DNA from: Embleya scabrispora DSM 41855 | GTDB lineage: Bacteria; Actinomycetota; Actinomycetes; Streptomycetales; Streptomycetaceae | Reading direction: 5' to 3' | Length of the DNA stretch: 64,000 nucleotides | Assembly: GCF_000372745.1 (NCBI RefSeq) | Contig: NZ_KB889667.1 | Span: 62,001 to 126,000 of the forward strand | Shown here: positions 1-64,000 of the stretch, piece after piece | Layout: the number at the start of each line of letters is the position of its first letter | How positions within the stretch are numbered: the first letter of the stretch is position 1 | The notes under the pieces: generated by a model | The model's input: the letters and a program-made list of their open reading frames with translations, nothing else | Told to the model about the DNA's origin: nothing | Databases searched by the model: none | Made by a program: the position numbers and the translations under genes

Positions 1-130
1 CCGGCGCGATTCCTGACGCGCCTTTTGTGCCCGCGCCACTTTCGACGCCGCGCATTCGCGCGAATCGACGGTTGCCCCTGCCCGAAATCACGCGCACCGC
101 CGCGTGAATTCGCCATGCCCGGAGATTCCC

Positions 131-1777
131 ATGCGCTTTTCGGTATCCGCCGCCTCCGCCCCTCCTCGAAGACTGCGCCGCACCGCCGGCACCGGCGCCG
201 CCGTGGCCGCCCTCGCGCTGCTGGCCGGCGCCTGCGACGGCGCGGGCGACAAGGCCGCGAACTCCGCCGAGGGCGGTCCGCCGCAGTCCGGCGGCACGCT
301 CACCTTCGCGCTGGCCGCCGACCCCACGTGCCTGGACCCGCAGCAGTTCGGCGCGAACGCGAGCCTGAACGTGGGCCGCCAGATCGTCGACTCGCTGACC
401 GACCAGGACGCCGGGACCGGCGAGATCAAGCCGTGGCTGGCCACCTCGTGGGAAGTGGACCCACAGGCCACCCACTTCACCTTCCACCTGCGTCCGGGCG
501 TCACCTTCGCGGACGGCGCGCCGCTGGACGGCGCGGCGGTCAAGGCCAATCTCGACGGGGTGGTCGCGCTGGGCGCCAAGGCCACCATCGCGGGCAGCTA
601 CCTGACCGGGTACAAGGGCACCACCGTGCTGGACGCGACCACGGTGCGGGTGGAATTCGCCGCGCCCAGCGCCCAGTTCCTGCAGGCCACCTCGACCATG
701 TCGCTGGGGCTGCTCTCCCCCGCCACAGTGGCCAAGACCGCCGAGCAGCGTTGCCAGGGCGATCTGGTCGGCTCCGGACCGTTCACGCTGCGCTCCTACA
801 AGCCGAACCAGAGCGTGGAGTTGGCCAGGCGAACCGGTTACGCGTGGGGCTCCTCGCTGTTCGCCCACCCGGGCGAGGCGTACCTGGACAGGCTGGTGTT
901 CAAGGTCGTGCCCGAGTCCGGCGTGCGCGCCGGCAGTTTGGAGTCCGCCCAGGTGGACGCGATCAGCGACGTGCAGCCGCAGGACGAGGGGCGGTTCGCC
1001 TCCGGGTACACCGTGCTGACCCGGCCCAACCCGGGCGTCGTGTTCAACCTCCAGGCCAATGTGTCCCGGCCCATCCTGGCCGAGGAAGCGGTCCGGCGGG
1101 CGATTCAAAAGGCGGTGAATCGGCCCGAGTTGGCGCAGACCGTGCTCACCTCCAAGTACAAGGCCGCCACTTCGCCGCTGGCCTCGGTCACCCCCGGCTG
1201 GGTGGACCTGTCCGCGCAGCTGGGCTACGACCCGGAGGGCGCCAAGCGGCTGTTGGAGGAGGCGGGCTGGAAGGTCGGTTCGGACGGCGTGCGGGTCAAG
1301 GACGGACGCCGGCTCAGCGTGGACGTGATCTTCGCGCCGCTGTTCAACGCCAGCCAGTCCGTCCTGGAACTGGTCCAGCAGGAACTGCGCAAGGTCGGCG
1401 TGGATCTGCGGTTGCGCAAGCTCGCCGCCGGTGAGCAGAACCAGGTGCAGAACTCGGGCGACTACGACTTCGCCTACTACAACGTCACCCGCTCGGACCC
1501 GGACATCCTGCGCACCCTGTTCAGCACCAGGACGGTCAACCGGCTCAAGATCGCCTCGGGCGATCTGGACACCGTGCTGGACGACCAGGCGCAGAGCCTG
1601 GATCCGGTGCAGCGCAACGCCAAGGTCGCCCAGGCGCAGCGGATCGTCGCCGACCGGGCGTATGTGATCCCGCTGTTCGAGTTGTCCCAGGTGCACGGGC
1701 TGGGCCCCAGGGTGCACGGGTTGAGTTTCGAGGCGTCCTCGCGCCTGCAGTTCCACGACGCGTGGGTGAGCAGCTGA
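131..1777 (+). CDS. Peptide/nickel-type ABC transporter substrate-binding lipoprotein (SBP family 5)
   Basis: A 548-residue extracytoplasmic solute-binding protein of the oligopeptide/nickel (DppA/OppA) family. It should capture a small peptide-like or sulfur-containing solute outside the cell and hand it to the permeases encoded directly downstream. The N terminus has an arginine-rich segment, a hydrophobic stretch and a lipobox LAGAC with the anchoring Cys near residue 35. I chose ATG 131 because GGAG lies 6 bases upstream and the signal peptide starts there; GTG 104 is in frame but lacks a ribosome-binding site. The stop codon overlaps the next start (TGATG). The monooxygenase at the operon end suggests a sulfonate, sulfide or S-substituted peptide as substrate, but the substrate is inference. 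Confidence 0.9.
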   Translation: MRFSVSAASAPPRRLRRTAGTGAAVAALALLAGACDGAGDKAANSAEGGPPQSGGTLTFALAADPTCLDPQQFGANASLNVGRQIVDSLTDQDAGTGEIKPWLATSWEVDPQATHFTFHLRPGVTFADGAPLDGAAVKANLDGVVALGAKATIAGSYLTGYKGTTVLDATTVRVEFAAPSAQFLQATSTMSLGLLSPATVAKTAEQRCQGDLVGSGPFTLRSYKPNQSVELARRTGYAWGSSLFAHPGEAYLDRLVFKVVPESGVRAGSLESAQVDAISDVQPQDEGRFASGYTVLTRPNPGVVFNLQANVSRPILAEEAVRRAIQKAVNRPELAQTVLTSKYKAATSPLASVTPGWVDLSAQLGYDPEGAKRLLEEAGWKVGSDGVRVKDGRRLSVDVIFAPLFNASQSVLELVQQELRKVGVDLRLRKLAAGEQNQVQNSGDYDFAYYNVTRSDPDILRTLFSTRTVNRLKIASGDLDTVLDDQAQSLDPVQRNAKVAQAQRIVADRAYVIPLFELSQVHGLGPRVHGLSFEASSRLQFHDAWVSS

Positions 1778-2709
1778 TGCGGCGCTATCTGGTGCGCCGG
1801 TTGTTGCAGGCGGTGGTGGTGCTGTGGGCGGCGTTCACGGTGTCGTTCATCGTGTTGTTCCTGCTGCCGGGCGATTCGTTGTCGATCAAGTTGGGCGGCT
1901 TGGAGGGCACCGCCACCCGGGAGCAGATCGACGCGGTGCGCGGCGCCAACGGTCTCGACGACCCGATCCACGTGCAGTACGCCCACGCGCTGGGCGACGC
2001 GCTCACCGGCGATCTGGGCACGTCGGCGCAGACGGGGGCACCGGTGGCGGGCACGATCGTCGACGCGCTGCCGCAGACGCTGCAGTTGACCGGTGTGGCG
2101 ATGGTGTTGGCGGTGCTCGGCGGCGGTGGGGTGGCGTTGGCTGCGACGTTCACCCGGCTGCGGGCGCTGCGCCAGGTGTTGTTGTCGCTGCCGGCCATCG
2201 GGATCTCGATGCCGGGCTTTTGGGTGGGGTTGTTGCTGGTGCAGGTGGTGTCCTTCCAGTGGGGGCTGCTGCCGGCGATGGGCAACGAGGGCTGGGAGAG
2301 CGTGGTGTTGCCGGCGTTGACGCTGGCACTGCCGGCGGGCGCGATGGTCGCGCAGGTGCTGGCGAAGAGCATGACCACCGCGCTGGCCGAGCCGTACGTG
2401 GAGACCGCGCGAGCCAAGGGCGCGGGCCGAGTGCGGATCCATCTGCGGCATGCGCTGCGCAACGCCTCGCTGCCGGCGCTCACGCTGGCGGCGGTGGTGT
2501 CGGGGAACGTGCTGGTGGAGTCGGTGGTGGTGGAGACGGTGTTCTCCCGGGCCGGGATCGGCCGGCTGACGGCTGCCGCGGTGGACAACCAGGACGTGGC
2601 GATGGTGCAGGGCGTGGTGCTGCTCGCGGCGCTGGTGTTCGTACTGGTCGCGTTGGTGGTGGACCTGCTGTACCCGGTGCTGGATCCGCGGGTGGGAAGG
2701 GCGGTGTGA
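1777..2709 (+). CDS. ABC transporter permease, DppB type
   Basis: Integral membrane permease of about 310 residues, one half of the transmembrane channel of the peptide/nickel importer. It begins [11 protein letters not shown], the usual DppB/OppB N terminus with a positively charged start and a first membrane helix. The ATG overlaps the upstream stop by one base, so translation is probably coupled. Several hydrophobic helices follow, and the EAA-type loop for the ATPase is visible around residues 205-225 (ETARAKGAG). GTG 1762 is an in-frame earlier start but lies inside the preceding gene. Confidence 0.92.
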
Positions 2710-3572
2710 CGATGGCGACCGGTTTCGCGACGGAGGTCTTGCCCGCCGCTCGTGGGCATGCGCGCTTCGTGCTGCGCCGTCCCGGGTTGTTGTTGTCGCT
2801 GGTGATGTTCGCGCTCGTGTTGCTCGCGGCGCTGTTCCCGGGGCTGTTCACCGACGACGATCCGCTGGTGGGCACGCCGCGGGAGAAGTTGCGGGGGCCG
2901 AGCGCGGAGCACCTGTTCGGGACGGATCAGCTCGGGCGCGATCTGTTCACCCGGGTGGTGCACGCCAGTTCGCTGTCGTTGCGGGCGACGTTCGTGGCGG
3001 TGGCGGTGGCGCTCGTGGTGGGCGGGTTGCTCGGGCTGGTGTCCGGGTTCTTCGGTGGGTGGCTGGACGACGTGGTGATGCGGGTGGTCGACGTGTTGCA
3101 GGCGATTCCGCGGCTGTTGTTGTCGCTGGCGTTGGTCAGCGCGCTGGGCTTCGGTACCACCAAGGTGGCGATCGCGGTGGGGGTGGCCAGTGTCGCGGGC
3201 TTCGCGCGGGTGATGCGGGCCGAGGTGTTGCGGGTGCGCTCGTCGGTGTACGTGGAGGCGGCGCGGGCGAGCGGGGTGCGGTCGGGCGGGATCTTGGCCC
3301 GGCATGTGTTGCCGAACGCGTCCGGGCCGGTGCTGGTGATGGCCGCGTTGGAGTTCGGCATCGCGATCCTGTCCGTGTCGGCGCTGAGTTTCCTGGGTTT
3401 CGGCGCGCCGCCGCCGACGCCGGAGTGGGGTGTGCTGGTCGCCGACGGGCGCAACTTCGTGGCCACCGCGTGGTGGTTGACCACATTTCCCGGCCTGGTG
3501 ATCGCGGCGACGGTGCTGTCCGCGAACCGCATTTCGCGGGCCTTGGACGGAGAGCGGAGGCAGGATCGATGA
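2706..3572 (+). CDS. ABC transporter permease, DppC type
   Basis: Second membrane permease of the importer, about 288 residues, pairing with the DppB-type protein. An N-terminal helix is followed by the family signature [14 protein letters not shown] near residues 70-85 and the EAA loop [13 protein letters not shown] near 190-205. GTG 2706 overlaps the upstream stop as GTGA and has GGGAAGG at the right distance; ATG 2712 is an equally plausible start two codons on. Its stop overlaps the next start as ATGA, so the four transporter genes form one coupled transcription unit. Confidence 0.92.
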
Positions 3573-5383
3573 GCGAGACGTGGCAGGGAGTCACCGAGGG
3601 CTCCCCACGAGGCGGGGTCGGGGGCGCCGGCGGGGCCGGGTCGGCGGGTTCGGATCGGGTGCCGGCCGCGGGCCGGGTGGGTGCGGATCGGGTGCTGGGT
3701 ACCGATCGGGCCGCGGGCGGGCTGTCGGTGGTGGATGCCGCGCAGGCCCCGCTGCTGGACATCCGGGGGCTGCGCGTGTCGTACCGGACCTCGAACGGCC
3801 CGGTGGACGCGGTGACCGCCGCGGACCTGACCGTGGGGGCGGGCGAAGTGGTGGCCGTGGTGGGCGAGTCGGGCTCGGGCAAGAGCACCACCGCGCACGC
3901 GATCGTGGGGCTGTTGCCGACCGGCGGCCGAGTCGGTGCGGGTCGGGTGTTGTTCGAGGGCCGTGATCTGCTGACGTTGCGCGAGCGTGAACTGCGCGAG
4001 GTACGCGGGCGGTCGATCGGATTCATCCCGCAGGATCCGATGGTCTCGCTGAACCCGGTGCGTCGGATCGGCGATCAGGTGGCCGAGGCGCTGATCGTGC
4101 ACGGCCTGGCCGGCGGCAAGCAGGCGGCCGAGCGGGCGGTGGCCGCGCTCGGCGAGGCGGGCCTGTCCGAACCTGCCACCAGGGCACGGCAGTTTCCGCA
4201 CGAGTTGTCCGGCGGCATGCGTCAGCGGGTGTTGATCGCGATCGCGTTGGCCTGCCGGCCTCGGCTGGTCATCGCCGACGAGCCCACCAGCGCGCTCGAT
4301 GTCACCGTGCAGCGGCGGATCCTGGATCACATCGACGAGCTCACCCACGCGCACGGCACCGCGATGTTGCTGATCACCCATGACCTGGGGGTGGCCGCCG
4401 ACCGCGCTCAGCGGGTGGTGGTGATGTCCCGGGGCGCGGTGGTCGAGCAGGGGCCGGCGGCGCGGATCCTGACCGATCCCGAACACCCGTACACGCGGCA
4501 GCTGATCGGCGCCGCGCCGAGCCTGACCACCCGTCGGGCGCGGGCGCGTCCGGTGCGCGAACCCGTCCCGCGAGCCGAGCCGTTGCTGACCGTGTCGGGG
4601 TTGGTCAAGGAGTTCGCGTTGCCCAGGACCAAGGAGGGCGCCCGCACGCTGCGCGCGGTGGACGACGTCTCGTTCACGGTGCGCCGAGGTGAGACGTTCG
4701 CGCTGGTCGGCGAGTCGGGTTCGGGGAAGTCGACCACGGTGCGGATGATCCTGGGTCTGGAGGCGCCCAGCGCGGGCCGGATCCTGATCGAGGGACGGGA
4801 CACGACCCGGCCCGGGCGCGCCGAGTTGCGCGCGCTGCGCCGACGCATGCAGTTGGTCTACCAGAACCCGTACGCCTCGCTGGATCCGCGTTTCACGGTG
4901 TCCGAGATCGTCGAGGAGCCGCTGCGCGCGTACCGGGTCGGCAGCCGGGCGCAGCAGCGTGCCCGGGCGGCGGCGTTGATCGATCAGGTGGCGCTGCCCG
5001 AGGGTGTGCTGCGACGCAGACCGGCCGAGTTGTCCGGTGGGCAGCGACAACGGGTGGCGATCGCCCGGGCGTTGGCGCTGGAGCCGGATCTGGTGGTGTG
5101 TGACGAGCCGGTGTCCGCGCTGGACGTCTCGGTCCAGGCGCAGATCCTGGAGTTGCTGGGAGGGCTCCAGGACGAGTTGGGGATCAGTTACCTGTTCATT
5201 TCGCACGACCTCGCGGTGGTGCGCCAGATCGCCGACCGGGTGGGTGTGTTGCAGGCCGGTCGGCTGGTCGAGAAGGGCGGTTGCGAGCAGGTGCTCTCGG
5301 CGCCGACGCACCCGTACACGCGCGAGTTGATCGCGGCCATCCCCGGGCGCCGGCGCCCGCAACCGTTGGGAGCGGTGTCATGA
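3569..5383 (+). CDS. ABC transporter, fused DppD-DppF type ATP-binding protein
   Basis: A 604-residue protein carrying two complete ABC ATPase domains in tandem, replacing the separate DppD and DppF subunits. Domain 1 (about residues 65-310) has Walker [10 protein letters not shown], signature LSGGMRQRV and Walker B LVIADEP. Domain 2 (about 340-590) has [18 protein letters not shown] and LVVCDEP. The first 60 residues are a Gly/Ala/Val/Arg-rich linker with no recognisable domain. The ATG overlaps the upstream stop (ATGA) and follows GGAGG. Its own stop overlaps the luciferase-like gene, tying uptake to oxidation. Confidence 0.93.
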
Positions 5384-6435
5384 GGTTCGCGGTGTTCACC
5401 CTGGGTGCCAACGCCCCGCATGCGATCACCGGGCAGCGCGCTCCGGCGCACGAGCAGTTGGCGGAGCTGGTCGAGACGGCGGCGTTGGCCGAGGAGTTGG
5501 GCTTCGATGCGTTCGGGGTGGGCGAGCGGCACGGCGAGCCGTTCCTGTCCTCGGCGCCGCCGGTGATCCTGGCGGCGGTCGCGCAGCGCACCTCGCGCAT
5601 TCGGTTGTTGACCACGTTGACCGTGATCAGTGTGCTGGATCCGGTCCGGGTCGCCGAGGACTACGCGACGCTGGACCAGTTGTCCCGGGGCCGGCTGGAC
5701 CTGATGGTCGGCAAGGGCAACGACCCGCGGCACTTCCCGCTGTTCGGGCTCGCCGAGGACGACCAGTGGGAGCTGCAGGAGGAGAAGTTCGAGCTGCTGC
5801 GCCGGTTGTGGAGTGAGGAGAAGGTCACCTGGTCCGGGCGCTTTCGCAGTCCGCTGCACGAAGTAACCACCTATCCGCGGCCGTTCCCGCGCCCGGGTGG
5901 GCGGGCCCCGGTGATCTGGCACGGCAGCGCGACCAGCCGGGCGTCCACCGAATTGGCCGCGAAGTGGGGCGATCCGCTGTTCACCGCGAACGGCTTCCAT
6001 CCGATGGCCAAGTACGCCGACCTGATCGAGCACTATCGCGAGCGGTGGGCGGCGTACGGGCGCGATCCGGCGGACGCGGTGGTCGGATCGGGCGCGGGTG
6101 GCTGCTACGTGGCGCCCACGTCGCAGGAGGCGCTGGCGCGATATCGGCCGTACTACGACGCGTTCGCCGGGTCGGTGGCGGCGCGGCACAATCGGTCGCC
6201 GTTCACGTCGTTGGAGGACAACATCGCCAACGGTCCGGCGCTGGTGGGCAGTCCGGCGCAGATCGTGGACAAGATCGGGCGCTACCACGCGGCCTACGGG
6301 CATCAGGTGCAGGCGATCGGGACGGAGGGGCTCGACGGTGCGGAACGGCGGGCGGTCCTGGAGCTGTTCGCGGGCGAGGTGGCGCCCGCGCTGCGTGCCG
6401 CGCTGCCCTCGCGGGTCTGGGAGCAGGCGGCCTGA
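5380..6435 (+). CDS. LLM-class flavin-dependent oxidoreductase
   Basis: A 351-residue bacterial-luciferase-like (F420- or FMNH2-dependent) monooxygenase or oxidoreductase. Family features are the N-terminal strand MRFAVFTLG, the GVGERHG segment near residue 45 and the [13 protein letters not shown] segment near residue 105. It is the last gene of the transporter operon, joined by an ATGA overlap, so it probably acts on the imported compound. With the SsuE-type reductase and two further LLM enzymes nearby, an FMNH2-dependent C-S bond cleavage role is likely but not proven. The exact cofactor cannot be read from the sequence. Confidence 0.88.
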
Positions 6436-6488
6436 ACCCGCGGGCGGGTCGGGGGCGGCGTCGGGGTGTGGAGATCGGCGCGATCCTC

Positions 6489-6518
6489 TTGCGGGGACGT
6501 GTCCGGAGCGCGAATAAT
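6489..6518 (+). promoter_or_regulatory. Candidate promoter for leader peptide 1
   Basis: TTGCGG and AATAAT are separated by 18 bases. The second hexamer ends 7 bases before ATG 6526, so transcription would start at or next to the ATG and the leader mRNA would be leaderless. The layout matches the promoter in front of leader peptide 2 (17751-17780). The hexamers are imperfect, so this is inference. Confidence 0.4.
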
Positions 6519-6525
6519 CCGAGCC

Positions 6526-6660
6526 ATGGACGGCTGCGTGTGTCACGCGGGCCCCCGCCCGGGACTGCCGAGGGCGCGGGTCCTGATTGCCGTCCACCTC
6601 CTGGTTCGCCGACACATCGACTTCCTTCGCGTGTGCAGCGCGAGTTGTCGCTCGGTCTGA
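6526..6660 (+). CDS. Cysteine-containing leader peptide 1 (upstream of GST)
   Basis: A short reading frame of 44 codons ending RRHIDFLRVCSASCRSV. This fits the R-R-H-I-D-x-L-R-V-x-S-A-x-C pattern of the short putative leader peptides that actinomycetes carry ahead of sulfur and cysteine genes. It also has a CVC near its N terminus. ATG 6526 lacks a ribosome-binding site but sits 7 bases after a possible -10 box, so it may be leaderless; a CTG at 6583 with GAGGG upstream is an alternative start giving a 25-residue peptide. It precedes the GST by 97 bases, and a hairpin lies between them. Expected role: sensing Cys-tRNA supply by ribosome stalling. Confidence 0.65.
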   Translation: MDGCVCHAGPRPGLPRARVLIAVHLLVRRHIDFLRVCSASCRSV

Positions 6661-6671
6661 GTTCACGCCAC

Positions 6672-6698
6672 CGGTCCGCCCGCATCCGGGTCGGACCG
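6672..6698 (+). terminator. Candidate attenuator hairpin between leader 1 and GST
   Basis: CGGTCCG pairs with CGGACCG, and inside it CCCG pairs with CGGG around a CATC loop, giving about 11 base pairs starting 12 bases after the leader stop. There is no T-run. The position fits an attenuator controlled by translation of the leader, but that function is inferred from layout alone. Confidence 0.4.
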
Positions 6699-6757
6699 CG
6701 CCGTGCCGTGCCACCTCGACCGTTGCCACACTCATGACCTGCGCGAGGGAGACCCGT

Positions 6758-7702
6758 ATGTCCACGACACCCCCGAAGGCCGCCGGACCGATCGACTTCC
6801 GCACCCACGGGCGCTACCGCGTCCGCCACTCCGGATCGCCGCTGCCGGGCCTGGAGACCATTCGCCCGCCGATGCAGCGCTTCCGTAGCCGGATCGGCGC
6901 CGGCTTCCGGGCCGAGGCCAACCGCTACCACCTCTACCTGTGCCTGGCCTGCCCGCGTTCGCTGCGGGTGGCCATCACGCGTGACCTCGCGGGCCTGGGC
7001 GAGGTGGTGGGGACCTCGCTGGTGGATCCGGTCCGGGACGGGCGCGGCTGGGCGTTTCGGGACGGGGACGGGCACGGCCTGGACCCCAACGGCGGGTTCG
7101 CGTTCCTGCGCGAGGCGTACGAGGCGACCGAGTACCACTACGACGGCCCGGTGACCGTGCCGGTGTTGTGGGACCGGTGGAGCGGACGCATCGTCAGCAA
7201 CCACGCGCCGCACATCCTGCGCGACCTGGCCACCGGTTTCGGCGGCGGCCGGGCGCTGTATCCCGCGGAGCGGCGCGAGGAACTGTGCGCTTTGGACACC
7301 CTGTTCGAGGAGGACGTCACCGACGCCGCACAGCGGGCCGGGCGGGCCTCGGCGGGCCCGCGGCGGGTCGAGGCGATGAGCACCGTATTGGCGACCCTGG
7401 CGGTGGCCGAACGGCGACTCGCGGCCCGGCCGTTCCTGCTGGGTGACACGCTCACCGCGGCGGACGTGCAGTTGTGGACCACGCTCGTGCACCTGGACGC
7501 GGTGCACAAACGGCACCTCGACGCCCAGGACGTGCACCGGCTGGCGGCACATCCGCATCTGTGGGCGTATGCACGGCGGTTGCACCTGATTCCGGCGTTC
7601 CGCGACAACCTGCGGCTGGACCACATCGCCCGCAACCACCGGAGCCACTGTCGTGGTCCGGCGGCCTCGGGTGTCTCGATCGCGCTGAGCGACTGGAGTT
7701 GA
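6758..7702 (+). CDS. Glutathione S-transferase family protein, glutathionyl-hydroquinone reductase-like
   Basis: A 314-residue member of the Xi/Omega-like GST group (EcYqjG/PcpF type), which reduces glutathionyl- or other thiol-conjugated hydroquinones. Visible family features: YHLYLCLACPRS at about residues 45-58 with the catalytic Cys, VPVLWD at about 130, and IVSN at about 142. The usual CPW motif reads CPR here, unlike the paralogue at 19978, which keeps CPWA. ATG 6758 follows GCGAGGGAG. Because actinomycetes use mycothiol, the partner thiol may be mycothiol. The leader peptide upstream puts it under likely cysteine control. Confidence 0.85.
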   Translation: MSTTPPKAAGPIDFRTHGRYRVRHSGSPLPGLETIRPPMQRFRSRIGAGFRAEANRYHLYLCLACPRSLRVAITRDLAGLGEVVGTSLVDPVRDGRGWAFRDGDGHGLDPNGGFAFLREAYEATEYHYDGPVTVPVLWDRWSGRIVSNHAPHILRDLATGFGGGRALYPAERREELCALDTLFEEDVTDAAQRAGRASAGPRRVEAMSTVLATLAVAERRLAARPFLLGDTLTAADVQLWTTLVHLDAVHKRHLDAQDVHRLAAHPHLWAYARRLHLIPAFRDNLRLDHIARNHRSHCRGPAASGVSIALSDWS

Positions 7703-7897
7703 TCCGGCCGGCGCGGCGGTGTGGGGCCGGGGAGCGTGAGGAAACGCTCGGCTTTCGGCACTCACACCGCCGGCCGGTGCGGCTTTGGCCTGCGGCGCCC
7801 ACACCGCCGGTGCGGCTCGGATGTGCTGCCCTCACGCCGCCGCGGTGACCGGAACCATCGGCGCTCACGACGCCGGTGTGGCGCGGGGCTGAACGGC
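7703..7897. other. Convergent intergenic region
   Basis: Gap between the plus-strand GST and the minus-strand monooxygenase. It contains four copies of a TCACACCGCC-like motif and GC-rich short inverted repeats. No gene is visible. It probably serves as the shared termination region. Confidence 0.4.
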
Positions 7898-9367
7898 TCA
7901 CACCGCCACGTCGGTGCGGTGCGTGCCGGCCGGGCGCGGCGCCGGCAGGTGCAGGTGTTCGCGCAGGGTGGTGCCCTCGTATTCGCTGCGGAAGACGCCG
8001 CGTTCCTGGAGGATCGGCACCACTTGGTCGACGAATTCGTCCAAACCGGTCGGGGTCAGGTGCGGGACCAGGATGAAGCCGTCGCTCGCGCCGTCGCGTA
8101 CGTGCACCTCCATCCGGTCCGCGACGTGTTCCGCCGTGCCGATGAACGTCTGTCGGGCGGCCACCTCGATCACCACCTCGCGCAGGCTCAACCCGCCCTT
8201 GGCCGCCGCGAGTTCACGCCAGCTGCGGGCCAGCTCCAACGGGTCGCCGCCGGTGCGGACCCGGCCCCGGGCGATCGAGGTGCCGTCGGTGATCGGGTCG
8301 AAGTCCGGGAGCGGGCCGTCCGGGTCCAGGTCGGACAGGTCCCGGCCCCACACCTGTTCGAGGAACTGGATCGCGTTTTGCGGGCTGACTTGTTGCCGAC
8401 GGATCCAGGCGGCTTTCTCCTGGGCCTGTTCGGCGGTCGCGCCGATCACCGCGGTGACCGCGGGCAGGATCTTCAGCTCGTCCGGGCTGCGCCCGTGTCG
8501 GGCCGCTCGACCCTTCATGTCCGCGTAGAACGCCCGACCCGCCTCGTATTCGCCGTGCCGGGAGAAGATCACGTCCGCGTGCGCGGCGCCGAACTCGCGG
8601 CCGTCCGTGGAGTCGCCGGCCTGGATCAGCACCGGCCGGCCCTGCGGGCCGCGCGGCACGGTGAAGCGGCCGTCGATGGCGAAGTGCCGTCCGTGGTAGT
8701 CGAATCGGCCGGCGCCGGGAGCAGCGAACACGCCACCCTCGGCGTCGGCGACGTGTGCGTCCGGGGCCCAGCTGTCCCACAGCGTGCGGGCCGCCTCGAC
8801 GAACTCGATGGCCCGCTCGTAGCGTTCCTCGCGCGGCAGGAAGCCACCGCGACGGAAGTTCTCCCCGGTCCAGGCGTCCGGCGAGGTGACCACGTTCCAG
8901 GCGGCGCGGCCGGCGCTGAGGTGGTCGAGCGAGGCGATCTTGCGGGCGAGTTCGTACGGCTCGTTGTAGGTGGCGGTGGCGGTGGCGGCCAGGCCGATCC
9001 GGTCGGTGATCGCGGCCAGTGCGGCCAGCACGGTGAGTGCGTCCGGGCGGCCGGCCACGTCCAACTCGAAGATGCGGCCGTGGTGTTCGCGCAGTCGCTG
9101 CCCCTCGGCGAGGAAGAAGAAGTCGAATCTGCCGCGCTCGGCGGTGCGTGCGAGGTGCTCGAACGAGTCGAAGTCGATCTGGCTGCCCGAGCGCGGATCG
9201 CTCCACACAGTGGTGCTGTTGACGCCGGGAAAGTGCGCGGCGAGGTGGATGCGGCGGGTGGGGTGTCCGGGGCTACGGGGGCGGTAAGGGCTTTTGGTGT
9301 GGGGGCTGTTGGGCTGGGGGCTGTTGGGCTGGGAGTTGTTGGGCCGGGGGCTGTTGGGCTGGGGCAT
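7898..9367 (-). CDS. LLM-class flavin-dependent monooxygenase, NtaA/SnaA/DszA type
   Basis: A 489-residue FMNH2-dependent monooxygenase of the nitrilotriacetate/pristinamycin/dibenzothiophene-sulfone family. After an odd N-terminal stretch of Pro, Asn, Gln and Ser repeats (about 25 residues) it reads RIHLAAHFPGVN, then SFEHLARTAERGRFDFFFLAEG, LDHLSAGRAAWNVVTS and GRPVLIQAGDS, all typical of the family. ATG 9367 follows GAGGAGAGG, 13 bases after the stop of the preceding gene. It needs reduced FMN, most likely from the SsuE-type reductase at the head of the operon. A C-S cleaving role in sulfur scavenging is inferred from the company it keeps. Confidence 0.88.
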   Translation of the reverse strand: MPQPNSPRPNNSQPNSPQPNSPHTKSPYRPRSPGHPTRRIHLAAHFPGVNSTTVWSDPRSGSQIDFDSFEHLARTAERGRFDFFFLAEGQRLREHHGRIFELDVAGRPDALTVLAALAAITDRIGLAATATATYNEPYELARKIASLDHLSAGRAAWNVVTSPDAWTGENFRRGGFLPREERYERAIEFVEAARTLWDSWAPDAHVADAEGGVFAAPGAGRFDYHGRHFAIDGRFTVPRGPQGRPVLIQAGDSTDGREFGAAHADVIFSRHGEYEAGRAFYADMKGRAARHGRSPDELKILPAVTAVIGATAEQAQEKAAWIRRQQVSPQNAIQFLEQVWGRDLSDLDPDGPLPDFDPITDGTSIARGRVRTGGDPLELARSWRELAAAKGGLSLREVVIEVAARQTFIGTAEHVADRMEVHVRDGASDGFILVPHLTPTGLDEFVDQVVPILQERGVFRSEYEGTTLREHLHLPAPRPAGTHRTDVAV

Positions 9368-9380
9368 CGGTGACCTCTCC

Positions 9381-10508
9381 TCAGGTCCGGGCGTAGCGGT
9401 TGGCGGGCAGCGGCAGGCCGAGGTGTCCGCGCAGGGTGTCGGCGGTGTACGCCGCCCGGGCCAGGCCGCGTTCGCGCAGGATCGGCACCAGGTCCTCGAC
9501 GATCCGGTCGAGGTCGTACGGCAGCACGCCCGGGATGAGCGTGAAGCCGTCGACCGCGCCGCCGACGTACCAGCCGGCGAGGCGGTCCGCGAGGGCCTCG
9601 GGGGTGCCGGTGAAGGAGAGCCCGTTCGGGACCGGGACGTCCGAGCGTGCGTCGAGGAGGCCGCGTTCGCGGCGGGCGTCCGAGTCGGTGGCGGCGAGGT
9701 ACACGGTGATCTCGGCGAGCACGCGCAGTTCACCGGGGTCGCGGCCGTTGCCCTCGGCGATGGCGTGCGCACGCTCGCGCAGTCGGCGGGCCTCGTCGGG
9801 ACCGGACGCGTCGACGAAGAGCACGTCGGCGAAGCGGGCGGCGATCTCCAGCGTGTCGGGGCCGTCCACGGTGATTGCGATCACCGGCCGGCCCTGCGGC
9901 GGGCGCGGCGTGATGGAGGGGCCGCGGACGTCGAAGTAGGTGCCCTCGAAGTCGACGTAGTGCAGTTTCTTCCGGTCCAGGAACCGGCTGGTGGCCACGT
10001 CGCGGATGATCGCGTCGTCCTCCCAGCTGTCCCACAGCCGGCCGACCACGTCCACGAATTCGGCTTGCTCGTCGCTGAGTTCACCGGCCGAGGCAACCGG
10101 TTTGCGGCCGAAGTGGCGGGCCTCGGCGGCGGTACGGGAGGGCTGGGGCCACCAGCCGGCGCGGCCTCGGCTGACGTGGTCGAGGGTGGCGATCGAGGTG
10201 GATACGTGGAACGGCTCGGTGTGGGTGGTGGTCGCGGTCGGGATCAGGCCGATCGAGCCGGTCGCGGGAGCCAGCCGCGCGGCCACCGATACCGCGTCGA
10301 GGCGGCCCGGTATCCGGGTGGAGGGTGACCCGAGCGAGTCGTCGAGTCGGACGAAGTCGAGCAGGCCCCGTTCGGCGGTGCGGGCCAGCTCGACCCAGTA
10401 GCGCGGATCGAACAACTCGGCCGGGCGGGCGTGCGGCGAGCGCCACGCGGCGGGGTGGCGGCCCGCGCCGTCGAGCGCGACACCGAGGTGGAGGTGACCG
10501 GTGGTCAT
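9381..10508 (-). CDS. LLM-class flavin-dependent monooxygenase
   Basis: A 375-residue luciferase-like flavin monooxygenase. It starts MTTGHLHLGVALDGAG and shows ELARTAERGLLDFVRLDDS near residue 45, LDHVSRGRAGW near 125 and GRPVIAITVDG near 210, and it is shorter than the NtaA-type partner downstream. ATG 10508 follows AAGGGAG. It is the middle gene of a three-gene minus-strand operon (reductase, this gene, second monooxygenase). It probably oxidises an organosulfur compound with FMNH2; the substrate cannot be deduced. Confidence 0.86.
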   Translation of the reverse strand: MTTGHLHLGVALDGAGRHPAAWRSPHARPAELFDPRYWVELARTAERGLLDFVRLDDSLGSPSTRIPGRLDAVSVAARLAPATGSIGLIPTATTTHTEPFHVSTSIATLDHVSRGRAGWWPQPSRTAAEARHFGRKPVASAGELSDEQAEFVDVVGRLWDSWEDDAIIRDVATSRFLDRKKLHYVDFEGTYFDVRGPSITPRPPQGRPVIAITVDGPDTLEIAARFADVLFVDASGPDEARRLRERAHAIAEGNGRDPGELRVLAEITVYLAATDSDARRERGLLDARSDVPVPNGLSFTGTPEALADRLAGWYVGGAVDGFTLIPGVLPYDLDRIVEDLVPILRERGLARAAYTADTLRGHLGLPLPANRYART

Positions 10509-10582
10509 GCGAACTCCCTTGTCGTTCGGACGGGTCGGCCCCGACCCGGTCGGCGGGCGGGCGCGCCGACCGGTGCCGCGGG

Positions 10583-11116
10583 TCAGGCGACGGCGGCGGG
10601 GCGGCGCAGCCGGGCGGAGAACGCGTCGGCGAGTTCCTCCAGCGGCGCGACGCCCTCGGCCTCCATGGCGCCCTCGACGGAGACGAACCGCTCGTGTACG
10701 AACCAGCCCTGTGCGACGTGGTCGGCGCCGAGCGAGGTGAGCACCGGCCGCAGCGCGTAGTCGAGTGCCAGGACGTGCGCGGGGGTGCCGCCGGTGAGCA
10801 CCGGCAGGATCTCCTTGCCACGCAGCGCGAACTGCGGGAGCACGTCCAAAAACGTCTTGAGCACGCCGCTGTAGGCGGCCTTGTACACCGGGCTGGCGAT
10901 CACGAGCGCGTCGGCGTCGGCCACCCGGGCCAGCGCGGCGCGCAGGTCCGGATCGGCGAAGTCGGCGTGCAGCAGGGCCTGGGCGGGCAGGTCGCGCACA
11001 GCGAGGGTGGACACGTCGTGTCCGTCGGCGGTCAACCGGGCGGCGACGTGGCGGGCGACGACGCCGGTGCGCGAGGTCGCGGAGGGGCTGCCCCATACGG
11101 TCAGGACGGTTGCCAT
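10583..11116 (-). CDS. ssuE: NAD(P)H-dependent FMN reductase, SsuE type
   Basis: A 177-residue flavodoxin-like reductase supplying FMNH2 to the two monooxygenases encoded downstream. The N terminus has the FMN phosphate-binding motif GSPSATSRT, the middle has ALVIASPVYKAAYSGVLKTF (residues about 70-90), and PVLTGGTPAHVLALDYALRP near 105-125 is characteristic of SsuE. It is first in the operon; the nearest upstream signal is leader peptide 3, about 520 bases away. The reaction is NAD(P)H-driven reduction of FMN, released to partner oxygenases in sulfonate or sulfide desulfurisation. Confidence 0.88.
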   Translation of the reverse strand: MATVLTVWGSPSATSRTGVVARHVAARLTADGHDVSTLAVRDLPAQALLHADFADPDLRAALARVADADALVIASPVYKAAYSGVLKTFLDVLPQFALRGKEILPVLTGGTPAHVLALDYALRPVLTSLGADHVAQGWFVHERFVSVEGAMEAEGVAPLEELADAFSARLRRPAAVA

Positions 11117-11193
11117 GGGTTACCTCGGTTCAGGGGTGGTCCGGCGGTTCAGGGGGTCCGGCGCGGTTCAGCGTTGGTCCGGCGGGGTGATCT

Positions 11194-11237
11194 GGGGTTG
11201 TTCAGGGGTTGTTCAGGGGTTGTTCAGGGGTTGTTCA
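11194..11237. repeat. Tandem repeat, four 11-bp units
   Basis: Four perfect head-to-tail copies of GGGGTTGTTCA followed by a partial GGGG. It lies in the untranslated region ahead of ssuE. Units are contiguous with no spacers, so it is not a CRISPR array. Confidence 0.9.
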
Positions 11238-11308
11238 GGGGTGGTGCCATCGGCCGTGGGATGGTATTCGGGCGACCGCGATGGGAGTTCGACTTCCTCG
11301 CCACCGTC

Positions 11309-11353
11309 GACCTCCTCGACCTCCTCGACCTCCTCGACCTCCTCGACCTCCTC
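11309..11353. repeat. Tandem repeat, five 9-bp units
   Basis: Five perfect copies of GACCTCCTC. On the minus strand the same bases contain GAGGAGGTC repeated, i.e. a ladder of ribosome-binding-site-like GGAGG motifs in the untranslated region of the ssuE operon. No start codon is usefully placed behind them. Confidence 0.85.
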
Positions 11354-11634
11354 CGACCCGTCGGCCGCTTCGCGCCGTTGCAAGGCGGGCCCACGGTGAT
11401 CGGTCGGGGACGATCGAGTCGTTCGAGGGGATCTCGCTCCACGGGAGATCGCTCCCACCGGCTTCGCGATCGGGTACGGCGGGCCGGTCGGCGCAGGGTT
11501 CGGCGGACGGATTCGGCGAACGGTCGGTCCGGGTGCCGTGACGTACCGGGTACGCGGTGGCGCGCCGGCCGGGCGCGGTGGTTCGGTCCCGATCGAGGGA
11601 ACGCCGACGGCGCGGCCTGGGCCGCGCGCTTGGG

Positions 11635-11715
11635 TCAGCTACAACAGGCGGCGCTGGTGACGCGCCCGAGGTCGATGTGGAGGCGGGCGGACAGCAGCCA
11701 ACCGGCGGCGGACAT
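11635..11715 (-). CDS. Cysteine-containing leader peptide 3 (upstream of ssuE operon)
   Basis: A 26-residue peptide on the minus strand that starts MSAAGWLL and ends RLHIDLGRVTSAACCS. It matches the leader-peptide pattern R-x-H-I-D-L-x-R-V-x-S-A-x-C and has two adjacent Cys codons (both TGT) just before the last codon, an arrangement well suited to stalling when Cys-tRNA is scarce. A hairpin lies upstream at 11769-11789. The next gene on this strand is ssuE, 518 bases on. This peptide is supported by the motif rather than by length. Confidence 0.7.
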   Translation of the reverse strand: MSAAGWLLSARLHIDLGRVTSAACCS

Positions 11716-11768
11716 GGCCGCCCCGTCGCTGCGTCGCGCGTGCTGCGCCACCGGGATCCCCTCGCTGG

Positions 11769-11789
11769 GCCGTGGCGGGACGCCACGGC
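11769..11789 (-). other. Hairpin in the leader of the ssuE transcript
   Basis: GCCGTGGC and GCCACGGC form a perfect 8-bp stem with a 5-base loop, about 54 bases upstream of the ATG of leader peptide 3. If the promoter at 11803-11831 is real, the hairpin is at the very 5' end of the mRNA and may protect or regulate it. Confidence 0.45.
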
Positions 11790-11802
11790 AAGATATTCCG
11801 GA

Positions 11803-11831
11803 ACTTAACCCGCCGGGCGGTGCTCGGTCAA
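11803..11831 (-). promoter_or_regulatory. Candidate promoter for leader 3/ssuE operon
   Basis: On the minus strand, TTGACC and TTAAGT are separated by 17 bases. This sits about 90 bases upstream of leader peptide 3 in a locally AT-richer patch. It is a reasonable housekeeping-type promoter by eye; the second hexamer departs from the TANNNT consensus. Confidence 0.35.
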
Positions 11832-11977
11832 TTGCTCGAAGCCGACCGCACCGGGTCGGACAGCCGTTTCGACCCGCCCGGAACCGGGATCGGGTCCGCT
11901 CGTGTGCGGCCCACGCAGGTATTCCCGTGTGCCGCGCACGTGTACTCCGCCGGGGTCATACCGGCTTTCTGCGACGG

Positions 11978-13905
11978 TCAGGACAGCGGCACCAGACTCA
12001 GGTCGTCGACGCGGATCCACGGATCGGCGCCCTGGTCCCAGGTACCCGCATAGATGTCGATGCGGTCCAGATCGCCGGTGTCGAAGGTGAGTTCGTGGTA
12101 GGCGTAGCCGCCCGAGGCCCCGGTGGGCAGTTGCGTCTCGGCGACGATCGCCCCCTCGCTCCAACGCATGGCGCCGAAGTACGCCGAAGCGTTGGTACCG
12201 CGCTGGATCCAGGCACCCAGTCGATACCGGGTGTTCGGCTTCACGAAGACCGGTTGCACGACCTTGTTCCAGCCCGATCCCCGGGCGGGCCAGACCCATG
12301 CCTCGTTGCTGCCGCTGCGTGCGAAGCCTCGGCTGATGTCGGCCCCGGCGCGACCCCTGTACCACCACGGGCTCTGCAGGAAGTCGGTCGCCTGCCGCTC
12401 CACCCCCGAGTCCGCGAGGTGGTTCACGCCCCCGGCGTCCGGGGTCAGGCGCACGAGGTCGATTCCGGCGGCGCTGCCGGTGGACGCCCCGTTCCGGCCC
12501 GTGACGGTGTAGGTGAGCGTGTGGGGTCCCGAACCGAGGTGCCGGGTGCCCTGGTGTGCCCGGGTGGTGCTCACGGTCGGGTTGTAGGTGTCGGTCGGGC
12601 TGCCCAGGAGGGCACCGTCCAGGCGGATCTCCAGGATACCGAAGTCCGGTGCGACGGTGATGTGTTGCTCGATCTTGTAGTTCCCTTCGGCGGGGAGGTC
12701 GAAGGCGATGGTGCCGGTGCCGGTGCCGTTGGGCAGGTAGGCCCGGGCATTCTTGGACCAGGTGACGCCGCAGCAGTTGGCCTGCGTCGCGAATCCGCCC
12801 GCGATGTGCGTCTCGGCCTCGATCCGGAAGCCGCCGGAAAGGTCGGCCGGGGCCCGGAAGTTGAATCGTTGCGGGGCCGGGACGACGTTGCCGGGCCAGA
12901 CCATCAGGTCGCCGTCGGCGGTGAACGACCACAGGTCGGGGGGTGCGTCCGCGGTGATGTGGCCCTCGGTGGACACCACGGGATAGCGGCTCTCGCCGAG
13001 ACCGTAGCCGATCTTCAGTCGGGCGGTGTGGTCGCCCAGCCCGGTCGGGTCCGGGCTTCCGTCCGCCTTCTTGCGGCTCGCGTACTGGAAGAGGTCCCCG
13101 GTGTCGAGGTTGCGGGCCCACAGGTCCGGGATGCCGTCACCGGTGTTGTCCCCCGGCGTGGACAGCGTGTAGCGCTGCCAGTCGAGCGCCCCGATCAGGG
13201 TCGGGCCGGCCAGGCTCGCGGGGTTGGTGGTGCTGCCGAAGAGCCACAGTTGGCTGCGGTGGGCGCCGGTGCCGTCGTCCTCCACGGTGATCAGGTCGGT
13301 GCGACCGTCGCCGGTGAGGTCGCCGATGGCGAGGATCTGCTGTACCCGCGACCAGTCTTCGGCGTACGTCCCGCAGACGCCCGTGCAGGTGAAGGCGGGT
13401 GGGCGGGTGACCGCGGCGCGATTGGCGGCGGAGAAGTACTGGTTGTCGTTCGCGGGCAGTCCGGGTGTCGGCACGCCGGCGGACAGGCTGTTGCGGTACA
13501 CGGCGAGCTTGGAGTTCGCCGGGGTGCCGTCGTCGCGCTTGTAGGCCCACACTTCGTCGGTGCGGATGCCGTTGCCGGTGCGGTGGCTGGTGGCGACCTT
13601 GGTCCAGCCGGTGTGGTCGACGTTCAGGTCCGGCGCGTTCGCCGGGTTGGACACGAGAAGGGGTCCGCTGTCGGTACCGCTGTCGGTCCGGTAGAGCTGG
13701 AGGTTGCCGTTCTTGTCGGGCACTACGATGTCGGGGGATCCGTCGCCGGTGATGTCCCCCGCCACGCTCGGCGCGTCCGGGTTGTCGGGCACGTAGAAGG
13801 TGTACGTGTTCGCCTGGGAGCGGTTGCCCGCCCGATCGACGGCCTGGACGACGAGCAGGTTCGTGCCCCGGCCGGTCGGCGTCCAGTCGTCGATGGTCAA
13901 CGACC
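11978..13905 (-). pseudogene. VCBS/FG-GAP-repeat secreted protein, 5'-truncated
   Basis: About 640 codons encode the C-terminal part of a secreted repeat protein. Several FG-GAP/VCBS calcium-binding blades are visible (DITGDGSPDIVVPDKNG, DLTGDGRTDLITVEDDG, DNTGDGIPDLWARNLD). A region like the carbohydrate-binding ends of such proteins follows, with an RIEAETHIAGG start, and the gene ends with DDLSLVPLS and a stop. There is no start codon, signal peptide or N-terminal domain: coding similarity stops near 13905, where the sequence switches to an RHS-repeat gene reading the other way. Upstream codons in the same frame look like antisense of that gene. It is probably a relic left by an inversion or recombination. 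Confidence 0.75.
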
Positions 13906-16900
13906 CGTCCGCCAAGGACGCGCTGAACAACGAGACCAGGACGGTGTACACCCCCGCTGCCGGGTCTCTCCCCACCGAGGTCAGGACGATCGATCCCAAG
14001 CACTTCGAGACCGCCAAGGTGCTCGCGGGAGCGCGCAACCTCCCGGTCAAGAGCCTGGACGCCAACAACCGGGTCACCGAGCAGAGTTACGACGCGCTGG
14101 GTCGAACCACCGCCGTGTGGCTGCCCGGTCGCAACCGCGGTGCGGGCGACTCCGCCAACATGACGTTCGATTACGCCCTGTCGAAGACGGCCCCGACGAG
14201 CGTCACCACCAAGACCCTGCGGGCATCGCGCAACTACACGTCGTCGATCAAAATCCTCGACTCGTTCCTGAATGAGCGTCAACTCCAGGAGTCGGCCAGG
14301 AACGGCGGCGCCGGCCGCCTGATCACCGACACCTTCTACGACTCGCTCGGGCGTACCGCCAAGACCAACCAGCCCTACTACACCGGCGGATCGCCGTCCA
14401 CCACCCGTTACATCGCCAATGACGACGAAGTCCCCGGCCAGACGGGGCTGTTCTACGACGGCCAGGGCCGCCGGACCGCGGAGGCGTTCTCCTCCAAGGC
14501 GATCGAGCAGTGGCGCACCACGACCACGTACCCGGGAGCGGATCGCACCGACGTCGTCCCGCCCAAAGGCGGCACGGCCACCAGCGCGATCGGCGATCCG
14601 CGGGGCAAGATCCGCGAGTTGCGCCGGTACAGGGACACCACGCCGGCCGCCACCGGCGCCTACGAGTCGACGTGGTACACCTACGACGCCCGGGGCCAAC
14701 TCGACACGGCCAAGGACCACGCGGGCAACACCTGGTCGTACGAATGACCTGATGGGGCATCAGACGCACTCGGTGGACCCGGACAAGGGCGTCACGGACA
14801 CCACCTACAACGCCGTGGGGGCGATCACCTCGGTCACCGACGCACGCGGCTCGACGCTGACGTACGCCTACGACGAGATCGGTCGCAAGACCGCCGTGTA
14901 CGCGGGCGCCGCGGCTCCCGCGAACCAGCTCGCGTCCTGGTCCTACGACCGGCTTCTCAAGGGAGTGCCGGACGGATCGGTGCGCTACGTCGGTGGGGCG
15001 AACGGGGCCAAGTACGCCACGGAGACCACGTCGTTCGACGCCGGATACCGGCCCACCGGCACCCGGGTGAGCATCCCCGCGGTCGAAGGCGCATTGGCCG
15101 GCACCTACGACGCGTCCTCGGTCTTCGAACCGATCGAGGGCCTGCCCTACTCGTCGACTCGTCCCGCGATCGGCGACCTCTCCGCCGAGACGGTCTACTA
15201 CGCACACAACGGCGGCGGCGGCCTGGTGTCCGTCGGCGGCCTGGCGGACTACGTCAACTGGACGGAATACGACCCGTTCGGTCGACCGCGGCGGATCACC
15301 TACGGCGACGTGCCCAAACAGGTCGCCTTCACCCGGGTCTACGACGACGCCACCGGACGGGTGTTGCGGAGTCTGCTGGACAAGCAGACCGCCACCACGA
15401 CGTCGGTGGACGCCACGACGTACACCTACAAGCCGTCCGGCGATGTCACGTCCATCTCCACCTCGCGCGAGGACGGCAGCGTCGACCGGCAGTGCTTCAA
15501 CTACGACCACATGCAGCGACTGACCCAGGCATGGACCGACACGGGGATCGTCACCACCCGGCCCGGCCCCTCCGTCCCCGGCGTCGGCGGCTGCTCCACC
15601 ACGACGCCGTCGGGCACGAACGTCGGTGGCCCGGTGCCCTATTGGCAGGACTTCGAGTACGACGGCACCGGCAACCGCACCAAGCTCGTCGAGCACGACC
15701 CGACCGGCGCGGCCGGCACGGTGACGACCTATCAGAGCCCGACCGCGGGCCAGGCCAAGCCGCACACCGTCGGCTCCGCCGGCATCACCGGGCCGGCCGG
15801 CAGCAGCACCCGGAGTTGGACCTACGACGCCGCCGGGAACACCATCTCCCGTCCCGCTCCCGACGCCGGCACCCAGGCACTCACGTGGGACGCGGAAGGT
15901 CACCTGGCGAGCGACACCACCACGGGCGGCGGTTTGGCCAAGACCAGCAGCTACACCTACGACTCCGAAGGCAACCGCCTCATCCGCCGTGACCCCGGCA
16001 GGACCACCCTGTATCTCGGCTCCGACGAGGTCACCCTGACCATCGCCGACAACAAGGTCACCGGCACCCGCAGCTACGCCACGCCGGACGGCGGTCCGGT
16101 CGTCGTCCGCGAGGCGGGCAAACTCTCCTACCAGGCCGTGGACGAGCACGGCACGGGGACCACCAGCCTCGACGCCGCCACCCTCGCCACCGCCCGGCGC
16201 GCCCTGAAGCCCTTCGGCGAACCGCGCGGCACTGCCCCCGCGCCCGGAACCTGGGCCGGTGACAAGGGATTTGTCGGCGGCACCGCCGACTCGGCGACCG
16301 GACTGACCCACCTCGGCGCCCGCGAGTACGACCCGGGCACGGGCCGCTTCCTCAGCGTCGACCCGGTGATGGACCTGTCCCGCAGTCAACAGATGCACGG
16401 CTACCTGTACGCAGGCGGCAACCCCGCCACCAACAGCGACCCGACCGGCCTGGACTACTGCCCCAGCAGCGAGTGCAATCACTACGACCCGAACGTGATC
16501 GCGACGCTGCGGTACGAAACGCACGACGAAGCGGTCGCGACCGTGGAGAACCTGAGGCGCCAGGAGGACGCGCTCGGTATTCCCCGCAAGGCGAGCACGG
16601 TGAAGTACCGCCCGCGCCCCGCCGCCGAGCCGCCCGCGCCGCCCGCCGCGCCCAAGCCGCCGAAACCGAAGAAGTGCGGACGGTTCGATCTCGCCTGCAA
16701 GGCGTCCAAGGCGATCGACAAGGTCACCGACAAGGTGAAGTCCGAGGTCCAGGAGTGGAAGGACGAGTGGAAACACAAGCTCGTCAACCCGGGCGTCGGG
16801 ATGTTGGCCGCGGTCGGTACCGCCGCATGTATTGCCGCGGCATTTTGCGGCGTGGGTCTGTTCGTGGTCGGGGCAAGCTATCTCTATGTCATGGGGCTGG

Positions 16901-17166
16901 AGGCGCACATGGCGGTTGCCACACCCGAGGAACGAAAAGCGGGGCCGGTTCCCTTCATGCTCGGAACGGCCAAGGCCGAGGCCAAGGGAATCATCGGCGG
17001 CACCTTGTTCGGACGCGGTCTGATCGGCGGCTTCGTCAGGGGTCCGCAGGAGAAATGGGTCCCCCGAGCCGCGAAGTGGGGCGGCAAGCCACCAATCCTG
17101 AGTGGTGTTCCACGCGGCGAATGGCGGAGCACGGTGGCCGGCGCGATCAAGAGCCTGTGGTCTTAG
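13905..17166 (+). pseudogene. RHS/YD-repeat protein with toxin-like C-terminal tail, truncated and frameshifted
   Basis: This encodes the core of a polymorphic-toxin-type RHS protein. YD repeats such as YDALGRTTAVW, YDSLGRTAKTNQ, YDEIGRKTAVY and YDPFGRPRRITYG run through it, and the RHS core ends at AREYDPGTGRFLSVDP (about 16320-16365). A variable tail of about 240 codons follows, with a proline/lysine linker, an amphipathic helix and two hydrophobic stretches, resembling a membrane-acting or uncharacterised toxin domain. The N-terminal half is missing at the junction near 13905. A 2-base deletion at about 14745 (TACGAATGACCTG) shifts the frame, so only 14743-17166 remains open to the tail. 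Confidence 0.8.
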
Positions 17167-17167
17167 G

Positions 17168-17524
17168 ATGGCATGGCTACACCGGGGGTCGGTGCGCGTG
17201 AAAGGCTCGAACGTGGATAAGGAAAAATGCTCCACATCGGACCACATCAGGCTTGAATACGCCCGGAAGAAAGGGCTCGAACCGGGGCCGGTCCGGTGGT
17301 CCGGTGTCTTCCGGGATTCGATCTACGGCATCGTCGTCAGCGTCATTGTGACGGTCGGCATCGCCGCGTTGTTCGGCCCGATTCCGGCGGGCGGATTCCT
17401 CGGTCTGGTGGTGCTTTTGGAATTGTTGTCGCTGATCTGGCGGCTCGTTTCGGGACATACCTTCGCATGCTCCGCGAAGCTGGCCACGTTGACCGTGTTC
17501 CGGGTGTACGACTACGTCTTCTGA
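17168..17524 (+). CDS. Small membrane protein, possible immunity partner
   Basis: A 118-residue unknown protein starting one base after the RHS stop codon. It has a basic, polar first half and two hydrophobic segments (GIVVSVIVTVGIAALFG and LGLVVLLELLSLIW), so it is probably a two-helix inner membrane protein. Genes placed directly behind RHS toxin tails often encode immunity proteins, and the hydrophobic tail of the RHS protein makes a membrane immunity partner sensible. I do not recognise the family. ATG 17168 follows TTAGG; GTG 17198 is an alternative start. Confidence 0.5.
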   Translation: MAWLHRGSVRVKGSNVDKEKCSTSDHIRLEYARKKGLEPGPVRWSGVFRDSIYGIVVSVIVTVGIAALFGPIPAGGFLGLVVLLELLSLIWRLVSGHTFACSAKLATLTVFRVYDYVF

Positions 17525-17750
17525 TCCGTCGCGACGGGTGTTCGGGTGGGTTGCGGCCGGGTGCTCCGGTTCTGTCGCGGCCACGCGTTCCCGTCCGTGG
17601 CGAGGTCTTGGGCTATCGAACCGGCCGGCGTGCACAGGTGACCGTTCGCGTCGAGCGGCGGCGGTGTCGCCGGCAATCGCGACGGGTCGACGTCCGGCCC
17701 GTCGCGACGGTTCGAGCGAGAGATCGAAGTCCCTGTGCGGTCTTTCGACG

Positions 17751-17780
17751 TTGACAACTCGTCAGGCGGCTCCGTAGCGT
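17751..17780 (+). promoter_or_regulatory. Promoter for leader peptide 2/FAD protein operon
   Basis: A perfect TTGACA is followed after 18 bases by TAGCGT, which ends 7 bases before GTG 17788. Transcription would begin at the start codon, making leader peptide 2 leaderless. The same geometry is seen at leader peptide 1. Confidence 0.6.
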
Positions 17781-17787
17781 CGACATC

Positions 17788-17871
17788 GTGAGCCCCGACC
17801 TCTTCCTCGTGTCGTGCCGCCCCATCGACCTGTGTCGTGTGGCCGGCGGGCTGTGTCGTACCCGCGGCTGA
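17788..17871 (+). CDS. Cysteine-containing leader peptide 2 (upstream of FAD protein)
   Basis: A 27-residue peptide beginning MSPDLFLVSC and continuing RPIDLCRVAGGLCRTRG. It fits the leader-peptide pattern R-x-x-I-D-L-x-R-V with Cys at positions 10, 15 and 23. All three Cys codons could act as stall points when charged Cys-tRNA is low. GTG 17788 has no ribosome-binding site but is placed exactly where a promoter with TTGACA and TAGCGT would start transcription. The FAD protein gene begins 211 bases after the stop. Confidence 0.72.
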   Translation: MSPDLFLVSCRPIDLCRVAGGLCRTRG

Positions 17872-18082
17872 CCTCGCCGCCGCGCCCCTCGGTGTGGTAC
17901 GTCGGTCCGGATTTTCGCATCGACCTTCGCGCCGAGGAATCCCGAGCTTGCGCCGGGATCGCGCATTCGGCCTTGTGGCGTAAGGCCCTTCCCACCCGTT
18001 GAGCCAGCATCTCGGCGTACCCGTCCGCGGCCGCCGGGTGCCGGTTCGCGTTCTTCTGCCGCACCCCCACGAGGGGAGAGCC
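17872..18082 (+). other. Untranslated region between leader 2 and FAD protein
   Basis: No gene is seen. A weak 6-bp stem (ATCCCG/CGGGAT, 17939-17959) is the only clear pairing, so any attenuator here is less obvious than behind leader 1. Confidence 0.35.
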
Positions 18083-19981
18083 ATGCCCGACCATCCGTCC
18101 GGCCGCCTCCGCCCCGTCGCCGTCTGCATCGTCGGCGCGGGTCCCGGCGGCGCGTCCGTCCTCGAGCGCCTCCTGGCCAACGCGCCCGAGTTGCTCGGTG
18201 ACCGTCCGCTGCACGTGCATGTCGTCGACCCCTACCCGCCGGGTGCGGGTCGGGTGTGGCGGCGGGCCCAGTCACCGCTGCTGTGGGCGAACTCGTTGGC
18301 CGCCGACATCACGCTGTTCACCGACGAGGTGTCCACGATCGAGGGGCCGATCCGTCCGGGACCCTCGCTGGCCGAGTGGGCCGCGGCCCGCACCGACGAG
18401 TTGCGCGAGGATCGTGGGTCTGCGGAACTGGAGCCGTTCGCAACGGAGTTGGCCGCATGTGGGCCGACCTCGTTCCCGTCCCGGCCACTGCTCAGCACCT
18501 ATCTGGCGTGGTTCTTCCGCTCCACCGTGGAGGGGGCGCCGGCCAACGTGCGGGTGATCGTGCACCAGACGGCGGTCGTGGACATCGTCGACGGGCCGCG
18601 CCGGCAGCGGGTCCGGTTGGCCGGGCGGCGGCCACCGCTCCAGGTGGACGCGGTGATCCTGGCCCAGGGACACCTGGACGCCGAACCGACAGCGGAGGAA
18701 CGCGAGCGGATCAGGTTCGCCCGCCGGCACGGGCTCGCGTACATCCCGACCGGGTACACCGCCGATCTGGACCTGGACGCGCTGCGCCCGGGCGAGCCGG
18801 TGCTGGTGCGCGGCATCGGGTTGGCGTTCGTCGACCTGATGGTGCGGTTGAGTCACGGCCGCGGTGGCGCGTTCGAGCGGGACGCGGCGGGTGTGCTGCG
18901 TTATCGGGCCTCCGGGCGCGAGCCGCTGCTGCTTGCGGCCTCACGCCGCGGCGTGCCGTACCGATCCAAGACCGGTTACTCGTGGACGGGTGAACGGCCC
19001 CCTTTGCCGCGGCACTTCACCGTCGAGGCGGCGCGTGCGACGGCGGATGTCTGGTCGTTGATCGGCAAGGAGTTGGCCGGCGCGCACTATCACCGGCTGT
19101 TCACCGCGCACCGCGAGCGCACCACGATGGAATGGGCCGAGTTCGACGCGGAGTTCGCCGCAGCGGCCGATCCGAGCGAGTTGATCGCCCGCGCGGTGCC
19201 GAATCCGGACGATCGCTTCGATCGGGCGCTTTTGGACCGGCCGGCGCAGGGGCGGCCGTTCGCCGACGAGGACGCGCTTCAGGAGTGGATGCACGCGCAC
19301 ATCGAGGCCGACCTGACGCGCCGGCACGATCCCGCCTACAGCCAGGATCTGGCCGTGATACACGCGCTGTTGAGTGTGTACGGGGTGGTGCTTCGGCTTC
19401 AGGACGCCGGTGATCCGGTGCCGGATCCGGCCCGGTTGCTCGGCTTCTTCAGCTATCTGGCCAGTGGTCCGCCGGGGCCGCGTCTGGAGGAGTTGCTCGC
19501 GTTGGCCCGGGCCGGGGTGATCCGCTTCCTGGGCGAAGACGTCGAGATAGCCGGCGACGACGACACCGGCGACTGGCGGGCGAGCAGTCCGAGTCTGCCG
19601 GGCGTACGGGTGCATACTCGCGCGCTGGTGGAGGCCCGGTTGCCCGATCCGTCGCTGGAGCGCACTCGGGACGCGCTACTGCGCCGACTGGCCGCGCGTG
19701 GCGAGGCGTCCACGGATTCGGCGGGCCGGCTGAACACGCGACCGGGCGACCGCCGGGTGGTGAACGTGCGCGGCGACGCGCATCCGGGTCGGTTCGCGGT
19801 CGGCCACGGTGTGGCGGGCGGCGCCGGGAGCGCGGGGTTCTCCCGGCCCCGCTTCGACGCGCCTGCGTTTCGGGTCAACGACGCGTTGGTGCGGGGCGTG
19901 TTGAAGCATTTGCGGGGCATCGGGCCCGCCGCCGATCGGGCTCTCGATCGGCTGGAACTTGTGACAGGAGCCACCCAGTGA
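18083..19981 (+). CDS. FAD/NAD(P)-binding protein (NAD_binding_9 type)
   Basis: A 632-residue cytoplasmic protein with an N-terminal dinucleotide-binding fold (VCIVGAGPGGASVLERL, residues about 14-30) and the conserved WANSLAADITLFTD stretch near 75-88, typical of the large FAD-dependent oxidoreductase-like family found in actinomycetes. A second nucleotide-binding motif (VLVRGIGLAFVDLM) lies near residue 245. The enzymatic reaction is unknown; a monooxygenase or dehydrogenase working with the adjacent GST is plausible. ATG 18083 follows GAGGGGAGAG. The stop overlaps the GST start (GTGA). The cysteine leader upstream suggests sulfur-responsive expression. Confidence 0.82.
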   Translation: MPDHPSGRLRPVAVCIVGAGPGGASVLERLLANAPELLGDRPLHVHVVDPYPPGAGRVWRRAQSPLLWANSLAADITLFTDEVSTIEGPIRPGPSLAEWAAARTDELREDRGSAELEPFATELAACGPTSFPSRPLLSTYLAWFFRSTVEGAPANVRVIVHQTAVVDIVDGPRRQRVRLAGRRPPLQVDAVILAQGHLDAEPTAEERERIRFARRHGLAYIPTGYTADLDLDALRPGEPVLVRGIGLAFVDLMVRLSHGRGGAFERDAAGVLRYRASGREPLLLAASRRGVPYRSKTGYSWTGERPPLPRHFTVEAARATADVWSLIGKELAGAHYHRLFTAHRERTTMEWAEFDAEFAAAADPSELIARAVPNPDDRFDRALLDRPAQGRPFADEDALQEWMHAHIEADLTRRHDPAYSQDLAVIHALLSVYGVVLRLQDAGDPVPDPARLLGFFSYLASGPPGPRLEELLALARAGVIRFLGEDVEIAGDDDTGDWRASSPSLPGVRVHTRALVEARLPDPSLERTRDALLRRLAARGEASTDSAGRLNTRPGDRRVVNVRGDAHPGRFAVGHGVAGGAGSAGFSRPRFDAPAFRVNDALVRGVLKHLRGIGPAADRALDRLELVTGATQ

Positions 19982-20000
19982 CCAGGAGCCACTCAGTGAC
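19965..20000 (+). repeat. Duplicated ribosome-binding-site/start segment
   Basis: Two adjacent 18-bp copies, AGGAGCCACCCAGTGACC and AGGAGCCACTCAGTGACC, differ by one base. Each contains GGAG and a GTG start in the same frame, so the GST can start at 19978 or 19996. It is a tandem duplication of a translation-initiation region. Confidence 0.8.
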
Positions 20001-20895
20001 CACACAGCTCGGTTACGCGAGCCCCGTCGACGTCGACACGTACGGTCCGTACGCGGTCACCGACCCGCGGTACCCGTTCGACGGTCTGATCGGTGACCCG
20101 GAATTCCCCGAGGAGGCCGGGCGATACCACCTGTATCTGTCGCAGGGCTGCCCATGGGCGCACATCGCCGCGATCGTTCGACATGCGCGCGGACTCACCG
20201 AGATCGTCGGTGCGTCCTATGTGGACGAGGAACGGGACGCGCGGGGTTGGGCGTTCCGCGAGCGGTTCGGCCCGGATCCGGTGAACGGGTTCACCCTGCT
20301 GCGGGAGGCGTACGAGGCGACGGCGCCCGGGTATGCGGGGCACATCTCGGTGCCGACCCTGTGGGACCGGTCCGGCGGTCGCATCGTGTCCAACGCGTTC
20401 GACGCCATTCCGAACAACCTGGCGACCAGCTTTGCCGGACTGGTCGACGAGCACGCGCCGGACCTGTATCCGGAGGACCTGCGCGAGGCGATCGACATCA
20501 CCGACACCGACTTCGCCACCGCCGCGCGCAAGGGTGGCCTGTGGACGTCGGAGGAGGGCGAGACGATCAACACGCTGGAGCGCTCGGATGCGCATCTGGC
20601 GGACAAGCGCTACCTGTTCGGCAACCGATTCACCATCTCGGACATCCGGTTCTGGGTGAAGTTGCTGCGCTTCGCGCAGACCTACCGGGCCGCGATCACC
20701 CAGGACGGCCGCACCCTGGTGGACTACCCCAACCTGTGGGCGTACGCGCGAGACCTTTACACCCGGCCGGAGTTCCGCGAGACCACCGATCTCGCGGTGC
20801 AGGAGGAGAACCGGCTGCGTCGGTTCCCCGAGTCGCCGGCCTCCCCCACCGCCGAGCAGTGGGCGGCGCCGCAGGACCGGGCGACGCTGGGCTGA
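19978..20895 (+). CDS. Glutathionyl-hydroquinone reductase-like GST
   Basis: A 305-residue GST-fold protein of the YqjG/PcpF group, which removes a thiol adduct from hydroquinones through a catalytic Cys. YHLYLSQGCPWAHIA (about residues 44-58) holds the CPW active site. VPTLWDRSGGRIVSN near 125 and KRYLFGNRFTISDIRFWVKL near 205 are family hallmarks. GTG 19978 overlaps the upstream stop; GTG 19996 is equally equipped. It is about as long as the GST at 6758 and clearly related. Coupling to the FAD protein suggests consecutive steps or repair of quinone-thiol adducts. Confidence 0.88.
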   Translation: MTRSHSVTTQLGYASPVDVDTYGPYAVTDPRYPFDGLIGDPEFPEEAGRYHLYLSQGCPWAHIAAIVRHARGLTEIVGASYVDEERDARGWAFRERFGPDPVNGFTLLREAYEATAPGYAGHISVPTLWDRSGGRIVSNAFDAIPNNLATSFAGLVDEHAPDLYPEDLREAIDITDTDFATAARKGGLWTSEEGETINTLERSDAHLADKRYLFGNRFTISDIRFWVKLLRFAQTYRAAITQDGRTLVDYPNLWAYARDLYTRPEFRETTDLAVQEENRLRRFPESPASPTAEQWAAPQDRATLG

Positions 20896-21004
20896 TCCTC
20901 GGCTCGCCGATCCGACGCGGGGTCGGGTCGGTGTCGGTCCTGCGGGATGCGCCGCACGTTGGGACGCGTGCGCGCCGGGGATCCCGGGGTGGCGGGACCG
21001 GATC

Positions 21005-21046
21005 GGGGGTGCGCCGCCGGGCGGAGGGGGCCTGCGGCGCACCCCC
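21005..21046 (+). terminator. Hairpin downstream of the GST
   Basis: GGGGGTGCGCCGC and GCGGCGCACCCCC form a perfect 13-bp stem around a 16-base loop, 110 bases after the GST stop. There is no T-run, as is common in this group of bacteria. It separates the operon from the tRNA genes. Confidence 0.7.
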
Positions 21047-21128
21047 GGGGGTGCCGGGCGATCCGGTGCGGAGGCCCACCGGATCGCCCGGGTGGGGTGC
21101 GGAAATCGACCGGGCTTCGGCCCGGCCG

Positions 21129-21199
21129 GGTGGAGTGGCCGAGAGGCGAGGCAACGGCCTGCAAAGCCGTTCACGCGGGTTCGAATCCCGTCTCCACCT
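21129..21199 (+). tRNA. tRNA-Cys (GCA)
   Basis: A 71-base cloverleaf: acceptor GGTGGAG pairs with CTCCACC, discriminator T; anticodon loop CTGCAAA gives GCA; T arm GCGGGTTCGAATCCCGT. The CCA is not encoded. It is the first of two cysteine tRNAs here. Confidence 0.95.
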
Positions 21200-21303
21200 C
21201 GAAGGGAAGGACGCCGCGCGAACTGCGGGCGGTCGGCGCGGAGTTCCCGGCCTCGGGCCGATCGGAAGCCGGGGCACGGATGTTCGGGTGGATCGTCCGA
21301 TGC

Positions 21304-21374
21304 GATGGAGTGGCCGAGAGGCGAGGCAGCGGTCCGCAAAACCGTGTACGCGGGTTCGAATCCCGCCTCCGTCT
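21304..21374 (+). tRNA. tRNA-Cys (GCA), second copy
   Basis: A 71-base cloverleaf: acceptor GATGGAG pairs with CTCCGTC (one T-G pair), discriminator T; anticodon loop CCGCAAA gives GCA; T arm GCGGGTTCGAATCCCGC. It differs from the first copy mainly in the acceptor and anticodon stems, so it is not a recent duplicate. Confidence 0.93.
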
Positions 21375-21620
21375 CCGAGTTGGTGCAGGACGAGGGCGGG
21401 CGAGGGCGGGCGAGTTCGGCGATGTCGGCCGGGCGCGCCGCCCGATGAGGCGCTTGCGCGCGGGGGCGGGGCGGGGCGTGGGCGTGGGCGCGGGGGCGGG
21501 GAAAGATTCGGGCGCCTGGTGAACCTTGGCCCCTTTCGGGCCGCCCAAAGGATGGACGCCGTTCACCCGCAGTCCCGAGAATGTCCCGCACCTGTCCCTT
21601 TCGCTTTTCGGAGGCCCTGG

Positions 21621-24131
21621 GTGACATTCCGTCAGCAATCGTCTCGACGACGATCCGTGCCGAGTACGCGGCGGCGACGGATCGGTGTCGTGGCCACGAC
21701 CGTGGCCGGCGCCCTCGCCGGCGGCGCGCTCGTCATCGCGCCCGCTCCCGCCGTTGCGGCCCCCGCCGTGGACGTGTTGCTCGCCGAGGTGTACGGCGGC
21801 GGCGGCAACAGCGGCGCAAGCCTGAGCAACGACTTCATCGAGTTGGCGAACAAGGGGTCGGCCGCCGTCGCGGTCGACGGTTGGAGCGTGCAGTACCTCC
21901 CGGCCGCGCCCAAGCCGACCTCGGCCTGGCAGGTCACCGCGCTGACCGGTGCGGTGGCGCCCGGCGGCCGGTACCTGATCGGCGAGGCCAAGGGCGCCGG
22001 CGGCACCCTCGCGCTGCCCACGCCGGACGCGCAGGGTGCGATCAACATGTCCGGCACCGGCGGCACCGTCGCGCTGGTCCGCGGCACCACGGCGCTCACG
22101 TGCCTGACCGCGGCGGACTGCCTGGCCGACGGCCGGGTCGTGGACGTCGCGGGCTACGGCGACGCGGTGGTGCGCGAGGGCACCCCGGCGGCCGGCGCGT
22201 CGAACTCGGCCTCGGTGGCCCGGCCTTCATCGCTCGCGGACACCGACGACAACGGCGCGGACTTCGCGGCGGGCGCGCCGACGCCGCTCAACGCGCGTGG
22301 ACAGGGTCCGACCGACCCGGGTCCGGGCGAGCCCGAGCCGACGAACGCGCGCATCCACGAAATCCAGGGAACCACCCGGGTATCGCCGAAGAACGGCACC
22401 CGGGTGGCCGGCGTGCCGGGCGTGGTGACCGGTGTGCGCGGCTTCGGCAGCGCCCGCGGCTTCTGGTTCCAGGACACCCGACCGGACGACGATCCCCGCA
22501 CGTCCGAGGGCCTGTTCGTGTTCACCGGCACGGTCACCCCGAAGGTCGCGGTCGGCGACGCGGTCAAGGTGACCGGCAAGGTGGAGGAGTTCTACCCCGG
22601 CGGCGCGAACATCGGCGGCCAGTCGCTGACCCAGGTCACCGACGCCACGTGGGTGATCGACGCATCCGGACAGGCGCTGCCCGCACCGGCGTTGCTGGAC
22701 GCGGCGACCCTGCCGGACGCGTACACGCCCGCCGGGACGCCCTCGATCGAGTCGCTCGCGCTGGAGCCGTCGAAGTACGCGCTGGACCTGTACGAGTCGC
22801 TCGAAGGCCAGTTGACGCGCGTAGGCGAATCACGCGTGGTCGGCCCGAGCACCTCGCATGGCGAGTTGTGGGTCACCTTGGAGCCGACCCGGAACCCGAC
22901 CGCGCAGGGCGGCACGCTGTACAGCGGGTATGACGCGCAGAACGGCGGCCGGCTCAAGGTCGCGTCGCTGATCCCCTTCTCCCAGGAGCCGTTCCCGCAG
23001 GCGAACGTCGGCGACACGCTCACCGGCGAGACCACCGGCCCGCTCACCTACGACCAGTTCGGCGGATACTCGTTGGCCGCGACCACGCTGGGCAAGGTGG
23101 TCAAGGGCGCGCTGACGCCGGAGACGACGCGGGACCAGAAGAACAGCGAACTCGCGGTCGCCACGTACAACGTGGAGAACCTCTCCCCCAAGGACACCCA
23201 GGCCAAGTTCGACCGGCTCGCGAAGGGCATCGTCACCAGCCTGTCCACGCCGGACGTGGTGGCCCTGGAGGAGATCCAGGACAACAGCGGACCGACCGAC
23301 GACGGCGTGGTCGCGGCCGACCAGACGCTGGACAAGCTGGTCGCGGCGATCAAGGCGGCGGGCGGACCGGCCTATTCGTGGCGCTCGATCGAGCCGGTCG
23401 ACGGCAAGGACGGCGGCCAGCCGGGCGGCAATATCCGTAACGCGTTCCTGTTCGACGCTACGCGCGTCGAGTTCGTGGACCGTCCCGGTGGCGGTTCCAC
23501 GAGCGCGGTGGGTGTCGACAAGGACTGGCTGGGGCGTACCCGGTTGACCCAGTCCCCGGGCCGGGTCTCCCCCGCGGACCCGGCGTGGGAGAACAGCCGC
23601 AAGCCGCTCGCGGCGGAGTTCCGCTTCCGCGGCAAATCGGTGTTCGTGATCGCGAACCACTTCGCCTCCAAGGGCGGCGACCAGGCGTTGGACAGCCGAT
23701 TCCAGCCGCCGACGCGCAGTTCGGAGGTCCAGCGGGTGGCGCAGGCGAAGGTGCTGCGCGCGTTCGTGGACGAACTGCTGAGGTCCGACCCGAAGGCGAA
23801 TCTGGTGGTGCTCGGCGACCTGAACGACTTCGCGTTCTCGCCGACGCTCAAGACACTCACCGACGGCGGCGCACTGCGCAAGATGGTCGACACGCTGCCC
23901 GCGAACGAGCGTTGGGGGTATGTGTTCAACGGCAACAGCCAGATGCTCGACCACATTCTGACCAGCCCGCGGATCAGCCGCTTCGAGTACGACATCGTGC
24001 ACGTGAACGCGGCGTTCGCGGACCAGGCGAGCGATCACGATCCGCAGGTGCTGCGCGTGCGCCCGAGCACGGGCAACGACTTCCTGGATCTGCTGGAGCG
24101 GCTGTGGGAGGAGCTGTTCGAGCGGTCCTGA
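21621..24131 (+). CDS. Secreted ExeM/NucH-type endonuclease with lamin-tail domain
   Basis: An 836-residue exported nuclease. The first 48 residues are a long arginine-rich signal peptide ending near PAVAAPAVD. A lamin-tail-like domain follows (LAEVYGGGGNSGASLSNDFIEL), then an OB-like region (residues about 240-500) and a C-terminal endonuclease/exonuclease/phosphatase domain with VATYNVENLS, NHFASKGGD, LGDLNDF and SDHDPQVL. It should degrade extracellular DNA and so supply phosphate or nucleotides. GTG 21621 follows GGAGG at 6 bases. The gene stands alone after the tRNA genes and faces the M28 peptidase. Confidence 0.9.
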   Translation: MTFRQQSSRRRSVPSTRRRRIGVVATTVAGALAGGALVIAPAPAVAAPAVDVLLAEVYGGGGNSGASLSNDFIELANKGSAAVAVDGWSVQYLPAAPKPTSAWQVTALTGAVAPGGRYLIGEAKGAGGTLALPTPDAQGAINMSGTGGTVALVRGTTALTCLTAADCLADGRVVDVAGYGDAVVREGTPAAGASNSASVARPSSLADTDDNGADFAAGAPTPLNARGQGPTDPGPGEPEPTNARIHEIQGTTRVSPKNGTRVAGVPGVVTGVRGFGSARGFWFQDTRPDDDPRTSEGLFVFTGTVTPKVAVGDAVKVTGKVEEFYPGGANIGGQSLTQVTDATWVIDASGQALPAPALLDAATLPDAYTPAGTPSIESLALEPSKYALDLYESLEGQLTRVGESRVVGPSTSHGELWVTLEPTRNPTAQGGTLYSGYDAQNGGRLKVASLIPFSQEPFPQANVGDTLTGETTGPLTYDQFGGYSLAATTLGKVVKGALTPETTRDQKNSELAVATYNVENLSPKDTQAKFDRLAKGIVTSLSTPDVVALEEIQDNSGPTDDGVVAADQTLDKLVAAIKAAGGPAYSWRSIEPVDGKDGGQPGGNIRNAFLFDATRVEFVDRPGGGSTSAVGVDKDWLGRTRLTQSPGRVSPADPAWENSRKPLAAEFRFRGKSVFVIANHFASKGGDQALDSRFQPPTRSSEVQRVAQAKVLRAFVDELLRSDPKANLVVLGDLNDFAFSPTLKTLTDGGALRKMVDTLPANERWGYVFNGNSQMLDHILTSPRISRFEYDIVHVNAAFADQASDHDPQVLRVRPSTGNDFLDLLERLWEELFERS

Positions 24132-24177
24132 CGGTCTGAGCAGTCCGGGCCGTCCGGGTGGTGGGGCTGCCCGGGCG

Positions 24178-24202
24178 GTCCGGGCAGTCGGGCTGCCCGG
24201 AC
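24178..24202. terminator. Bidirectional terminator hairpin
   Basis: GTCCGGGCAG pairs with CTGCCCGGAC around a 5-base loop in the gap between two convergent genes. It sits among further GTCCGGGC repeats (24143-24210). Confidence 0.65.
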
Positions 24203-24220
24203 CATCCGCTGCTTTTGGAA

Positions 24221-25480
24221 CTACCCGGTGACAACGGGCCGTTCGACCTGGGACAACGCCCGTGCCGCCGCTTCCGCGAGTGCGCAGGCGTCGGCGACGC
24301 AGTCGTAGTCGACGTGTTCGGGCAGGTCCGTGTGCAGGTGGTAGTGCGGGATCAGCTTCTGGTCGTCGATCGAGACCAGGGTCGCCGTCGGGTAGCCGTG
24401 CCGGTTGGGCACCACGCCGTCGGTGGAACTGCGCGAGCGCAGTCCGGTCAGCACCGCGATGTCGTTGCGGGTGGCGCACTCGGAGAGCAGGTTGTTGAAC
24501 GGGATGTCGTAGGGCTCCATGCGCAGCGGGCCCTCGGCCTCCAACAGGACCAAATTGCCGGATCCGACCGTGTCCACGTTGAGGAACCATGTGCGTTCGC
24601 GATCGAGTTCGGGGAAGTGGCGGCGGGCGAAACCGCGGATGCCCTCCTGGAGCGCCTCCTCGGCGCCGGCCGATACGAGCAACACCCGCACGCCGTCCAC
24701 GGGTTCGTCGCGCAGGGTGGTGGCGAGCGCGACCAGCACGGCGACCCCGGACAGGTTGTCGTTGGCGCCCGGGACCGCGCGGCTGCGACCGATCTGGGTG
24801 AACGCGGCCGTACTCACCGCAGCGAGGCCGATCCCGGCGCGGCGCATGCCCTTGGACCCGGTGGCCGCGCCGAGTGCGATCAGGGCGGGGCCGGCGACCA
24901 CCGGCCACCACAGCGGCGGGTTTTCGCTCGCCTTGTCCAGCAGATGCGGGTAGCGGGTGGCCACCCAGCGCGCGGCCCGCTCGTCGAACACCGCTCCCGT
25001 GGGCGCCGCGTCGTGATGTGCCGTCACCACGAGGGTGCGCGCGGCATCGGGGTCGCCGACGGAGGCGACCACGTTGTACGCGCTGCGCCGGCGGCCGCCG
25101 AGCGCGCGGCGGGCGTACTGGCCGCGATAGGAGATGTCGTCGGCGATGCCGAGTGTGGCCGCGGCGGCGACCAGCGTTGCCGCGACCCGCGATCGCCCTG
25201 CGAGCAGACCCGCCACCGTCGCGATGGCGGTGAGCGTCCCGATCGGGCGCGCGTACGACGCGTAGGCCGGCTCCTCCTCGACCACGGCGTCCCCGGCCCC
25301 GAGTTCGCGCAACATCTCCGCGATCCGCTGCGCCGCCTCGCGCTCGCCGGCCGAGGTGGGCAGCCGTTCGATCTCAGCCAACGGCTCGATCACGGCCCGC
25401 AGTTCGGCCTCGGACGGCCGGCGCGACCGCTTCCCGTGGCGGTGCCCCCGATGTGCGTCGTTTCCCCCGCGGCTCGTCAT
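24221..25480 (-). CDS. Membrane-associated M28 family peptidase
   Basis: A 419-residue zinc aminopeptidase-like protein. The M28 metal and catalytic residues are visible in order: VTAHHDAAP (His, Asp), PGANDNLSG (Asp), SAGAEEALQEG (Glu pair), FLNVDTVG (Asp) and HYHLHTD (His). Hydrophobic segments near residues 80-115 and 185-215 suggest a membrane-embedded form. The N terminus is rich in His and Arg. ATG 25480 was taken as the start because no better ribosome-binding site was found. It would trim peptides at the membrane; the substrate is unknown. Confidence 0.85.
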   Translation of the reverse strand: MTSRGGNDAHRGHRHGKRSRRPSEAELRAVIEPLAEIERLPTSAGEREAAQRIAEMLRELGAGDAVVEEEPAYASYARPIGTLTAIATVAGLLAGRSRVAATLVAAAATLGIADDISYRGQYARRALGGRRRSAYNVVASVGDPDAARTLVVTAHHDAAPTGAVFDERAARWVATRYPHLLDKASENPPLWWPVVAGPALIALGAATGSKGMRRAGIGLAAVSTAAFTQIGRSRAVPGANDNLSGVAVLVALATTLRDEPVDGVRVLLVSAGAEEALQEGIRGFARRHFPELDRERTWFLNVDTVGSGNLVLLEAEGPLRMEPYDIPFNNLLSECATRNDIAVLTGLRSRSSTDGVVPNRHGYPTATLVSIDDQKLIPHYHLHTDLPEHVDYDCVADACALAEAAARALSQVERPVVTG

Positions 25481-25567
25481 CCCGCCACGATGCCACGCCC
25501 ACCGGCACCCTGTCCGCCCCGCCGAGCACGTTTGTTACCGGCGAGTCGGTTCGAGGGGGGTGGGCCC

Positions 25568-25621
25568 GGCTCCGGGGGCTCCGGGGGCTCCGGGGGCTCC
25601 GGGGGCTCCGGGGGCTCCGGG
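25568..25621. repeat. Tandem repeat, six 9-bp units
   Basis: Six perfect copies of GGCTCCGGG in the 180-base gap between the M28 peptidase and the EamA transporter. No gene covers it, so the 3-base periodicity does not reflect a protein repeat. Confidence 0.9.
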
Positions 25622-25660
25622 GAGGGTGGGCTCGGGCAATGGGCTCAGTCCGGCGCAGCC

Positions 25661-26581
25661 CTAGCAGCGCCCGGGCGCGTCCACCGCCCCCGGCAGGTCC
25701 GTGGTCTCGTCGGTCGCCGCGGCCGGGGTCGCGTTCTTGCGCGTGGCCAGTACCGCTCCGCTCAGGATCAGCACGAAGGACGCCCCGATCGCGAGCGTGA
25801 AGTTCTCGTCCAGGATCAGCACCCCGGCCGCCACGGCGACCGCGGGGTTGACGTACGTGATCACCGTCGCCCGCGCCGCGCCCACCTCGCGCACCAGTTC
25901 GAAGAAGATCACCATCGCGATCGCGGTGCACACCAGCGCCAGCACGCCCATCGCACCCAGCGCCTTGCCGCCCGGCACGTGCGAAGGCCACTGCACGGCG
26001 GCGAGCGGTACGTACACCAGCGCGGTGAAGCCCAGACACACCACGGTCATCGGCAGGCTCGGCACGTCCTTGAGCCTGCGTTCCGCCACCAGCGCCGCAC
26101 CCGCGTAGCACAGGGCCGTCGCGAGCACCTCGAGCGCCGCCCACGGGTCCCCGCCGCCCAGCGTGGGGCCGGCCAGTACCGCGACCCCGCCGAACCCGAT
26201 CGCGAGGCCGGCCCAGCGCACCGGCCCCATGCGCTCGGTTCCGCCGATCAGGTACACCAGCACCGCCCCGAAGATCGGTACCGAAGCGATCAGCAGGCCG
26301 GTCGTCGAGCTGGACAGCCGCCGTTCGGCGTCCGACAACATCCACCAGGGCCCGACGAACTCGGTCACCGCGAACACCAGGAGCGGCCACTTGTACGGGG
26401 CCAGTCCCCGCATGCCCGCGCCCCGCAGCGCGAACGGCAACAGCAGCAGGGCCCCGAGTCCGGTGCGCACGAACACCAGCACACCGGGCGACACCTCGTC
26501 CACCGCGACCTTGATCAGCAGGTACGGGATCCCCCAGATCACGCACATGCACGCGAACAACAACGCTCCACGACGACTCAC
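25661..26581 (-). CDS. EamA-family (DMT superfamily) transporter
   Basis: A 306-residue inner membrane exporter with about ten helices in two EamA repeats. It starts LLFACMCVIWGIPYLLIKVAVD and the second repeat contains VIFFELVREVGAARATVITYVNPAVAVAAG. Proteins of this group export metabolites or amino acids. The GTG start at 26581 lies 37 bases from the end of the AraC regulator gene on the same strand, so the two may be co-transcribed. The substrate is unknown. Confidence 0.88.
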   Translation of the reverse strand: MSRRGALLFACMCVIWGIPYLLIKVAVDEVSPGVLVFVRTGLGALLLLPFALRGAGMRGLAPYKWPLLVFAVTEFVGPWWMLSDAERRLSSSTTGLLIASVPIFGAVLVYLIGGTERMGPVRWAGLAIGFGGVAVLAGPTLGGGDPWAALEVLATALCYAGAALVAERRLKDVPSLPMTVVCLGFTALVYVPLAAVQWPSHVPGGKALGAMGVLALVCTAIAMVIFFELVREVGAARATVITYVNPAVAVAAGVLILDENFTLAIGASFVLILSGAVLATRKNATPAAATDETTDLPGAVDAPGRC

Positions 26582-26618
26582 GGCCGTGTCCCCTCAATCT
26601 CTTGATCGAAGAGGATCT

Positions 26619-27671
26619 TCAACCACGCGGGGCCGATCGGTCTAGAACGTTGTTGCGCAGCACGCTGCTGCGGTAGCCGGCGGGGGTCACGCCCAGCACC
26701 CGGCGAAACCATCGCCCCAGATGCGCCTGATCCGCGAACCCGACGGCAAGCGCCACCTCGGCCGGCGTCATCCCCGCGGCGAGCAGCACCTTGGCACGGG
26801 CAACCCGATGCTGGGCGAGCCAGGCGTACGGGGGCAGCCCGACCGCGTCGCGAAACGCACGCAGGGTCTGGTAGCGGGACAGCCCGATCCCGGCCGACAA
26901 CTCGCCGAGCGAGGGTGGCCGCACCAGCTCATCGGCCAGCCGCTCGCGGACCGCGCGGGCCACCCGGGCCGCGTCCGGCGAGCCGTGCCGATCGGTTCGG
27001 GCCCGTACCGCGTACCGCGCGACCAGCGCCCGCAGCACCTCCACCACGCGGGACTCGCCCTCGAACGCGTCACCGCCGGCGGTCAGGTGCACGTGTACGG
27101 CGACCATCTCGGCGGCGAGCGCCGGATCGGCCACGAGCAGCGACGGAAAGTGCGGGGCGGGGCCGGGCAGGTCCTCGCCGACCAGGGCGGCCGACGGGTA
27201 GAAGACCCGATAGGCGTACCCCTCGGGGATGCCGGGCCCGCCGGTGTGCGTCTCGCCGGGCTCGGCGACCACGATGGTGCCGGGCCCGGAACGGTGCACC
27301 GCGCCGCGGTAGCCGATCTGCTCGACGCCCTCGACGCACACCCCGATCGCGTACTCCTCGTGCGCGTGCGGCGCGTACCGGTGCCGCCGAAATCGCGCGG
27401 TCATCAGGTCGAGCGGCGCGTCCTCGACCCCGTACACACGCGTCCACACGGCGGACTCGCCCCGCCCGGAATCGGGCCGCGCCCGCACGCCGGCGCGGGG
27501 ACGGGCACAGTCGCCACGGTCGCCGGATGGGCCGGGTGCGCGGCCGTCGCCCGGGCCGCCGGGTGCGCGGCGGTCGCCGGAGCCGCCGGGTGCGCGGTGG
27601 TCGCCGGAGCCACCGGGGGCGCGGCGGTCGCCGAGGCCCTCCGAGCCTCCCGGTGCGGGGTCACCATTCAT
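26619..27671 (-). CDS. AraC-family transcriptional regulator
   Basis: A 350-residue regulator. The N terminus is a run of Gly/Asp/Arg/Ala/Pro repeats (about 45 residues, from a 27-bp DNA repeat). It is followed by an AraC-type cupin sensing domain (RYAPHAHEEYAIGVC and GTIVVAEPGETH) and two helix-turn-helix motifs (LGELSAGIGLSRYQTLRAF, VALAVGFADQAHLGRWFRR). It probably controls the EamA transporter downstream. The first 60 residues could be non-coding, with the true start nearer the cupin. It overlaps the upstream unknown gene by 11 bases. Confidence 0.85.
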   Translation of the reverse strand: MNGDPAPGGSEGLGDRRAPGGSGDHRAPGGSGDRRAPGGPGDGRAPGPSGDRGDCARPRAGVRARPDSGRGESAVWTRVYGVEDAPLDLMTARFRRHRYAPHAHEEYAIGVCVEGVEQIGYRGAVHRSGPGTIVVAEPGETHTGGPGIPEGYAYRVFYPSAALVGEDLPGPAPHFPSLLVADPALAAEMVAVHVHLTAGGDAFEGESRVVEVLRALVARYAVRARTDRHGSPDAARVARAVRERLADELVRPPSLGELSAGIGLSRYQTLRAFRDAVGLPPYAWLAQHRVARAKVLLAAGMTPAEVALAVGFADQAHLGRWFRRVLGVTPAGYRSSVLRNNVLDRSAPRG

Positions 27672-28635
27672 GTCGATGCGCTCTCAAATATCCATGCACC
27701 GGCCGCCCCGGCACGATCGGCTCGAACCATTCCTCCGGCCCTGGGTCCGACAGCCGCAGCTCGACCGACTCCGGATCGTCCGACGCCGCATCGCTGAACG
27801 TCACGAACGCCGCCTCGACGTCGTCGTCGTACAGCCCGTGCCGCTCCAACAACGACGCCGCCTGATCCACCAACAACCGCAACGCCATCTCCTCGGCAAA
27901 GCAGGCGGGCGGCGCCCACTCGTTCCCACCGAGCCGCCCGGTGACCGTGACGGCGGCCACCACGAACCGCCGAACGAACCCCTCCTCCAGGACGGGCAAC
28001 GCATCCAGCACGAAGAACGAAGCCCCGTCCGCCTCGCGAAGGTTCACCAGATCCGTGAACAACAGATCCACGAGCACCCCGACCGAACTCGCCACCGCGC
28101 CCGCCGCGAGCCGGGCCTTCTCCTCCGGGACGTCCGGCTGTGCGGTGTCCGGCTCACACCCGAAGGCATCCAGCCCGAAGGCCCGCACCCCCGCGGCCTG
28201 CCGCTCGATCCGCAGCCGCTCCTCCGGCATCGGCCGCCGCGCCCGCAACGCCGGATCCCCCGCGGGCGCATCCGGCCCCTCCGCCGCCAACAAACTCTCG
28301 TACACCAACTCCTCATGCAGCTGCACCTCGCTGCGCACCACCCGCCACTCCGCGAGCAACACACTGGCCTCCAACACCGCCAGCACCATCTGCCGCGCCG
28401 TCCGCTCAGCCGCCTCCAACGTCGGCGCATCCACCGACATCAACACGGCAGCCCCGTCCGACCGAGGCGTCACCCGATAGTCCACCAGGTCCACCCCGAC
28501 CCCATCCGCCTCCTCGAAGCCCTCCACGGACTCGAGCCCATCACTCAGCAACGCCCCGACCCCGAGCCGCTGGAGTTCATCCAGATCGGGATAGGTCTCG
28601 AGCGGCACGACATCGACATTCACCGGATAAGCCAC
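27661..28635 (-). CDS. Protein of unknown function
   Basis: A 324-residue acidic protein with no signal peptide or membrane segment. It begins with VAYPVNVDVVPLETYPDLDEL and is leucine-, valine- and glutamate-rich, looking mostly helical. I do not recognise its family. GTG 28635 is preceded by GGGAAG; GTG 28623 is an in-frame alternative. It lies upstream of and overlaps the AraC gene, so the two are probably expressed together. Confidence 0.7.
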   Translation of the reverse strand: MAYPVNVDVVPLETYPDLDELQRLGVGALLSDGLESVEGFEEADGVGVDLVDYRVTPRSDGAAVLMSVDAPTLEAAERTARQMVLAVLEASVLLAEWRVVRSEVQLHEELVYESLLAAEGPDAPAGDPALRARRPMPEERLRIERQAAGVRAFGLDAFGCEPDTAQPDVPEEKARLAAGAVASSVGVLVDLLFTDLVNLREADGASFFVLDALPVLEEGFVRRFVVAAVTVTGRLGGNEWAPPACFAEEMALRLLVDQAASLLERHGLYDDDVEAAFVTFSDAASDDPESVELRLSDPGPEEWFEPIVPGRPVHGYLRAHRHEW

Positions 28636-28748
28636 CCCAAGATCTTCCCGGACCCACCCCCCTCCCCACGCCCGACACCACCGAACAACCACGTGGCGGA
28701 CCACCCCCCAGAGTGCGATATGGTTTCGGTGTTCGGCCAGCCGAACAC

Positions 28749-28825
<77 letters not shown>

Positions 28826-28941
28826 GCGTTTACGCAGGTCGGAGGTCGTCTTCTCAGAAATGGGAGGACGGCCTTTTCCGCGTCTCGGGGCGTGGTGGTC
28901 GCCAGTGTGGTCGCACGGCTGTCGACCGACCCCGAGCCACA

Positions 28942-29310
28942 TCATCGAACGGCCCGCGACTGCAGCGGCGTAGATCGGTCCGAATAGGTCACGAAGCCGG
29001 ATGGGTCGTCGCGATCTGGTCGCAATCGACTCGGTAGGTTGATCCTCGCGTCCACCCCTTCGGCACCGACGAGGGCCTCCTCGATGGCGTCCACCGCGTC
29101 GTGCGCAGCCTGACGGGTCAAGTGAGCGTAGATGTTCGCGGTCGTCGACAACGTCGAGTGTCGCAACGTCTTGGACATCACCGTCAGGAGCACACCCGCG
29201 GTGATCGTCAGCGTCGCGGCCAGGTGCTGCAGGTCGTGCATCGTGATCCGGGGCAGCCGGCCTCGACGGACCAGCGACGGAAACGATCCAACAGGGCCTG
29301 CGGCCGCAAC
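28942..29310 (-). pseudogene. Tyrosine recombinase (integrase), C-terminal relic
   Basis: The C-terminal catalytic part of a phage-type integrase remains. [18 protein letters not shown] continues into [17 protein letters not shown], which aligns with the usual HDLRH...LGHSS...Y arrangement. The first catalytic Arg is replaced by Gln (HDLQH), while the LRHS box and the Tyr region remain. Upstream, [16 protein letters not shown] is found in a different frame, so a frameshift near 29260 breaks the gene. The N-terminal two thirds are unrecognisable. It is located beside the tRNA-Pro end, as expected for an integrase. Confidence 0.75.
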
Positions 29311-29799
29311 GGCCGAACGATTCCGGATACCGCGACCGCGCATGTGCGCCGTCAGTGGTTGGGACGGCTGAGCAAGACCGACAACGGGCTCGTCACGGTG
29401 ACCACCCTGTGCGCCAACGAGCGGGTCTATCAGCCCCTGTATACCGGTCCCTGCACGCCGGCCCGGCACTTCCCGAAAGGGCAGGAACGACCCGGTCCCG
29501 CACCAAGCGCAGGGGTGGTGTTCGGCAGCGGCGTAGTCCAGGGCCACGGTGTGCGTGCGGCGGCGTGCGCGGGTCGGCACACGGCGCCCGGCCGTGGTCC
29601 CAGAGCACCCGAAGAGGGCTCGTTTCCCGGAATTTGCCGGTTCGGCCGGATCCCTTCGCCCGGCACGGACGCCTGTGTGAATGTTTCGCTTGCTCGGGCA
29701 CGAACCCCGTCCTGCTCGGTCGTCCGCGGCCCTCACGAGGTGCCCGCGACAGCAGGTCGGTGGCGTGGTCGAGGTCTGCCTTCCACCCAAGGAGCCTCG
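29311..29799. other. Degenerate stretch upstream of the protease
   Basis: This is probably the decayed 5' part of the integrase plus the promoter of the protease gene. Open frames on both strands are interrupted or arginine-rich antisense, and no gene is supported. Confidence 0.4.
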
Positions 29800-32529
29800 A
29801 TGAATCGAAGAATGACCACCACCGGGACCGTCCTCGCCTTACTCGCCGGCCTCACCATCGGCGCGGCGGCCCAGTCGGCCGCGGCCGACCCGCCCGCGCC
29901 GCCCGGCTCTCAGGCGCCGGCCGTCGCCGCCGCCGACCGGGCCGCCGCAAGCGGCCTGGACGTCCTGGCCAAGGGACCCGACGAACAGTACGAACGGCAG
30001 GCGGTGACGCCGTGGGTCGACGATCTGTACTCCGTCGCCTACGAGCGTACCTACCGCGGCCTGCCGGTCGTCGGCGGCGACGCCGTCGTCCTCGCCGACG
30101 GCAAGGGCCGCGTCCGCGCGGCCCAGTCCGCGAGCGATGTGCAGATATCCACCACGGTCCAGCCGATCGTGACGGCCGACGCCGCCGAGACCATCTCCAG
30201 GGCCGAACTCGCGTCGGTGGACCGGGTCGAGTCACACCGCCTGGTCGTCCGGGTCAGGGACGGTCGGAGCAATCTCGCCTGGGAGACCGTGGTCGTCGGC
30301 CGCACCGCGACCGCGCCCAGCAGGCTGCACGTCTTCGTCGATGCGAGCACGGGCACGGTGCTCGACACGGTCGACGACGTCAAGGCCGGCACCGGCAACA
30401 GCCAGTGGAACGGCCCGAACATCCCGATCGACACCACCAAGTCCGGTGCCAGGTACTCGCTGCGCGACCCGGGCCGACCCGGCCTGTCCTGCGCGGACTA
30501 CTCCACCGGAACGGTGTTCTCCAAGTCCACCGACTCGTGGGGCAACGGCCAGGCGTCCAGCAAGGAAACCGGCTGCGCCGACGTCATGTTCGCGGCCCAA
30601 AAAGAGTGGAACATGCTCCGTGACTGGCTTGGTCGCAACGGGCACAACGGCAACGGCGGCAGCTGGCCGGTCAAGGTCGGCCTCAACGACGTCAACGCCT
30701 ACTGGGACGGCTCGTCCATCTCGATCGGGCACAACCAGGCGAACAAGTGGATCGGCTCGATGGACGTCGTGGGCCACGAGTTCGGCCACGGAATCGACCA
30801 GTTCACCCCCGGCGGCGCCGGCACCGAACCCGGACTGGGCGAGTCCACCGGCGACATCATGGGCGCGCTGACCGAGGCGTACACCAACGAATCCTCGCCC
30901 TACGACACCCCCGACTACACCGTCGGCGAAACGGTCAACCTGGTCGGCCAGGGCCCCATCCGCTACATGTACAAGCCCTCCACCAACGGCGACCCGAACT
31001 GCTACAGCTCGTCGATCCCCAACACCGAGGAGCACGCGGCGGCGGGACCGATGAACCACTGGTTCTACCTGCTCGCCGAGGGCACCAACCCCGGCGGCGG
31101 CAAGCCCACCAGCCCCACCTGTAACAACACCACGCTCACCGGCGTCGGCATCAAGTCCGCAGGCAAAGTCTTCTATGGCGGCATGCTGCTCAAGACCAGC
31201 GGCATGACCTACAAGAAGTACCGCACCGCGACCCTGAAATCGGCGAAGACCCTCGACCCCACGTGTGGTCTGTTCAACAAGACCAAGGCCGCCTGGAACG
31301 CCATCAGCGTGCCCGCCCAGACCGGTGACCCCACCTGCACCGCAGGTTCCGGCCGCGACGAATTCTCGGTCGCCTTCACCTCGCCCTCGGGCATCGTGAC
31401 ACCGGGCGACTCGATCACGACCGCGGTGAGCACGGCCGTGACCGCAGGCGCGGCGCAGAACGTCACCCTGTCCACGAGCGGTCTGCCGACCGGTGTGACC
31501 TCGACCTTCAACCCGGCGTCCGTCCAGGCGGGCGGCTCGACCCTGACCCTGTCGGCGAGTTCGACCGCGCCGGCAGGCACCTACCCCGTGACCGTCACCG
31601 CTAGCAGCCCCACCGCCACGCACACCGCCCGGTACACCCTGACCGTCACAGGTCCTGGCAACCGGAGCCTTGTGCCGCCCGACATCAACGTGGCGAACGT
31701 CCAGGCGCACCTGACCCAGCTCAACACCATCGCGAACCAGAACGGCGGCAACCGCCGTGCGGGCAGCGCCGGTTACACCGCGTCCGTGGCCTACGTGAAG
31801 GGCAAGCTCCAGGCCGCCGGCTTCACCGTGTCCGAGCAGGTCTGCACCTCCTGCCGATACCGCTCCAACAACCTGATCGCCGACTGGCCCGGCGGCCCCG
31901 CCAACCAGGTCGTCATGTTCGGTGCCCACCTGGACAGCGTCCAGGCGGGCCCCGGCATCAACGACAACGGCTCCGGCTCGGCCACCCTCCTGGAGAACGC
32001 CCTCGCGCTCGCCCGGGCCAACCCCACCCTCACCAAGCACGTGCGCTTCGGCTGGTGGGCCGGCGAGGAACAGGGCCTCCAGGGCTCGCAGTTCTACGTG
32101 GGCCAACTCACCTCGGCACAGCGCTCCGCGATCAGGGGCTACTACAACTTCGACATGGTCGGCTCACGCAACGCGGGCTACTTCATCAACAACATCAACT
32201 CCGCCACCGCTGCGCCCCTCAAGGCGTACTGGGACACGCTGAACCTGCGTCCCGAGGAGAACGTCGAGGGCCAAGGCCGCTCCGACGACTACTCCTTCCA
32301 GCGGGCCGGCATCCCCACCTCCGGCTACGCGGCCGGTGCCAGCGCCACCAAGAGCTCGGCACAGGCGACCAAGTGGGGCGGCACGGCCGGCGCCTCCTAC
32401 GACTCGTGCTACCACTCCGCGTGTGACACCACGAGCAACATCAACGCCACGGTGCTCAACCGCAGCGCCGACGGCGTGGCGTACGCAATCTGGAAGACCG
32501 CAGTCGGCGTCACCACGCCCACCACCTAG
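29800..32529 (+). CDS. Secreted M4 metalloprotease fused to an M28 aminopeptidase
   Basis: A 909-residue exported protein combining two proteases. The signal peptide ends near AAAQSAAAD (residue about 28), followed by an FTP/PepSY propeptide. The M4 (thermolysin-like) domain has [11 protein letters not shown] with the HExxH zinc site (about residue 325) and [11 protein letters not shown] for the third ligand. An Ig-like linker (about 520-620) follows. An M28 domain closely resembling Streptomyces griseus aminopeptidase comes last ([43 protein letters not shown]). It should cut proteins internally and then trim N termini. ATG 29800 follows GGAG. Confidence 0.92.
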
Positions 32530-32538
32530 ACCTTGACA

Positions 32539-32579
32539 ATCACCGGTACCGGCCGGCTGGAGCAGGGCGTACCGGTGAT
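32539..32579 (+). terminator. Terminator hairpin after the fused protease
   Basis: ATCACCGGTAC pairs perfectly with GTACCGGTGAT (11 bp, 19-base loop), starting 10 bases after the stop codon. Confidence 0.7.
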
Positions 32580-33213
32580 CGCCCCCACGCAGCCCCTTTC
32601 CCCAAGGACGAAAAAGTTCTATCTCCGGATGGAACCGTCAATCCCGGAGTCAAGGACCTTCACCCGCCCGGTTGAGTCGGCCTGAAGCACGGTTCCGGTG
32701 TTGCCACCGGCCCGTTTCTCCAGGCCGCTCTCCGAATGAAGTAGGCCGCCGACGAGGTGCCCCTGGCCGAGGTTCCTTTTAGACGGCCCTTCCCGAACCG
32801 GATGGGCCCGATTTCCAGGCATCCGGCTCTCCAGTCAACGATCCCAACCACAGCCCGGTCGACCGGTTCGCGGCTGCGGTGAAGCCGCTGCGGGCCGGGG
32901 ACCCAGGTCAATGAGGTCACCGATCGCGCCAAGGTGCCGGCCGGCCAGACAGGGATCCGAGCCGTGGCCAACGTCCTGACCGCCATGGCAGACGCGTTCG
33001 AAGCGCAAAGTTCAGGTCGTATATCGCGGCAAGCGGGCGCGTCGTAACCTCCAGCGTTCTAGCGTTGCGGAATCCCGGATCACCGCTATGGAGCAAGGCA
33101 CCCGCCCCTGCGTGACAACAACCGCGCACCTTTCCGGACGTCCACGTACCTCCCGGGACTGTGCCGGCACGTCCAAAGAGCCGTGAACCACCTCCTTGCC
33201 ACACCCTGCGTTG
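32580..33213. other. Gene-poor end of the integrated element
   Basis: No intact gene. A short plus-strand stretch around 32908-33005 reads like a protein fragment (NEVTDRAKVPAGQTGIRAV), and another piece just upstream (about 32835-32910) is in a different frame, so a decayed gene is likely. I cannot name it. Confidence 0.4.
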
Positions 33214-33254
33214 CTGGGGGTCAAGGGGTCGCAGGTTCAATTCCTGTCGTCCCG
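33214..33254 (+). repeat. attR: partial copy of tRNA-Pro 3' part
   Basis: 41 bases matching 28781-28821 of tRNA-Pro with one difference (T for A in the T loop region at 33241). It covers the anticodon loop to the acceptor end but lacks the 5' half and the CCA, so it cannot be a functional tRNA. Confidence 0.9.
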
Positions 33255-33261
33255 TGTTCGA

Positions 33262-33287
33262 GGGCCGGGCCCACGAGGGCCCGGCCC
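33262..33287 (+). terminator. Hairpin just behind attR
   Basis: GGGCCGGGCCC and GGGCCCGGCCC form a perfect 11-bp stem with an ACGA loop, 7 bases behind the tRNA copy. It is probably the original terminator of tRNA-Pro, displaced by the insertion. It ends 3 bases before the next start codon. Confidence 0.65.
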
Positions 33288-33290
33288 GGG

Positions 33291-34541
33291 ATGGACAACG
33301 AGATTCAGCTGATCAGTGACGGTGATGGACTGGCAGTCATCGGAGATGCGACGGATGTCGAACACTTCCTCGTCTCTGAGGGACTGTCGTCGAAAGGCCT
33401 TGGACTGGAACGGCTCAAGTCCGTCTTCGGCACGGGAGCTGCAGTCGCACAAGCAGGGTCGGACATCGCCGCGAACTCCGGTCACTGGGTGAAACTGACT
33501 CCGAAGTCGGCACAGCTGGTCAAGAAGTACGGACTGCGGAACAGCCGGAAGACGGGTCTCAGTACGGGTGTGGTGAGGGGAAAGAAGGGCCAGATCAGGG
33601 GATTCATCGAAATCGCGCAGTCGCCCCGAGCGTTTCTGAGCAACCCGGCGGCGCTTGCCGGTGCCGCAGGGATCATGGCGCAGTTTGCGATGCAACAGTC
33701 CATGGACGAGATCACCGACTATCTCGCCACGATCGACAAGAAGGTCGATGACGTGCTGCGCGCACAGAAGGACGCTGCGTTGGCGCACATGATCGCAGTG
33801 GACCTCTCGATCGAAGAGGCCATGACCATCCGGAAGCAGGTGGGCCGGGTCTCCGAGATCACGTGGTCGAAGGTGCAGAACGCGCCGACGACGATCGCGA
33901 CAACCCAGGTGTACGCGTTGCGCCAACTCGACGCGCTCGCGGAGAAGATGGAGCGCGAGACCAAGATCGGTGACATCGCCACGGCAGCCGAGGAAGCCGA
34001 GTCCAAAGTTCGGGAGTGGCTCGCCGTTCTGGCTCGCTGCTTCCAACTACAGGACGCGATCGCGGTGCTCGAACTCGACCGAGTGCTGAACACGACTCCG
34101 GATGAGCTGGACGATCACCGCCTCGGGCTTCGGACTGCCCGACAGAACCGGCTGGATCTCATCTCGCGAAGCACCGAGCGTCTGGTGGCCCGAATGAATG
34201 CGGCGGCTGGCACGGCCAACGCGAAGGTGCTGCTGCACCCGACCAAGTCCCCGGCTGTGGTCCGGTCGAGCAACCATGTCGTAACCGGTGTCCATGACTT
34301 CCACGGGCGGCTCGGGATCGAGTCCGGCCGTCAGTCATCGGAGGCGAGGCGATGGGTGGAGGCGGCCACAGAGGTGAGGGATAAGGCGCTCGACACAGGA
34401 GCCAGGGGCGTCGGAGCCGCCAAGAGCATCGGCAGCGAGACCCTCGATCGGGCCGGCGCGGTAAAGGGCAGGCTCGCCGGCGAGATCGCCGGGCGAGCGC
34501 GCCGTCGGCGCGGGGACGAGGAACGCGACGAGAAAAGCTGA
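33291..34541 (+). CDS. Conserved actinobacterial protein of unknown function
   Basis: A 416-residue soluble protein beginning MDNEIQLISDGDGLAVIGDA. A short Ala/Gly/Met-rich segment (ALAGAAGIMAQFAMQQSMDEI, near 125-145) is followed by long charged helices (residues 150-330) likely to form coiled coils, and the C terminus is basic (ARRRRGDEERDEKS). Proteins of this look are found as lone genes in streptomycetes; I do not know a function. The start is uncertain: ATG 33291 has no ribosome-binding site and lies directly behind a terminator hairpin, so transcription may begin inside. Confidence 0.65.
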   Translation: MDNEIQLISDGDGLAVIGDATDVEHFLVSEGLSSKGLGLERLKSVFGTGAAVAQAGSDIAANSGHWVKLTPKSAQLVKKYGLRNSRKTGLSTGVVRGKKGQIRGFIEIAQSPRAFLSNPAALAGAAGIMAQFAMQQSMDEITDYLATIDKKVDDVLRAQKDAALAHMIAVDLSIEEAMTIRKQVGRVSEITWSKVQNAPTTIATTQVYALRQLDALAEKMERETKIGDIATAAEEAESKVREWLAVLARCFQLQDAIAVLELDRVLNTTPDELDDHRLGLRTARQNRLDLISRSTERLVARMNAAAGTANAKVLLHPTKSPAVVRSSNHVVTGVHDFHGRLGIESGRQSSEARRWVEAATEVRDKALDTGARGVGAAKSIGSETLDRAGAVKGRLAGEIAGRARRRRGDEERDEKS

Positions 34542-34661
34542 GCGAGCGCCGACCATAGGCCACGTGCGCGGCCCGGACACCCTCGACTGCGAAGAGCCTC
34601 AAAACGAGCCACGCCGCCTGACACCTCGAACTCCAGTCGTGTCAGGCGGCGGACAAGGCAA

Positions 34662-34853
34662 TCAGCGCCCGGCCACGGACCGTACGAACGGAGCCCACTC
34701 CGCGCGGCCCACGGCGAACGCCGGGCGGGACACGTCTTTGGAGTCCCTTACGTGGATAGTTTGTTCGGTGATCGCGACCTCCACGCAGTCGTCACCCTGG
34801 CTGCCGCTGTAGCTGGACTTGAACCAGGCGAGTTCCGACACACCGCTGCTCAT
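34662..34853 (-). CDS. DUF397 domain protein
   Basis: A 63-residue protein of the DUF397 family (WFKSSYSGSQGDDCVEVA, then VRDSKD and AEWAPFVRSV). Such proteins are encoded next to HTH regulators in streptomycetes, where they act with them in developmental or antibiotic control. Its ATG overlaps the stop of the HTH gene by 4 bases, so the pair is co-translated. It is the usual length for the family. Confidence 0.93.
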   Translation of the reverse strand: MSSGVSELAWFKSSYSGSQGDDCVEVAITEQTIHVRDSKDVSRPAFAVGRAEWAPFVRSVAGR

Positions 34854-35737
34854 AGCTCTCCTCGCAGTCGCTCCAGCAAGGCCCGGGTTTCTGTGGGGTT
34901 CAGGGCCTGCGAGCGCAGTGTGTCATAGCGTTGGCAGAGCAGGCTCACCTCTTTCCGGTCGGCAATCAGCCGTCCGTTCTCCTGCCCTTCGGAGTAGCCA
35001 AGCCTCTGCCCCGAGGGAGTCTCCAGAATGCGGATGGTTCCATCCAGGCACGCATGCAGCCCAGCCGCCAGCGGCACCACCTGAAGCGTCACGTTACGCG
35101 GAGCACTGCGCTCAAGGACGTGGTCCACCAGCTCACGCATCGCCTGAGCATCACCGAACCGCCGCTGGAACACGTGCTCCTCGACGATGAAGCTGAACGG
35201 CACGGTCGGCCGCTCCCGCATCATGGCCTGCCGTTCCATTCGTGCGGCGAGCTGCGTATCCAGCTCCTCGTCGGTCCGCAGCGGGATCGTGCCGTCGAAC
35301 ACCGCCCGCGCGTACGCCTCCGACTGCAATAGCCCCGGCACCAACCGGCACTCGTACGTGCACAGGCTCGCCGCCTCCCGCTCCAGCACTGCCCACCGTC
35401 GAAACCACGCCGCGAGCCCCACGTCTCCGCGCGTGAGGTGTCGGGCGGCCTTGCGCAGCGCACCGGTGTTGCCGAGGGCTTCCTCCGCGCGCTCCACGAA
35501 CGCCTCGTCCGGCATTCGGCGGCCCAACTCCACCGACTCCACGGTGTGTTTGGAGTACTGGACCCGGGCGCCGAGGTCGACCCGGCTGAGGCCCGCGTGC
35601 TCGCGCAGTGCCTGGACGACGGCTCCGAACGTGCGCAGACTGTCGGACGGGTGAGGCTCCCGCTCCCATTCCCCCACCGGAACCGCTCGCGCGCCGACCG
35701 CCCCGGACGCCTCCCCCTCGACTCCGACGATGTCCAT
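34850..35737 (-). CDS. HTH (Xre-type) regulator with DUF5753 domain
   Basis: A 295-residue regulator. An N-terminal helix-turn-helix (VVQALREHAGLSRVDLGARV, residues about 40-60, then KHTVESVELGRRMPD) is followed by the DUF5753 region (VPGLLQSEAYARAVF, VTLQVVPLAAGLHA). I start at ATG 35737 because AAAGGGG lies 8 bases upstream; ATG 35755 lacks a site. With DUF397 downstream and an HATPase gene divergent, this is the common streptomycete regulatory trio, thought to work like a sigma/anti-sigma or antitoxin-like switch. Confidence 0.9.
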   Translation of the reverse strand: MDIVGVEGEASGAVGARAVPVGEWEREPHPSDSLRTFGAVVQALREHAGLSRVDLGARVQYSKHTVESVELGRRMPDEAFVERAEEALGNTGALRKAARHLTRGDVGLAAWFRRWAVLEREAASLCTYECRLVPGLLQSEAYARAVFDGTIPLRTDEELDTQLAARMERQAMMRERPTVPFSFIVEEHVFQRRFGDAQAMRELVDHVLERSAPRNVTLQVVPLAAGLHACLDGTIRILETPSGQRLGYSEGQENGRLIADRKEVSLLCQRYDTLRSQALNPTETRALLERLRGEL

Positions 35738-35907
35738 CCGCCGCCCCTTTCTCATGCCGCATCACAACGGCCCTGATGAGCTGCCCCGGGCACCGCCCAT
35801 CGTGGCGGAAAATCACCCGTACCGTCCACTCTTCGTGTCCGTACACTGACTGTGCGTACGTGGCATTCTGCTGGTCCCCAGGGGCGCGGCGGCCGCACGC
35901 TGGCTCC

Positions 35908-36360
35908 ATGGACCGAGCGATTCGCCAACTTGCCGCCCCAGCCCGCACCTTCGCGCACATGCTGTCCTCCACACCGCGCGGTGCCCGACTCGCCCGGCTT
36001 CTCGCCATGGTCGAGCTGCGGTCCTGGGACGTGCCGCAGGACCTCACGGAGCGCGCCGAACTCGTCGTCGCGGAGCTGGCCGCCAACGCCGTCCTCCATG
36101 GCAGCCCGCCGGGCCACCGCGTCCGACTCGTACTTGTCTACGACCCGCCGGCCCGCCGCCTCCGCGTCGAAGTCATCGACGCTCGCGGGGACCTCGCTCC
36201 CCCGCCACACGCGACGGCCGCGGAACCGGACGCACTCACTACCGGTGGGCGCGGCCTGTCGCTCGTCACCGCCCTCGTCGACCACTGGGACGCCGTCCCC
36301 CATCCACACGGCGGCAAGACCGTGCGGGCCGTGCTGTCGGAACGAGCACCGCGCACGTGA
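35908..36360 (+). CDS. HATPase-fold anti-sigma/serine kinase-like protein
   Basis: A 150-residue ATP-binding protein of the RsbW/SpoIIAB-like group. The N box ELVVAELAANAVLHG (about residues 50-66), DARGD and the TTGGRGLSLV glycine box (about 108-120) are present. It is divergent from the HTH-DUF5753/DUF397 pair and probably belongs to the same regulatory circuit. ATG 35908 is the first start in frame with the family N terminus. Confidence 0.9.
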   Translation: MDRAIRQLAAPARTFAHMLSSTPRGARLARLLAMVELRSWDVPQDLTERAELVVAELAANAVLHGSPPGHRVRLVLVYDPPARRLRVEVIDARGDLAPPPHATAAEPDALTTGGRGLSLVTALVDHWDAVPHPHGGKTVRAVLSERAPRT

Positions 36361-36496
36361 TCGCGTCGGCCACAACGGCATCCGGTCCTTCCGGTCGGCC
36401 CGAAGCACCCGCGAGCACGACCGAACGCTTCAACTCGCCTTGGACACACCCGTCGGGCCCTCCATGGCAACCCGACAGCCCGGCACCGCATCGGCG

Positions 36497-36919
36497 TCAA
36501 GCAGTAGCGGACGACGGGCAGGGCCCCGCTGCGGATCGGCATCTGGGGTCGGGGTCCCCGACGGGGAACTGCTCGGCGAGGGAGGCGATTTCACGGGTAC
36601 TGCGGTGGCCGGTGATCCCGACACCCTGCGTGGAGCAGCCGAGGGCGCCGGTGATCTCGGTGAGGGTGGAGTTCGTCTCGGTGAGGCGCCGGCACTCGTC
36701 CGCGAACACCGTGACGGAGGAGGCGGCAAGACGGACGAGCCCGTGGAAGCCCGGCGAGAGGTCCTGGCCCTCGTCGACGACGAGGTGGGGTGCGGCGGCC
36801 GTGGCCTTGTCGCCGAGGGCGGCGGCGGCCTGATGGGTGAGCGCTGTCCAGTCGCCGTCCGGTTCGGGGAAACGGCCGGGGTGAGGCACGTCCTGCCGTA
36901 ACGCCTGGGCGCTGGGCAC
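36497..36919 (-). pseudogene. Superfamily I helicase fragment
   Basis: About 140 codons contain PHLVVDEGQDLSPGFHGLV, the Walker B region of UvrD-like DNA helicases (DEGQD), followed by SSVTVFADECRRL. There is no Walker A motif and no C-terminal helicase domain, and both ends fade into non-coding sequence. It is a leftover of a larger gene. Confidence 0.6.
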
Positions 36920-37049
36920 AGTGCTCGGCCCCGTGTCGTCCGGCTTCCTCGGGTTCGTCGTCCGGCTCCTGGTCGCCGTTCTCCGTCCGGGTGCCGAACG
37001 ACGAAGTCCGCGGCCTTTCCGGAGCCACCCGCTGAAGCGCGGTATGCCG
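36920..37049. other. Intergenic region
   Basis: Between the helicase relic and the ferritin-like gene. It probably contains more degraded helicase sequence; no intact feature is seen. Confidence 0.3.
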
Positions 37050-38114
37050 TTATTCGACGTAGAGGAACTCCGGTCCGTAGGTCTTCCCGCCGCCGTCCGG
37101 AAGCGGCTTCACCATCAGGGAGCGCGCGAGGGGCCCCATCTTGAACATGTGGCCGACCGCGGCACCCACTTCGCTCTTGCCCACGTTCGGATCGTCCGCC
37201 CGCCACGCGCGCTCCAGCGCCCGCAACATCGCGCTGAACTCGGCGTTGAACGCGTCGAGAGTCTCCCGGATCTCGGGGGTGGGAGCGTTCGTCGGGTCGT
37301 TGGCCCAGCCGCCCTCGGGGACCCTGCCCATGGGGTGCGCCGGGGGCAGGGGAATGGCATCGCCCGTGAAGTCCCAGACGTCCGGGGATTCCGAGACCTT
37401 GATCAGCTTCCGGCCGTGGAAGAGTTCGCGGAACACGTAGAAGTGCGCCAGTTCTCCCGGCCGCCCGGGGAAGGGATTCTCGGGCGAGGCAGAGGTGCCC
37501 TCGCCCTGCTCCTTGATGACCTCGAGGGCGGCGCGGACCTTCTCGATGCTGTCGAGCGGGACGATGTTGTTGCCCTGCCCGTGGTGCGCCAACGAGTAGT
37601 CGATCTGTCGGGCACCGGTGATCAGGTGGCTGTGCGCTTCGAACGCCTCCTCGATCGCGGTGTAGAAGGCTCCGATCGTGGTGAAGGTCTCGAATTGCGC
37701 GACGGGGTCGTCCGGACGCTCGATCTCGGAGAACATCTCGACGGAAGCCTTGTTCAAGCCCTCCAGGAAGACGATCAACTCGGGTCGCACACCACCCGGC
37801 AACGGGTGCTCGTACTTCGGCACCACGCTCGCGTCGGCGATGACCGGATTCCCGCCGATGGTGGTGAGCATGTTGCACACCAGCCCCATGTGGGTCATCT
37901 CGTCGAACATGACCGCCCGGATGGCGTCGTAGACCGGCCCTTGCCTCTGCTCGATGGACCACAGGCCACTCGCATAGGGGCCGATGGTCGCGACCTCGAC
38001 CATGATCGCCTGCTGGAGCGCGTGCCTGAGCCATTCCGCGTCACGTTCCGTGGGGCGAACCCCCATCAGTTCGACGATGGCGTTGCTCTGGTACTCGAGG
38101 GTTTGGGTCATCAC
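37050..38114 (-). CDS. Ferritin-like protein of the VioB/iminophenyl-pyruvate dimer synthase type
   Basis: A 354-residue protein with a ferritin-like fold. The metal-binding pattern is visible: ALQQAIMVEVATIGPYASGL (Glu), MFDEMTHMGLVCNML (ExxH-like DEMTH), IGAFYTAIEEAFEAHSHL, and HFYVFRELFHGR (second Glu/His set). These match the standalone form of the domain in VioB and RebD, enzymes that couple iminophenyl-pyruvate-type units. A similar fragment occurs at 40.7 kb. GTG 38114 follows AAAGG at 7 bases; ATG 38111 is the alternative. The substrate is unknown. Confidence 0.75.
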   Translation of the reverse strand: MMTQTLEYQSNAIVELMGVRPTERDAEWLRHALQQAIMVEVATIGPYASGLWSIEQRQGPVYDAIRAVMFDEMTHMGLVCNMLTTIGGNPVIADASVVPKYEHPLPGGVRPELIVFLEGLNKASVEMFSEIERPDDPVAQFETFTTIGAFYTAIEEAFEAHSHLITGARQIDYSLAHHGQGNNIVPLDSIEKVRAALEVIKEQGEGTSASPENPFPGRPGELAHFYVFRELFHGRKLIKVSESPDVWDFTGDAIPLPPAHPMGRVPEGGWANDPTNAPTPEIRETLDAFNAEFSAMLRALERAWRADDPNVGKSEVGAAVGHMFKMGPLARSLMVKPLPDGGGKTYGPEFLYVE

Positions 38115-38332
38115 ACCGCAACCTTTCCGATCCGTACATGAAAACGCGCCCGGCGTGGTCCACCGTCGACGGATTCAAACGTAGGCGCCCCGGGCCCGCG
38201 GTCCGTCGCCAAACGAGACAACCATCCGGGTGATTCGCGGCTCGATCCGCGCGCACACCGCGTATGTGTGAAATTCCGTGAGGGGGAACAGCGGGCCGCC
38301 GTTCGCAGCCCGTGCAGTGTCTTCGAGTGGTC

Positions 38333-38361
38333 GGGGACCGCACGGATGGCGTGCGGTCCCC
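38333..38361 (-). terminator. Terminator of the oxygenase operon
   Basis: GGGGACCGCAC pairs with GTGCGGTCCCC (11 bp, 7-base loop), 82 bases past the end of the oxygenase gene on the minus strand. The rest of 38115-38442 shows no gene. Confidence 0.65.
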
Positions 38362-38442
38362 GAGTTCCCCGACGTCGTTCAGCGAGCCTGAAGTGCTGGT
38401 TCCGGGCGTCCGGGAACACCTATCCGTGGGACTGGACGCCGG

Positions 38443-39453
38443 TCAGCGGGCGAGTACGTGGCCGTCGTGGGGGCGGTGGTCGCGGGAGCGGCGCAGGTCG
38501 GTGGTGACGTAGGTGCGTTGCAGCCAGCGGTCCGCTCCGTCGTAACGGGGGCGGAAGGCGGTGCGGCCGTGGACGGTTACGCGGTTGTCGATGATGACCA
38601 GGTCGCCGGGAGTCAGGCGCAGGGTGCGGGCGGTCGCCTCGCAGGCGCGGCCGAATTCGGTCAGCGCCGCGGTGGCCCGAGGGGTGAGCGGGGTGGTGAC
38701 GAGTTGGGCCATCCGTATGTCGGGATCCTCTACCGCTCCCGACAGCACCGGTCGGGGCTTGGCATCGGGCTCACTCGCGGTGGCGTCGGGGCCGAAGGAA
38801 GGTGGTGGTGTGGTGATGAACTCCGGTGCGAACAGGGCCTGGCGGCCGGCCGGGGTGAGAAGCGGCAGCGCTTGGCGGATGCCGGCGACGCGCATGGCGG
38901 CGATCCGGTCGTGGTCGGCGCGCAGGCACAGGAAGATCACATAGTCGGGTGGGTGGGGGTGGAAGCCGTTCTCGGTGTGGAAGGACAGCGGCACCGATCC
39001 GGCGTTGCCGTGGAAGCTCTCCTGCCCGGGCACGGGCACGACGTCCTGCACGAGGGCACCGGATTTCTCAGCCCGGTAGGCGAGAGGCTCGCCGAGCCCG
39101 CAGGCCACCATGGTGAGCACTGCGGCCGAGACGGTGGCCCGGCGCTGGACCGAGCCGGGTACGGACGGTGTCGCGGGCAGGGCCGCCTCATCGACGGGCA
39201 GGCCGCCTATCACCAATGTGCCGTGCGGCCCGGAATGCCTTCGAAACCGGCGCACCCCACGGCGCAACGGGAAGGGAAGGTCCTCCCAGGCGTCCCGGGC
39301 CCGGGCCACCCACTCGGGGTTGTCGACGTGGTCGTGCCCGCCCGTGCACAGGGTGCGGGCCAGCCGCTCGCACGCGCCGGCGTCGACCGGGTCGAGTGCC
39401 CAGTCGCCGGCGACGGCAGGGCTTCGGGTGGTGCCGGGCGTCGTCTCGGGCAT
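38443..39453 (-). CDS. Fe(II)/2-oxoglutarate oxygenase, asparagine/arginine oxygenase-like
   Basis: A 336-residue TauD/clavaminate-synthase-like enzyme. LSFHTENGFHPHPPDYV (about residues 150-167) carries the His-x-Glu of the iron site; VIFLCLRADHD and LPLLTPAG follow as in VioC and AsnO. Near the C terminus VTVHGRTAFRPRY supplies the distal His and the Arg that binds 2-oxoglutarate. Enzymes of this group hydroxylate the beta carbon of free Asn, Arg or similar amino acids for peptide natural products. ATG 39453 follows CAGGAG. It is 41 bases behind the unknown gene at 39495 on the same strand. Confidence 0.85.
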   Translation of the reverse strand: MPETTPGTTRSPAVAGDWALDPVDAGACERLARTLCTGGHDHVDNPEWVARARDAWEDLPFPLRRGVRRFRRHSGPHGTLVIGGLPVDEAALPATPSVPGSVQRRATVSAAVLTMVACGLGEPLAYRAEKSGALVQDVVPVPGQESFHGNAGSVPLSFHTENGFHPHPPDYVIFLCLRADHDRIAAMRVAGIRQALPLLTPAGRQALFAPEFITTPPPSFGPDATASEPDAKPRPVLSGAVEDPDIRMAQLVTTPLTPRATAALTEFGRACEATARTLRLTPGDLVIIDNRVTVHGRTAFRPRYDGADRWLQRTYVTTDLRRSRDHRPHDGHVLAR

Positions 39454-39494
39454 CAGGGTCTCCTGCCGGAGGTGTGGGTGGCGGACACGCGGAC

Positions 39495-40613
39495 TCACGA
39501 GTGGCGCAGGCCGGCCACGGCGTCGGCGATGTAGTGGTCCCCGAATCGGATCAGGGAGGCGTACCGGGCTGCGCGGCGATGGCGCATGTGCCGTAGTTCG
39601 GCGACGGCGTTGTCGGGGCCTTCCGGTTTCTGGGCGATGGAACGGTGTAGATGCACCATCGAGTACGCGAGGGTGACGTGCCGTTCACCGTCCACGATGT
39701 CGGCTTCCAGGAGAGCGCCCCGTGCCTCGGCCAACTCCGGGGCGCGGGCCGCCAACTGCTCGTAGGAGTCGGGAACCACGGACAGCAGGTCCTTCATCGC
39801 CGCCCGAAACAGCTTGTATCCACGATGTTGGCGCCCGCTCAACGGGACGTCCACCGACGGAGGCGCCATGGTGTGGCGTATCGCCGTCATGTAGTAATCG
39901 GCCGGGACCGTACTGGCGTGGGTCATGGCCGCCGGGAAGCCCCGCACGTACACCGTCGCATCCGCCAGCCGCAGCAGCGCGGCATCGCCGTCGCCGTGCC
40001 GCAGATGGCGGGTGGCGTCGGCCACGGCGACCGCGGCACAAACGTTGAACAAGACGTGGACCTGGTGCCCGATGAGCCACCGAGCACTCCACACATTCTC
40101 CAACGACTCCCCCGCAGCAGGCCCGGGGACGACCACCGGCGGTACGGAGTCGGGGCCGTCGCCCGGCGCTGCGCCGGTGAGGTCGAGCACCGACTGCCGC
40201 ATCCCGGCCGCCTCCAGCGCCAGGTCGGCACCCGACAGCGGAGCCTCACACAGGTCTTCCAGACCGCGGTGGACAACCAGGACACCGTGCAGGGCGGCCT
40301 GCTGATCCGACAGTTCCCCTTCACGGACCCGGAAGAACGACTGACTGATCGACTCCGCCGGCAGTCCCTCACCGGCCACGGCCGGAGCCAGAGCCGACAG
40401 CGCGGCCACCAACTCACCGGCGGCCAAGGCGGCCTGCCGCAGCGCGACGGTCCGCTCGACAGGTCTGGCATGGGTCGCCAACCCGCCCAGCACGCGCGCG
40501 GTGCGCTTCGCCTCGGCATCGACCCGCGTGCCCAGCACCGGGACGGACCGCCCGCCTCGGGGCTCGCGGAAAACAGCGACAGCAGGATGACCGGCAACCG
40601 GCGATATGCCCAT
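39495..40613 (-). CDS. All-helical protein of unknown function, possibly IDO/PrnB-like
   Basis: A 372-residue soluble protein starting MGISPVAGHPAVAVF. It is mostly helical. Segment PADYYMTAIRHTMAPP followed by LSGRQHRGYKLFRAAMKDLL has the spacing of a region in haem enzymes of the indoleamine dioxygenase/PrnB fold, but this is a remembered resemblance and may be wrong. It is in one operon with the asparagine-oxygenase-like enzyme, so the pair may modify an amino acid. The frame stays open upstream of the start, but that part matches a ferritin-like relic. Confidence 0.6.
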   Translation of the reverse strand: MGISPVAGHPAVAVFREPRGGRSVPVLGTRVDAEAKRTARVLGGLATHARPVERTVALRQAALAAGELVAALSALAPAVAGEGLPAESISQSFFRVREGELSDQQAALHGVLVVHRGLEDLCEAPLSGADLALEAAGMRQSVLDLTGAAPGDGPDSVPPVVVPGPAAGESLENVWSARWLIGHQVHVLFNVCAAVAVADATRHLRHGDGDAALLRLADATVYVRGFPAAMTHASTVPADYYMTAIRHTMAPPSVDVPLSGRQHRGYKLFRAAMKDLLSVVPDSYEQLAARAPELAEARGALLEADIVDGERHVTLAYSMVHLHRSIAQKPEGPDNAVAELRHMRHRRAARYASLIRFGDHYIADAVAGLRHS

Positions 40614-40684
40614 GGCTGTACTTCGCCAGGAGCGCTCCACACGAAACCCTGAACTGCAAGACCATTCCTGTGCGCTGCGCCGGG

Positions 40685-40830
40685 CGCACAGTTCGCGCCG
40701 CCCTTCCTCGATCGCGGCATGGAACCGACCGATCGTCACATATCGGTCCGACTGCGCCGGCGCGTCCGGCGGCGCGGGCTGCTCCAGCCGGAGGAACTGG
40801 TCGAGCGCCGCGGGTCCGAACACGCTGCGG
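40685..40830 (-). pseudogene. Ferritin-like gene fragment
   Basis: About 48 codons read FGPAALDQFLRLEQP and YVTIGRFHAAIEEG, which resemble the central part of the ferritin-like protein at 37050-38114 (LIVFLEGLNKA..., FTTIGAFYTAIEEAFE). It is in frame with the gene at 39495 but is antisense to the 5' side of the CMD gene. It is probably a broken paralogue. Confidence 0.5.
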
Positions 40831-40877
40831 GCCGTCGCACCGCGCTGCGGTACTCCGCCGGCGTCACACTCCTCGCC

Positions 40878-41243
40878 GTGTCCAACGGGGTGATTCGCGC
40901 AAGCCAGATCAACGGCTGCGGCTTCTGCACCGACATGCACACCAAGGACGCCGCCCACGCGGGAGAGGCCCAGCAGCGCCTCAACCTGGTGGCAGCCTGG
41001 CGGGAGGCCACGGTCTTCACCGACGCCGAGCGCGCCGCGCTGGAGCTGGCCGAGCAGGGCACCCGCATCGCGGACGCGGCCGGCGGCGTCACGGACGAGG
41101 CCTGGGCGAACGCCGCCAAGCACTTCGACGAGGACCAGCTCGCCGCGCTGATCTCGCTCATCGCCGTCATCAACGCCTACAACCGCATCAACATCATCAA
41201 CCAGCAGCCCGCCGGGGACTACCAGCCCGGCCGGTTCGGCTGA
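40878..41243 (+). pseudogene. Carboxymuconolactone decarboxylase-family protein, 5'-truncated
   Basis: About 121 codons of an AhpD/CMD-like protein. RASQINGCGFCTDMHTKDA has the redox CxxC and the following His. The C-terminal half (LIAVINAYNRINIINQ) is intact. The expected first 30-40 residues are missing: upstream, the same frame reads arginine-rich nonsense that is antisense to a ferritin-like relic. A short protein could still be made from GTG 40878, without a ribosome-binding site. CMD proteins commonly accompany ECF41 sigma factors like the one downstream. Confidence 0.65.
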
Positions 41244-41297
41244 GCCGCCCGGCGCACCGCCGGAGGTTTCCGCACACCGTCACGGATGGCGGGAACG

Positions 41298-41336
41298 GAG
41301 AGGGGCGGGTGGGCCTTCGGGCCCACCGCCCCTCTC
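41298..41336 (+). terminator. Terminator with TTCG loop
   Basis: GAGAGGGGCGGGTGGGCC pairs with GGCCCACCGCCCCTCTC around a TTCG tetraloop, with one bulged G. It is very stable and lies 55 bases after the CMD stop. The rest of 41244-41708 holds no supported gene and should contain the sigma-factor promoter. Confidence 0.8.
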
Positions 41337-41708
41337 GGCGCGCATCACGGGTGTCAGCTCCCCTGGTCCTTCTCCGACACAGTGTCGTCACCTTTCGTAG
41401 GTCCGCCGCCTCATGCGGCGGACACGCCGTCTGCCGGAGGCGTCATCGCGCCCCGGGTCCATGGCCGTTCGCAGTGATGACCGGGTGCCCCGTGGATCCG
41501 TGACAGGGGCGTTGGCGTTCGCCATGGTTCCCGGACGGCAGAGGGCGGGCGGGGATCCGAAGGCGGTCGGACGGTGGGTGGGGAGAGGGACGGTGTGACG
41601 CCGAAGCCGGTCGAAGGCGCGGACCGGCGCGTGGAGTGTGGCAGTGTGTGTTCGCCTCGTATTCGGCGTGTGAACCCCCGGAAGCACCGTTCCGGAGTGG
41701 CTTGTAGC

Positions 41709-42635
41709 ATGGCGGCGCCGAAGCCGAAGGGGACAACCATAAACGCTGGGGCTGACACCGATTCTCTCGACCAGGCGGCGAGAGACTTCCTCGCGGCGCG
41801 CCCGCGGCTCTTCGGTGTCGCGTACCGGGTGCTCGGAAGCGCGGTGGAGGCGGAGGACATCGTCCAGGAGGCGTGGCTGCGGTGGCAGAACGCGGACCGC
41901 GCTCGCATCCTGGAGCCTGCGGCCTTCCTGACCACGGTCACCGCCCGTCTGGCCATCAACCTGGCCCAGTCCGCCAGAGTGCGGCGGGAGTCCTACGTCG
42001 GCCCGTGGCTTCCCGAGCCGGTCGACACCAGCGCGGATCCGCAGATGGGTGCCGAACGGGCCGAAGCCCTCGAACTGGCGGTTCTCTTCCTGCTGGAGAA
42101 GCTGAACCCGATGGAGCGTGCCGCCTACGTCCTGCGGGAAGCCTTCGACTACCCCTACGCGCAGATCGCGAGAATCCTGGAGACGAGTGAGGCCAACACC
42201 CGTCAACTGGTGAGCCGCGGGCGCAAACACCTGGCCGCCGAGCGCAGGGAACGCGTCGGCACGACTGATCACCGTCGTCTCCTGGAGGTGTTCCTCGCGG
42301 CGGCGCAGCAGGGTGATCTGGCGGCGCTGGAGAACGTGCTCGCCGCGGATGTCGTCAGCTACACCGACGGCGGCGGGCTGCGCGGCGCGTCGAAGATACC
42401 GGTCGTCGGACGTCTGCACGTCTCCAAGTACCTCGTGGCCTTCGCCCCCCGGTTCTGGCCCGGGTCGGAGGTGCGGTGGGTCGAGGCCAACGGTCGTCCC
42501 GCTGTCGTCGTCTCGTCCGGCGGGGAGGCCGTGGCCCTCCTCTCCGTCGATGTGTCCGCCGAGGGGATCGACCGGATCCTGTGGGTGATGAACGCGGCCA
42601 AGCTGTCGCCCTACATGACATCGCCGAGCAGTTGA
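41709..42635 (+). CDS. sigJ: ECF41-type RNA polymerase sigma factor (SigJ-like)
   Basis: A 308-residue extracytoplasmic-function sigma factor with a C-terminal SnoaL-like extension. Region 2 is seen at FLAARPRLFGVAYRVLGSAV through DIVQEAWLRWQ (about residues 25-60), and region 4 at LNPMERAAYVLREAFDYPY to TRQLVSRGRKHL (about 135-178). The SnoaL domain follows (FLAAAQQGDLAALENVL). ECF41 members are controlled by this C-terminal domain rather than by an anti-sigma, and usually sit beside a carboxymuconolactone decarboxylase, oxidoreductase or epimerase gene. Here both neighbours of that kind are broken. ATG 41709 is used; GGAG lies 11 bases upstream. Confidence 0.9.
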   Translation: MAAPKPKGTTINAGADTDSLDQAARDFLAARPRLFGVAYRVLGSAVEAEDIVQEAWLRWQNADRARILEPAAFLTTVTARLAINLAQSARVRRESYVGPWLPEPVDTSADPQMGAERAEALELAVLFLLEKLNPMERAAYVLREAFDYPYAQIARILETSEANTRQLVSRGRKHLAAERRERVGTTDHRRLLEVFLAAAQQGDLAALENVLAADVVSYTDGGGLRGASKIPVVGRLHVSKYLVAFAPRFWPGSEVRWVEANGRPAVVVSSGGEAVALLSVDVSAEGIDRILWVMNAAKLSPYMTSPSS

Positions 42636-42639
42636 ACAC

Positions 42640-42885
42640 CCTTACGCCCAGACTGTGGTGGACATGGTTCCGGGTGGGCCGCCCTCGCAGCGTCGCCATG
42701 ATGTGCTTCGCCGGCCGCTTGACCTGCCGAACCGCGTGCTGGGCGTTGGGAACCGTGTGCGCTCCCGGCCGCCCCACCGCGAGATCGGGCACCGAGGCAT
42801 CGTCGCCGGCGGCCCACACGTGCGTCGCCCGGGGCCGCCGAGGCAGCGTCGCCGCCGCCTCGGCGAGCGCGGCACCGCGGGTCAC
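42640..42885 (-). pseudogene. NADH dehydrogenase-2-like FAD oxidoreductase, C-terminal relic
   Basis: About 80 codons read ATHVWAAGDDASVPDLA, then VPNAQHAVRQVKRPAKHIM and HHSLGV. This is the end of the FAD-binding part of NDH-2-type pyridine nucleotide oxidoreductases (WAAGD, then PNAQHAVRQ). Nothing recognisable remains on either side; the upstream end runs into the FAH gene. Confidence 0.6.
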
Positions 42886-43754
42886 ATGGCGCCGCTTTCG
42901 GCTCGGGCCTGTTCGAGGACTTGGCGCTGTGTGCCCAGCCCGGCGATCTCGAGTTCGATGATGTCGCCGGCACGCAGGTAGGGAGTGTTCGGTAGTCCCA
43001 GGGCGACTCCGGCCGGGGTTCCGGTGTTGATGACGTCGCCGGGTTCGAGGACCATGTACTGGCTCAGGTACCAGACGATGTACGGCACGTCGAAGATCAT
43101 GTTCTTGGTATTGCCGTCCTGGCGCGCTACGCCGTTGACGGACAGGCGCAGCGCGAGCGACTGCGGGTCGCCGACCTCGTCGGGGGTGACGAGCCAGGGG
43201 CCGAGCGGGTTGAAGGTTTCGCAGGACTTGCCCAGGTCCCACTGTCCGGAGTACTCCAGTTGGAACTCGCGCTCGGAGACGTCGTTGCTGATCGTGTATC
43301 CGGCGATCACGGCGGCGGCCTCGTCCGGCGAGTCCAGGTAGCGGGCCCGGTTGCCTATCACTACGGCGAGTTCGACTTCCCAGTCGGTCTTCGTCGAGCC
43401 GCGAGGGATCGATACGGTGTCGTGGGGGCCGACGACGGTTGCGGGGTCCTTCATGAAGACCACCGGCCGGGTGGGGATCGGTGCGCCGGTCTCCTGCGCG
43501 TGGTCGCGGTAGTTCAGGCCGATGCATACGACCTTGCCCGGGCGGGTCACCGGGGCGCCGATCCGTACGCCGGCGCAAGGGAGTTCCGGCAACAGTCCGG
43601 CTTCGGCGGCGGTTTGGGCTCTTTGGAGGCCGCCGGAGGCCAGGAACGCGGCATCGATGTCCGTCGTGACGGAGGACGGATCCAGCAGCCGTCCGTCGTC
43701 GGTCAGGATCGCCGGGCGTTCGCCACCCGGGGCGCCGATGCGCAGTACCTTCAT
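42882..43754 (-). CDS. Fumarylacetoacetate hydrolase-family protein (2,4-diketo-3-deoxy-L-fuconate hydrolase candidate)
   Basis: A 290-residue enzyme of the FAH superfamily. VCIGLNYRDHAQETG (about residues 75-90), VVFMKDPATVVGP, DWEVELAVVIG (the Glu-x-Glu metal site near 125) and NTGTPAGVALG are typical. In the bacterial L-fucose route the last step hydrolyses 2,4-diketo-3-deoxy-L-fuconate to pyruvate and L-lactate, and this enzyme fits that role given its neighbours. ATG 43754 follows AAGGGAAG and is 67 bases behind the mutarotase gene. Confidence 0.85.
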   Translation of the reverse strand: MKVLRIGAPGGERPAILTDDGRLLDPSSVTTDIDAAFLASGGLQRAQTAAEAGLLPELPCAGVRIGAPVTRPGKVVCIGLNYRDHAQETGAPIPTRPVVFMKDPATVVGPHDTVSIPRGSTKTDWEVELAVVIGNRARYLDSPDEAAAVIAGYTISNDVSEREFQLEYSGQWDLGKSCETFNPLGPWLVTPDEVGDPQSLALRLSVNGVARQDGNTKNMIFDVPYIVWYLSQYMVLEPGDVINTGTPAGVALGLPNTPYLRAGDIIELEIAGLGTQRQVLEQARAESGAM

Positions 43755-43821
43755 GTCGGACTTCCCTTCGTGGTGGGGTTTCCGCCTCCGGGGCGGTCGG
43801 GCATCCGCTGCACGGTGTCGC

Positions 43822-44169
43822 TCATTCCAGGAAGAAGATCGAAGGGATCTCGGTCCACTGGCGCCCCTCGGGCGTGCCGGGGAGGCGCTCCTGACAGGGG
43901 TCGGTCAGCTTCCACCACTCCTGGGTGATCGGGTCCTGGGACATGCGGGCCATGTCCGCGTCGAAGTCGACGCCCCGGTACTCGAAATAGCTGAACAGGA
44001 GCCCTTCGTGGAGAAAGATCGAGTAGTTGGCGATGTTGCACGCTCGGAGTCGGTCGAGCACACCGGGCCAGGGATCGGCGTGCAGGCGCTTGTACTCCTC
44101 GAGCTTCTCGGGCCTGACGCGGATCACCGATGCGATCCGGCGGACCCCGTCACTCGTGCTTTCGTTCAT
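43822..44169 (-). CDS. L-rhamnose/L-fucose mutarotase-family protein
   Basis: A 115-residue protein of the RhaM (DUF718) fold that interconverts alpha and beta anomers of 6-deoxyhexoses. EEYKRLHADPWPGVLDRL (about residues 24-42, with His and pocket residues), NYSIFLHEGLLFSYFEY and EWWKLTDPCQERLPG are family signatures. ATG 44169 follows GAGGAGAG and overlaps the lactonase stop (ATGA). In this operon the sugar is most likely L-fucose rather than L-rhamnose. Confidence 0.88.
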   Translation of the reverse strand: MNESTSDGVRRIASVIRVRPEKLEEYKRLHADPWPGVLDRLRACNIANYSIFLHEGLLFSYFEYRGVDFDADMARMSQDPITQEWWKLTDPCQERLPGTPEGRQWTEIPSIFFLE

Positions 44170-45035
44170 CGCTCTCCTCGGGGAAGTAGTCCGTACACCC
44201 GTGTCGCCGTGCCGGCGAAGACGGTCGCCTGTTCGGTCGGGCTCAACGAGCCGGTGAGGGTCGCGGCCGTGTCGACCACGTCGCGGTAGGAGGCCGCGAG
44301 CAGGCAGACCGGCCAGTCGGAGCCGAACATGAGCCGGTCCGGTCCGAATTCCTCGAGGGCTGTCTCGGCGAAGGGGCGCAGGTCGCGCAGGGACCACGTC
44401 CGCCAGTCGGCTTCGGTGACGAGACCGGAGAGCTTGCACACGGTGTTGGGCAGCGCGGCCAACGTTTTGATGTCGCCGGCCCATGGGGCTCTCTCGCCTG
44501 CTGCGATCGGGGGCTTGCCGAGGTGGTCGAGAACGAAGGTGAGTTCGGGCAGTGTCGCGGCGGCGCGGGCGGCCGCGGGGATCTGATGGGATTGCACGAG
44601 CAGGTCGTAGGCGAGTCCCGCCGAGGCGACGGCCGCGAGTCCGCGGATGACGTCCGGGCGGATGAGCCAGTGCGGATCCGGCTCGTCCTGCACGGGGTGG
44701 CGGATGCCGACCAGGTGCTCACCGCCCGGAAGTTCGCGAAGCGCGCCGATGGTTTCCGCGATGTCGGGTGCGGTGAGGTCGACCCAGCCGACCACTCCGG
44801 CGACCAGCCGGCTCGCCGCGGCGAGCGCGAGGAATTCGGGGGTCTCGTCGGCGACGGCGATCGTCTGTACGAGGACGGTCGAGGTGACCTTGGTCGAGGC
44901 GGCCTCGGGCTCCAGTTCGGTGAGCGCGAAGCTGCGCCGTATCGGGGCGAGGGCCGCGTCGGCGAGCCAGGGCTGGTCGCGCGCGGACAGGTCCCAGACG
45001 TGTTGGTGCGCGTCGACGATGGGATCCGGGGTCAT
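44166..45035 (-). CDS. Amidohydrolase, L-fuconolactonase candidate
   Basis: A 289-residue metal-dependent amidohydrolase of the 2-pyrone/aldonolactone lactonase group. DAHQHVW (the His-x-His pair, residue about 9-11), LVGIRHPVQDEPD, LDHLGKPP (His) and MFGSDWPV (Asp) are present in order. It would open L-fucono-lactone to L-fuconate, the step after L-fucose oxidation. ATG 45035 overlaps the stop of the 36-residue frame before it, and its own stop overlaps the mutarotase start. Confidence 0.87.
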   Translation of the reverse strand: MTPDPIVDAHQHVWDLSARDQPWLADAALAPIRRSFALTELEPEAASTKVTSTVLVQTIAVADETPEFLALAAASRLVAGVVGWVDLTAPDIAETIGALRELPGGEHLVGIRHPVQDEPDPHWLIRPDVIRGLAAVASAGLAYDLLVQSHQIPAAARAAATLPELTFVLDHLGKPPIAAGERAPWAGDIKTLAALPNTVCKLSGLVTEADWRTWSLRDLRPFAETALEEFGPDRLMFGSDWPVCLLAASYRDVVDTAATLTGSLSPTEQATVFAGTATRVYGLLPRGER

Positions 45036-45142
45036 GGGAAGGTCACCTCGGGTGTGCTGAGGACGAGCGCGGGTGTCCGGGCGGGGCGGGCGGCGTTGTG
45101 GACGGCTGCGGAGAGGTGATGGTGGGCGTCGATCGCGATCAT
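45032..45142 (-). CDS. 36-residue frame, probable amidohydrolase N-terminal relic
   Basis: A tiny frame beginning MIAIDAHHHLSAAV, which is the start of an amidohydrolase (HxH site), but it then ends after 36 residues. Both ends are ATGA overlaps: its start with the aldo-keto reductase stop, its stop with the lactonase start. It keeps translation coupled across the operon. It may be what is left of a second lactonase gene after an internal deletion. Confidence 0.5.
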   Translation of the reverse strand: MIAIDAHHHLSAAVHNAARPARTPALVLSTPEVTFP

Positions 45143-46044
45143 CCGAGCCGCTCCCAGAGGTCGGCGGGGATGTCGAAGGCGGCCATCGCCACGGCGTCCG
45201 ATACCTCGGCGGGAGTGCGCGCGCCGATCAGGACGGTGTCGACGGCGCGGTGAGCGGCCGCGAATTGCAACGCGGCGGCCCGCAAGGGGACTCCGCGCGC
45301 GGCGCACGCATCCCGCAGCCGCAGCGCGTGGGCGAGGATGTCGGCGTCGGCGGGCGCGTAGTCGAAGCGGGCGCCCGGGCGCGGGTCGGCGAGCAGGCCG
45401 CTGTTGTACACGCCGCCGGCCAGCACCGAGACCCCGAGCTCGGCGCAGTGGTCGAGCAACGCGCTCCCGCTGCGGTCGAGCAGGGTGTAGCGGCCGGCGA
45501 GCAGCACGCAGTCCACGTCCGTCTCGGTGACGAAGCGATCGAGCATCGCGCACTGGTTCATCCCGGCCCCGACCGCCCCGACGACGCCCTGGTCGCGCAG
45601 TTCCACCAGGGCGGGTACCGCCTCCTCGGACGCCTGCTCCCAGTGCTCGTCGGGGTCGTGCACGAGCGCGATGTCGATCCGGTCGAGCCCGAGCCGGCGC
45701 AGGCTCGCCTCGACGGAGCGCCGCACACCCGCCCGGGAAAAGTCGAGGACCCGACGCCTTCGCGGCGTCCCGAAGAACCCGTCGCCGTACTCGGGCGCGT
45801 CCGGGTCGTCGACCAGCAGCCGGCCCACCTTCGTGGACAGCGTGTATTCGGCCCGCGGCACGCCGCGCAGGAACCTTCCCAGGCGCTCCTCGGAGAGCCC
45901 CGCGCCGTAGTGCGGCGCCGTGTCGAAGCAGCGGATCCCGCTCGCCCAGGCCGCCTCCAGCGTCGCCTGCGCCGCGGCCTCCGTGAGCGGTTCGTACAGA
46001 CCGCCCAGTCCCGCGCAGCCCAGGCCCAGCGCCGCGCCCTTCAC
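45139..46044 (-). CDS. Aldo/keto reductase, L-fucose dehydrogenase candidate
   Basis: A 301-residue (alpha/beta)8 NAD(P)-dependent oxidoreductase. FDTAPHYGAGLSEERLG (Asp and Tyr), STKVGRLL (Lys) and ALVHDPDE (His) give the catalytic tetrad. Family members near this one oxidise L-fucose or D-threo-aldoses at C1. GTG 46044 overlaps the SDR stop as GTGA. Placed between SDR and lactonase, it would perform the first oxidation of L-fucose to its lactone. Confidence 0.85.
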   Translation of the reverse strand: MKGAALGLGCAGLGGLYEPLTEAAAQATLEAAWASGIRCFDTAPHYGAGLSEERLGRFLRGVPRAEYTLSTKVGRLLVDDPDAPEYGDGFFGTPRRRRVLDFSRAGVRRSVEASLRRLGLDRIDIALVHDPDEHWEQASEEAVPALVELRDQGVVGAVGAGMNQCAMLDRFVTETDVDCVLLAGRYTLLDRSGSALLDHCAELGVSVLAGGVYNSGLLADPRPGARFDYAPADADILAHALRLRDACAARGVPLRAAALQFAAAHRAVDTVLIGARTPAEVSDAVAMAAFDIPADLWERLG

Positions 46045-46814
46045 CGTGCCTGCGCCGGGCGCAGTCGCAGCCCCTGCATCCCGCCGTCCACGGCCAGGCT
46101 CGTCCCGGTCGTCGACGCGGCCAGCGGGCTCGCGAGCGAGGAGATCGCGAACGCGACCTCGTCGGCGGTGACCAGGCGGCCCATCGGCTGCCGGGCGTTC
46201 AGCGCGACCCGCTCCGCGTCCGCGTCCGCGGCGGTATCCAGCAATCGGCCCACCCACGGGGTGTCGGCGGTACCCGGGTTGACGCAGTTGACTCGGATGC
46301 CCTCCCGAACGTGGTCCGCCGCCATCGCCAGCGTCAGCGACTGCACAGCGCCCTTGGACGCCGAGTACAGCGCGCGCTGGGGCAGTCCCGCGGTCGCGGC
46401 GATCGAGCACGTGTTGACGATCGCCGCGTGCCGCGAGGCGCGCAGATGCGGCAACGCCGCCCGCGAGACCCGCACGATCCCGATCACGTTCACATCGAAT
46501 ACCCGGTGCCACTCGGCATCGTCGTTGTCCGCGACGGTCCCGGCGGCGCCGATCCCCGCGTTGTTGACCAGGACGTCGATCCCACCGAGCAGCGCGGCCG
46601 CGCCGCGCACGGCCTCGACGACCGAGGCGTCGTCGGTCACATCCGCGGCGAACACCGACAGGTCGCCGTCGCCGGCCAACGGCGACACGTCCCGATCCAA
46701 CACCGCCACCCGCGCACCGCGCGCGACCAGCATGCGCGCGGTCGCCAACCCGATCCCGGCCGCCCCGCCGGTCACCACCGCGGCCAGCCCGGCGAAGTCC
46801 CGCTCCCCGATCAC
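46041..46814 (-). CDS. Short-chain dehydrogenase, 2-keto-3-deoxy-L-fuconate dehydrogenase candidate
   Basis: A 257-residue Rossmann-fold SDR. VVTGGAAGIGLATA (cofactor), DVLVNNAGIG and the catalytic NTCSIAATAGLPQRALYSASK (Ser, Tyr, Lys) are visible, ending in the usual VDGG motif. It starts with GTG 46814, where GGGAGG lies 8 bases upstream; longer versions have no site. In the fucose pathway this step oxidises 2-keto-3-deoxy-L-fuconate to the diketo acid cleaved by the FAH enzyme. It is the first structural gene after the regulator on this strand. Confidence 0.86.
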   Translation of the reverse strand: MIGERDFAGLAAVVTGGAAGIGLATARMLVARGARVAVLDRDVSPLAGDGDLSVFAADVTDDASVVEAVRGAAALLGGIDVLVNNAGIGAAGTVADNDDAEWHRVFDVNVIGIVRVSRAALPHLRASRHAAIVNTCSIAATAGLPQRALYSASKGAVQSLTLAMAADHVREGIRVNCVNPGTADTPWVGRLLDTAADADAERVALNARQPMGRLVTADEVAFAISSLASPLAASTTGTSLAVDGGMQGLRLRPAQAR

Positions 46815-46974
46815 GAGTTCCTCCCGACGGGACCCGAAGGCAACACCTTCATGAGCGAACCCCTTTTTCTCTCGACCCTGTTCACACAACGGACGACATC
46901 TCGGGAACCGGCCCTCGGGCCCTCATCTCACCGAACCTCGCTTCACTCCACGCCACGCCACCCTGCCCGCCCAC

Positions 46975-47652
46975 TCACGCCTCCTCGTCTTCCGCCGCGA
47001 CGAGCCCGGGCAGCAGGCGCTCCTGCGCCCGATGCAGATGCGTGCGCATCGCGGCCGCCGCGACGTCGGGATCCGCGTCCCGGATGGCGTCGAGCACGCG
47101 TTCGTGTTCCCGACAGGTCGCGTCGGGGACCCCGACCGGGAAGTACAGCCGGTACAGATGCGTGTGCGACCGGAAGCGGCGCAGCGTGTCGGCCATCAGC
47201 GAGTTGCCGCCGGAGCTCGCGATCACGTCGTGGAAGAGCGCGTCGTGGTGGAGGAATCGGCGCATGGTCTCGCGACTGTTGTCGCCGTGCGCGGCACGCA
47301 TCCGGGTCAGGCTGTCGGTGAGCGCCCGCAGGCCCTCCTCGCCGACCCGCACGGCGGCCCTGGCCGCCGCCGCCGGCTCCAACAGCAGCCTCATCTCGAA
47401 CAGTTCCTCGAACGTCCTGCCACTCATCAGCGGCGCGGCCGAGTATCCGGCGAGGGCCCGTTTGACCACCAGGCCGTCGGCCTCCAAGCGGGCCAACGCC
47501 TCCCGCACCGGGGTGGGGGACACGTCGAGGGCCTGAGCCAACGTGTTGATGTTGAGCTTGGCTCCGGGCTCGATCTCGTGATCCACCAGCCGTTGTGCGA
47601 TCGCCTCGCACACGGTGTCCGCGAGCATCTGTCGAGGCTGCGCCTCTGTCAT
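46975..47652 (-). CDS. GntR-family regulator, FadR/FCD subfamily
   Basis: A 225-residue repressor-type regulator. The winged helix lies at residues about 10-75 (LNINTLAQALDVSPTPVREAL, then LEADGLVV). The all-helical FCD effector domain has FHDV, SHTHL and HER, residues that usually hold a metal ion and bind a sugar acid. ATG 47652 follows GGAGGAG. It lies between the minus-strand catabolic operon and the plus-strand uptake operon and should control both. Confidence 0.9.
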   Translation of the reverse strand: MTEAQPRQMLADTVCEAIAQRLVDHEIEPGAKLNINTLAQALDVSPTPVREALARLEADGLVVKRALAGYSAAPLMSGRTFEELFEMRLLLEPAAAARAAVRVGEEGLRALTDSLTRMRAAHGDNSRETMRRFLHHDALFHDVIASSGGNSLMADTLRRFRSHTHLYRLYFPVGVPDATCREHERVLDAIRDADPDVAAAAMRTHLHRAQERLLPGLVAAEDEEA

Positions 47653-47995
47653 CGCTTCTCCTCCTCGACGCAGACACGCCGGCGCGCTGCTTCGGTGACG
47701 ACATCCGCAGATCCAAGCATGTCGTACGACCCCCATGGCTCATTAATATACGATCTGCATCCCCCGTGGCTACAGATACACGATGTTACCGAGAGTCGGA
47801 TCGACGCCGATCAAAGCTCGACTCCCGACCATGACCAGCGACTTTCCGCCACATGGCAACATTTGACCGCGATTACGGCGCGCCTTCCAGTGCCATGCGG
47901 CCGAAATCATTCGCCGCGCTCGCAAGCCTTGACCCCGCCGAGATCCACGAGCATGCTTCTCGAAAATATAGTATCCGGCTCCGGAGGTTGGTCCT
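47653..47995. promoter_or_regulatory. Divergent control region of the sugar locus
   Basis: An AT-richer 343-base region between the regulator and the binding-protein gene. It contains a perfect 10-bp palindrome GTCGTACGAC at 47721-47730 and the related CGATCTG/CAGATACACGA pieces at 47750-47785, possible FadR-type operators. No gene is seen. The operator assignment is inference. Confidence 0.4.
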
Positions 47996-49066
47996 GTGAA
48001 ACGATCGCCCGTCAGAAACGCCCTGTTCTGCGCCGCCGTGTCGCTGTCGTTGGCGGCGGCCCTGACCGGGTGCAGCACCAAGGGCGGCACCGGTGCCGCC
48101 AGCGACAAGGAGGCGGCGGACAAGATTCCGCTCTCGGCCGTCAAGGTGGCCCTCGTCCCCGGCGGCGCACACCCGTACTTCCAGCTCTGGAAGACAACCG
48201 GAGCCAAGGCCAAGGCCGACTTCGGGCTCGGCGACGTGACCTACGACGAGACCGCCGAATGGAACCAGGCGAAGCAGAACAGCCTGTTGACCTCGCTCGC
48301 GGCGCGCGGCCACAACGCGTTCGGCGTCTTCGGCGTGTCACCGACCGACGTCAACAGCACCTTCGCCGACCTCAAGTCCAAGGGATTCGCGGTCGCGTCG
48401 CTGGGATCGTGTCCCGCCGGCGGCACGCTCAAGGCCGACTTCTGCCTGTCCACCGACGTCGAGCAGGCCGCGTACAAGGCCACCCAGGCGGACATCCAGG
48501 CCATGGGCGGGCGCGGCAACCTGGTCCACCTCACGGGCAACAACGTCGACTCCAACACCCAGCGGCGGATGGCGGGGGTCAAGAAGGCGGTCGCCGAGAC
48601 CAACGGCCAGGTCACCCTGCTGACCACGGTGACCGACATCGACACCGACCTGCAGACCGCGCAGAAGGCGGTCTCCGACCTGCTGACCGCACACGGTTCA
48701 CAGATCAACGGGCTCGTCGCCACGGCCTACAACCCGGCCGTGGCCGCGGCCGCCGCGATCAAGCAGGGCAACCTGCCGATCAAGGTGGTGGCCATCGACG
48801 ACGACCCGAAGATCCTGGCCGGCATCTCCGACGGCTCGGTGTTCGCGACCGTCGCGCAGAACCCGGCCGGCCAGGCATACGTCGGATCGTGGGCGCTGAG
48901 CCGCCTGCAGAGCGGGCAATGCACCGTGCGCGCTCCCGGCGCAGTGGTCGACTCCGGCTCCTTCGTGGTCACCCGGGACAACGTCGGAACCTACGACGTC
49001 GAGCGGCAGACCAAGACGGACCGGCTGATGAACGACTTCAAGACCTCGGTCCTGTCCTGCCCCTGA
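47996..49066 (+). CDS. Sugar ABC transporter substrate-binding lipoprotein
   Basis: A 356-residue periplasmic-binding-protein-like lipoprotein of the ribose/rhamnose class (Peripla_BP_4). The signal peptide ends in lipobox LTGCS with Cys near residue 26. VALVPGGAHPYFQLWKTTG, YDETAEWNQAKQ and VVAIDDDPKILAGI match the fold. GTG 47996 follows GGAGG at 9 bases. With the catabolic genes alongside, it most likely binds L-fucose or a related 6-deoxyhexose. Confidence 0.88.
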   Translation: MKRSPVRNALFCAAVSLSLAAALTGCSTKGGTGAASDKEAADKIPLSAVKVALVPGGAHPYFQLWKTTGAKAKADFGLGDVTYDETAEWNQAKQNSLLTSLAARGHNAFGVFGVSPTDVNSTFADLKSKGFAVASLGSCPAGGTLKADFCLSTDVEQAAYKATQADIQAMGGRGNLVHLTGNNVDSNTQRRMAGVKKAVAETNGQVTLLTTVTDIDTDLQTAQKAVSDLLTAHGSQINGLVATAYNPAVAAAAAIKQGNLPIKVVAIDDDPKILAGISDGSVFATVAQNPAGQAYVGSWALSRLQSGQCTVRAPGAVVDSGSFVVTRDNVGTYDVERQTKTDRLMNDFKTSVLSCP

Positions 49067-49142
49067 GTCATCCCGCCATCCCGCCATCCCGCCTCACCCG
49101 CACGCACACCGGCACCCACGCCCACGACCCCGGGAGACACGC

Positions 49143-50231
49143 ATGACCAGGATCATCAAGGCGAGCGCCTTCATGATCGACGTGGAGGTGGAAACCAAGC
49201 GCACCGACGCGGTGCAGGCATTCGTGAAGCAGGAGACCGTCTTCGTCGAGTTGACCACCGACGACGGGAACACCGGCACCGGCTACTCGTACACGATCGG
49301 CACCGGCGGAACCTCCGTGCTCGCGATGCTGCGCGACCACCTCCTGCCCCGGCTCGCCGGCCGCGACGCCCGAGAGATCGAACGGGTGTGGCACGATCTG
49401 TTCGCGGCGACCCGGGCGACCACCGTCGGCGCGATCACGTCCCTTGCCTTGGCCGCGGTGGACACCGCGCTGTGGGATTTGCGCTGCCTGCGAGCCGACG
49501 AGCCGCTGTGGCGGATGGCCGGCGGCTTTCGCCCCGAGGTGCCGCTGTACGACACCGAGGGCGGCTGGCTGCACCTGAGCACCGACGAACTCGTCGCCGG
49601 GGCCCTGGCCTCCCAGGCCGCCGGCTGGCAGGGCGTCAAGCTCAAGGTGGGCAAACCCAGGATCGAGCAGGACGTCGAACGCCTGGGCGCGGTACGCGCG
49701 GCCGTCGGGCACGGCCTGGACATCATGGTCGACGCCAACCAGTCGATGACCGCGGCCGAGGCCCGCCGCCGCGCCGCCGCGCTCGAAGGGCTGGGCATCG
49801 CCTGGTTCGAGGAGCCGCTTCCGGCCGACGACGTCCAGGGCCACGTCGCGCTCGCCCGCTCGACGTCGATTCCGATCGCCGTGGGCGAATCCCTTTACTC
49901 CCCGGGCCAGTTCCGCGACTTTCTCGCCCGCGGCGCGGCGTCGATCGTGCAGGTCGACGTCGCCCGGGTCGGCGGGATCACCCCTTGGCTCAAGGTCGCC
50001 CACCTCGCCGAGACGTTCAACGTCGAGGTATGCCCGCACTTCCTGATGGAACTGCACGTCAGTCTCACCGCCGCCGTACCCAACGGACGCTACGTCGAAC
50101 ACATCCCACAACTGCGCGCGATCACCCACGACGAGATGCGGGTCCGCGACGGGCACGCCGTCGCACCCGATGCCGCGGGCCTGGGCATCGCGTGGAACCT
50201 CGACGCGATCGACGACAGGAGGACGACATGA
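49143..50231 (+). CDS. Enolase-superfamily sugar-acid dehydratase (mandelate racemase type)
   Basis: A 362-residue MR/MLE enzyme. VKLKVG (K-x-K, about residue 162), MVDANQS (Asp), WFEEPLP (Glu), VGESLY (Glu) and CPHFLMELH (His) make up the expected metal and catalytic set. It fits L-fuconate dehydratase, giving 2-keto-3-deoxy-L-fuconate, although it is shorter than the classical enzyme; another 6-deoxysugar acid is possible. Its stop overlaps the permease start (ATGA). Confidence 0.83.
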   Translation: MTRIIKASAFMIDVEVETKRTDAVQAFVKQETVFVELTTDDGNTGTGYSYTIGTGGTSVLAMLRDHLLPRLAGRDAREIERVWHDLFAATRATTVGAITSLALAAVDTALWDLRCLRADEPLWRMAGGFRPEVPLYDTEGGWLHLSTDELVAGALASQAAGWQGVKLKVGKPRIEQDVERLGAVRAAVGHGLDIMVDANQSMTAAEARRRAAALEGLGIAWFEEPLPADDVQGHVALARSTSIPIAVGESLYSPGQFRDFLARGAASIVQVDVARVGGITPWLKVAHLAETFNVEVCPHFLMELHVSLTAAVPNGRYVEHIPQLRAITHDEMRVRDGHAVAPDAAGLGIAWNLDAIDDRRTT

Positions 50232-51328
50232 CCGGGCACACCCCGGCACCCGACGACGCGGACGTCGGGCGGCCGCGGACGGCTACCGACTCCGCGCCGG
50301 CGGTCCCCCGATGGGCCGGCCGCTGGTCGGCCGGCACTGCCCAACGCCTGGGTCTGGTCCTGGTCGGCGCGGCCCTGGTGGTGCTCTTCGGCTCCGCCCG
50401 CGCGTCCTTCTACGACCAGCAACTGACCGTCTTCCCACTGCTGCGCGACATCGCCGTCTTCACCGTGGTGGGACTGTCCCAACTGGCCACGATGTCGATC
50501 GGCCACATGAATCTGGCCGTCGGCCGGATGGCCGCGTTCTCCGCGATGTTCATGGGGATCGCGTACCAGCAGTGGCACCTGCCGCTGTACGCCGGACTGG
50601 CGGTCGGGCTCCTCGCCGGTGCCGCCATCGGCGCGCTCACCGGTTGGATCATCAGCGCCACCGGCGTCAACTCGTTCGTGGTCACGCTCGCGATGGACTT
50701 CGCCCTGCTCGGCCTGGTGTCGCTGACGTACTCGCAACTGACCACCGTGGCCGCCTTCACCGCCAAGCCCGCCGGCATGGACGAACTACGCGGCTACTCG
50801 ATGGCCGACGTGTGCGTGGGCAACGTCTGCGGCTCGCCCGCGATCCCCCAGATCCTGCTGTTCACGATCGTGGCGATGCTGCTCGTCGGCTACCTGTACT
50901 CGCGCACCCGGACCGGTCGCGAACTGCTCCTGGTCGGTTCCAACAGCACCGCGGCCCGGCTCTCCGGCGTCCCCGTCACGCGTCGGGTGATCGGCGCCCA
51001 CGCCCTGTCGGGGATGCTGGCGGGCCTCGCGGGCTTCATGCTCGCGGTCACCAGCGGCTCGTTCACCGCGGGCATCGGCTCGGAGTTCATGATCCCCTCC
51101 TTCCTGGGCCCGGTCCTGGGCGGCACCCTGCTCACCGGCGGCGCCGTGTCGGTCGTGGGCACCCTGCTCGGCACGTCGCTCGTACAGGTGATCCGACAGG
51201 GCCTGACCACCTTGGGCACGGGTCTGGAGAACCTCAACATCTACCTCGGCGTGATCCTGCTCCTCGCGCTGTCCACCGACCGGATCAGGTCGGTCGTCTC
51301 GGCCCGACGGGCGGTGGCCCACCCATGA
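50228..51328 (+). CDS. Sugar ABC transporter permease 1 (RbsC type)
   Basis: A 366-residue BPD_transp_2-family membrane protein with about eight to ten helices. VVGLSQLATMSIGHMNLAVGRMA and LSGMLAGLAGFMLAVTSG are typical of RbsC/XylH permeases. The first 35 residues are polar and Pro/Asp-rich, and cytoplasmic. The ATG overlaps the dehydratase stop. Confidence 0.9.
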   Translation: MTGHTPAPDDADVGRPRTATDSAPAVPRWAGRWSAGTAQRLGLVLVGAALVVLFGSARASFYDQQLTVFPLLRDIAVFTVVGLSQLATMSIGHMNLAVGRMAAFSAMFMGIAYQQWHLPLYAGLAVGLLAGAAIGALTGWIISATGVNSFVVTLAMDFALLGLVSLTYSQLTTVAAFTAKPAGMDELRGYSMADVCVGNVCGSPAIPQILLFTIVAMLLVGYLYSRTRTGRELLLVGSNSTAARLSGVPVTRRVIGAHALSGMLAGLAGFMLAVTSGSFTAGIGSEFMIPSFLGPVLGGTLLTGGAVSVVGTLLGTSLVQVIRQGLTTLGTGLENLNIYLGVILLLALSTDRIRSVVSARRAVAHP

Positions 51329-52410
51329 GCACCGCGCACACGATCCCCGCCGCCTACCGCGCGACGCTGGGACGGTTCACCCGCTCCACCGAGATGACCC
51401 TGTTCGCGGTCGGCACCATCGGATTCACGATCCTGGCGGCGAGTTCGCACGGCAGCCTGCTCCGCGGCAACGCGGTCCACGGCATCCTGATCTACCTCAC
51501 CGTCCCGATCCTGATCGGCCTGGCCCAACTCGTGGTACTCGCGGTCGGACAGATGAACCTGTCCGTCGGCACGCTCGGCGGATTCCTGGCCGTCCTGATC
51601 GCGGTACTGATGGCCGATCACGGTGTTCCCGCCCCGATCGCGATTGCGATCGTCCTGGTCGCGGGGCCGGCGATCGGCGCGGTCAACGGCTTGCTCGTAG
51701 TGGCCTCGCGGATCAACGGGTTCATCGTCACGCTCGCCACCATGACGATCCTGGGCGGCCTCCAGTACCGGCTCGCCGGCACCCGCACGATCGATCCGGG
51801 CTCGTCGAGCCTGGCCCGACTCGGCGACCGGTCCGTGTTCAACATTCCGGTGATCTTCCTGATCGCGCTGGTCCTCGCCGCCGCGCTGGCGTTCTTCCTG
51901 CGACGCGCGACCGCCGGCCGCCGTCTCCTGGCCAGTGGCGGCAACCCCCTGGCCGCGCGGTTGTCGGGCATCTCCAACGATCGCAGCGTGATCGTGGCGC
52001 ACGCGCTGTCGGGGCTGATCGTCGCGGTCGCGGCCATCCTCACCGTCGCCTCCGCACCCGGGGTCAACAAGAGCATCGGCGGGGACTGGCTCCTGCCCAG
52101 CTTCGCCGCGCCCATCATCGGCGGGGCCGCCCTCGCGGGAGGGTCGGTGTCCGTACTCGGCGCCGTGCTCGCGGCGTTCATCGTGCGACTGGTGGACGTG
52201 GCCCGCGCGCAGTATTCGCTGGACCCCAGCTGGGTCAACTTCACCGTGGGCGCCGTGGTGCTGGGCACCGTGCTCGTGGGGCGGATCCGGTCGAGCCGGC
52301 AGGACCGTATCGGGCGGGCGCCCGATCGGGATTCGACCCTGCGGCCGGAACCCCGACCCGACGACCAGGCGAAACCGCTGCCGACCGCCGGCGCGAGGAG
52401 CACATCATGA
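51325..52410 (+). CDS. Sugar ABC transporter permease 2 (RbsC type)
   Basis: A 361-residue second permease of the same family (AQLVVLAVGQMNLSVGTLGG, VNGLLVVASRINGFIVTLA, LSGISNDRSVIVAHALSG). The two different permeases probably form a heterodimer. The last 45 residues are polar. Both ends overlap neighbours as ATGA. Confidence 0.9.
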   Translation: MSTAHTIPAAYRATLGRFTRSTEMTLFAVGTIGFTILAASSHGSLLRGNAVHGILIYLTVPILIGLAQLVVLAVGQMNLSVGTLGGFLAVLIAVLMADHGVPAPIAIAIVLVAGPAIGAVNGLLVVASRINGFIVTLATMTILGGLQYRLAGTRTIDPGSSSLARLGDRSVFNIPVIFLIALVLAAALAFFLRRATAGRRLLASGGNPLAARLSGISNDRSVIVAHALSGLIVAVAAILTVASAPGVNKSIGGDWLLPSFAAPIIGGAALAGGSVSVLGAVLAAFIVRLVDVARAQYSLDPSWVNFTVGAVVLGTVLVGRIRSSRQDRIGRAPDRDSTLRPEPRPDDQAKPLPTAGARSTS

Positions 52411-54059
52411 CCCACCCCGCAGCACACACCGGTCCCACCAAACCCGCCGAACCCGCCGAACCCGCCGAACCCGCCGAGCCGATCCTGTCGGCCGACCGTC
52501 TGGCTAAGTACTTCCCGGGCGTCCGAGCCCTCGACGGCGCGACGCTGCACCTGCGCGCCGGGTCCGTGCACGCCCTGCTCGGCGAGAACGGCGCCGGCAA
52601 GTCCACCCTGATCAAGGTCGTCACCGGCCTGTACCGCCCCGACGGTGGCCGGCTCGCGCTCGACGGCACCCCGATCGACTTCCACTCTCCCCAGGACGCG
52701 GTGCGCGCGGGAATCTCGGTGGTCCACCAGGAACGCAACGTCATCCCCGAGTTCTCCGTCGCCGAGAACATCACCCTGCGGCGGATTCCCTCCCGTCGCG
52801 GACTGGTCGACCGAGACCGGATGCGCGCGCAGGCCCGACGCTGCCTGGACCTGCTCGACCTCGATCTGGATCTCGACACGCGGGTCGGCTCGTTGTCGAC
52901 GGCACAGGTCCAACTGGTGGAGATCGCCAAGGCGTTGTCCACCGACAGCAAGGTACTGCTGTTGGACGAACCGACCTCCGCGCTCACGCTGCGCGAGACG
53001 GACCGGCTTCTGGACATCGTGCGTCGGTTGCGCGACCAGGGCACCGCCGTCCTGCTCGTCAGCCACAAACTCGAAGAAGTGTTCGCGGTCTGTGACACGG
53101 TCACCGTGCTGCGCGACGGCGTCTCGGTCCTGGAGGGCGAGCCGATCGCCGCGTACAGCCGGGAAGACATCGTCGGCGTCATGGTCGGACGCGCCCACAC
53201 CGCACGCGAGTTCGCGCCCCGCACGGTGGATCCACACGGTCCGCCCATGCTCGAACTGGACGCGCTGTCGACGGCCTCGGGGCATTGTGACGTCTCGCTC
53301 GACGTGCGGCGCGGGGAGATCGTCGGCCTGTACGGGCTCGTCGGCGCGGGCCGCACCGAACTCGCCAAGGCGCTGATGGGCCTGGACCGGGTCGTCGGCG
53401 GCACCATCCGCGTCCGCGGCGAGGACGTCCGCATCCGCAACGTCGGCCAGGCGCTGAACACCCACCGCATCGGCTACGTCCCGGAGAACCGCAAGGAGGA
53501 GGGCCTCTTCCTCGACCAACCGCTCACGATGAACATCGCGGTGACCGTGTGGTCGCGGATCCGACGCTCCCTCGGGTACATCCCCGCCCGCCGCGAACGC
53601 GAACTCGCGGCCGAGTACACCGAGAGGCTCGGCATCCGGGTGTCGGGCCCGAGCCAACTCGTCGGCCAACTCTCCGGCGGCAACCAGCAAAAGGTCAGCC
53701 TCGCGAAGTGGCTCGCCGCGCGGACCGAGATCCTGATCATCGACGAACCCACGGTCGGCATCGACGTCCGCACCAAGGCCGCCTTCCACCAACTCATCTG
53801 GCAACTGGCCGCCGACGGCCTCGCCATCCTGCTGATCACGAGCGACCTGCCCGAGATGGTCACCCTCGCCGACCGCGTGCTGGTCATGCGCGACCACCGG
53901 ATCACCGGCGAGGTGCCCAACACACACGACTACGCCTCGGTGAGCCAGGCGGTGATCCGCCTCATCCACGGCACCGGGAGCGGGAGCCTCCCGACCGCCG
54001 CACCCGACCCTTCGAACCCGGACCCGGCCTGCGGTTTCGAGCCCTCGAACAGACCCTGA
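52407..54059 (+). CDS. Sugar ABC transporter ATP-binding protein (RbsA type)
   Basis: A 550-residue duplex ATPase. Domain 1 has GENGAGKST, an atypical signature region (SLSTAQVQLVEIAKAL) and VLLLDEPTSAL. Domain 2 keeps GLVGAGRTE as a degenerate Walker A, LSGGNQQKVSLAKWL and ILIIDEPTVGID. The N terminus carries four copies of the tripeptide PAE (12-bp DNA repeat near 52437). It powers uptake of the sugar and ends the operon. Confidence 0.92.
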   Translation: MTHPAAHTGPTKPAEPAEPAEPAEPILSADRLAKYFPGVRALDGATLHLRAGSVHALLGENGAGKSTLIKVVTGLYRPDGGRLALDGTPIDFHSPQDAVRAGISVVHQERNVIPEFSVAENITLRRIPSRRGLVDRDRMRAQARRCLDLLDLDLDLDTRVGSLSTAQVQLVEIAKALSTDSKVLLLDEPTSALTLRETDRLLDIVRRLRDQGTAVLLVSHKLEEVFAVCDTVTVLRDGVSVLEGEPIAAYSREDIVGVMVGRAHTAREFAPRTVDPHGPPMLELDALSTASGHCDVSLDVRRGEIVGLYGLVGAGRTELAKALMGLDRVVGGTIRVRGEDVRIRNVGQALNTHRIGYVPENRKEEGLFLDQPLTMNIAVTVWSRIRRSLGYIPARRERELAAEYTERLGIRVSGPSQLVGQLSGGNQQKVSLAKWLAARTEILIIDEPTVGIDVRTKAAFHQLIWQLAADGLAILLITSDLPEMVTLADRVLVMRDHRITGEVPNTHDYASVSQAVIRLIHGTGSGSLPTAAPDPSNPDPACGFEPSNRP

Positions 54060-55212
54060 GCGGGCACCCCGCATGGCGAGGACGTATCCCACGAGGGATG
54101 TCCACGCCTTCGCGCAGCCGCGTGTACGCGGTGATGCCGAACGAAGCCCGCCGACCCGTCGTACATCGGCGGCACGTCGTCGCCGACGTGTGCCCGCAGC
54201 GCCGCGGCGAGCGCGGCGTCGCGCTTGACATCGCCCTACGGACATATGCGGCAAAGAGTTCCAAGCCCGGGCGTTTCGGCTCGCACGTCATCCGCCGGCG
54301 ATCAAGGACATGCGCAACGCGCCAAGGCCCCCTCGGGCAATCAACCAACTCGATAGTGGCATTGCCTGGTTCCAAAGGTCCGAATGGGGCCGAGGCAGTG
54401 GGTGATGGCGAGGATCACGGTGCGGCCGTCGACCGGAGACCTGCCGGACGATCGGCTCCGACGAACGAGCCGAACGCCGGACGCCGGACGCCGACTCGGC
54501 GGGCAGGTACTCGGCAGATATCGCTACGGCAGTGATTTGCAAGAAATCGGAACCGCGGAATTCGACCGACGTTCGCCGACGCCACGCGGCGTCCGAAGTT
54601 CGGCGCCGATTGCAGGCGGACTCGGCCGGCCGGGGTTAAACGTCGATTACGCTCCCGCTGAGACCGTGGCACGGGTGCAAAGGTCCGTCAAGTATTCGGT
54701 CGAGTTCGTGGGGTCTGTCCTGTCGACGAGACAGATGGGAGATCACCGACGGTGTCGTTCCATCGTGCCGATTGATCGATCACGATTGGTTCACTACCGT
54801 GGTCAACCGACATTGGATAGCGTCGGCACTACGTCATGAAGCCGGTGCGGCAACGCGGTGACCTCGGGGAACACCGACTGCACGACCACGACGACCAGAT
54901 CGCGTCGGATTCCCCGGGCGGCATTTTCAGGAAAGGCGCCGGCCTCGCGGTTCGCAGTGGTGCCGGGTGGTGACATCATCGAATCGTTTCGCCCGCGGGC
55001 TTGCGACTTTCAATTCTCGGCCACCCGTACCGGCGGCGTGTTCGAACTGCTTCGGGAAGAGTTTGTCGAGATGCGGTTCAGGGTGCCCTGCGCGAGCACG
55101 TCGTCGCGGAATTGCGCGTGCGATCGCGTCGGAAACCGCGGAACTCACGAGCCGGGCTGCCCTGGCGCTGCGCGCCGGGCTTGTCGCAGGCAATAAACGC
55201 GAAGGGAAAACA
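54060..55212. other. Long region upstream of the NRPS gene
   Basis: About 1.15 kb without a supported gene. The first 300 bases include a minus-strand stretch that looks like a broken coding region (around 54080-54260, two frames) that I cannot name. From 54520 on, base composition is AT-richer and should hold the promoter of the biosynthetic cluster. No MbtH-like gene is present. Confidence 0.4.
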
Positions 55213-57786
55213 GTGACATTGTTGCGCGCCCGGCTCACCGAGGCTCACCTCGCCGAACAGCGGCGCTACTGGCTCGACCGGCTCGACAACCTTCCGGTGT
55301 TGCGGCTGCCGACCGACCGGCCGCGGCCGACCACGGCCGGCACGGCGCGCGCCGCCGTCGAGTTCCGGGTGCGGGCGGAGGTCGTCGAGACCCTGAACGA
55401 CCTGGCGGGCAAGGTCGGCGGAACGCTGTTCACCGCCCTGCTCTCCGCCTCCCAGGTGCTCTTCTCCCGTTACGGCAGGCAGCAGGACATTCCTGTGGCC
55501 ACCGTGGCGACCGGCCGCACACTCGATGGACCGGACGCTCGTTTCGTCAATGTCGTCGTCCTGCGGTCGACGATCCGGCCGGACGACCCGTTCACGCGCT
55601 TGATCGAGCGAAACGCCCCGCTCGTCGAAGACGCGGTCGCCAACGCGGACCTGCCCTTTTCCGATCTTGCGGACGCGCCGGGACCCCACGGCGTCGATGC
55701 CGGCTCTCCCCTGCCTCAGGTGCTGCTGGTGCTGCGGGACGAGCACCCCGGCCCCGTCGAGGTACCTCAGCCGTTCGACCTCACCATCGACTGCCGGTCG
55801 ACCGATACGGGCGAACTCGTCGGCACCCTCACCTACGATCCGGGGTTGTTCGAGGCAGCCACCATCCAGCGGCTGGCCCGGCACCTGGTGGTGCTGCTGA
55901 CGGCCGCCGTGCGTCATCCGGAGCGCCCGGTGGGCGATCTTCCGCTGCCGGACGAGCGGGAACGGCACACACTGCTCGGCGAGTGGGGCGTCAACCAGGT
56001 GGAGTTGCAGGCATGGCCGTGCGTGCACGAGCTGGTCGCCGAGCGCGCCGGGGCGAAGCCCGACGCGGTCGCGGTCGTCGCCGGCACGGACACCGTGACG
56101 TATGGGCAGTTGGACACCCGGGCCAACCGACTCGCCAACCTGCTGGTGTCCGCCGGGGTTCGGCGCGGTGATGTCGTCGCCGTGTGCCTGCCGCGCGGCC
56201 CGGAGCTGGTCACCGCACTGCTCGCGGTCCTTCGTGCCGGCTGCGCCTACCTGCCGTTGGACCCCGGATACCCGACCGAGCGGCTGAACTTCATGCTCGG
56301 CGACGCCGACGTGGCGGTGTGCGTAACGGAAAGCGCGCTGGTCGGGAAACTGCGTGAGGCCACCGACGCAGACTTCGTCGCGATCGACGAACAGGAACGC
56401 GAACTGGCCGCGCAGCCCACTGAGCCGCCGGCCATCCCGGTCTCCGGGCGGGACGGGGCGTATGTGATCTACACCTCGGGCTCGACCGGCCGGCCGAAGG
56501 GGACCGTGGTCGAGCACCGTTCGATCACCGGACTGCTCGGCGAGGCCGACTACATCCCGCTGCGGTCCGACGACGTCGTCGCCCAGGGTGCCGACGCGAC
56601 GTTCGACGCGGCGACCTTCGAGATCTGGGGGCCGCTGGTCGCGGGTGCTCGGATGGTGGTCATCGACAAGAACACGATGCTCGACCCCAAGGCGCTGACG
56701 GACGCGCTGACTCGGCATCACATCAGCACGCTCGTGCTCACGACGGCGGTGTTCAACCAGGTCGTCGCCGCGCAGCCGGATGCGTTCAGGACGCTGCGCC
56801 ACCTGCTCTTCGGCGGTGAGGCGGTCAATCCGGACCGGGTGGCGCAGGCATTGGCGGCGGGTCCACCGCAGCGCCTGATCCACTGCTACGGGCCCACCGA
56901 GACGACCACGTTCGCCACCTGGCACCTGGTGGAGCGGATCGAGGAGCACCGCACGGTGCCCATCGGCCGTCCGGTCGTGAACACCAGCGTTCACGTGCTC
57001 GATGAACGGCTGAACCCGGTACCGGTGGGTGTGGTCGGCGAGTTGTTCATCGGTGGGCCGGGGGTCGCGCGGGGTTACCTGGCCCGTCCGGGCCTGACCG
57101 CGGAACGCTTCCTGCCCGACATCTTCGGCACGACACCCGGAGATCGGCTGTACCGCACCGGTGACCTGGTGCGCTGGTCGGCGGAGGGCGCGCTGGAGTA
57201 CGTCGGCCGGATCGACCGCCAGGTCAAGGTCCGCGGCTTCCGGATCGAGCCGAACGAGATCGAACTCGTGCTCCAGCAACACCCGGACGTCGAAGCGGCC
57301 GTGGTGATCGTGCTCGACGACGGTGAGCACAAGCGCCTCGTCGGTTACGTTCGCCCCGAGCCGGGACGCCGGCCCGAGCCGGCCGCGCTGCGGGACTTCG
57401 TCGGGGACCGACTCCCGGAGTTCATGGTGCCCGCGGTCGTCGTGCCGCTCGCCGAGTTCCCCCTCACCCCGAGCGGAAAGGTCGACCGCGCCGCGCTGCC
57501 GGCCCCGGAGCGTATCGCCGACGCCGAGGACTACGTCGCGCCTCGAACAGACGACGAGCGTGTGCTCGCCGAGGTCTGGGCCGACGTGCTCGACATCGAT
57601 CGCGTCGGGGTGACCGACAACTTCTATGAACTCGGTGGCGACTCCATCCTCGGGATCAAGGTCGTCGCCAAGGCTCGGGCCGCGGGTGTGTCGATCTCGG
57701 CCAAGGCCCTGTTCCGCCTACAGACCATCGCGGCACTGAGCGACGAAGCGGCAGCGGACGCCGCACCTGCTGACCAATCCTGCTGA
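55213..57786 (+). CDS. NRPS: half condensation domain, adenylation, thiolation
   Basis: An 857-residue synthetase module. Residues 1-250 are the C-terminal half of a condensation domain (RYWLDRLDNLPVLRLPTDR, LFSRYGRQQDIPVATVATG, RFVNVVVLRSTI). The N-terminal half with HHxxxDG is absent. The adenylation domain follows (YTSGSTGRPKGTVVEH, CYGPTETTTFATW, YRTGDLVRW, PLTPSGKVDRAALP), then a carrier domain with ELGGDSILG. By eye the pocket reads roughly DAF.LG.TFK, similar to codes for Val or Ile-like residues. GTG 55213 follows GAAGGG. A type II thioesterase gene follows 22 bases later. Confidence 0.88.
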   Translation: MTLLRARLTEAHLAEQRRYWLDRLDNLPVLRLPTDRPRPTTAGTARAAVEFRVRAEVVETLNDLAGKVGGTLFTALLSASQVLFSRYGRQQDIPVATVATGRTLDGPDARFVNVVVLRSTIRPDDPFTRLIERNAPLVEDAVANADLPFSDLADAPGPHGVDAGSPLPQVLLVLRDEHPGPVEVPQPFDLTIDCRSTDTGELVGTLTYDPGLFEAATIQRLARHLVVLLTAAVRHPERPVGDLPLPDERERHTLLGEWGVNQVELQAWPCVHELVAERAGAKPDAVAVVAGTDTVTYGQLDTRANRLANLLVSAGVRRGDVVAVCLPRGPELVTALLAVLRAGCAYLPLDPGYPTERLNFMLGDADVAVCVTESALVGKLREATDADFVAIDEQERELAAQPTEPPAIPVSGRDGAYVIYTSGSTGRPKGTVVEHRSITGLLGEADYIPLRSDDVVAQGADATFDAATFEIWGPLVAGARMVVIDKNTMLDPKALTDALTRHHISTLVLTTAVFNQVVAAQPDAFRTLRHLLFGGEAVNPDRVAQALAAGPPQRLIHCYGPTETTTFATWHLVERIEEHRTVPIGRPVVNTSVHVLDERLNPVPVGVVGELFIGGPGVARGYLARPGLTAERFLPDIFGTTPGDRLYRTGDLVRWSAEGALEYVGRIDRQVKVRGFRIEPNEIELVLQQHPDVEAAVVIVLDDGEHKRLVGYVRPEPGRRPEPAALRDFVGDRLPEFMVPAVVVPLAEFPLTPSGKVDRAALPAPERIADAEDYVAPRTDDERVLAEVWADVLDIDRVGVTDNFYELGGDSILGIKVVAKARAAGVSISAKALFRLQTIAALSDEAAADAAPADQSC

Positions 57787-57808
57787 TTCCACATTCGCGG
57801 AGGGCATT

Positions 57809-58585
57809 GTGCGCACCCAAAGACCTGGCCTCAAGGGACGTCTGGTCCCGGAGAACCGCTACCTGTGGCGTGCGCGGCGACCCGAGGCACGGCACCGCAT
57901 CGTCTGCTTCCCCCACGCGGGCGGAGGTGCCAACGCGTACTCGAGCTGGGCGCGCGCGTTACCGCAGGACATCGAATTGGCGGCCGTGCAACTGCCGGGC
58001 CGGCAGAACCGGATCGCCGAGGAGCCGGCGACCGACGTCGGTCGACTCGTGAAGGAGATCGTCGCGGACCTGCGCCCCGTGCTCACCGGGCCGTTCGCCT
58101 TCTTCGGGCATTCGTGCGGATCGATGCTGGCCTTCGAGGTGGCGAGGGCGCTGCAGACGCAGGGCGGCCCCTGCCCGACCCGGCTGTTCGTGTCCGCGCA
58201 GTCCACGCCCGAAGTGATCTGGGCCGGGCCCAAGCTGCACGACCTCCCCGAGCGCGAGTTCCACGCCGCCGTGCTCAGCCTCGGCGGATTCGACGAGGAG
58301 GTGAGCGCGGATCAGGAGGTCATGGACGAGCTGGTACCGGTCGTCCTCGCCGACTTCCAGCTCTGGGAGCGCCACCGCGTCGCCACCGTACCCACCTTGG
58401 ACAGCCCGATCACCGCGCTCGTCGGGAAGTCCGACTGGCGGGCCCCGCTGGAAACCGTTGTGGGGTGGAGCGAGTACACCTCGGCGTCGTTCACGACCGA
58501 GATCTTCCCCGGCGGTCACTTCTACCTGACCGAAGAAGGCAACGACGTCCCCGGGTTCGTCGGCCGGACCCTGCTGGGGACATAG
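57809..58585 (+). CDS. Type II thioesterase
   Basis: A 258-residue alpha/beta hydrolase that frees blocked carrier domains of an NRPS. VCFPHAGGGANAYSSW near residue 35, the nucleophile motif FGHSCGSMLAFEVA (Ser near 107) and PGGHFYL (His near 240) are the expected marks of the GrsT/RifR group. GTG 57809 follows GGAGGG. It forms one unit with the NRPS before it. Confidence 0.9.
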   Translation: MRTQRPGLKGRLVPENRYLWRARRPEARHRIVCFPHAGGGANAYSSWARALPQDIELAAVQLPGRQNRIAEEPATDVGRLVKEIVADLRPVLTGPFAFFGHSCGSMLAFEVARALQTQGGPCPTRLFVSAQSTPEVIWAGPKLHDLPEREFHAAVLSLGGFDEEVSADQEVMDELVPVVLADFQLWERHRVATVPTLDSPITALVGKSDWRAPLETVVGWSEYTSASFTTEIFPGGHFYLTEEGNDVPGFVGRTLLGT

Positions 58586-58602
58586 CACCGCTGCCGAACC
58601 AA

Positions 58603-58651
58603 CCGACAAAGACGCTGCGCGGGCGGATCGCCCGTGCAGCGTCTTTGTCGG
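58603..58651. terminator. Bidirectional terminator, 23-bp stem
   Basis: CCGACAAAGACGCTGC pairs with GCAGCGTCTTTGTCGG and continues through GCGGGCG/CGCCCGT to a 3-base GAT loop. It is a nearly perfect 23-bp hairpin between the convergent thioesterase and DAHP synthase genes. On both strands the outer stem gives a short T-rich stretch (CTTTGTC). Confidence 0.9.
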
Positions 58652-58668
58652 ATATCACGAGTATGTGC

Positions 58669-59955
58669 TCAGCCGAGCGTGGCGGCGTTCCGCAACAATT
58701 CCCCGCCCGAAGCGCTCGAAGCACTCGAAGCACTCGGGCGCAGCAGTGGTGCGATCGACCGGGCCAGCTCCAGCCCCTGGCCGCGGTTCAGGCGCGGGTC
58801 GCAGGCCGTCTCGTACCGCAGGTGCAGATCCCGCTCGCGCACCGGGGTGTGCTCGTCCACGCATTCGGTCACGTCGCGGCTGGTCAACTCCAGGTGCAGG
58901 CCGCCCGGGTGGGTACCCATCGCCCGGTGGACCTCGATGAACCCACGGACCTCCGCCCGGATCGCCTCGAACCGACGAGTCTTGGTGCCGTCCGCGGTCG
59001 CGAAGGTGTTGCCGTGCATCGGATCGCACACCCAGATCGCCGGCGAGTCCCGGGTGATCACCTCGTCGACGAGCGGGGGCAGCCGGTCGTGCACCGCATC
59101 CGCGCCCAGGCGGGTGATGAACGTCAGCCGGCCCGGCTCCCTGTGTGGGTCGATCAGTTCGATCAGTTCCGCGATGTCCGTGCGGGTCGTGGTCGGCCCG
59201 ATCTTGACCGCTACCGGGTTGTGCACGCCGGCCGCGAAGGCCACGTGTGGCCCGTCGAGTCGTCGCGTCCGCTCGCCGATCCACAGCAGGTGACCGGACA
59301 GGCCGTACGTCCGTCCGGAAGCCGGGTCGACCCTGGTGAGCGCGCTCTCGTAGGGCAGCAGCAACGCTTCGTGGCTGGTGAAGAAGTCGCCGCCGAGGTC
59401 GGTGAACAGTGTGTGGTTCCTGGTGCGAAGCCGCCGGATGTCGGACAGGACGCGATCCGCGGCCCGGTACGCGGCGAGCAGACGCTGTGGGTTCGCGGTA
59501 CGCGCCTCGGCGTCGAAACGCAGCTCGTTCACCGCGTCGCCCCGGTAGACGGGCACCACCCGGTCGCCCCTGGTCTCGGTGCCCATCGAGCGCGGTTTCG
59601 CGTACTGTCCGGCGAGCCTGCCGAGGGTGAGGGTCGGCAGCCCGGACTCCGAGGTCAGCACCGCCGCCATGTCCGCGAGGCAGCGCAGCTTGTTTTGTGT
59701 CGGCTCGATCAGCGGCCCCGCGAACAGCTCCGCGCAGTCGCCGCCCTGGAGCAGGAACGCCTCACCGCGGGCCACCGCGGCCAGGCGCAGCCGGAGCTCG
59801 TCGCAGTCACCGGGTGACACCAGCGCGGGCAGACTGCCCAATGCGCGTACCACATCGGCCAGTTCGTCGAGGTCGCGCCAGTTCGGCTGCTGGTTCTCGA
59901 CCGGCAGATGCAGCGGATCGACGCCGCTGAGCGCGGTGTTCGTCGCGGCGGTCAC
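58669..59955 (-). CDS. Class II (plant-type) DAHP synthase
   Basis: A 428-residue enzyme joining phosphoenolpyruvate and erythrose 4-phosphate, the entry step of the shikimate pathway. PNWRDLDEL, LLQGGDCAELF, GRLAGQYAKPRS, WIGERTRRLDGPHV, VKIGPTTT and CDPMHGNTF are all present. Copies inside biosynthetic clusters raise chorismate supply and often escape feedback inhibition. The C terminus has a Ser/Ala repeat. GTG 59955 overlaps the chorismate mutase stop (GTGA). Confidence 0.93.
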   Translation of the reverse strand: MTAATNTALSGVDPLHLPVENQQPNWRDLDELADVVRALGSLPALVSPGDCDELRLRLAAVARGEAFLLQGGDCAELFAGPLIEPTQNKLRCLADMAAVLTSESGLPTLTLGRLAGQYAKPRSMGTETRGDRVVPVYRGDAVNELRFDAEARTANPQRLLAAYRAADRVLSDIRRLRTRNHTLFTDLGGDFFTSHEALLLPYESALTRVDPASGRTYGLSGHLLWIGERTRRLDGPHVAFAAGVHNPVAVKIGPTTTRTDIAELIELIDPHREPGRLTFITRLGADAVHDRLPPLVDEVITRDSPAIWVCDPMHGNTFATADGTKTRRFEAIRAEVRGFIEVHRAMGTHPGGLHLELTSRDVTECVDEHTPVRERDLHLRYETACDPRLNRGQGLELARSIAPLLRPSASSASSASGGELLRNAATLG

Positions 59956-60227
59956 GACCGGCAGGCCCGCAGGACGGCGGCCGCGACCTCGTCGCCGCTG
60001 TCTCCGAAGTAGGAGCGGTACACCTCCGCGATGTCGGCTTCCCGGCCGGAGTCGAACTTCGGCCCGTCCGCCTGCCGGCGAGCCTGCTGGATGCGCTGGG
60101 ACACTTCACGACGCATCCGCAACAGGCTGATGATGCCCAGGTCGAGGTTGTCGATGTCGGTACGCGCTTCTCTTGTGGACAGTCGGATGTCCACTCCGGC
60201 TAGGGATTCGGTCTCTGAGTCCAACAC
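59952..60227 (-). CDS. Chorismate mutase, AroQ type
   Basis: A 91-residue all-helical enzyme turning chorismate into prephenate. DIDNLDLGIISLLRMRREVS (residues about 24-43) and DGPKFDSGREADI contain the active-site Arg, Lys and Asp positions of stand-alone AroQ mutases. GTG 60227 follows AAGGGGGC. It is placed between DAHP synthase and a prephenate-using enzyme, so it channels carbon to prephenate. Confidence 0.9.
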   Translation of the reverse strand: MLDSETESLAGVDIRLSTREARTDIDNLDLGIISLLRMRREVSQRIQQARRQADGPKFDSGREADIAEVYRSYFGDSGDEVAAAVLRACRS

Positions 60228-60284
60228 GTCTTGCCCCCTTGTGTCGTGCGGTTGCCGCGGGTCGGGTGTGTGCACGGTTTTCGC

Positions 60285-61256
60285 TCAGGGCTTCAGCAGC
60301 AGCTTGCCGATGGTGCGGCGCTGCTCGATGTCCGCCTGCGCGGTGCCGGCGTCGGCCAGTGGATAGAGTCGTCCGATGTGGACGTTGAGGTTGTCCCGGC
60401 CTATCCAGGAGAACACCGCGGCGCCGCGAGCCCGCAGTTCTTCGGGGGTCGCGATGAAGTCCGGGAGGTAGGGGCGGGTCAGCTTGATCGAGCCGCGTGT
60501 GCCGGTGCTCAGGTCGATGGGCGGTATCTTGCCGCCGGACTGTCCGTAGAGGACGAAAGTGCCCCGGGGACGCAACGAGGCGATGCTTCCCTCGAAGGTT
60601 GTGTTGCCGACCGCGTCGTAGACGACGTCCACGCCACCGCCGCCGGTGAGCCTGCCGACCTCGGCGGCGAAGTCGACCTTCGTGTAGCGGATGACCTCGT
60701 GCGCCCCTGCCTGCCGCGCCGCCTCCTCCTTCGCCGCGCTGGACACGGTTCCGATGACACGGACGCCGAGCGCGCGCAGCACCTGGGTGAGCAGCAGCCC
60801 CACACCGCCCGCCGCGGCGTGCACCAAAGCCGTCTCCCCCTCACGTACGGGGTGGCTGTCCCGGGTGAGCACGTGGACCGTGAGGCCCTGCAACAGCACC
60901 GCCGCGGCCTGTTCGGCGCTCACCCCCTCGGGCACCCGCACGACCCGGTCGGCGGGCAGTACCACCTGTTCCGCGTAGGCGCCGGGCGTCGGCACGTCGG
61001 CCGTTGCCACCAGGTCACCGACCGAGAGGTCGGTGACGTCGGCCCCGACGGCGGCCACCGTCCCCGCCACCTCACGTCCGGGGACGTAGGGCAGCTCACG
61101 CGGGTACAGGCCGCTTCGTTCGTAGGTCTCGTGGTAGTTGACGCCGATGGCGGCGACGTCGACGAGCACGTCGCCCGGACCGGCGACCGGCGTGTCCCAC
61201 TCGGTCGGTGTCAGTACCTCGGGACCGCCATGCCGGTATACCGCGACCGCACGCAT
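60285..61256 (-). CDS. MDR-family NADPH:quinone reductase-like enzyme
   Basis: A 323-residue zinc-independent medium-chain reductase. RSGLYPRELPYVPGREVAGTV (split over residues 48-68) and VHAAAGGVGLLLTQVLRALG (cofactor site near 145) are typical of quinone oxidoreductases and enone reductases. In this operon it could reduce a conjugated dienone made from prephenate. ATG 61256 follows AAGGAGG. It lies 57 bases before the chorismate mutase gene. Confidence 0.87.
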   Translation of the reverse strand: MRAVAVYRHGGPEVLTPTEWDTPVAGPGDVLVDVAAIGVNYHETYERSGLYPRELPYVPGREVAGTVAAVGADVTDLSVGDLVATADVPTPGAYAEQVVLPADRVVRVPEGVSAEQAAAVLLQGLTVHVLTRDSHPVREGETALVHAAAGGVGLLLTQVLRALGVRVIGTVSSAAKEEAARQAGAHEVIRYTKVDFAAEVGRLTGGGGVDVVYDAVGNTTFEGSIASLRPRGTFVLYGQSGGKIPPIDLSTGTRGSIKLTRPYLPDFIATPEELRARGAAVFSWIGRDNLNVHIGRLYPLADAGTAQADIEQRRTIGKLLLKP

Positions 61257-61282
61257 TGCGGCCTCCTTGTCGGGTGTCGGGG

Positions 61283-62035
61283 CTAGATGGTGCCGACCTC
61301 GTCGATGATGTTCGGCAGTCGCTCGCCGGCCCGGATGCGCCGCAGAACGTCCTGCTCGGTGCATCCGGTGGTCGCGGCCGCGGCCAGCACCTCGTGCAGG
61401 CGTGCCGCCGGCACCACCACCGTGCCGTTGCCGTCGGAGAACACCCAGTCCCCCGTGTGCACCAGCACGTGCTCGACCAGGCAGGTGCCACCGACCGACT
61501 CGACGCGGTACGCGCCTTGGGTGTCGGTCGGGACGAAGTTGCTCGCGACGACGGGACGGGTGCTCTGCTCGACGACGTCTCGGTCGCGGATGGCGCCGCC
61601 CAACACGATCCCCTCGAACCGCAGTTGTTCGAGCAGATAGGTCGTGGACAGGCCGCCCGCGAGCGCGGCGTCGGTGATCAGCGGCCCGGAGCCCGCGACG
61701 TAGACCATGCCTCGGCCGTCGACGACCTCGGGTACCAGGAAGTCGCGGACCTCCTGCCATGTGCTCGGAGAGGCGGCCACGATGCTCGGGCCCTTGCGCA
61801 CCATCACCCAGCCGACGGTGTACGCGGCGCCGAAGAACAACCGGTCGCCGCCCGACACGCGGTGCAGCCGCGAGTCCAGCACCCGGTTGGTGATACCCAA
61901 CCCGTCGAGCACGTCCGCGATCGTGGCGGTGGAAATGCCGTGCTCCCGCACCGTCTTCGCGACCAGGGCGTGGGTTTCGTCGCGCGGCGCCTCGGCGTCG
62001 GTGTCGAGCCGCCGGTCGTCGATGCCCGCCGTCAC
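61283..62035 (-). CDS. RraA-like protein (aldolase/oxaloacetate decarboxylase superfamily)
   Basis: A 250-residue member of the RraA/HMG-aldolase superfamily. It shows IADVLDGLGITNRVLD near residue 40, GAAYTVGW, and LGGAIRDRDVV (G-x-R-D) near 145, which binds the divalent metal and pyruvate. Known relatives cleave 4-hydroxy-4-methyl-2-oxoglutarate or decarboxylate oxaloacetate. Its task in this pathway is unknown. GTG 62035 overlaps the stop of the BacA-like gene (GTGA), so the two are co-translated. Confidence 0.8.
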   Translation of the reverse strand: MTAGIDDRRLDTDAEAPRDETHALVAKTVREHGISTATIADVLDGLGITNRVLDSRLHRVSGGDRLFFGAAYTVGWVMVRKGPSIVAASPSTWQEVRDFLVPEVVDGRGMVYVAGSGPLITDAALAGGLSTTYLLEQLRFEGIVLGGAIRDRDVVEQSTRPVVASNFVPTDTQGAYRVESVGGTCLVEHVLVHTGDWVFSDGNGTVVVPAARLHEVLAAAATTGCTEQDVLRRIRAGERLPNIIDEVGTI

Positions 62036-62571
62036 AGCGTGGTTCCGTGTGGCACGTGGATGCTGAAGCCCATCCGCACCGGGCCGAAGTCCTCGAGGAT
62101 CTCGAGGTTGTTCGCCTCGGCGGCGACACTGGTCGTGATGCACGCGTCCGCCGAACCGCCGGCGCACTCCAGCGCGGCCGCGGCGTTGCTTGTCACGAGC
62201 CGGATGTCGTAGCCGCGGTCCTCGATGAGGTTGACCGGCGCCGGGTGGCTCAGCACTTTCTGTACCGGACCGTGACCGCGCGCGGCGAGAACCATCGGGT
62301 GGGTCGGCATCATGAAGCATTCGTGCAACGACATCGCCTTGAGGTTCCGAAAGACGATCTCGTTCAGCTTCGGGTAGACGACACAACCGAGCAGTACGCT
62401 GTCGGCCGGATTTGTCATAACGCCGTCGAGCGCCTCTTCCAGGGTCTCGTACAGAACGACGTCGCCTTGTTTGTGGTTGTTCTGTTCCAGGTAGTACTGT
62501 GCGGCCGCTTCGCAGTTCGTGCCTGTCGGTCCCAGCGTGTGGACCTGCAGGCGGCGGTTATTGATGGGCAC
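62032..62571 (-). CDS. BacA/SalX-like prephenate decarboxylase
   Basis: A 179-residue prephenate-dehydratase-like protein. VHTLGPTGTNCEAAAQYYL (residues about 10-28) and SHPAPVNLIEDRGYDIRLV (about 115-134) correspond to the same places in BacA of bacilysin synthesis (TLGPEGTSSEYAA, SHPSPINLI). It lacks the ACT regulatory domain of PheA. BacA-type enzymes decarboxylate prephenate without making an aromatic ring, giving dihydro-4-hydroxyphenylpyruvate. GTG 62571 follows GAAGGGAAC; a longer version to 62670 has no site. A cupin gene 16 bases upstream strengthens the call. Confidence 0.8.
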   Translation of the reverse strand: MPINNRRLQVHTLGPTGTNCEAAAQYYLEQNNHKQGDVVLYETLEEALDGVMTNPADSVLLGCVVYPKLNEIVFRNLKAMSLHECFMMPTHPMVLAARGHGPVQKVLSHPAPVNLIEDRGYDIRLVTSNAAAALECAGGSADACITTSVAAEANNLEILEDFGPVRMGFSIHVPHGTTL

Positions 62572-62587
62572 GAATGTTCCCTTCACT

Positions 62588-62917
62588 TCAGAGTCGGTAA
62601 TCCTCGCGTACCGGGTGGAAGATATCGATTCCCCGGGCGGCCGTTCGGGCATGTGCCGCGTGTTCGGCACCGCCGGGGATGATCACGGATTCGCCCGCCT
62701 CCAGCACGACGACTTCGCCGTCGACCGTCACCTCGAACAGGCCCTCGAGGCAGTGCACGATCTGCTCGTGCGGGTGCTGGTGGGGCGGCACGTCACCGCC
62801 CTGCTCGAACTGCCACAGGGTGACCGTCATCGTGTCGCCGTGGATGAATTCCAGGCGCGCCTTCGGGAACATGTCGGCGATCACCGAGGTGCCCGAGCGG
62901 TGCTTCTTCGCTGCCAT
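62588..62917 (-). CDS. Cupin protein, BacB/AerE-like candidate isomerase
   Basis: A 109-residue single-domain cupin. VPPHQHPHEQIVHCLEGLFEV (split; residues about 43-63) and PGGAEHAAHA give the His/Glu/His metal site. In bacilysin and aeruginosin pathways a cupin isomerises the dihydro-hydroxyphenylpyruvate made by the BacA-type enzyme; this one is half the length of double-cupin BacB. ATG 62917 follows GGGAG. It is the first gene of the minus-strand operon. Confidence 0.82.
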   Translation of the reverse strand: MAAKKHRSGTSVIADMFPKARLEFIHGDTMTVTLWQFEQGGDVPPHQHPHEQIVHCLEGLFEVTVDGEVVVLEAGESVIIPGGAEHAAHARTAARGIDIFHPVREDYRL

Positions 62918-63265
62918 TTTATTACTCCCGTGGGTCGTCGAGGTGCGCTACGGCCGAAATGGGTGGATGAAAGTGCGGCCCGATGTGGTTCGGGAAATTC
63001 CGATCGGGTCCGTCTCCCGCGGATTTACCAGGAGAGCGTACCGTCGGGTGTCCCGGCAACAGGACACCAGGCAAGCTCCCTGCGGTCGACCGTTCGCTAT
63101 CGGAAGGCCGTCGGCGTGCATTCCTTGACAGCTTGAGCAGTCGTGTTCGTACGCTGGTCGAATCGGATTCGGCGGTCAATTTGCACTGTTTTGAGTTCGC
63201 TACTCCGCCAGGCCATGACCGGGAATCTGCGGAGCCCGTCGCACGGCAACGTTGAGGGAGGAACC
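62918..63265. promoter_or_regulatory. Divergent promoter region of the biosynthetic cluster
   Basis: A 348-base region between the cupin operon and the second NRPS gene. A plus-strand promoter candidate is TTGACA at 63125 with TACGCT at 63150 (19-base gap, slightly long). No clear minus-strand promoter was found, and no gene. Confidence 0.45.
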
Positions 63266-64000
63266 GTGGGGGATGGGAACGTGGGACGACCGGGCACCGA
63301 TGCCGACGGTGGCGCACGATCTTTTCCGGAATTGTTCGACCTTCGGGTGACGACGTCACCCGATGCGGTGGCCGTGGAGTACGGCTCCACGTCGTTGACC
63401 TACCGAGAGCTGGACGAACGAGCCGAACAGGTGGCTCGTGGGCTGCTCGCCGCCGGCGTGCGGGCCGAATCCATCGTGGCGATCGCCCTGCGCAGATCGG
63501 TGGACTGGGTGACCGCGCTGCTGGGGGTGTTCCGCGCCGGCGCGGCATATCTACCCCTGGACACCGCGCACCCGGCCGAGCGCCTGGCGTACATGATCGA
63601 CAGGTCCGGCTGCACGCTGGTGTTGGCGGACAAGTCCGCCCACCCGGAGCTGCCCGATGTGGCGGTACCGACCCTCGGGCTCGACGAGCTCGACGGAAAC
63701 GCCCCGATGCCGGCGTTCCCGAGGCCGGCGCAAAGCGCCTACGTCATCTACACCTCGGGTTCCACCGGCCGGCCGAAAGGCGTGGCGGTCACCCACGGTG
63801 GACTCGCCGACTTGGCCGCCACACACGCCGATCGACTCGGCGTCGCCCAAGGCAGCCGGGTACTCCAGTTCGCCTCCCCGGGGTTCGACGCCTCGGTGTG
63901 GGAGCTGTGCATGGCGCTGCTCTCCGGCGCGACGCTGGTACTGGCGGACGACGCGGATCTGGGTCCGGGCCGCCCGCTCGCCGAGACCCTGACGACCCGC
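63266..64000 (+). CDS. NRPS beginning with an adenylation domain (cut by window end)
   Basis: The first 245 codons of a synthetase, open to the last base. It starts directly with an adenylation domain: FPELFDLRVTTSPDAVAVEY, LTYRELDERAEQVARGLL, RAGAAYLPLD, YVIYTSGSTGRPKGVAVTH and FASPGFDASVWELCMALLSG. With no condensation domain in front, this looks like a loading or initiation module. GTG 63266 follows GGGAGG at 6 bases. The first pocket residues are D, A and W (FDASVW); the rest lie outside the window. Confidence 0.9.
   Translation, partial: MGDGNVGRPGTDADGGARSFPELFDLRVTTSPDAVAVEYGSTSLTYRELDERAEQVARGLLAAGVRAESIVAIALRRSVDWVTALLGVFRAGAAYLPLDTAHPAERLAYMIDRSGCTLVLADKSAHPELPDVAVPTLGLDELDGNAPMPAFPRPAQSAYVIYTSGSTGRPKGVAVTHGGLADLAATHADRLGVAQGSRVLQFASPGFDASVWELCMALLSGATLVLADDADLGPGRPLAETLTTR

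Follow-up and report, generated by a model that had tools for sequence, protein, structure and literature searches.

M4 and M28 peptidases are textbook families. In Pseudomonas aeruginosa, elastase is sufficient, but not essential, for activation of the aminopeptidase PaAP, and LysC is named as the principal activator (PMC8208579). E495 of Pseudoalteromonas is a secreted M4 protease whose C-terminal extra (PPC) domains raise its action on proteins (PMC3327674), and keratin breakdown reportedly requires at least one endo-, one exo- and one oligopeptide-acting enzyme (PMC4756042).

Here, we describe a gene of Embleya scabrispora DSM 41855 that encodes an M4 and an M28 peptidase in a single chain. 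The gene lies in a stretch of 64,000 nucleotides (contig NZ_KB889667.1, positions 62,001 to 126,000), referred to as the window, and coordinates are those of the window throughout. Among the papers listed in searches of open-access full text, none describes an M4-M28 chain by title or abstract start; public records name such chains after one half, either as 'M28 family peptidase' or as 'M20/M25/M40 family metallo-hydrolase', a practice that hides the second enzyme. Judging from the sequence, we lean towards the view that the product is a secreted, modular two-enzyme peptidase chain, in which an endopeptidase would open proteins and a tethered aminopeptidase would trim the new ends.

Domain organisation of the fusion gene

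The gene, its ribosome-binding site and the parts of its product are as follows:

29789-29794, + strand: ribosome-binding site AAGGAG, five bases ahead of the ATG
29800..32529, + strand: fusion gene M4-Ig-M28, complete, 909 aa; exact open reading frame with ATG start
29800..29886, + strand: signal peptide, residues 1-29 (AAA/D boundary), Sec-type, judged by eye
29887..30369, + strand: N-terminal propeptide with FTP motif, residues 30-190 (Pfam FTP at 79-110)
30370..31329, + strand: M4 thermolysin-type domain, residues 191-510 (Pfam, fold match, conserved site)
31330..31674, + strand: predicted Ig-like linker domain, residues 511-625 approximately (linker folded alone, structure match)
31675..32514, + strand: M28 aminopeptidase domain of SGAP type, residues 626-905 (Pfam, structure match)

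The stretch holding the ribosome-binding site, AGGAGCCTCGATG, is identical in 22 aligned upstream regions that were picked by their likeness to it, two of the 23 loci tried (L012, L018) being unmatched and omitted. Within the propeptide, the FTP motif at 79-110 scores 26.0 bits against a Pfam cut-off of 21, and chain 3nqy_A of Mcp02 aligns with residues 80-194 in a PDB sequence match. Across the 909-aa protein, PDB sequence matches were obtained to SGAP (1cp7, 322 bits), PaAP and other M28 enzymes, and weakly to M4 enzymes. In NCBIfam, the chain as a whole has no model: the 11 hits obtained fall on both halves and all lie far under their cut-offs. An AlphaFold2 model built from 53 aligned proteins has a mean pLDDT of 83 (below 50 for residues 1-35) and a pTM of 0.46, so that the domains are good whilst the arrangement of the halves is not fixed; among the matches listed, a structure search with the whole model returned single-peptidase entries only.

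The two catalytic halves

In the M4 half, Pfam identifies Peptidase_M4 at residues 197-332 (97.5 bits, cut-off 22.4) and Peptidase_M4_C at 345-504 (79.8 bits, cut-off 24.4). The site comprises HEFGH at 326-330 (H326-E-x-x-H330), E348, D352 and H412; with M4 residue roles assigned by motif, we take H412 to be the counterpart of the catalytic histidine of thermolysin. Residues 191-504 of the model match thermolysin 5fxn with Z 35.2 and an rmsd of 2.3 over 293 residues at 27% identity (VIA-align). By its domains, its HExxH motif with distal glutamate and catalytic histidine, and its thermolysin fold, this half belongs to family M4.

The M28 half carries Peptidase_M28 at residues 691-896 (161.7 bits, cut-off 21.3), and model residues 626-901 match SGAP 1qq9 with Z 44.6 and an rmsd of 1.2 over 276 residues at 56% identity (VIA-align), aligning without gaps on residues 1-276 of the SGAP chain. 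Two things follow from this gap-free alignment: H710, D722, E756, E757, D785 and H872 correspond to SGAP positions 85, 97, 131, 132, 160 and 247, which we take to be the metal ligands and the catalytic base, and the aminopeptidase half starts where the SGAP chain starts. With its Peptidase_M28 domain, SGAP fold and co-catalytic metal ligands, this half is a member of family M28. Of the calcium ligands of SGAP, the window protein retains D628 and D891; at position 887, the counterpart of SGAP Asp262, it has Asn.

Conservation was analysed over 92 fused frames, which reduce to 87 distinct strings; locus ends truncate four, and the set represents about 85 genes, with the window's own gene (L002, L087) and one E. 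hyalina gene (L008, L109) entered twice. The M4 residues H326, E327, H330, E348, D352 and H412 are identical in 87/87 strings, as are the M28 residues H710, D712, D722, E756, E757 and D785; H872 is found in 86/87, the single gap being L002, in which the window's own gene is truncated. Another 18 fused chains, of which 12 belong to the window kind and six to a second kind (described below), also keep all 13 site positions, and the site residues of both halves are invariant in 53/53 aligned proteins. Position 887 is more variable, with Asp in 50 and Asn in 35 of the 87 strings. Cysteines C231, C259, C401, C441 and C513 occur in all 87, C870 and C875 in 86, and C489 in 79. A C-x-x-C pair at residues 682-685 (31843-31854) is likewise complete in 87/87 strings, and position 682 is Phe in all six second-kind chains. 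A second alignment that mixes both chain kinds retains C682 in 12/12 window-kind rows and C685 in just 5/12; our guess is that this discrepancy with 87/87 reflects gap placement. A structural or a redox disulfide between C682 and C685 is possible.

Six pairwise comparisons with relatives gave dN/dS values of 0.11-0.27 for the M4 half (the lowest), 0.15-0.37 for the M28 half, 0.28-0.56 for signal peptide plus propeptide and 0.44-0.72 for the linker (the highest). The M4 and M28 halves are both under constraint, and decay of one half is ruled out, as both catalytic sites are kept. These data also bear on the idea that one half alone is catalytically relevant outside the cell, the other serving for binding or maturation, with the M4 half, for example, maturing the aminopeptidase. 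Endopeptidases do activate PaAP by limited cleavage (PMC8208579), but invariant sites in both halves of 53/53 aligned proteins, their retention in the fused strings and the 18 further chains, and low dN/dS on either side make such a division of roles improbable.

The preliminary description of this DNA had proposed an M4 peptidase and an SGAP-type M28 peptidase in one exported chain, joined by an Ig-like linker and each with a full metal site. Pfam domains above cut-off and a model that matches both folds confirm the pairing; the signal peptide, Sec-type by eye, agrees with export; the linker finds support in its predicted fold; and both metal sites proved complete throughout the 87 strings and 18 further chains.

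The linker and possible proteolytic processing

When folded alone from 41 sequences, the linker is modelled as an eight-stranded beta sandwich with a mean pLDDT of 86. Its best structural match is the Micromonospora sialidase 2ber (Z 12.8, rmsd 4.9, 111 residues, 17% identity), and sialidase, S-layer and titin Ig domains are found among the matches; no Pfam Ig family reaches its cut-off on the linker, the best being Big_3 with 16.8 bits against 21.2. The model thus points to an Ig-like beta-sandwich fold. Linker length is confined to 111-118 aa in 87/87 fused strings. One fused chain from a later sample (L173, genome G610) has a linker of only 35 aa without an Ig domain, and the Ig spacer is therefore not essential.

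As the fastest-evolving of the mature parts, the linker could be a cleavage site. This leads to a rival explanation that we hold to be credible, if less probable than not: the chain would be a secreted polyprotein, exported whole and then cleaved within the Ig linker or next to it, either by another protease or by the chain's own M4 domain, into two free enzymes in equal amounts, which would make the fusion a delivery and dosage device. Since the M28 half begins at the SGAP chain start, cleavage ahead of residue 626 would still yield a normal enzyme; among the mature parts, dN/dS shows the weakest constraint in the linker, and split versions exist among relatives. Literature precedents add to the credibility of this explanation: the M4 protease E495, with its C-terminal domains, has several mature forms (PMC3327674), and the Pseudomonas M4 elastase suffices, without being essential, for activation of the M28 enzyme PaAP through limited cleavage (PMC8208579). 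Against it, the linker is a predicted folded domain of nearly fixed length in all 87 strings, which is more than a cleavage site needs.

If the chain instead acts as the tethered two-enzyme peptidase that we favour, the signal peptide would direct export, and the FTP propeptide, by analogy with family M4, would hold the M4 domain inactive and aid its folding until removed by this domain's own cut. The mature chain, with an estimated mass of 70-75 kDa once signal and propeptide are gone, would then consist of an endopeptidase like thermolysin, followed by the Ig-like spacer and the SGAP-like aminopeptidase: each endopeptidase cut inside a protein would generate a new amino terminus, and the tethered aminopeptidase would shorten such termini to free amino acids. 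Weighing against this reading are the pTM of 0.46, which fixes no arrangement of the halves, the fast-evolving linker, the L173 chain that does without an Ig domain, and Asn at position 887.

Occurrence in actinomycetes

A whole-protein scan of genome contigs yielded 274 encoding stretches, of which the best 80 by whole-query match were kept, a ranking that favours fused chains; both halves are encoded in one frame in 80/80 of these best 80, and a second linker match follows the M28 half in 66/80. The fused relatives belong to Streptomyces, Kitasatospora, Embleya, Actinokineospora, Kutzneria, Longispora, Catellatospora, Phytomonospora, Kribbella, Streptosporangium, Nonomuraea, Planobispora, Planomonospora, Spongiactinospora and one further actinobacterium, and the pairing occurs in Streptomycetaceae, Pseudonocardiaceae, Micromonosporaceae, Streptosporangiaceae and Kribbellaceae. 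The nearest relative among the best 80 is that of Embleya hyalina, with 94% identity; strain NBRC 13850 of this species harbours three genes of the fused kind (L007-L009). From an even sample of the class (394 genomes), 51 have a match to the M28 half with an E value of 1e-60 or lower; at least 15 encode M4 and M28 in one frame (G000, G337, G355, G444, G517, G604, G610, G620, G630, G660, G668, G684, G724, G730 and G739), a lower bound because at most six candidates were scored per genome. A phylum sample queried with the whole protein, with two candidates scored per genome, showed the fusion in at least 3 of 396 genomes.

Plasmid records match in 75 of 72,556 cases, 11 of them with a single place that accounts for at least 80% of the query; among these 11, three are chromosome-sized (Embleya, 3.1 and 5.7 Mb; Nonomuraea, 11.9 Mb). 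One carrier of the fusion is a mobilizable 240-kb linear plasmid of Streptomyces zaomyceticus, where it is annotated as 'M28 family peptidase'. The phage collection returned six records, none covering 80% of the query, and a phage carrier is unsupported.

Uniqueness of the architecture is ruled out by the fused relatives, both in the best 80 of 274 stretches and in at least 15 of 394 genomes. A view of the fusion as a singular curiosity does not hold given the many actinomycetes that share it. The preliminary description named an architecture both widespread and described as what would refute it: it is indeed widespread, and a description did not emerge among the open-access papers listed. The same relatives speak to whether faulty sequencing or assembly merged two genes. 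A draft genome in 190 contigs, in which other copies of the family break at contig ends, would allow for this; against it, the same chain is present in Embleya hyalina (94% identity), at 79 other loci and in annotated plasmid records. An assembly artefact is refuted by these relatives, and we regard its probability as negligible.

C-terminal Ig, chitin-binding (CBM5/12) or P domains are present in many relatives: in five proteins scanned, CBM5/12 was found in S. coelicoflavus (L057) and a P domain in Streptosporangium (L072) and Longispora (L071). The window copy stops right after the aminopeptidase, and its two nearest orthologues (L007, L106) also stop soon after the M28 half.

Several further arrangements were observed. 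Two contig-end pieces in the window's own genome (C110, C120) encode M28-Ig with unread bases and may be further fused copies. An M4-only gene lies directly upstream of a fused gene, in the same direction, in two Embleya genomes (L008, 4115-5749; L125/L110). One 997-aa frame (L202, on contig C19 of G648) has an M28 domain after about 520 residues without an M4 match and with a different N-terminal partner.

Evolution of the two halves

The M4 tree places the fused proteins in one well-supported group (support 100, in a tree built by a quick method and containing long rows, L130 among them) of 103 rows: 85 fused, 14 M4-only and 4 cut. Of the M4-only rows, 13/14 are copies from Embleya, nested inside the fused group. 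On the M28 side, 84 fused, 3 cut and 1 M28-only rows grouped apart from SGAP-like single genes (100/99). The first M28 tree gave a long-branch warning, and later trees were built without the two long outgroup rows concerned; the split persists in their absence (100/100), and in none of three M28 trees (100/99 to 100/100) does the window-type M28 group with SGAP-like single genes. In the class sample, four genes of the window kind encode M28 alone (G207, known from the earlier set, and G523, G557 and G613), nested at three places. The four later M4 and M28 trees are based on hand-picked subsets of rows and all roots are midpoints; loss is inferred from nesting and not from root position. Fused groups with single-half genes nested in them indicate that the pairing is old and that single halves were lost or separated repeatedly. 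That M4-only and M28-only relatives lie inside the fused groups also means that each half persists without the other, which counts against the tethered two-enzyme reading.

A second kind of chain, in which M4-Ig is combined with a different M28, was identified in six genomes (L197-L201, L203). In the M28 tree, the M28 halves of these chains form one group between the SGAP-like single genes and the window kind, closer to the SGAP-like genes by branch length; in the M4 tree, their M4 halves fall at two places within the fused group of Streptosporangiaceae. Both kinds of chain are present in four of the six genomes (G444, G517, G668, G730). AU tests show that the M28 data reject the grouping of the M4 tree (p 1.6e-10) and that the M4 data reject that of the M28 tree (p 7e-4), values that are optimistic because the groups were named after the trees had been seen. 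With these p-AU values, it is ruled out that the halves always travelled together, and the conflicting trees indicate that modules were exchanged: module exchange, or conversion of the M4 half between paralogues, is the simplest reading.

A second M28 subtype joined to the same kind of M4-Ig suggests that endopeptidase and aminopeptidase are selected together in one chain. More speculatively, and with more doubt than conviction, M4-Ig might be viewed as a 'chassis' that accepts an exchangeable aminopeptidase 'cartridge', through which lineages would tune the end residues trimmed whilst endo- and exo-cutting stay physically coupled. Were this true, one chain would form a machine that degrades proteins in two steps, a counterpart for proteins of the multifunctional cellulases.

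Genomic context of the fusion gene

The following features were found around the gene:

28749..28825, + strand: tRNA-Pro(ggg), its 3' end forming the left repeat
28781..28821, + strand: left copy of a 41-bp repeat, attachment-site-like, at the tRNA-Pro 3' end
28942..29790, - strand: integrase remnant ORF, C-terminal end of a tyrosine recombinase
29676..29704, + strand: upstream block TGTGAATGTTTCGCTTGCTCGGGCACGAA, 29 bases, -124 to -96 from the ATG (upstream-region alignment)
32736-32831, - strand: group II intron match RF00029 just downstream of the fusion gene (Rfam 45.1 bits, gathering 40)
33214..33254, + strand: 41-bp repeat, right copy, 4433 bp from the left one and 98% identical to it with one mismatch

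The 4.4-kb stretch between the repeats thus holds a broken recombinase frame, the fusion gene and the group II intron match. Phage_integrase matches the recombinase frame with 22.0 bits, under its cut-off of 27.1, at profile positions 118-170 of 172 (Pfam), and the other recombinase models all stay far below cut-off on this frame. Of the features of a tRNA-integrated mobile element, the tRNA 3'-end repeat is present on both sides and an intact integrase is absent, only the last third of the profile being matched. To the left of the tRNA-Pro, synteny with two other Embleya genomes ends at the tRNA itself, and further copies of the tRNA-Pro end lie downstream in both of them, which makes an insertion hot spot likely. 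The nearest orthologue lies elsewhere in these genomes: in G001 it is some 34 kb beyond the tRNA, and in G002 it is located on a different contig. The DNA common to the gene's locus and these orthologue loci amounts to about 3.0 kb only, and it thus seems that the gene travelled as one piece together with about 200 bp preceding it. Separately, window positions 41697-42648, 9 kb downstream of the fusion gene, share 93% identity with a stretch that lies upstream of the G001 orthologue at a distance of about 0.5 kb; relative to G001, this match is a rearrangement.

At up to three mismatches, the TGTGAATGTTTCGCTTGCTCGGGCACGAA block has four sites in its own genome, each about 95 bp before a family member (one of them M4-only), and none in a reversed control; at the same tolerance it was not found before the copies on C1 and C133 or the first copy on C130. 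A promoter scan returned no promoter-like site, and terminator matches are at chance level.

Comparison with known systems

The chief interest of this family lies in module exchange and in its ready-made fused and split relatives: together with the module-swapped chains, these natural variants allow a direct test of what tethering is worth. Should both halves be active within a single chain, they would be an instance from nature of endo/exo coupling during protein degradation. Such enzymes could serve for protein hydrolysates.

PaAP and elastase resemble the fusion as a secreted M28 and a secreted M4 enzyme of one organism but differ in being encoded by two separate genes and interacting in trans (PMC8208579). 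E495 differs in that its additional domains are protein-binding modules rather than a further peptidase (PMC3327674).

With thermolysin, vibriolysin and LasB the M4 half has in common the FTP propeptide, the catalytic and helical subdomains and the HExxH...E motif; it differs in its C-terminal partner, which is a second peptidase, and shares only 27% identity with thermolysin. The sialidase of Micromonospora viridifaciens uses an Ig-like spacer to separate its catalytic and sugar-binding domains and, unlike the fusion, is a glycosidase. In case of SGAP, the metal-site positions coincide with those of the M28 half (1cp7, 1qq9), whereas the solved chain has 284 residues and one domain; a further difference lies in the cysteine pair C682 and C685 of the 87/87 fused strings, and from SGAP-like single genes the window-type M28 stands as a clade apart, in trees whose rows do not include SGAP itself.
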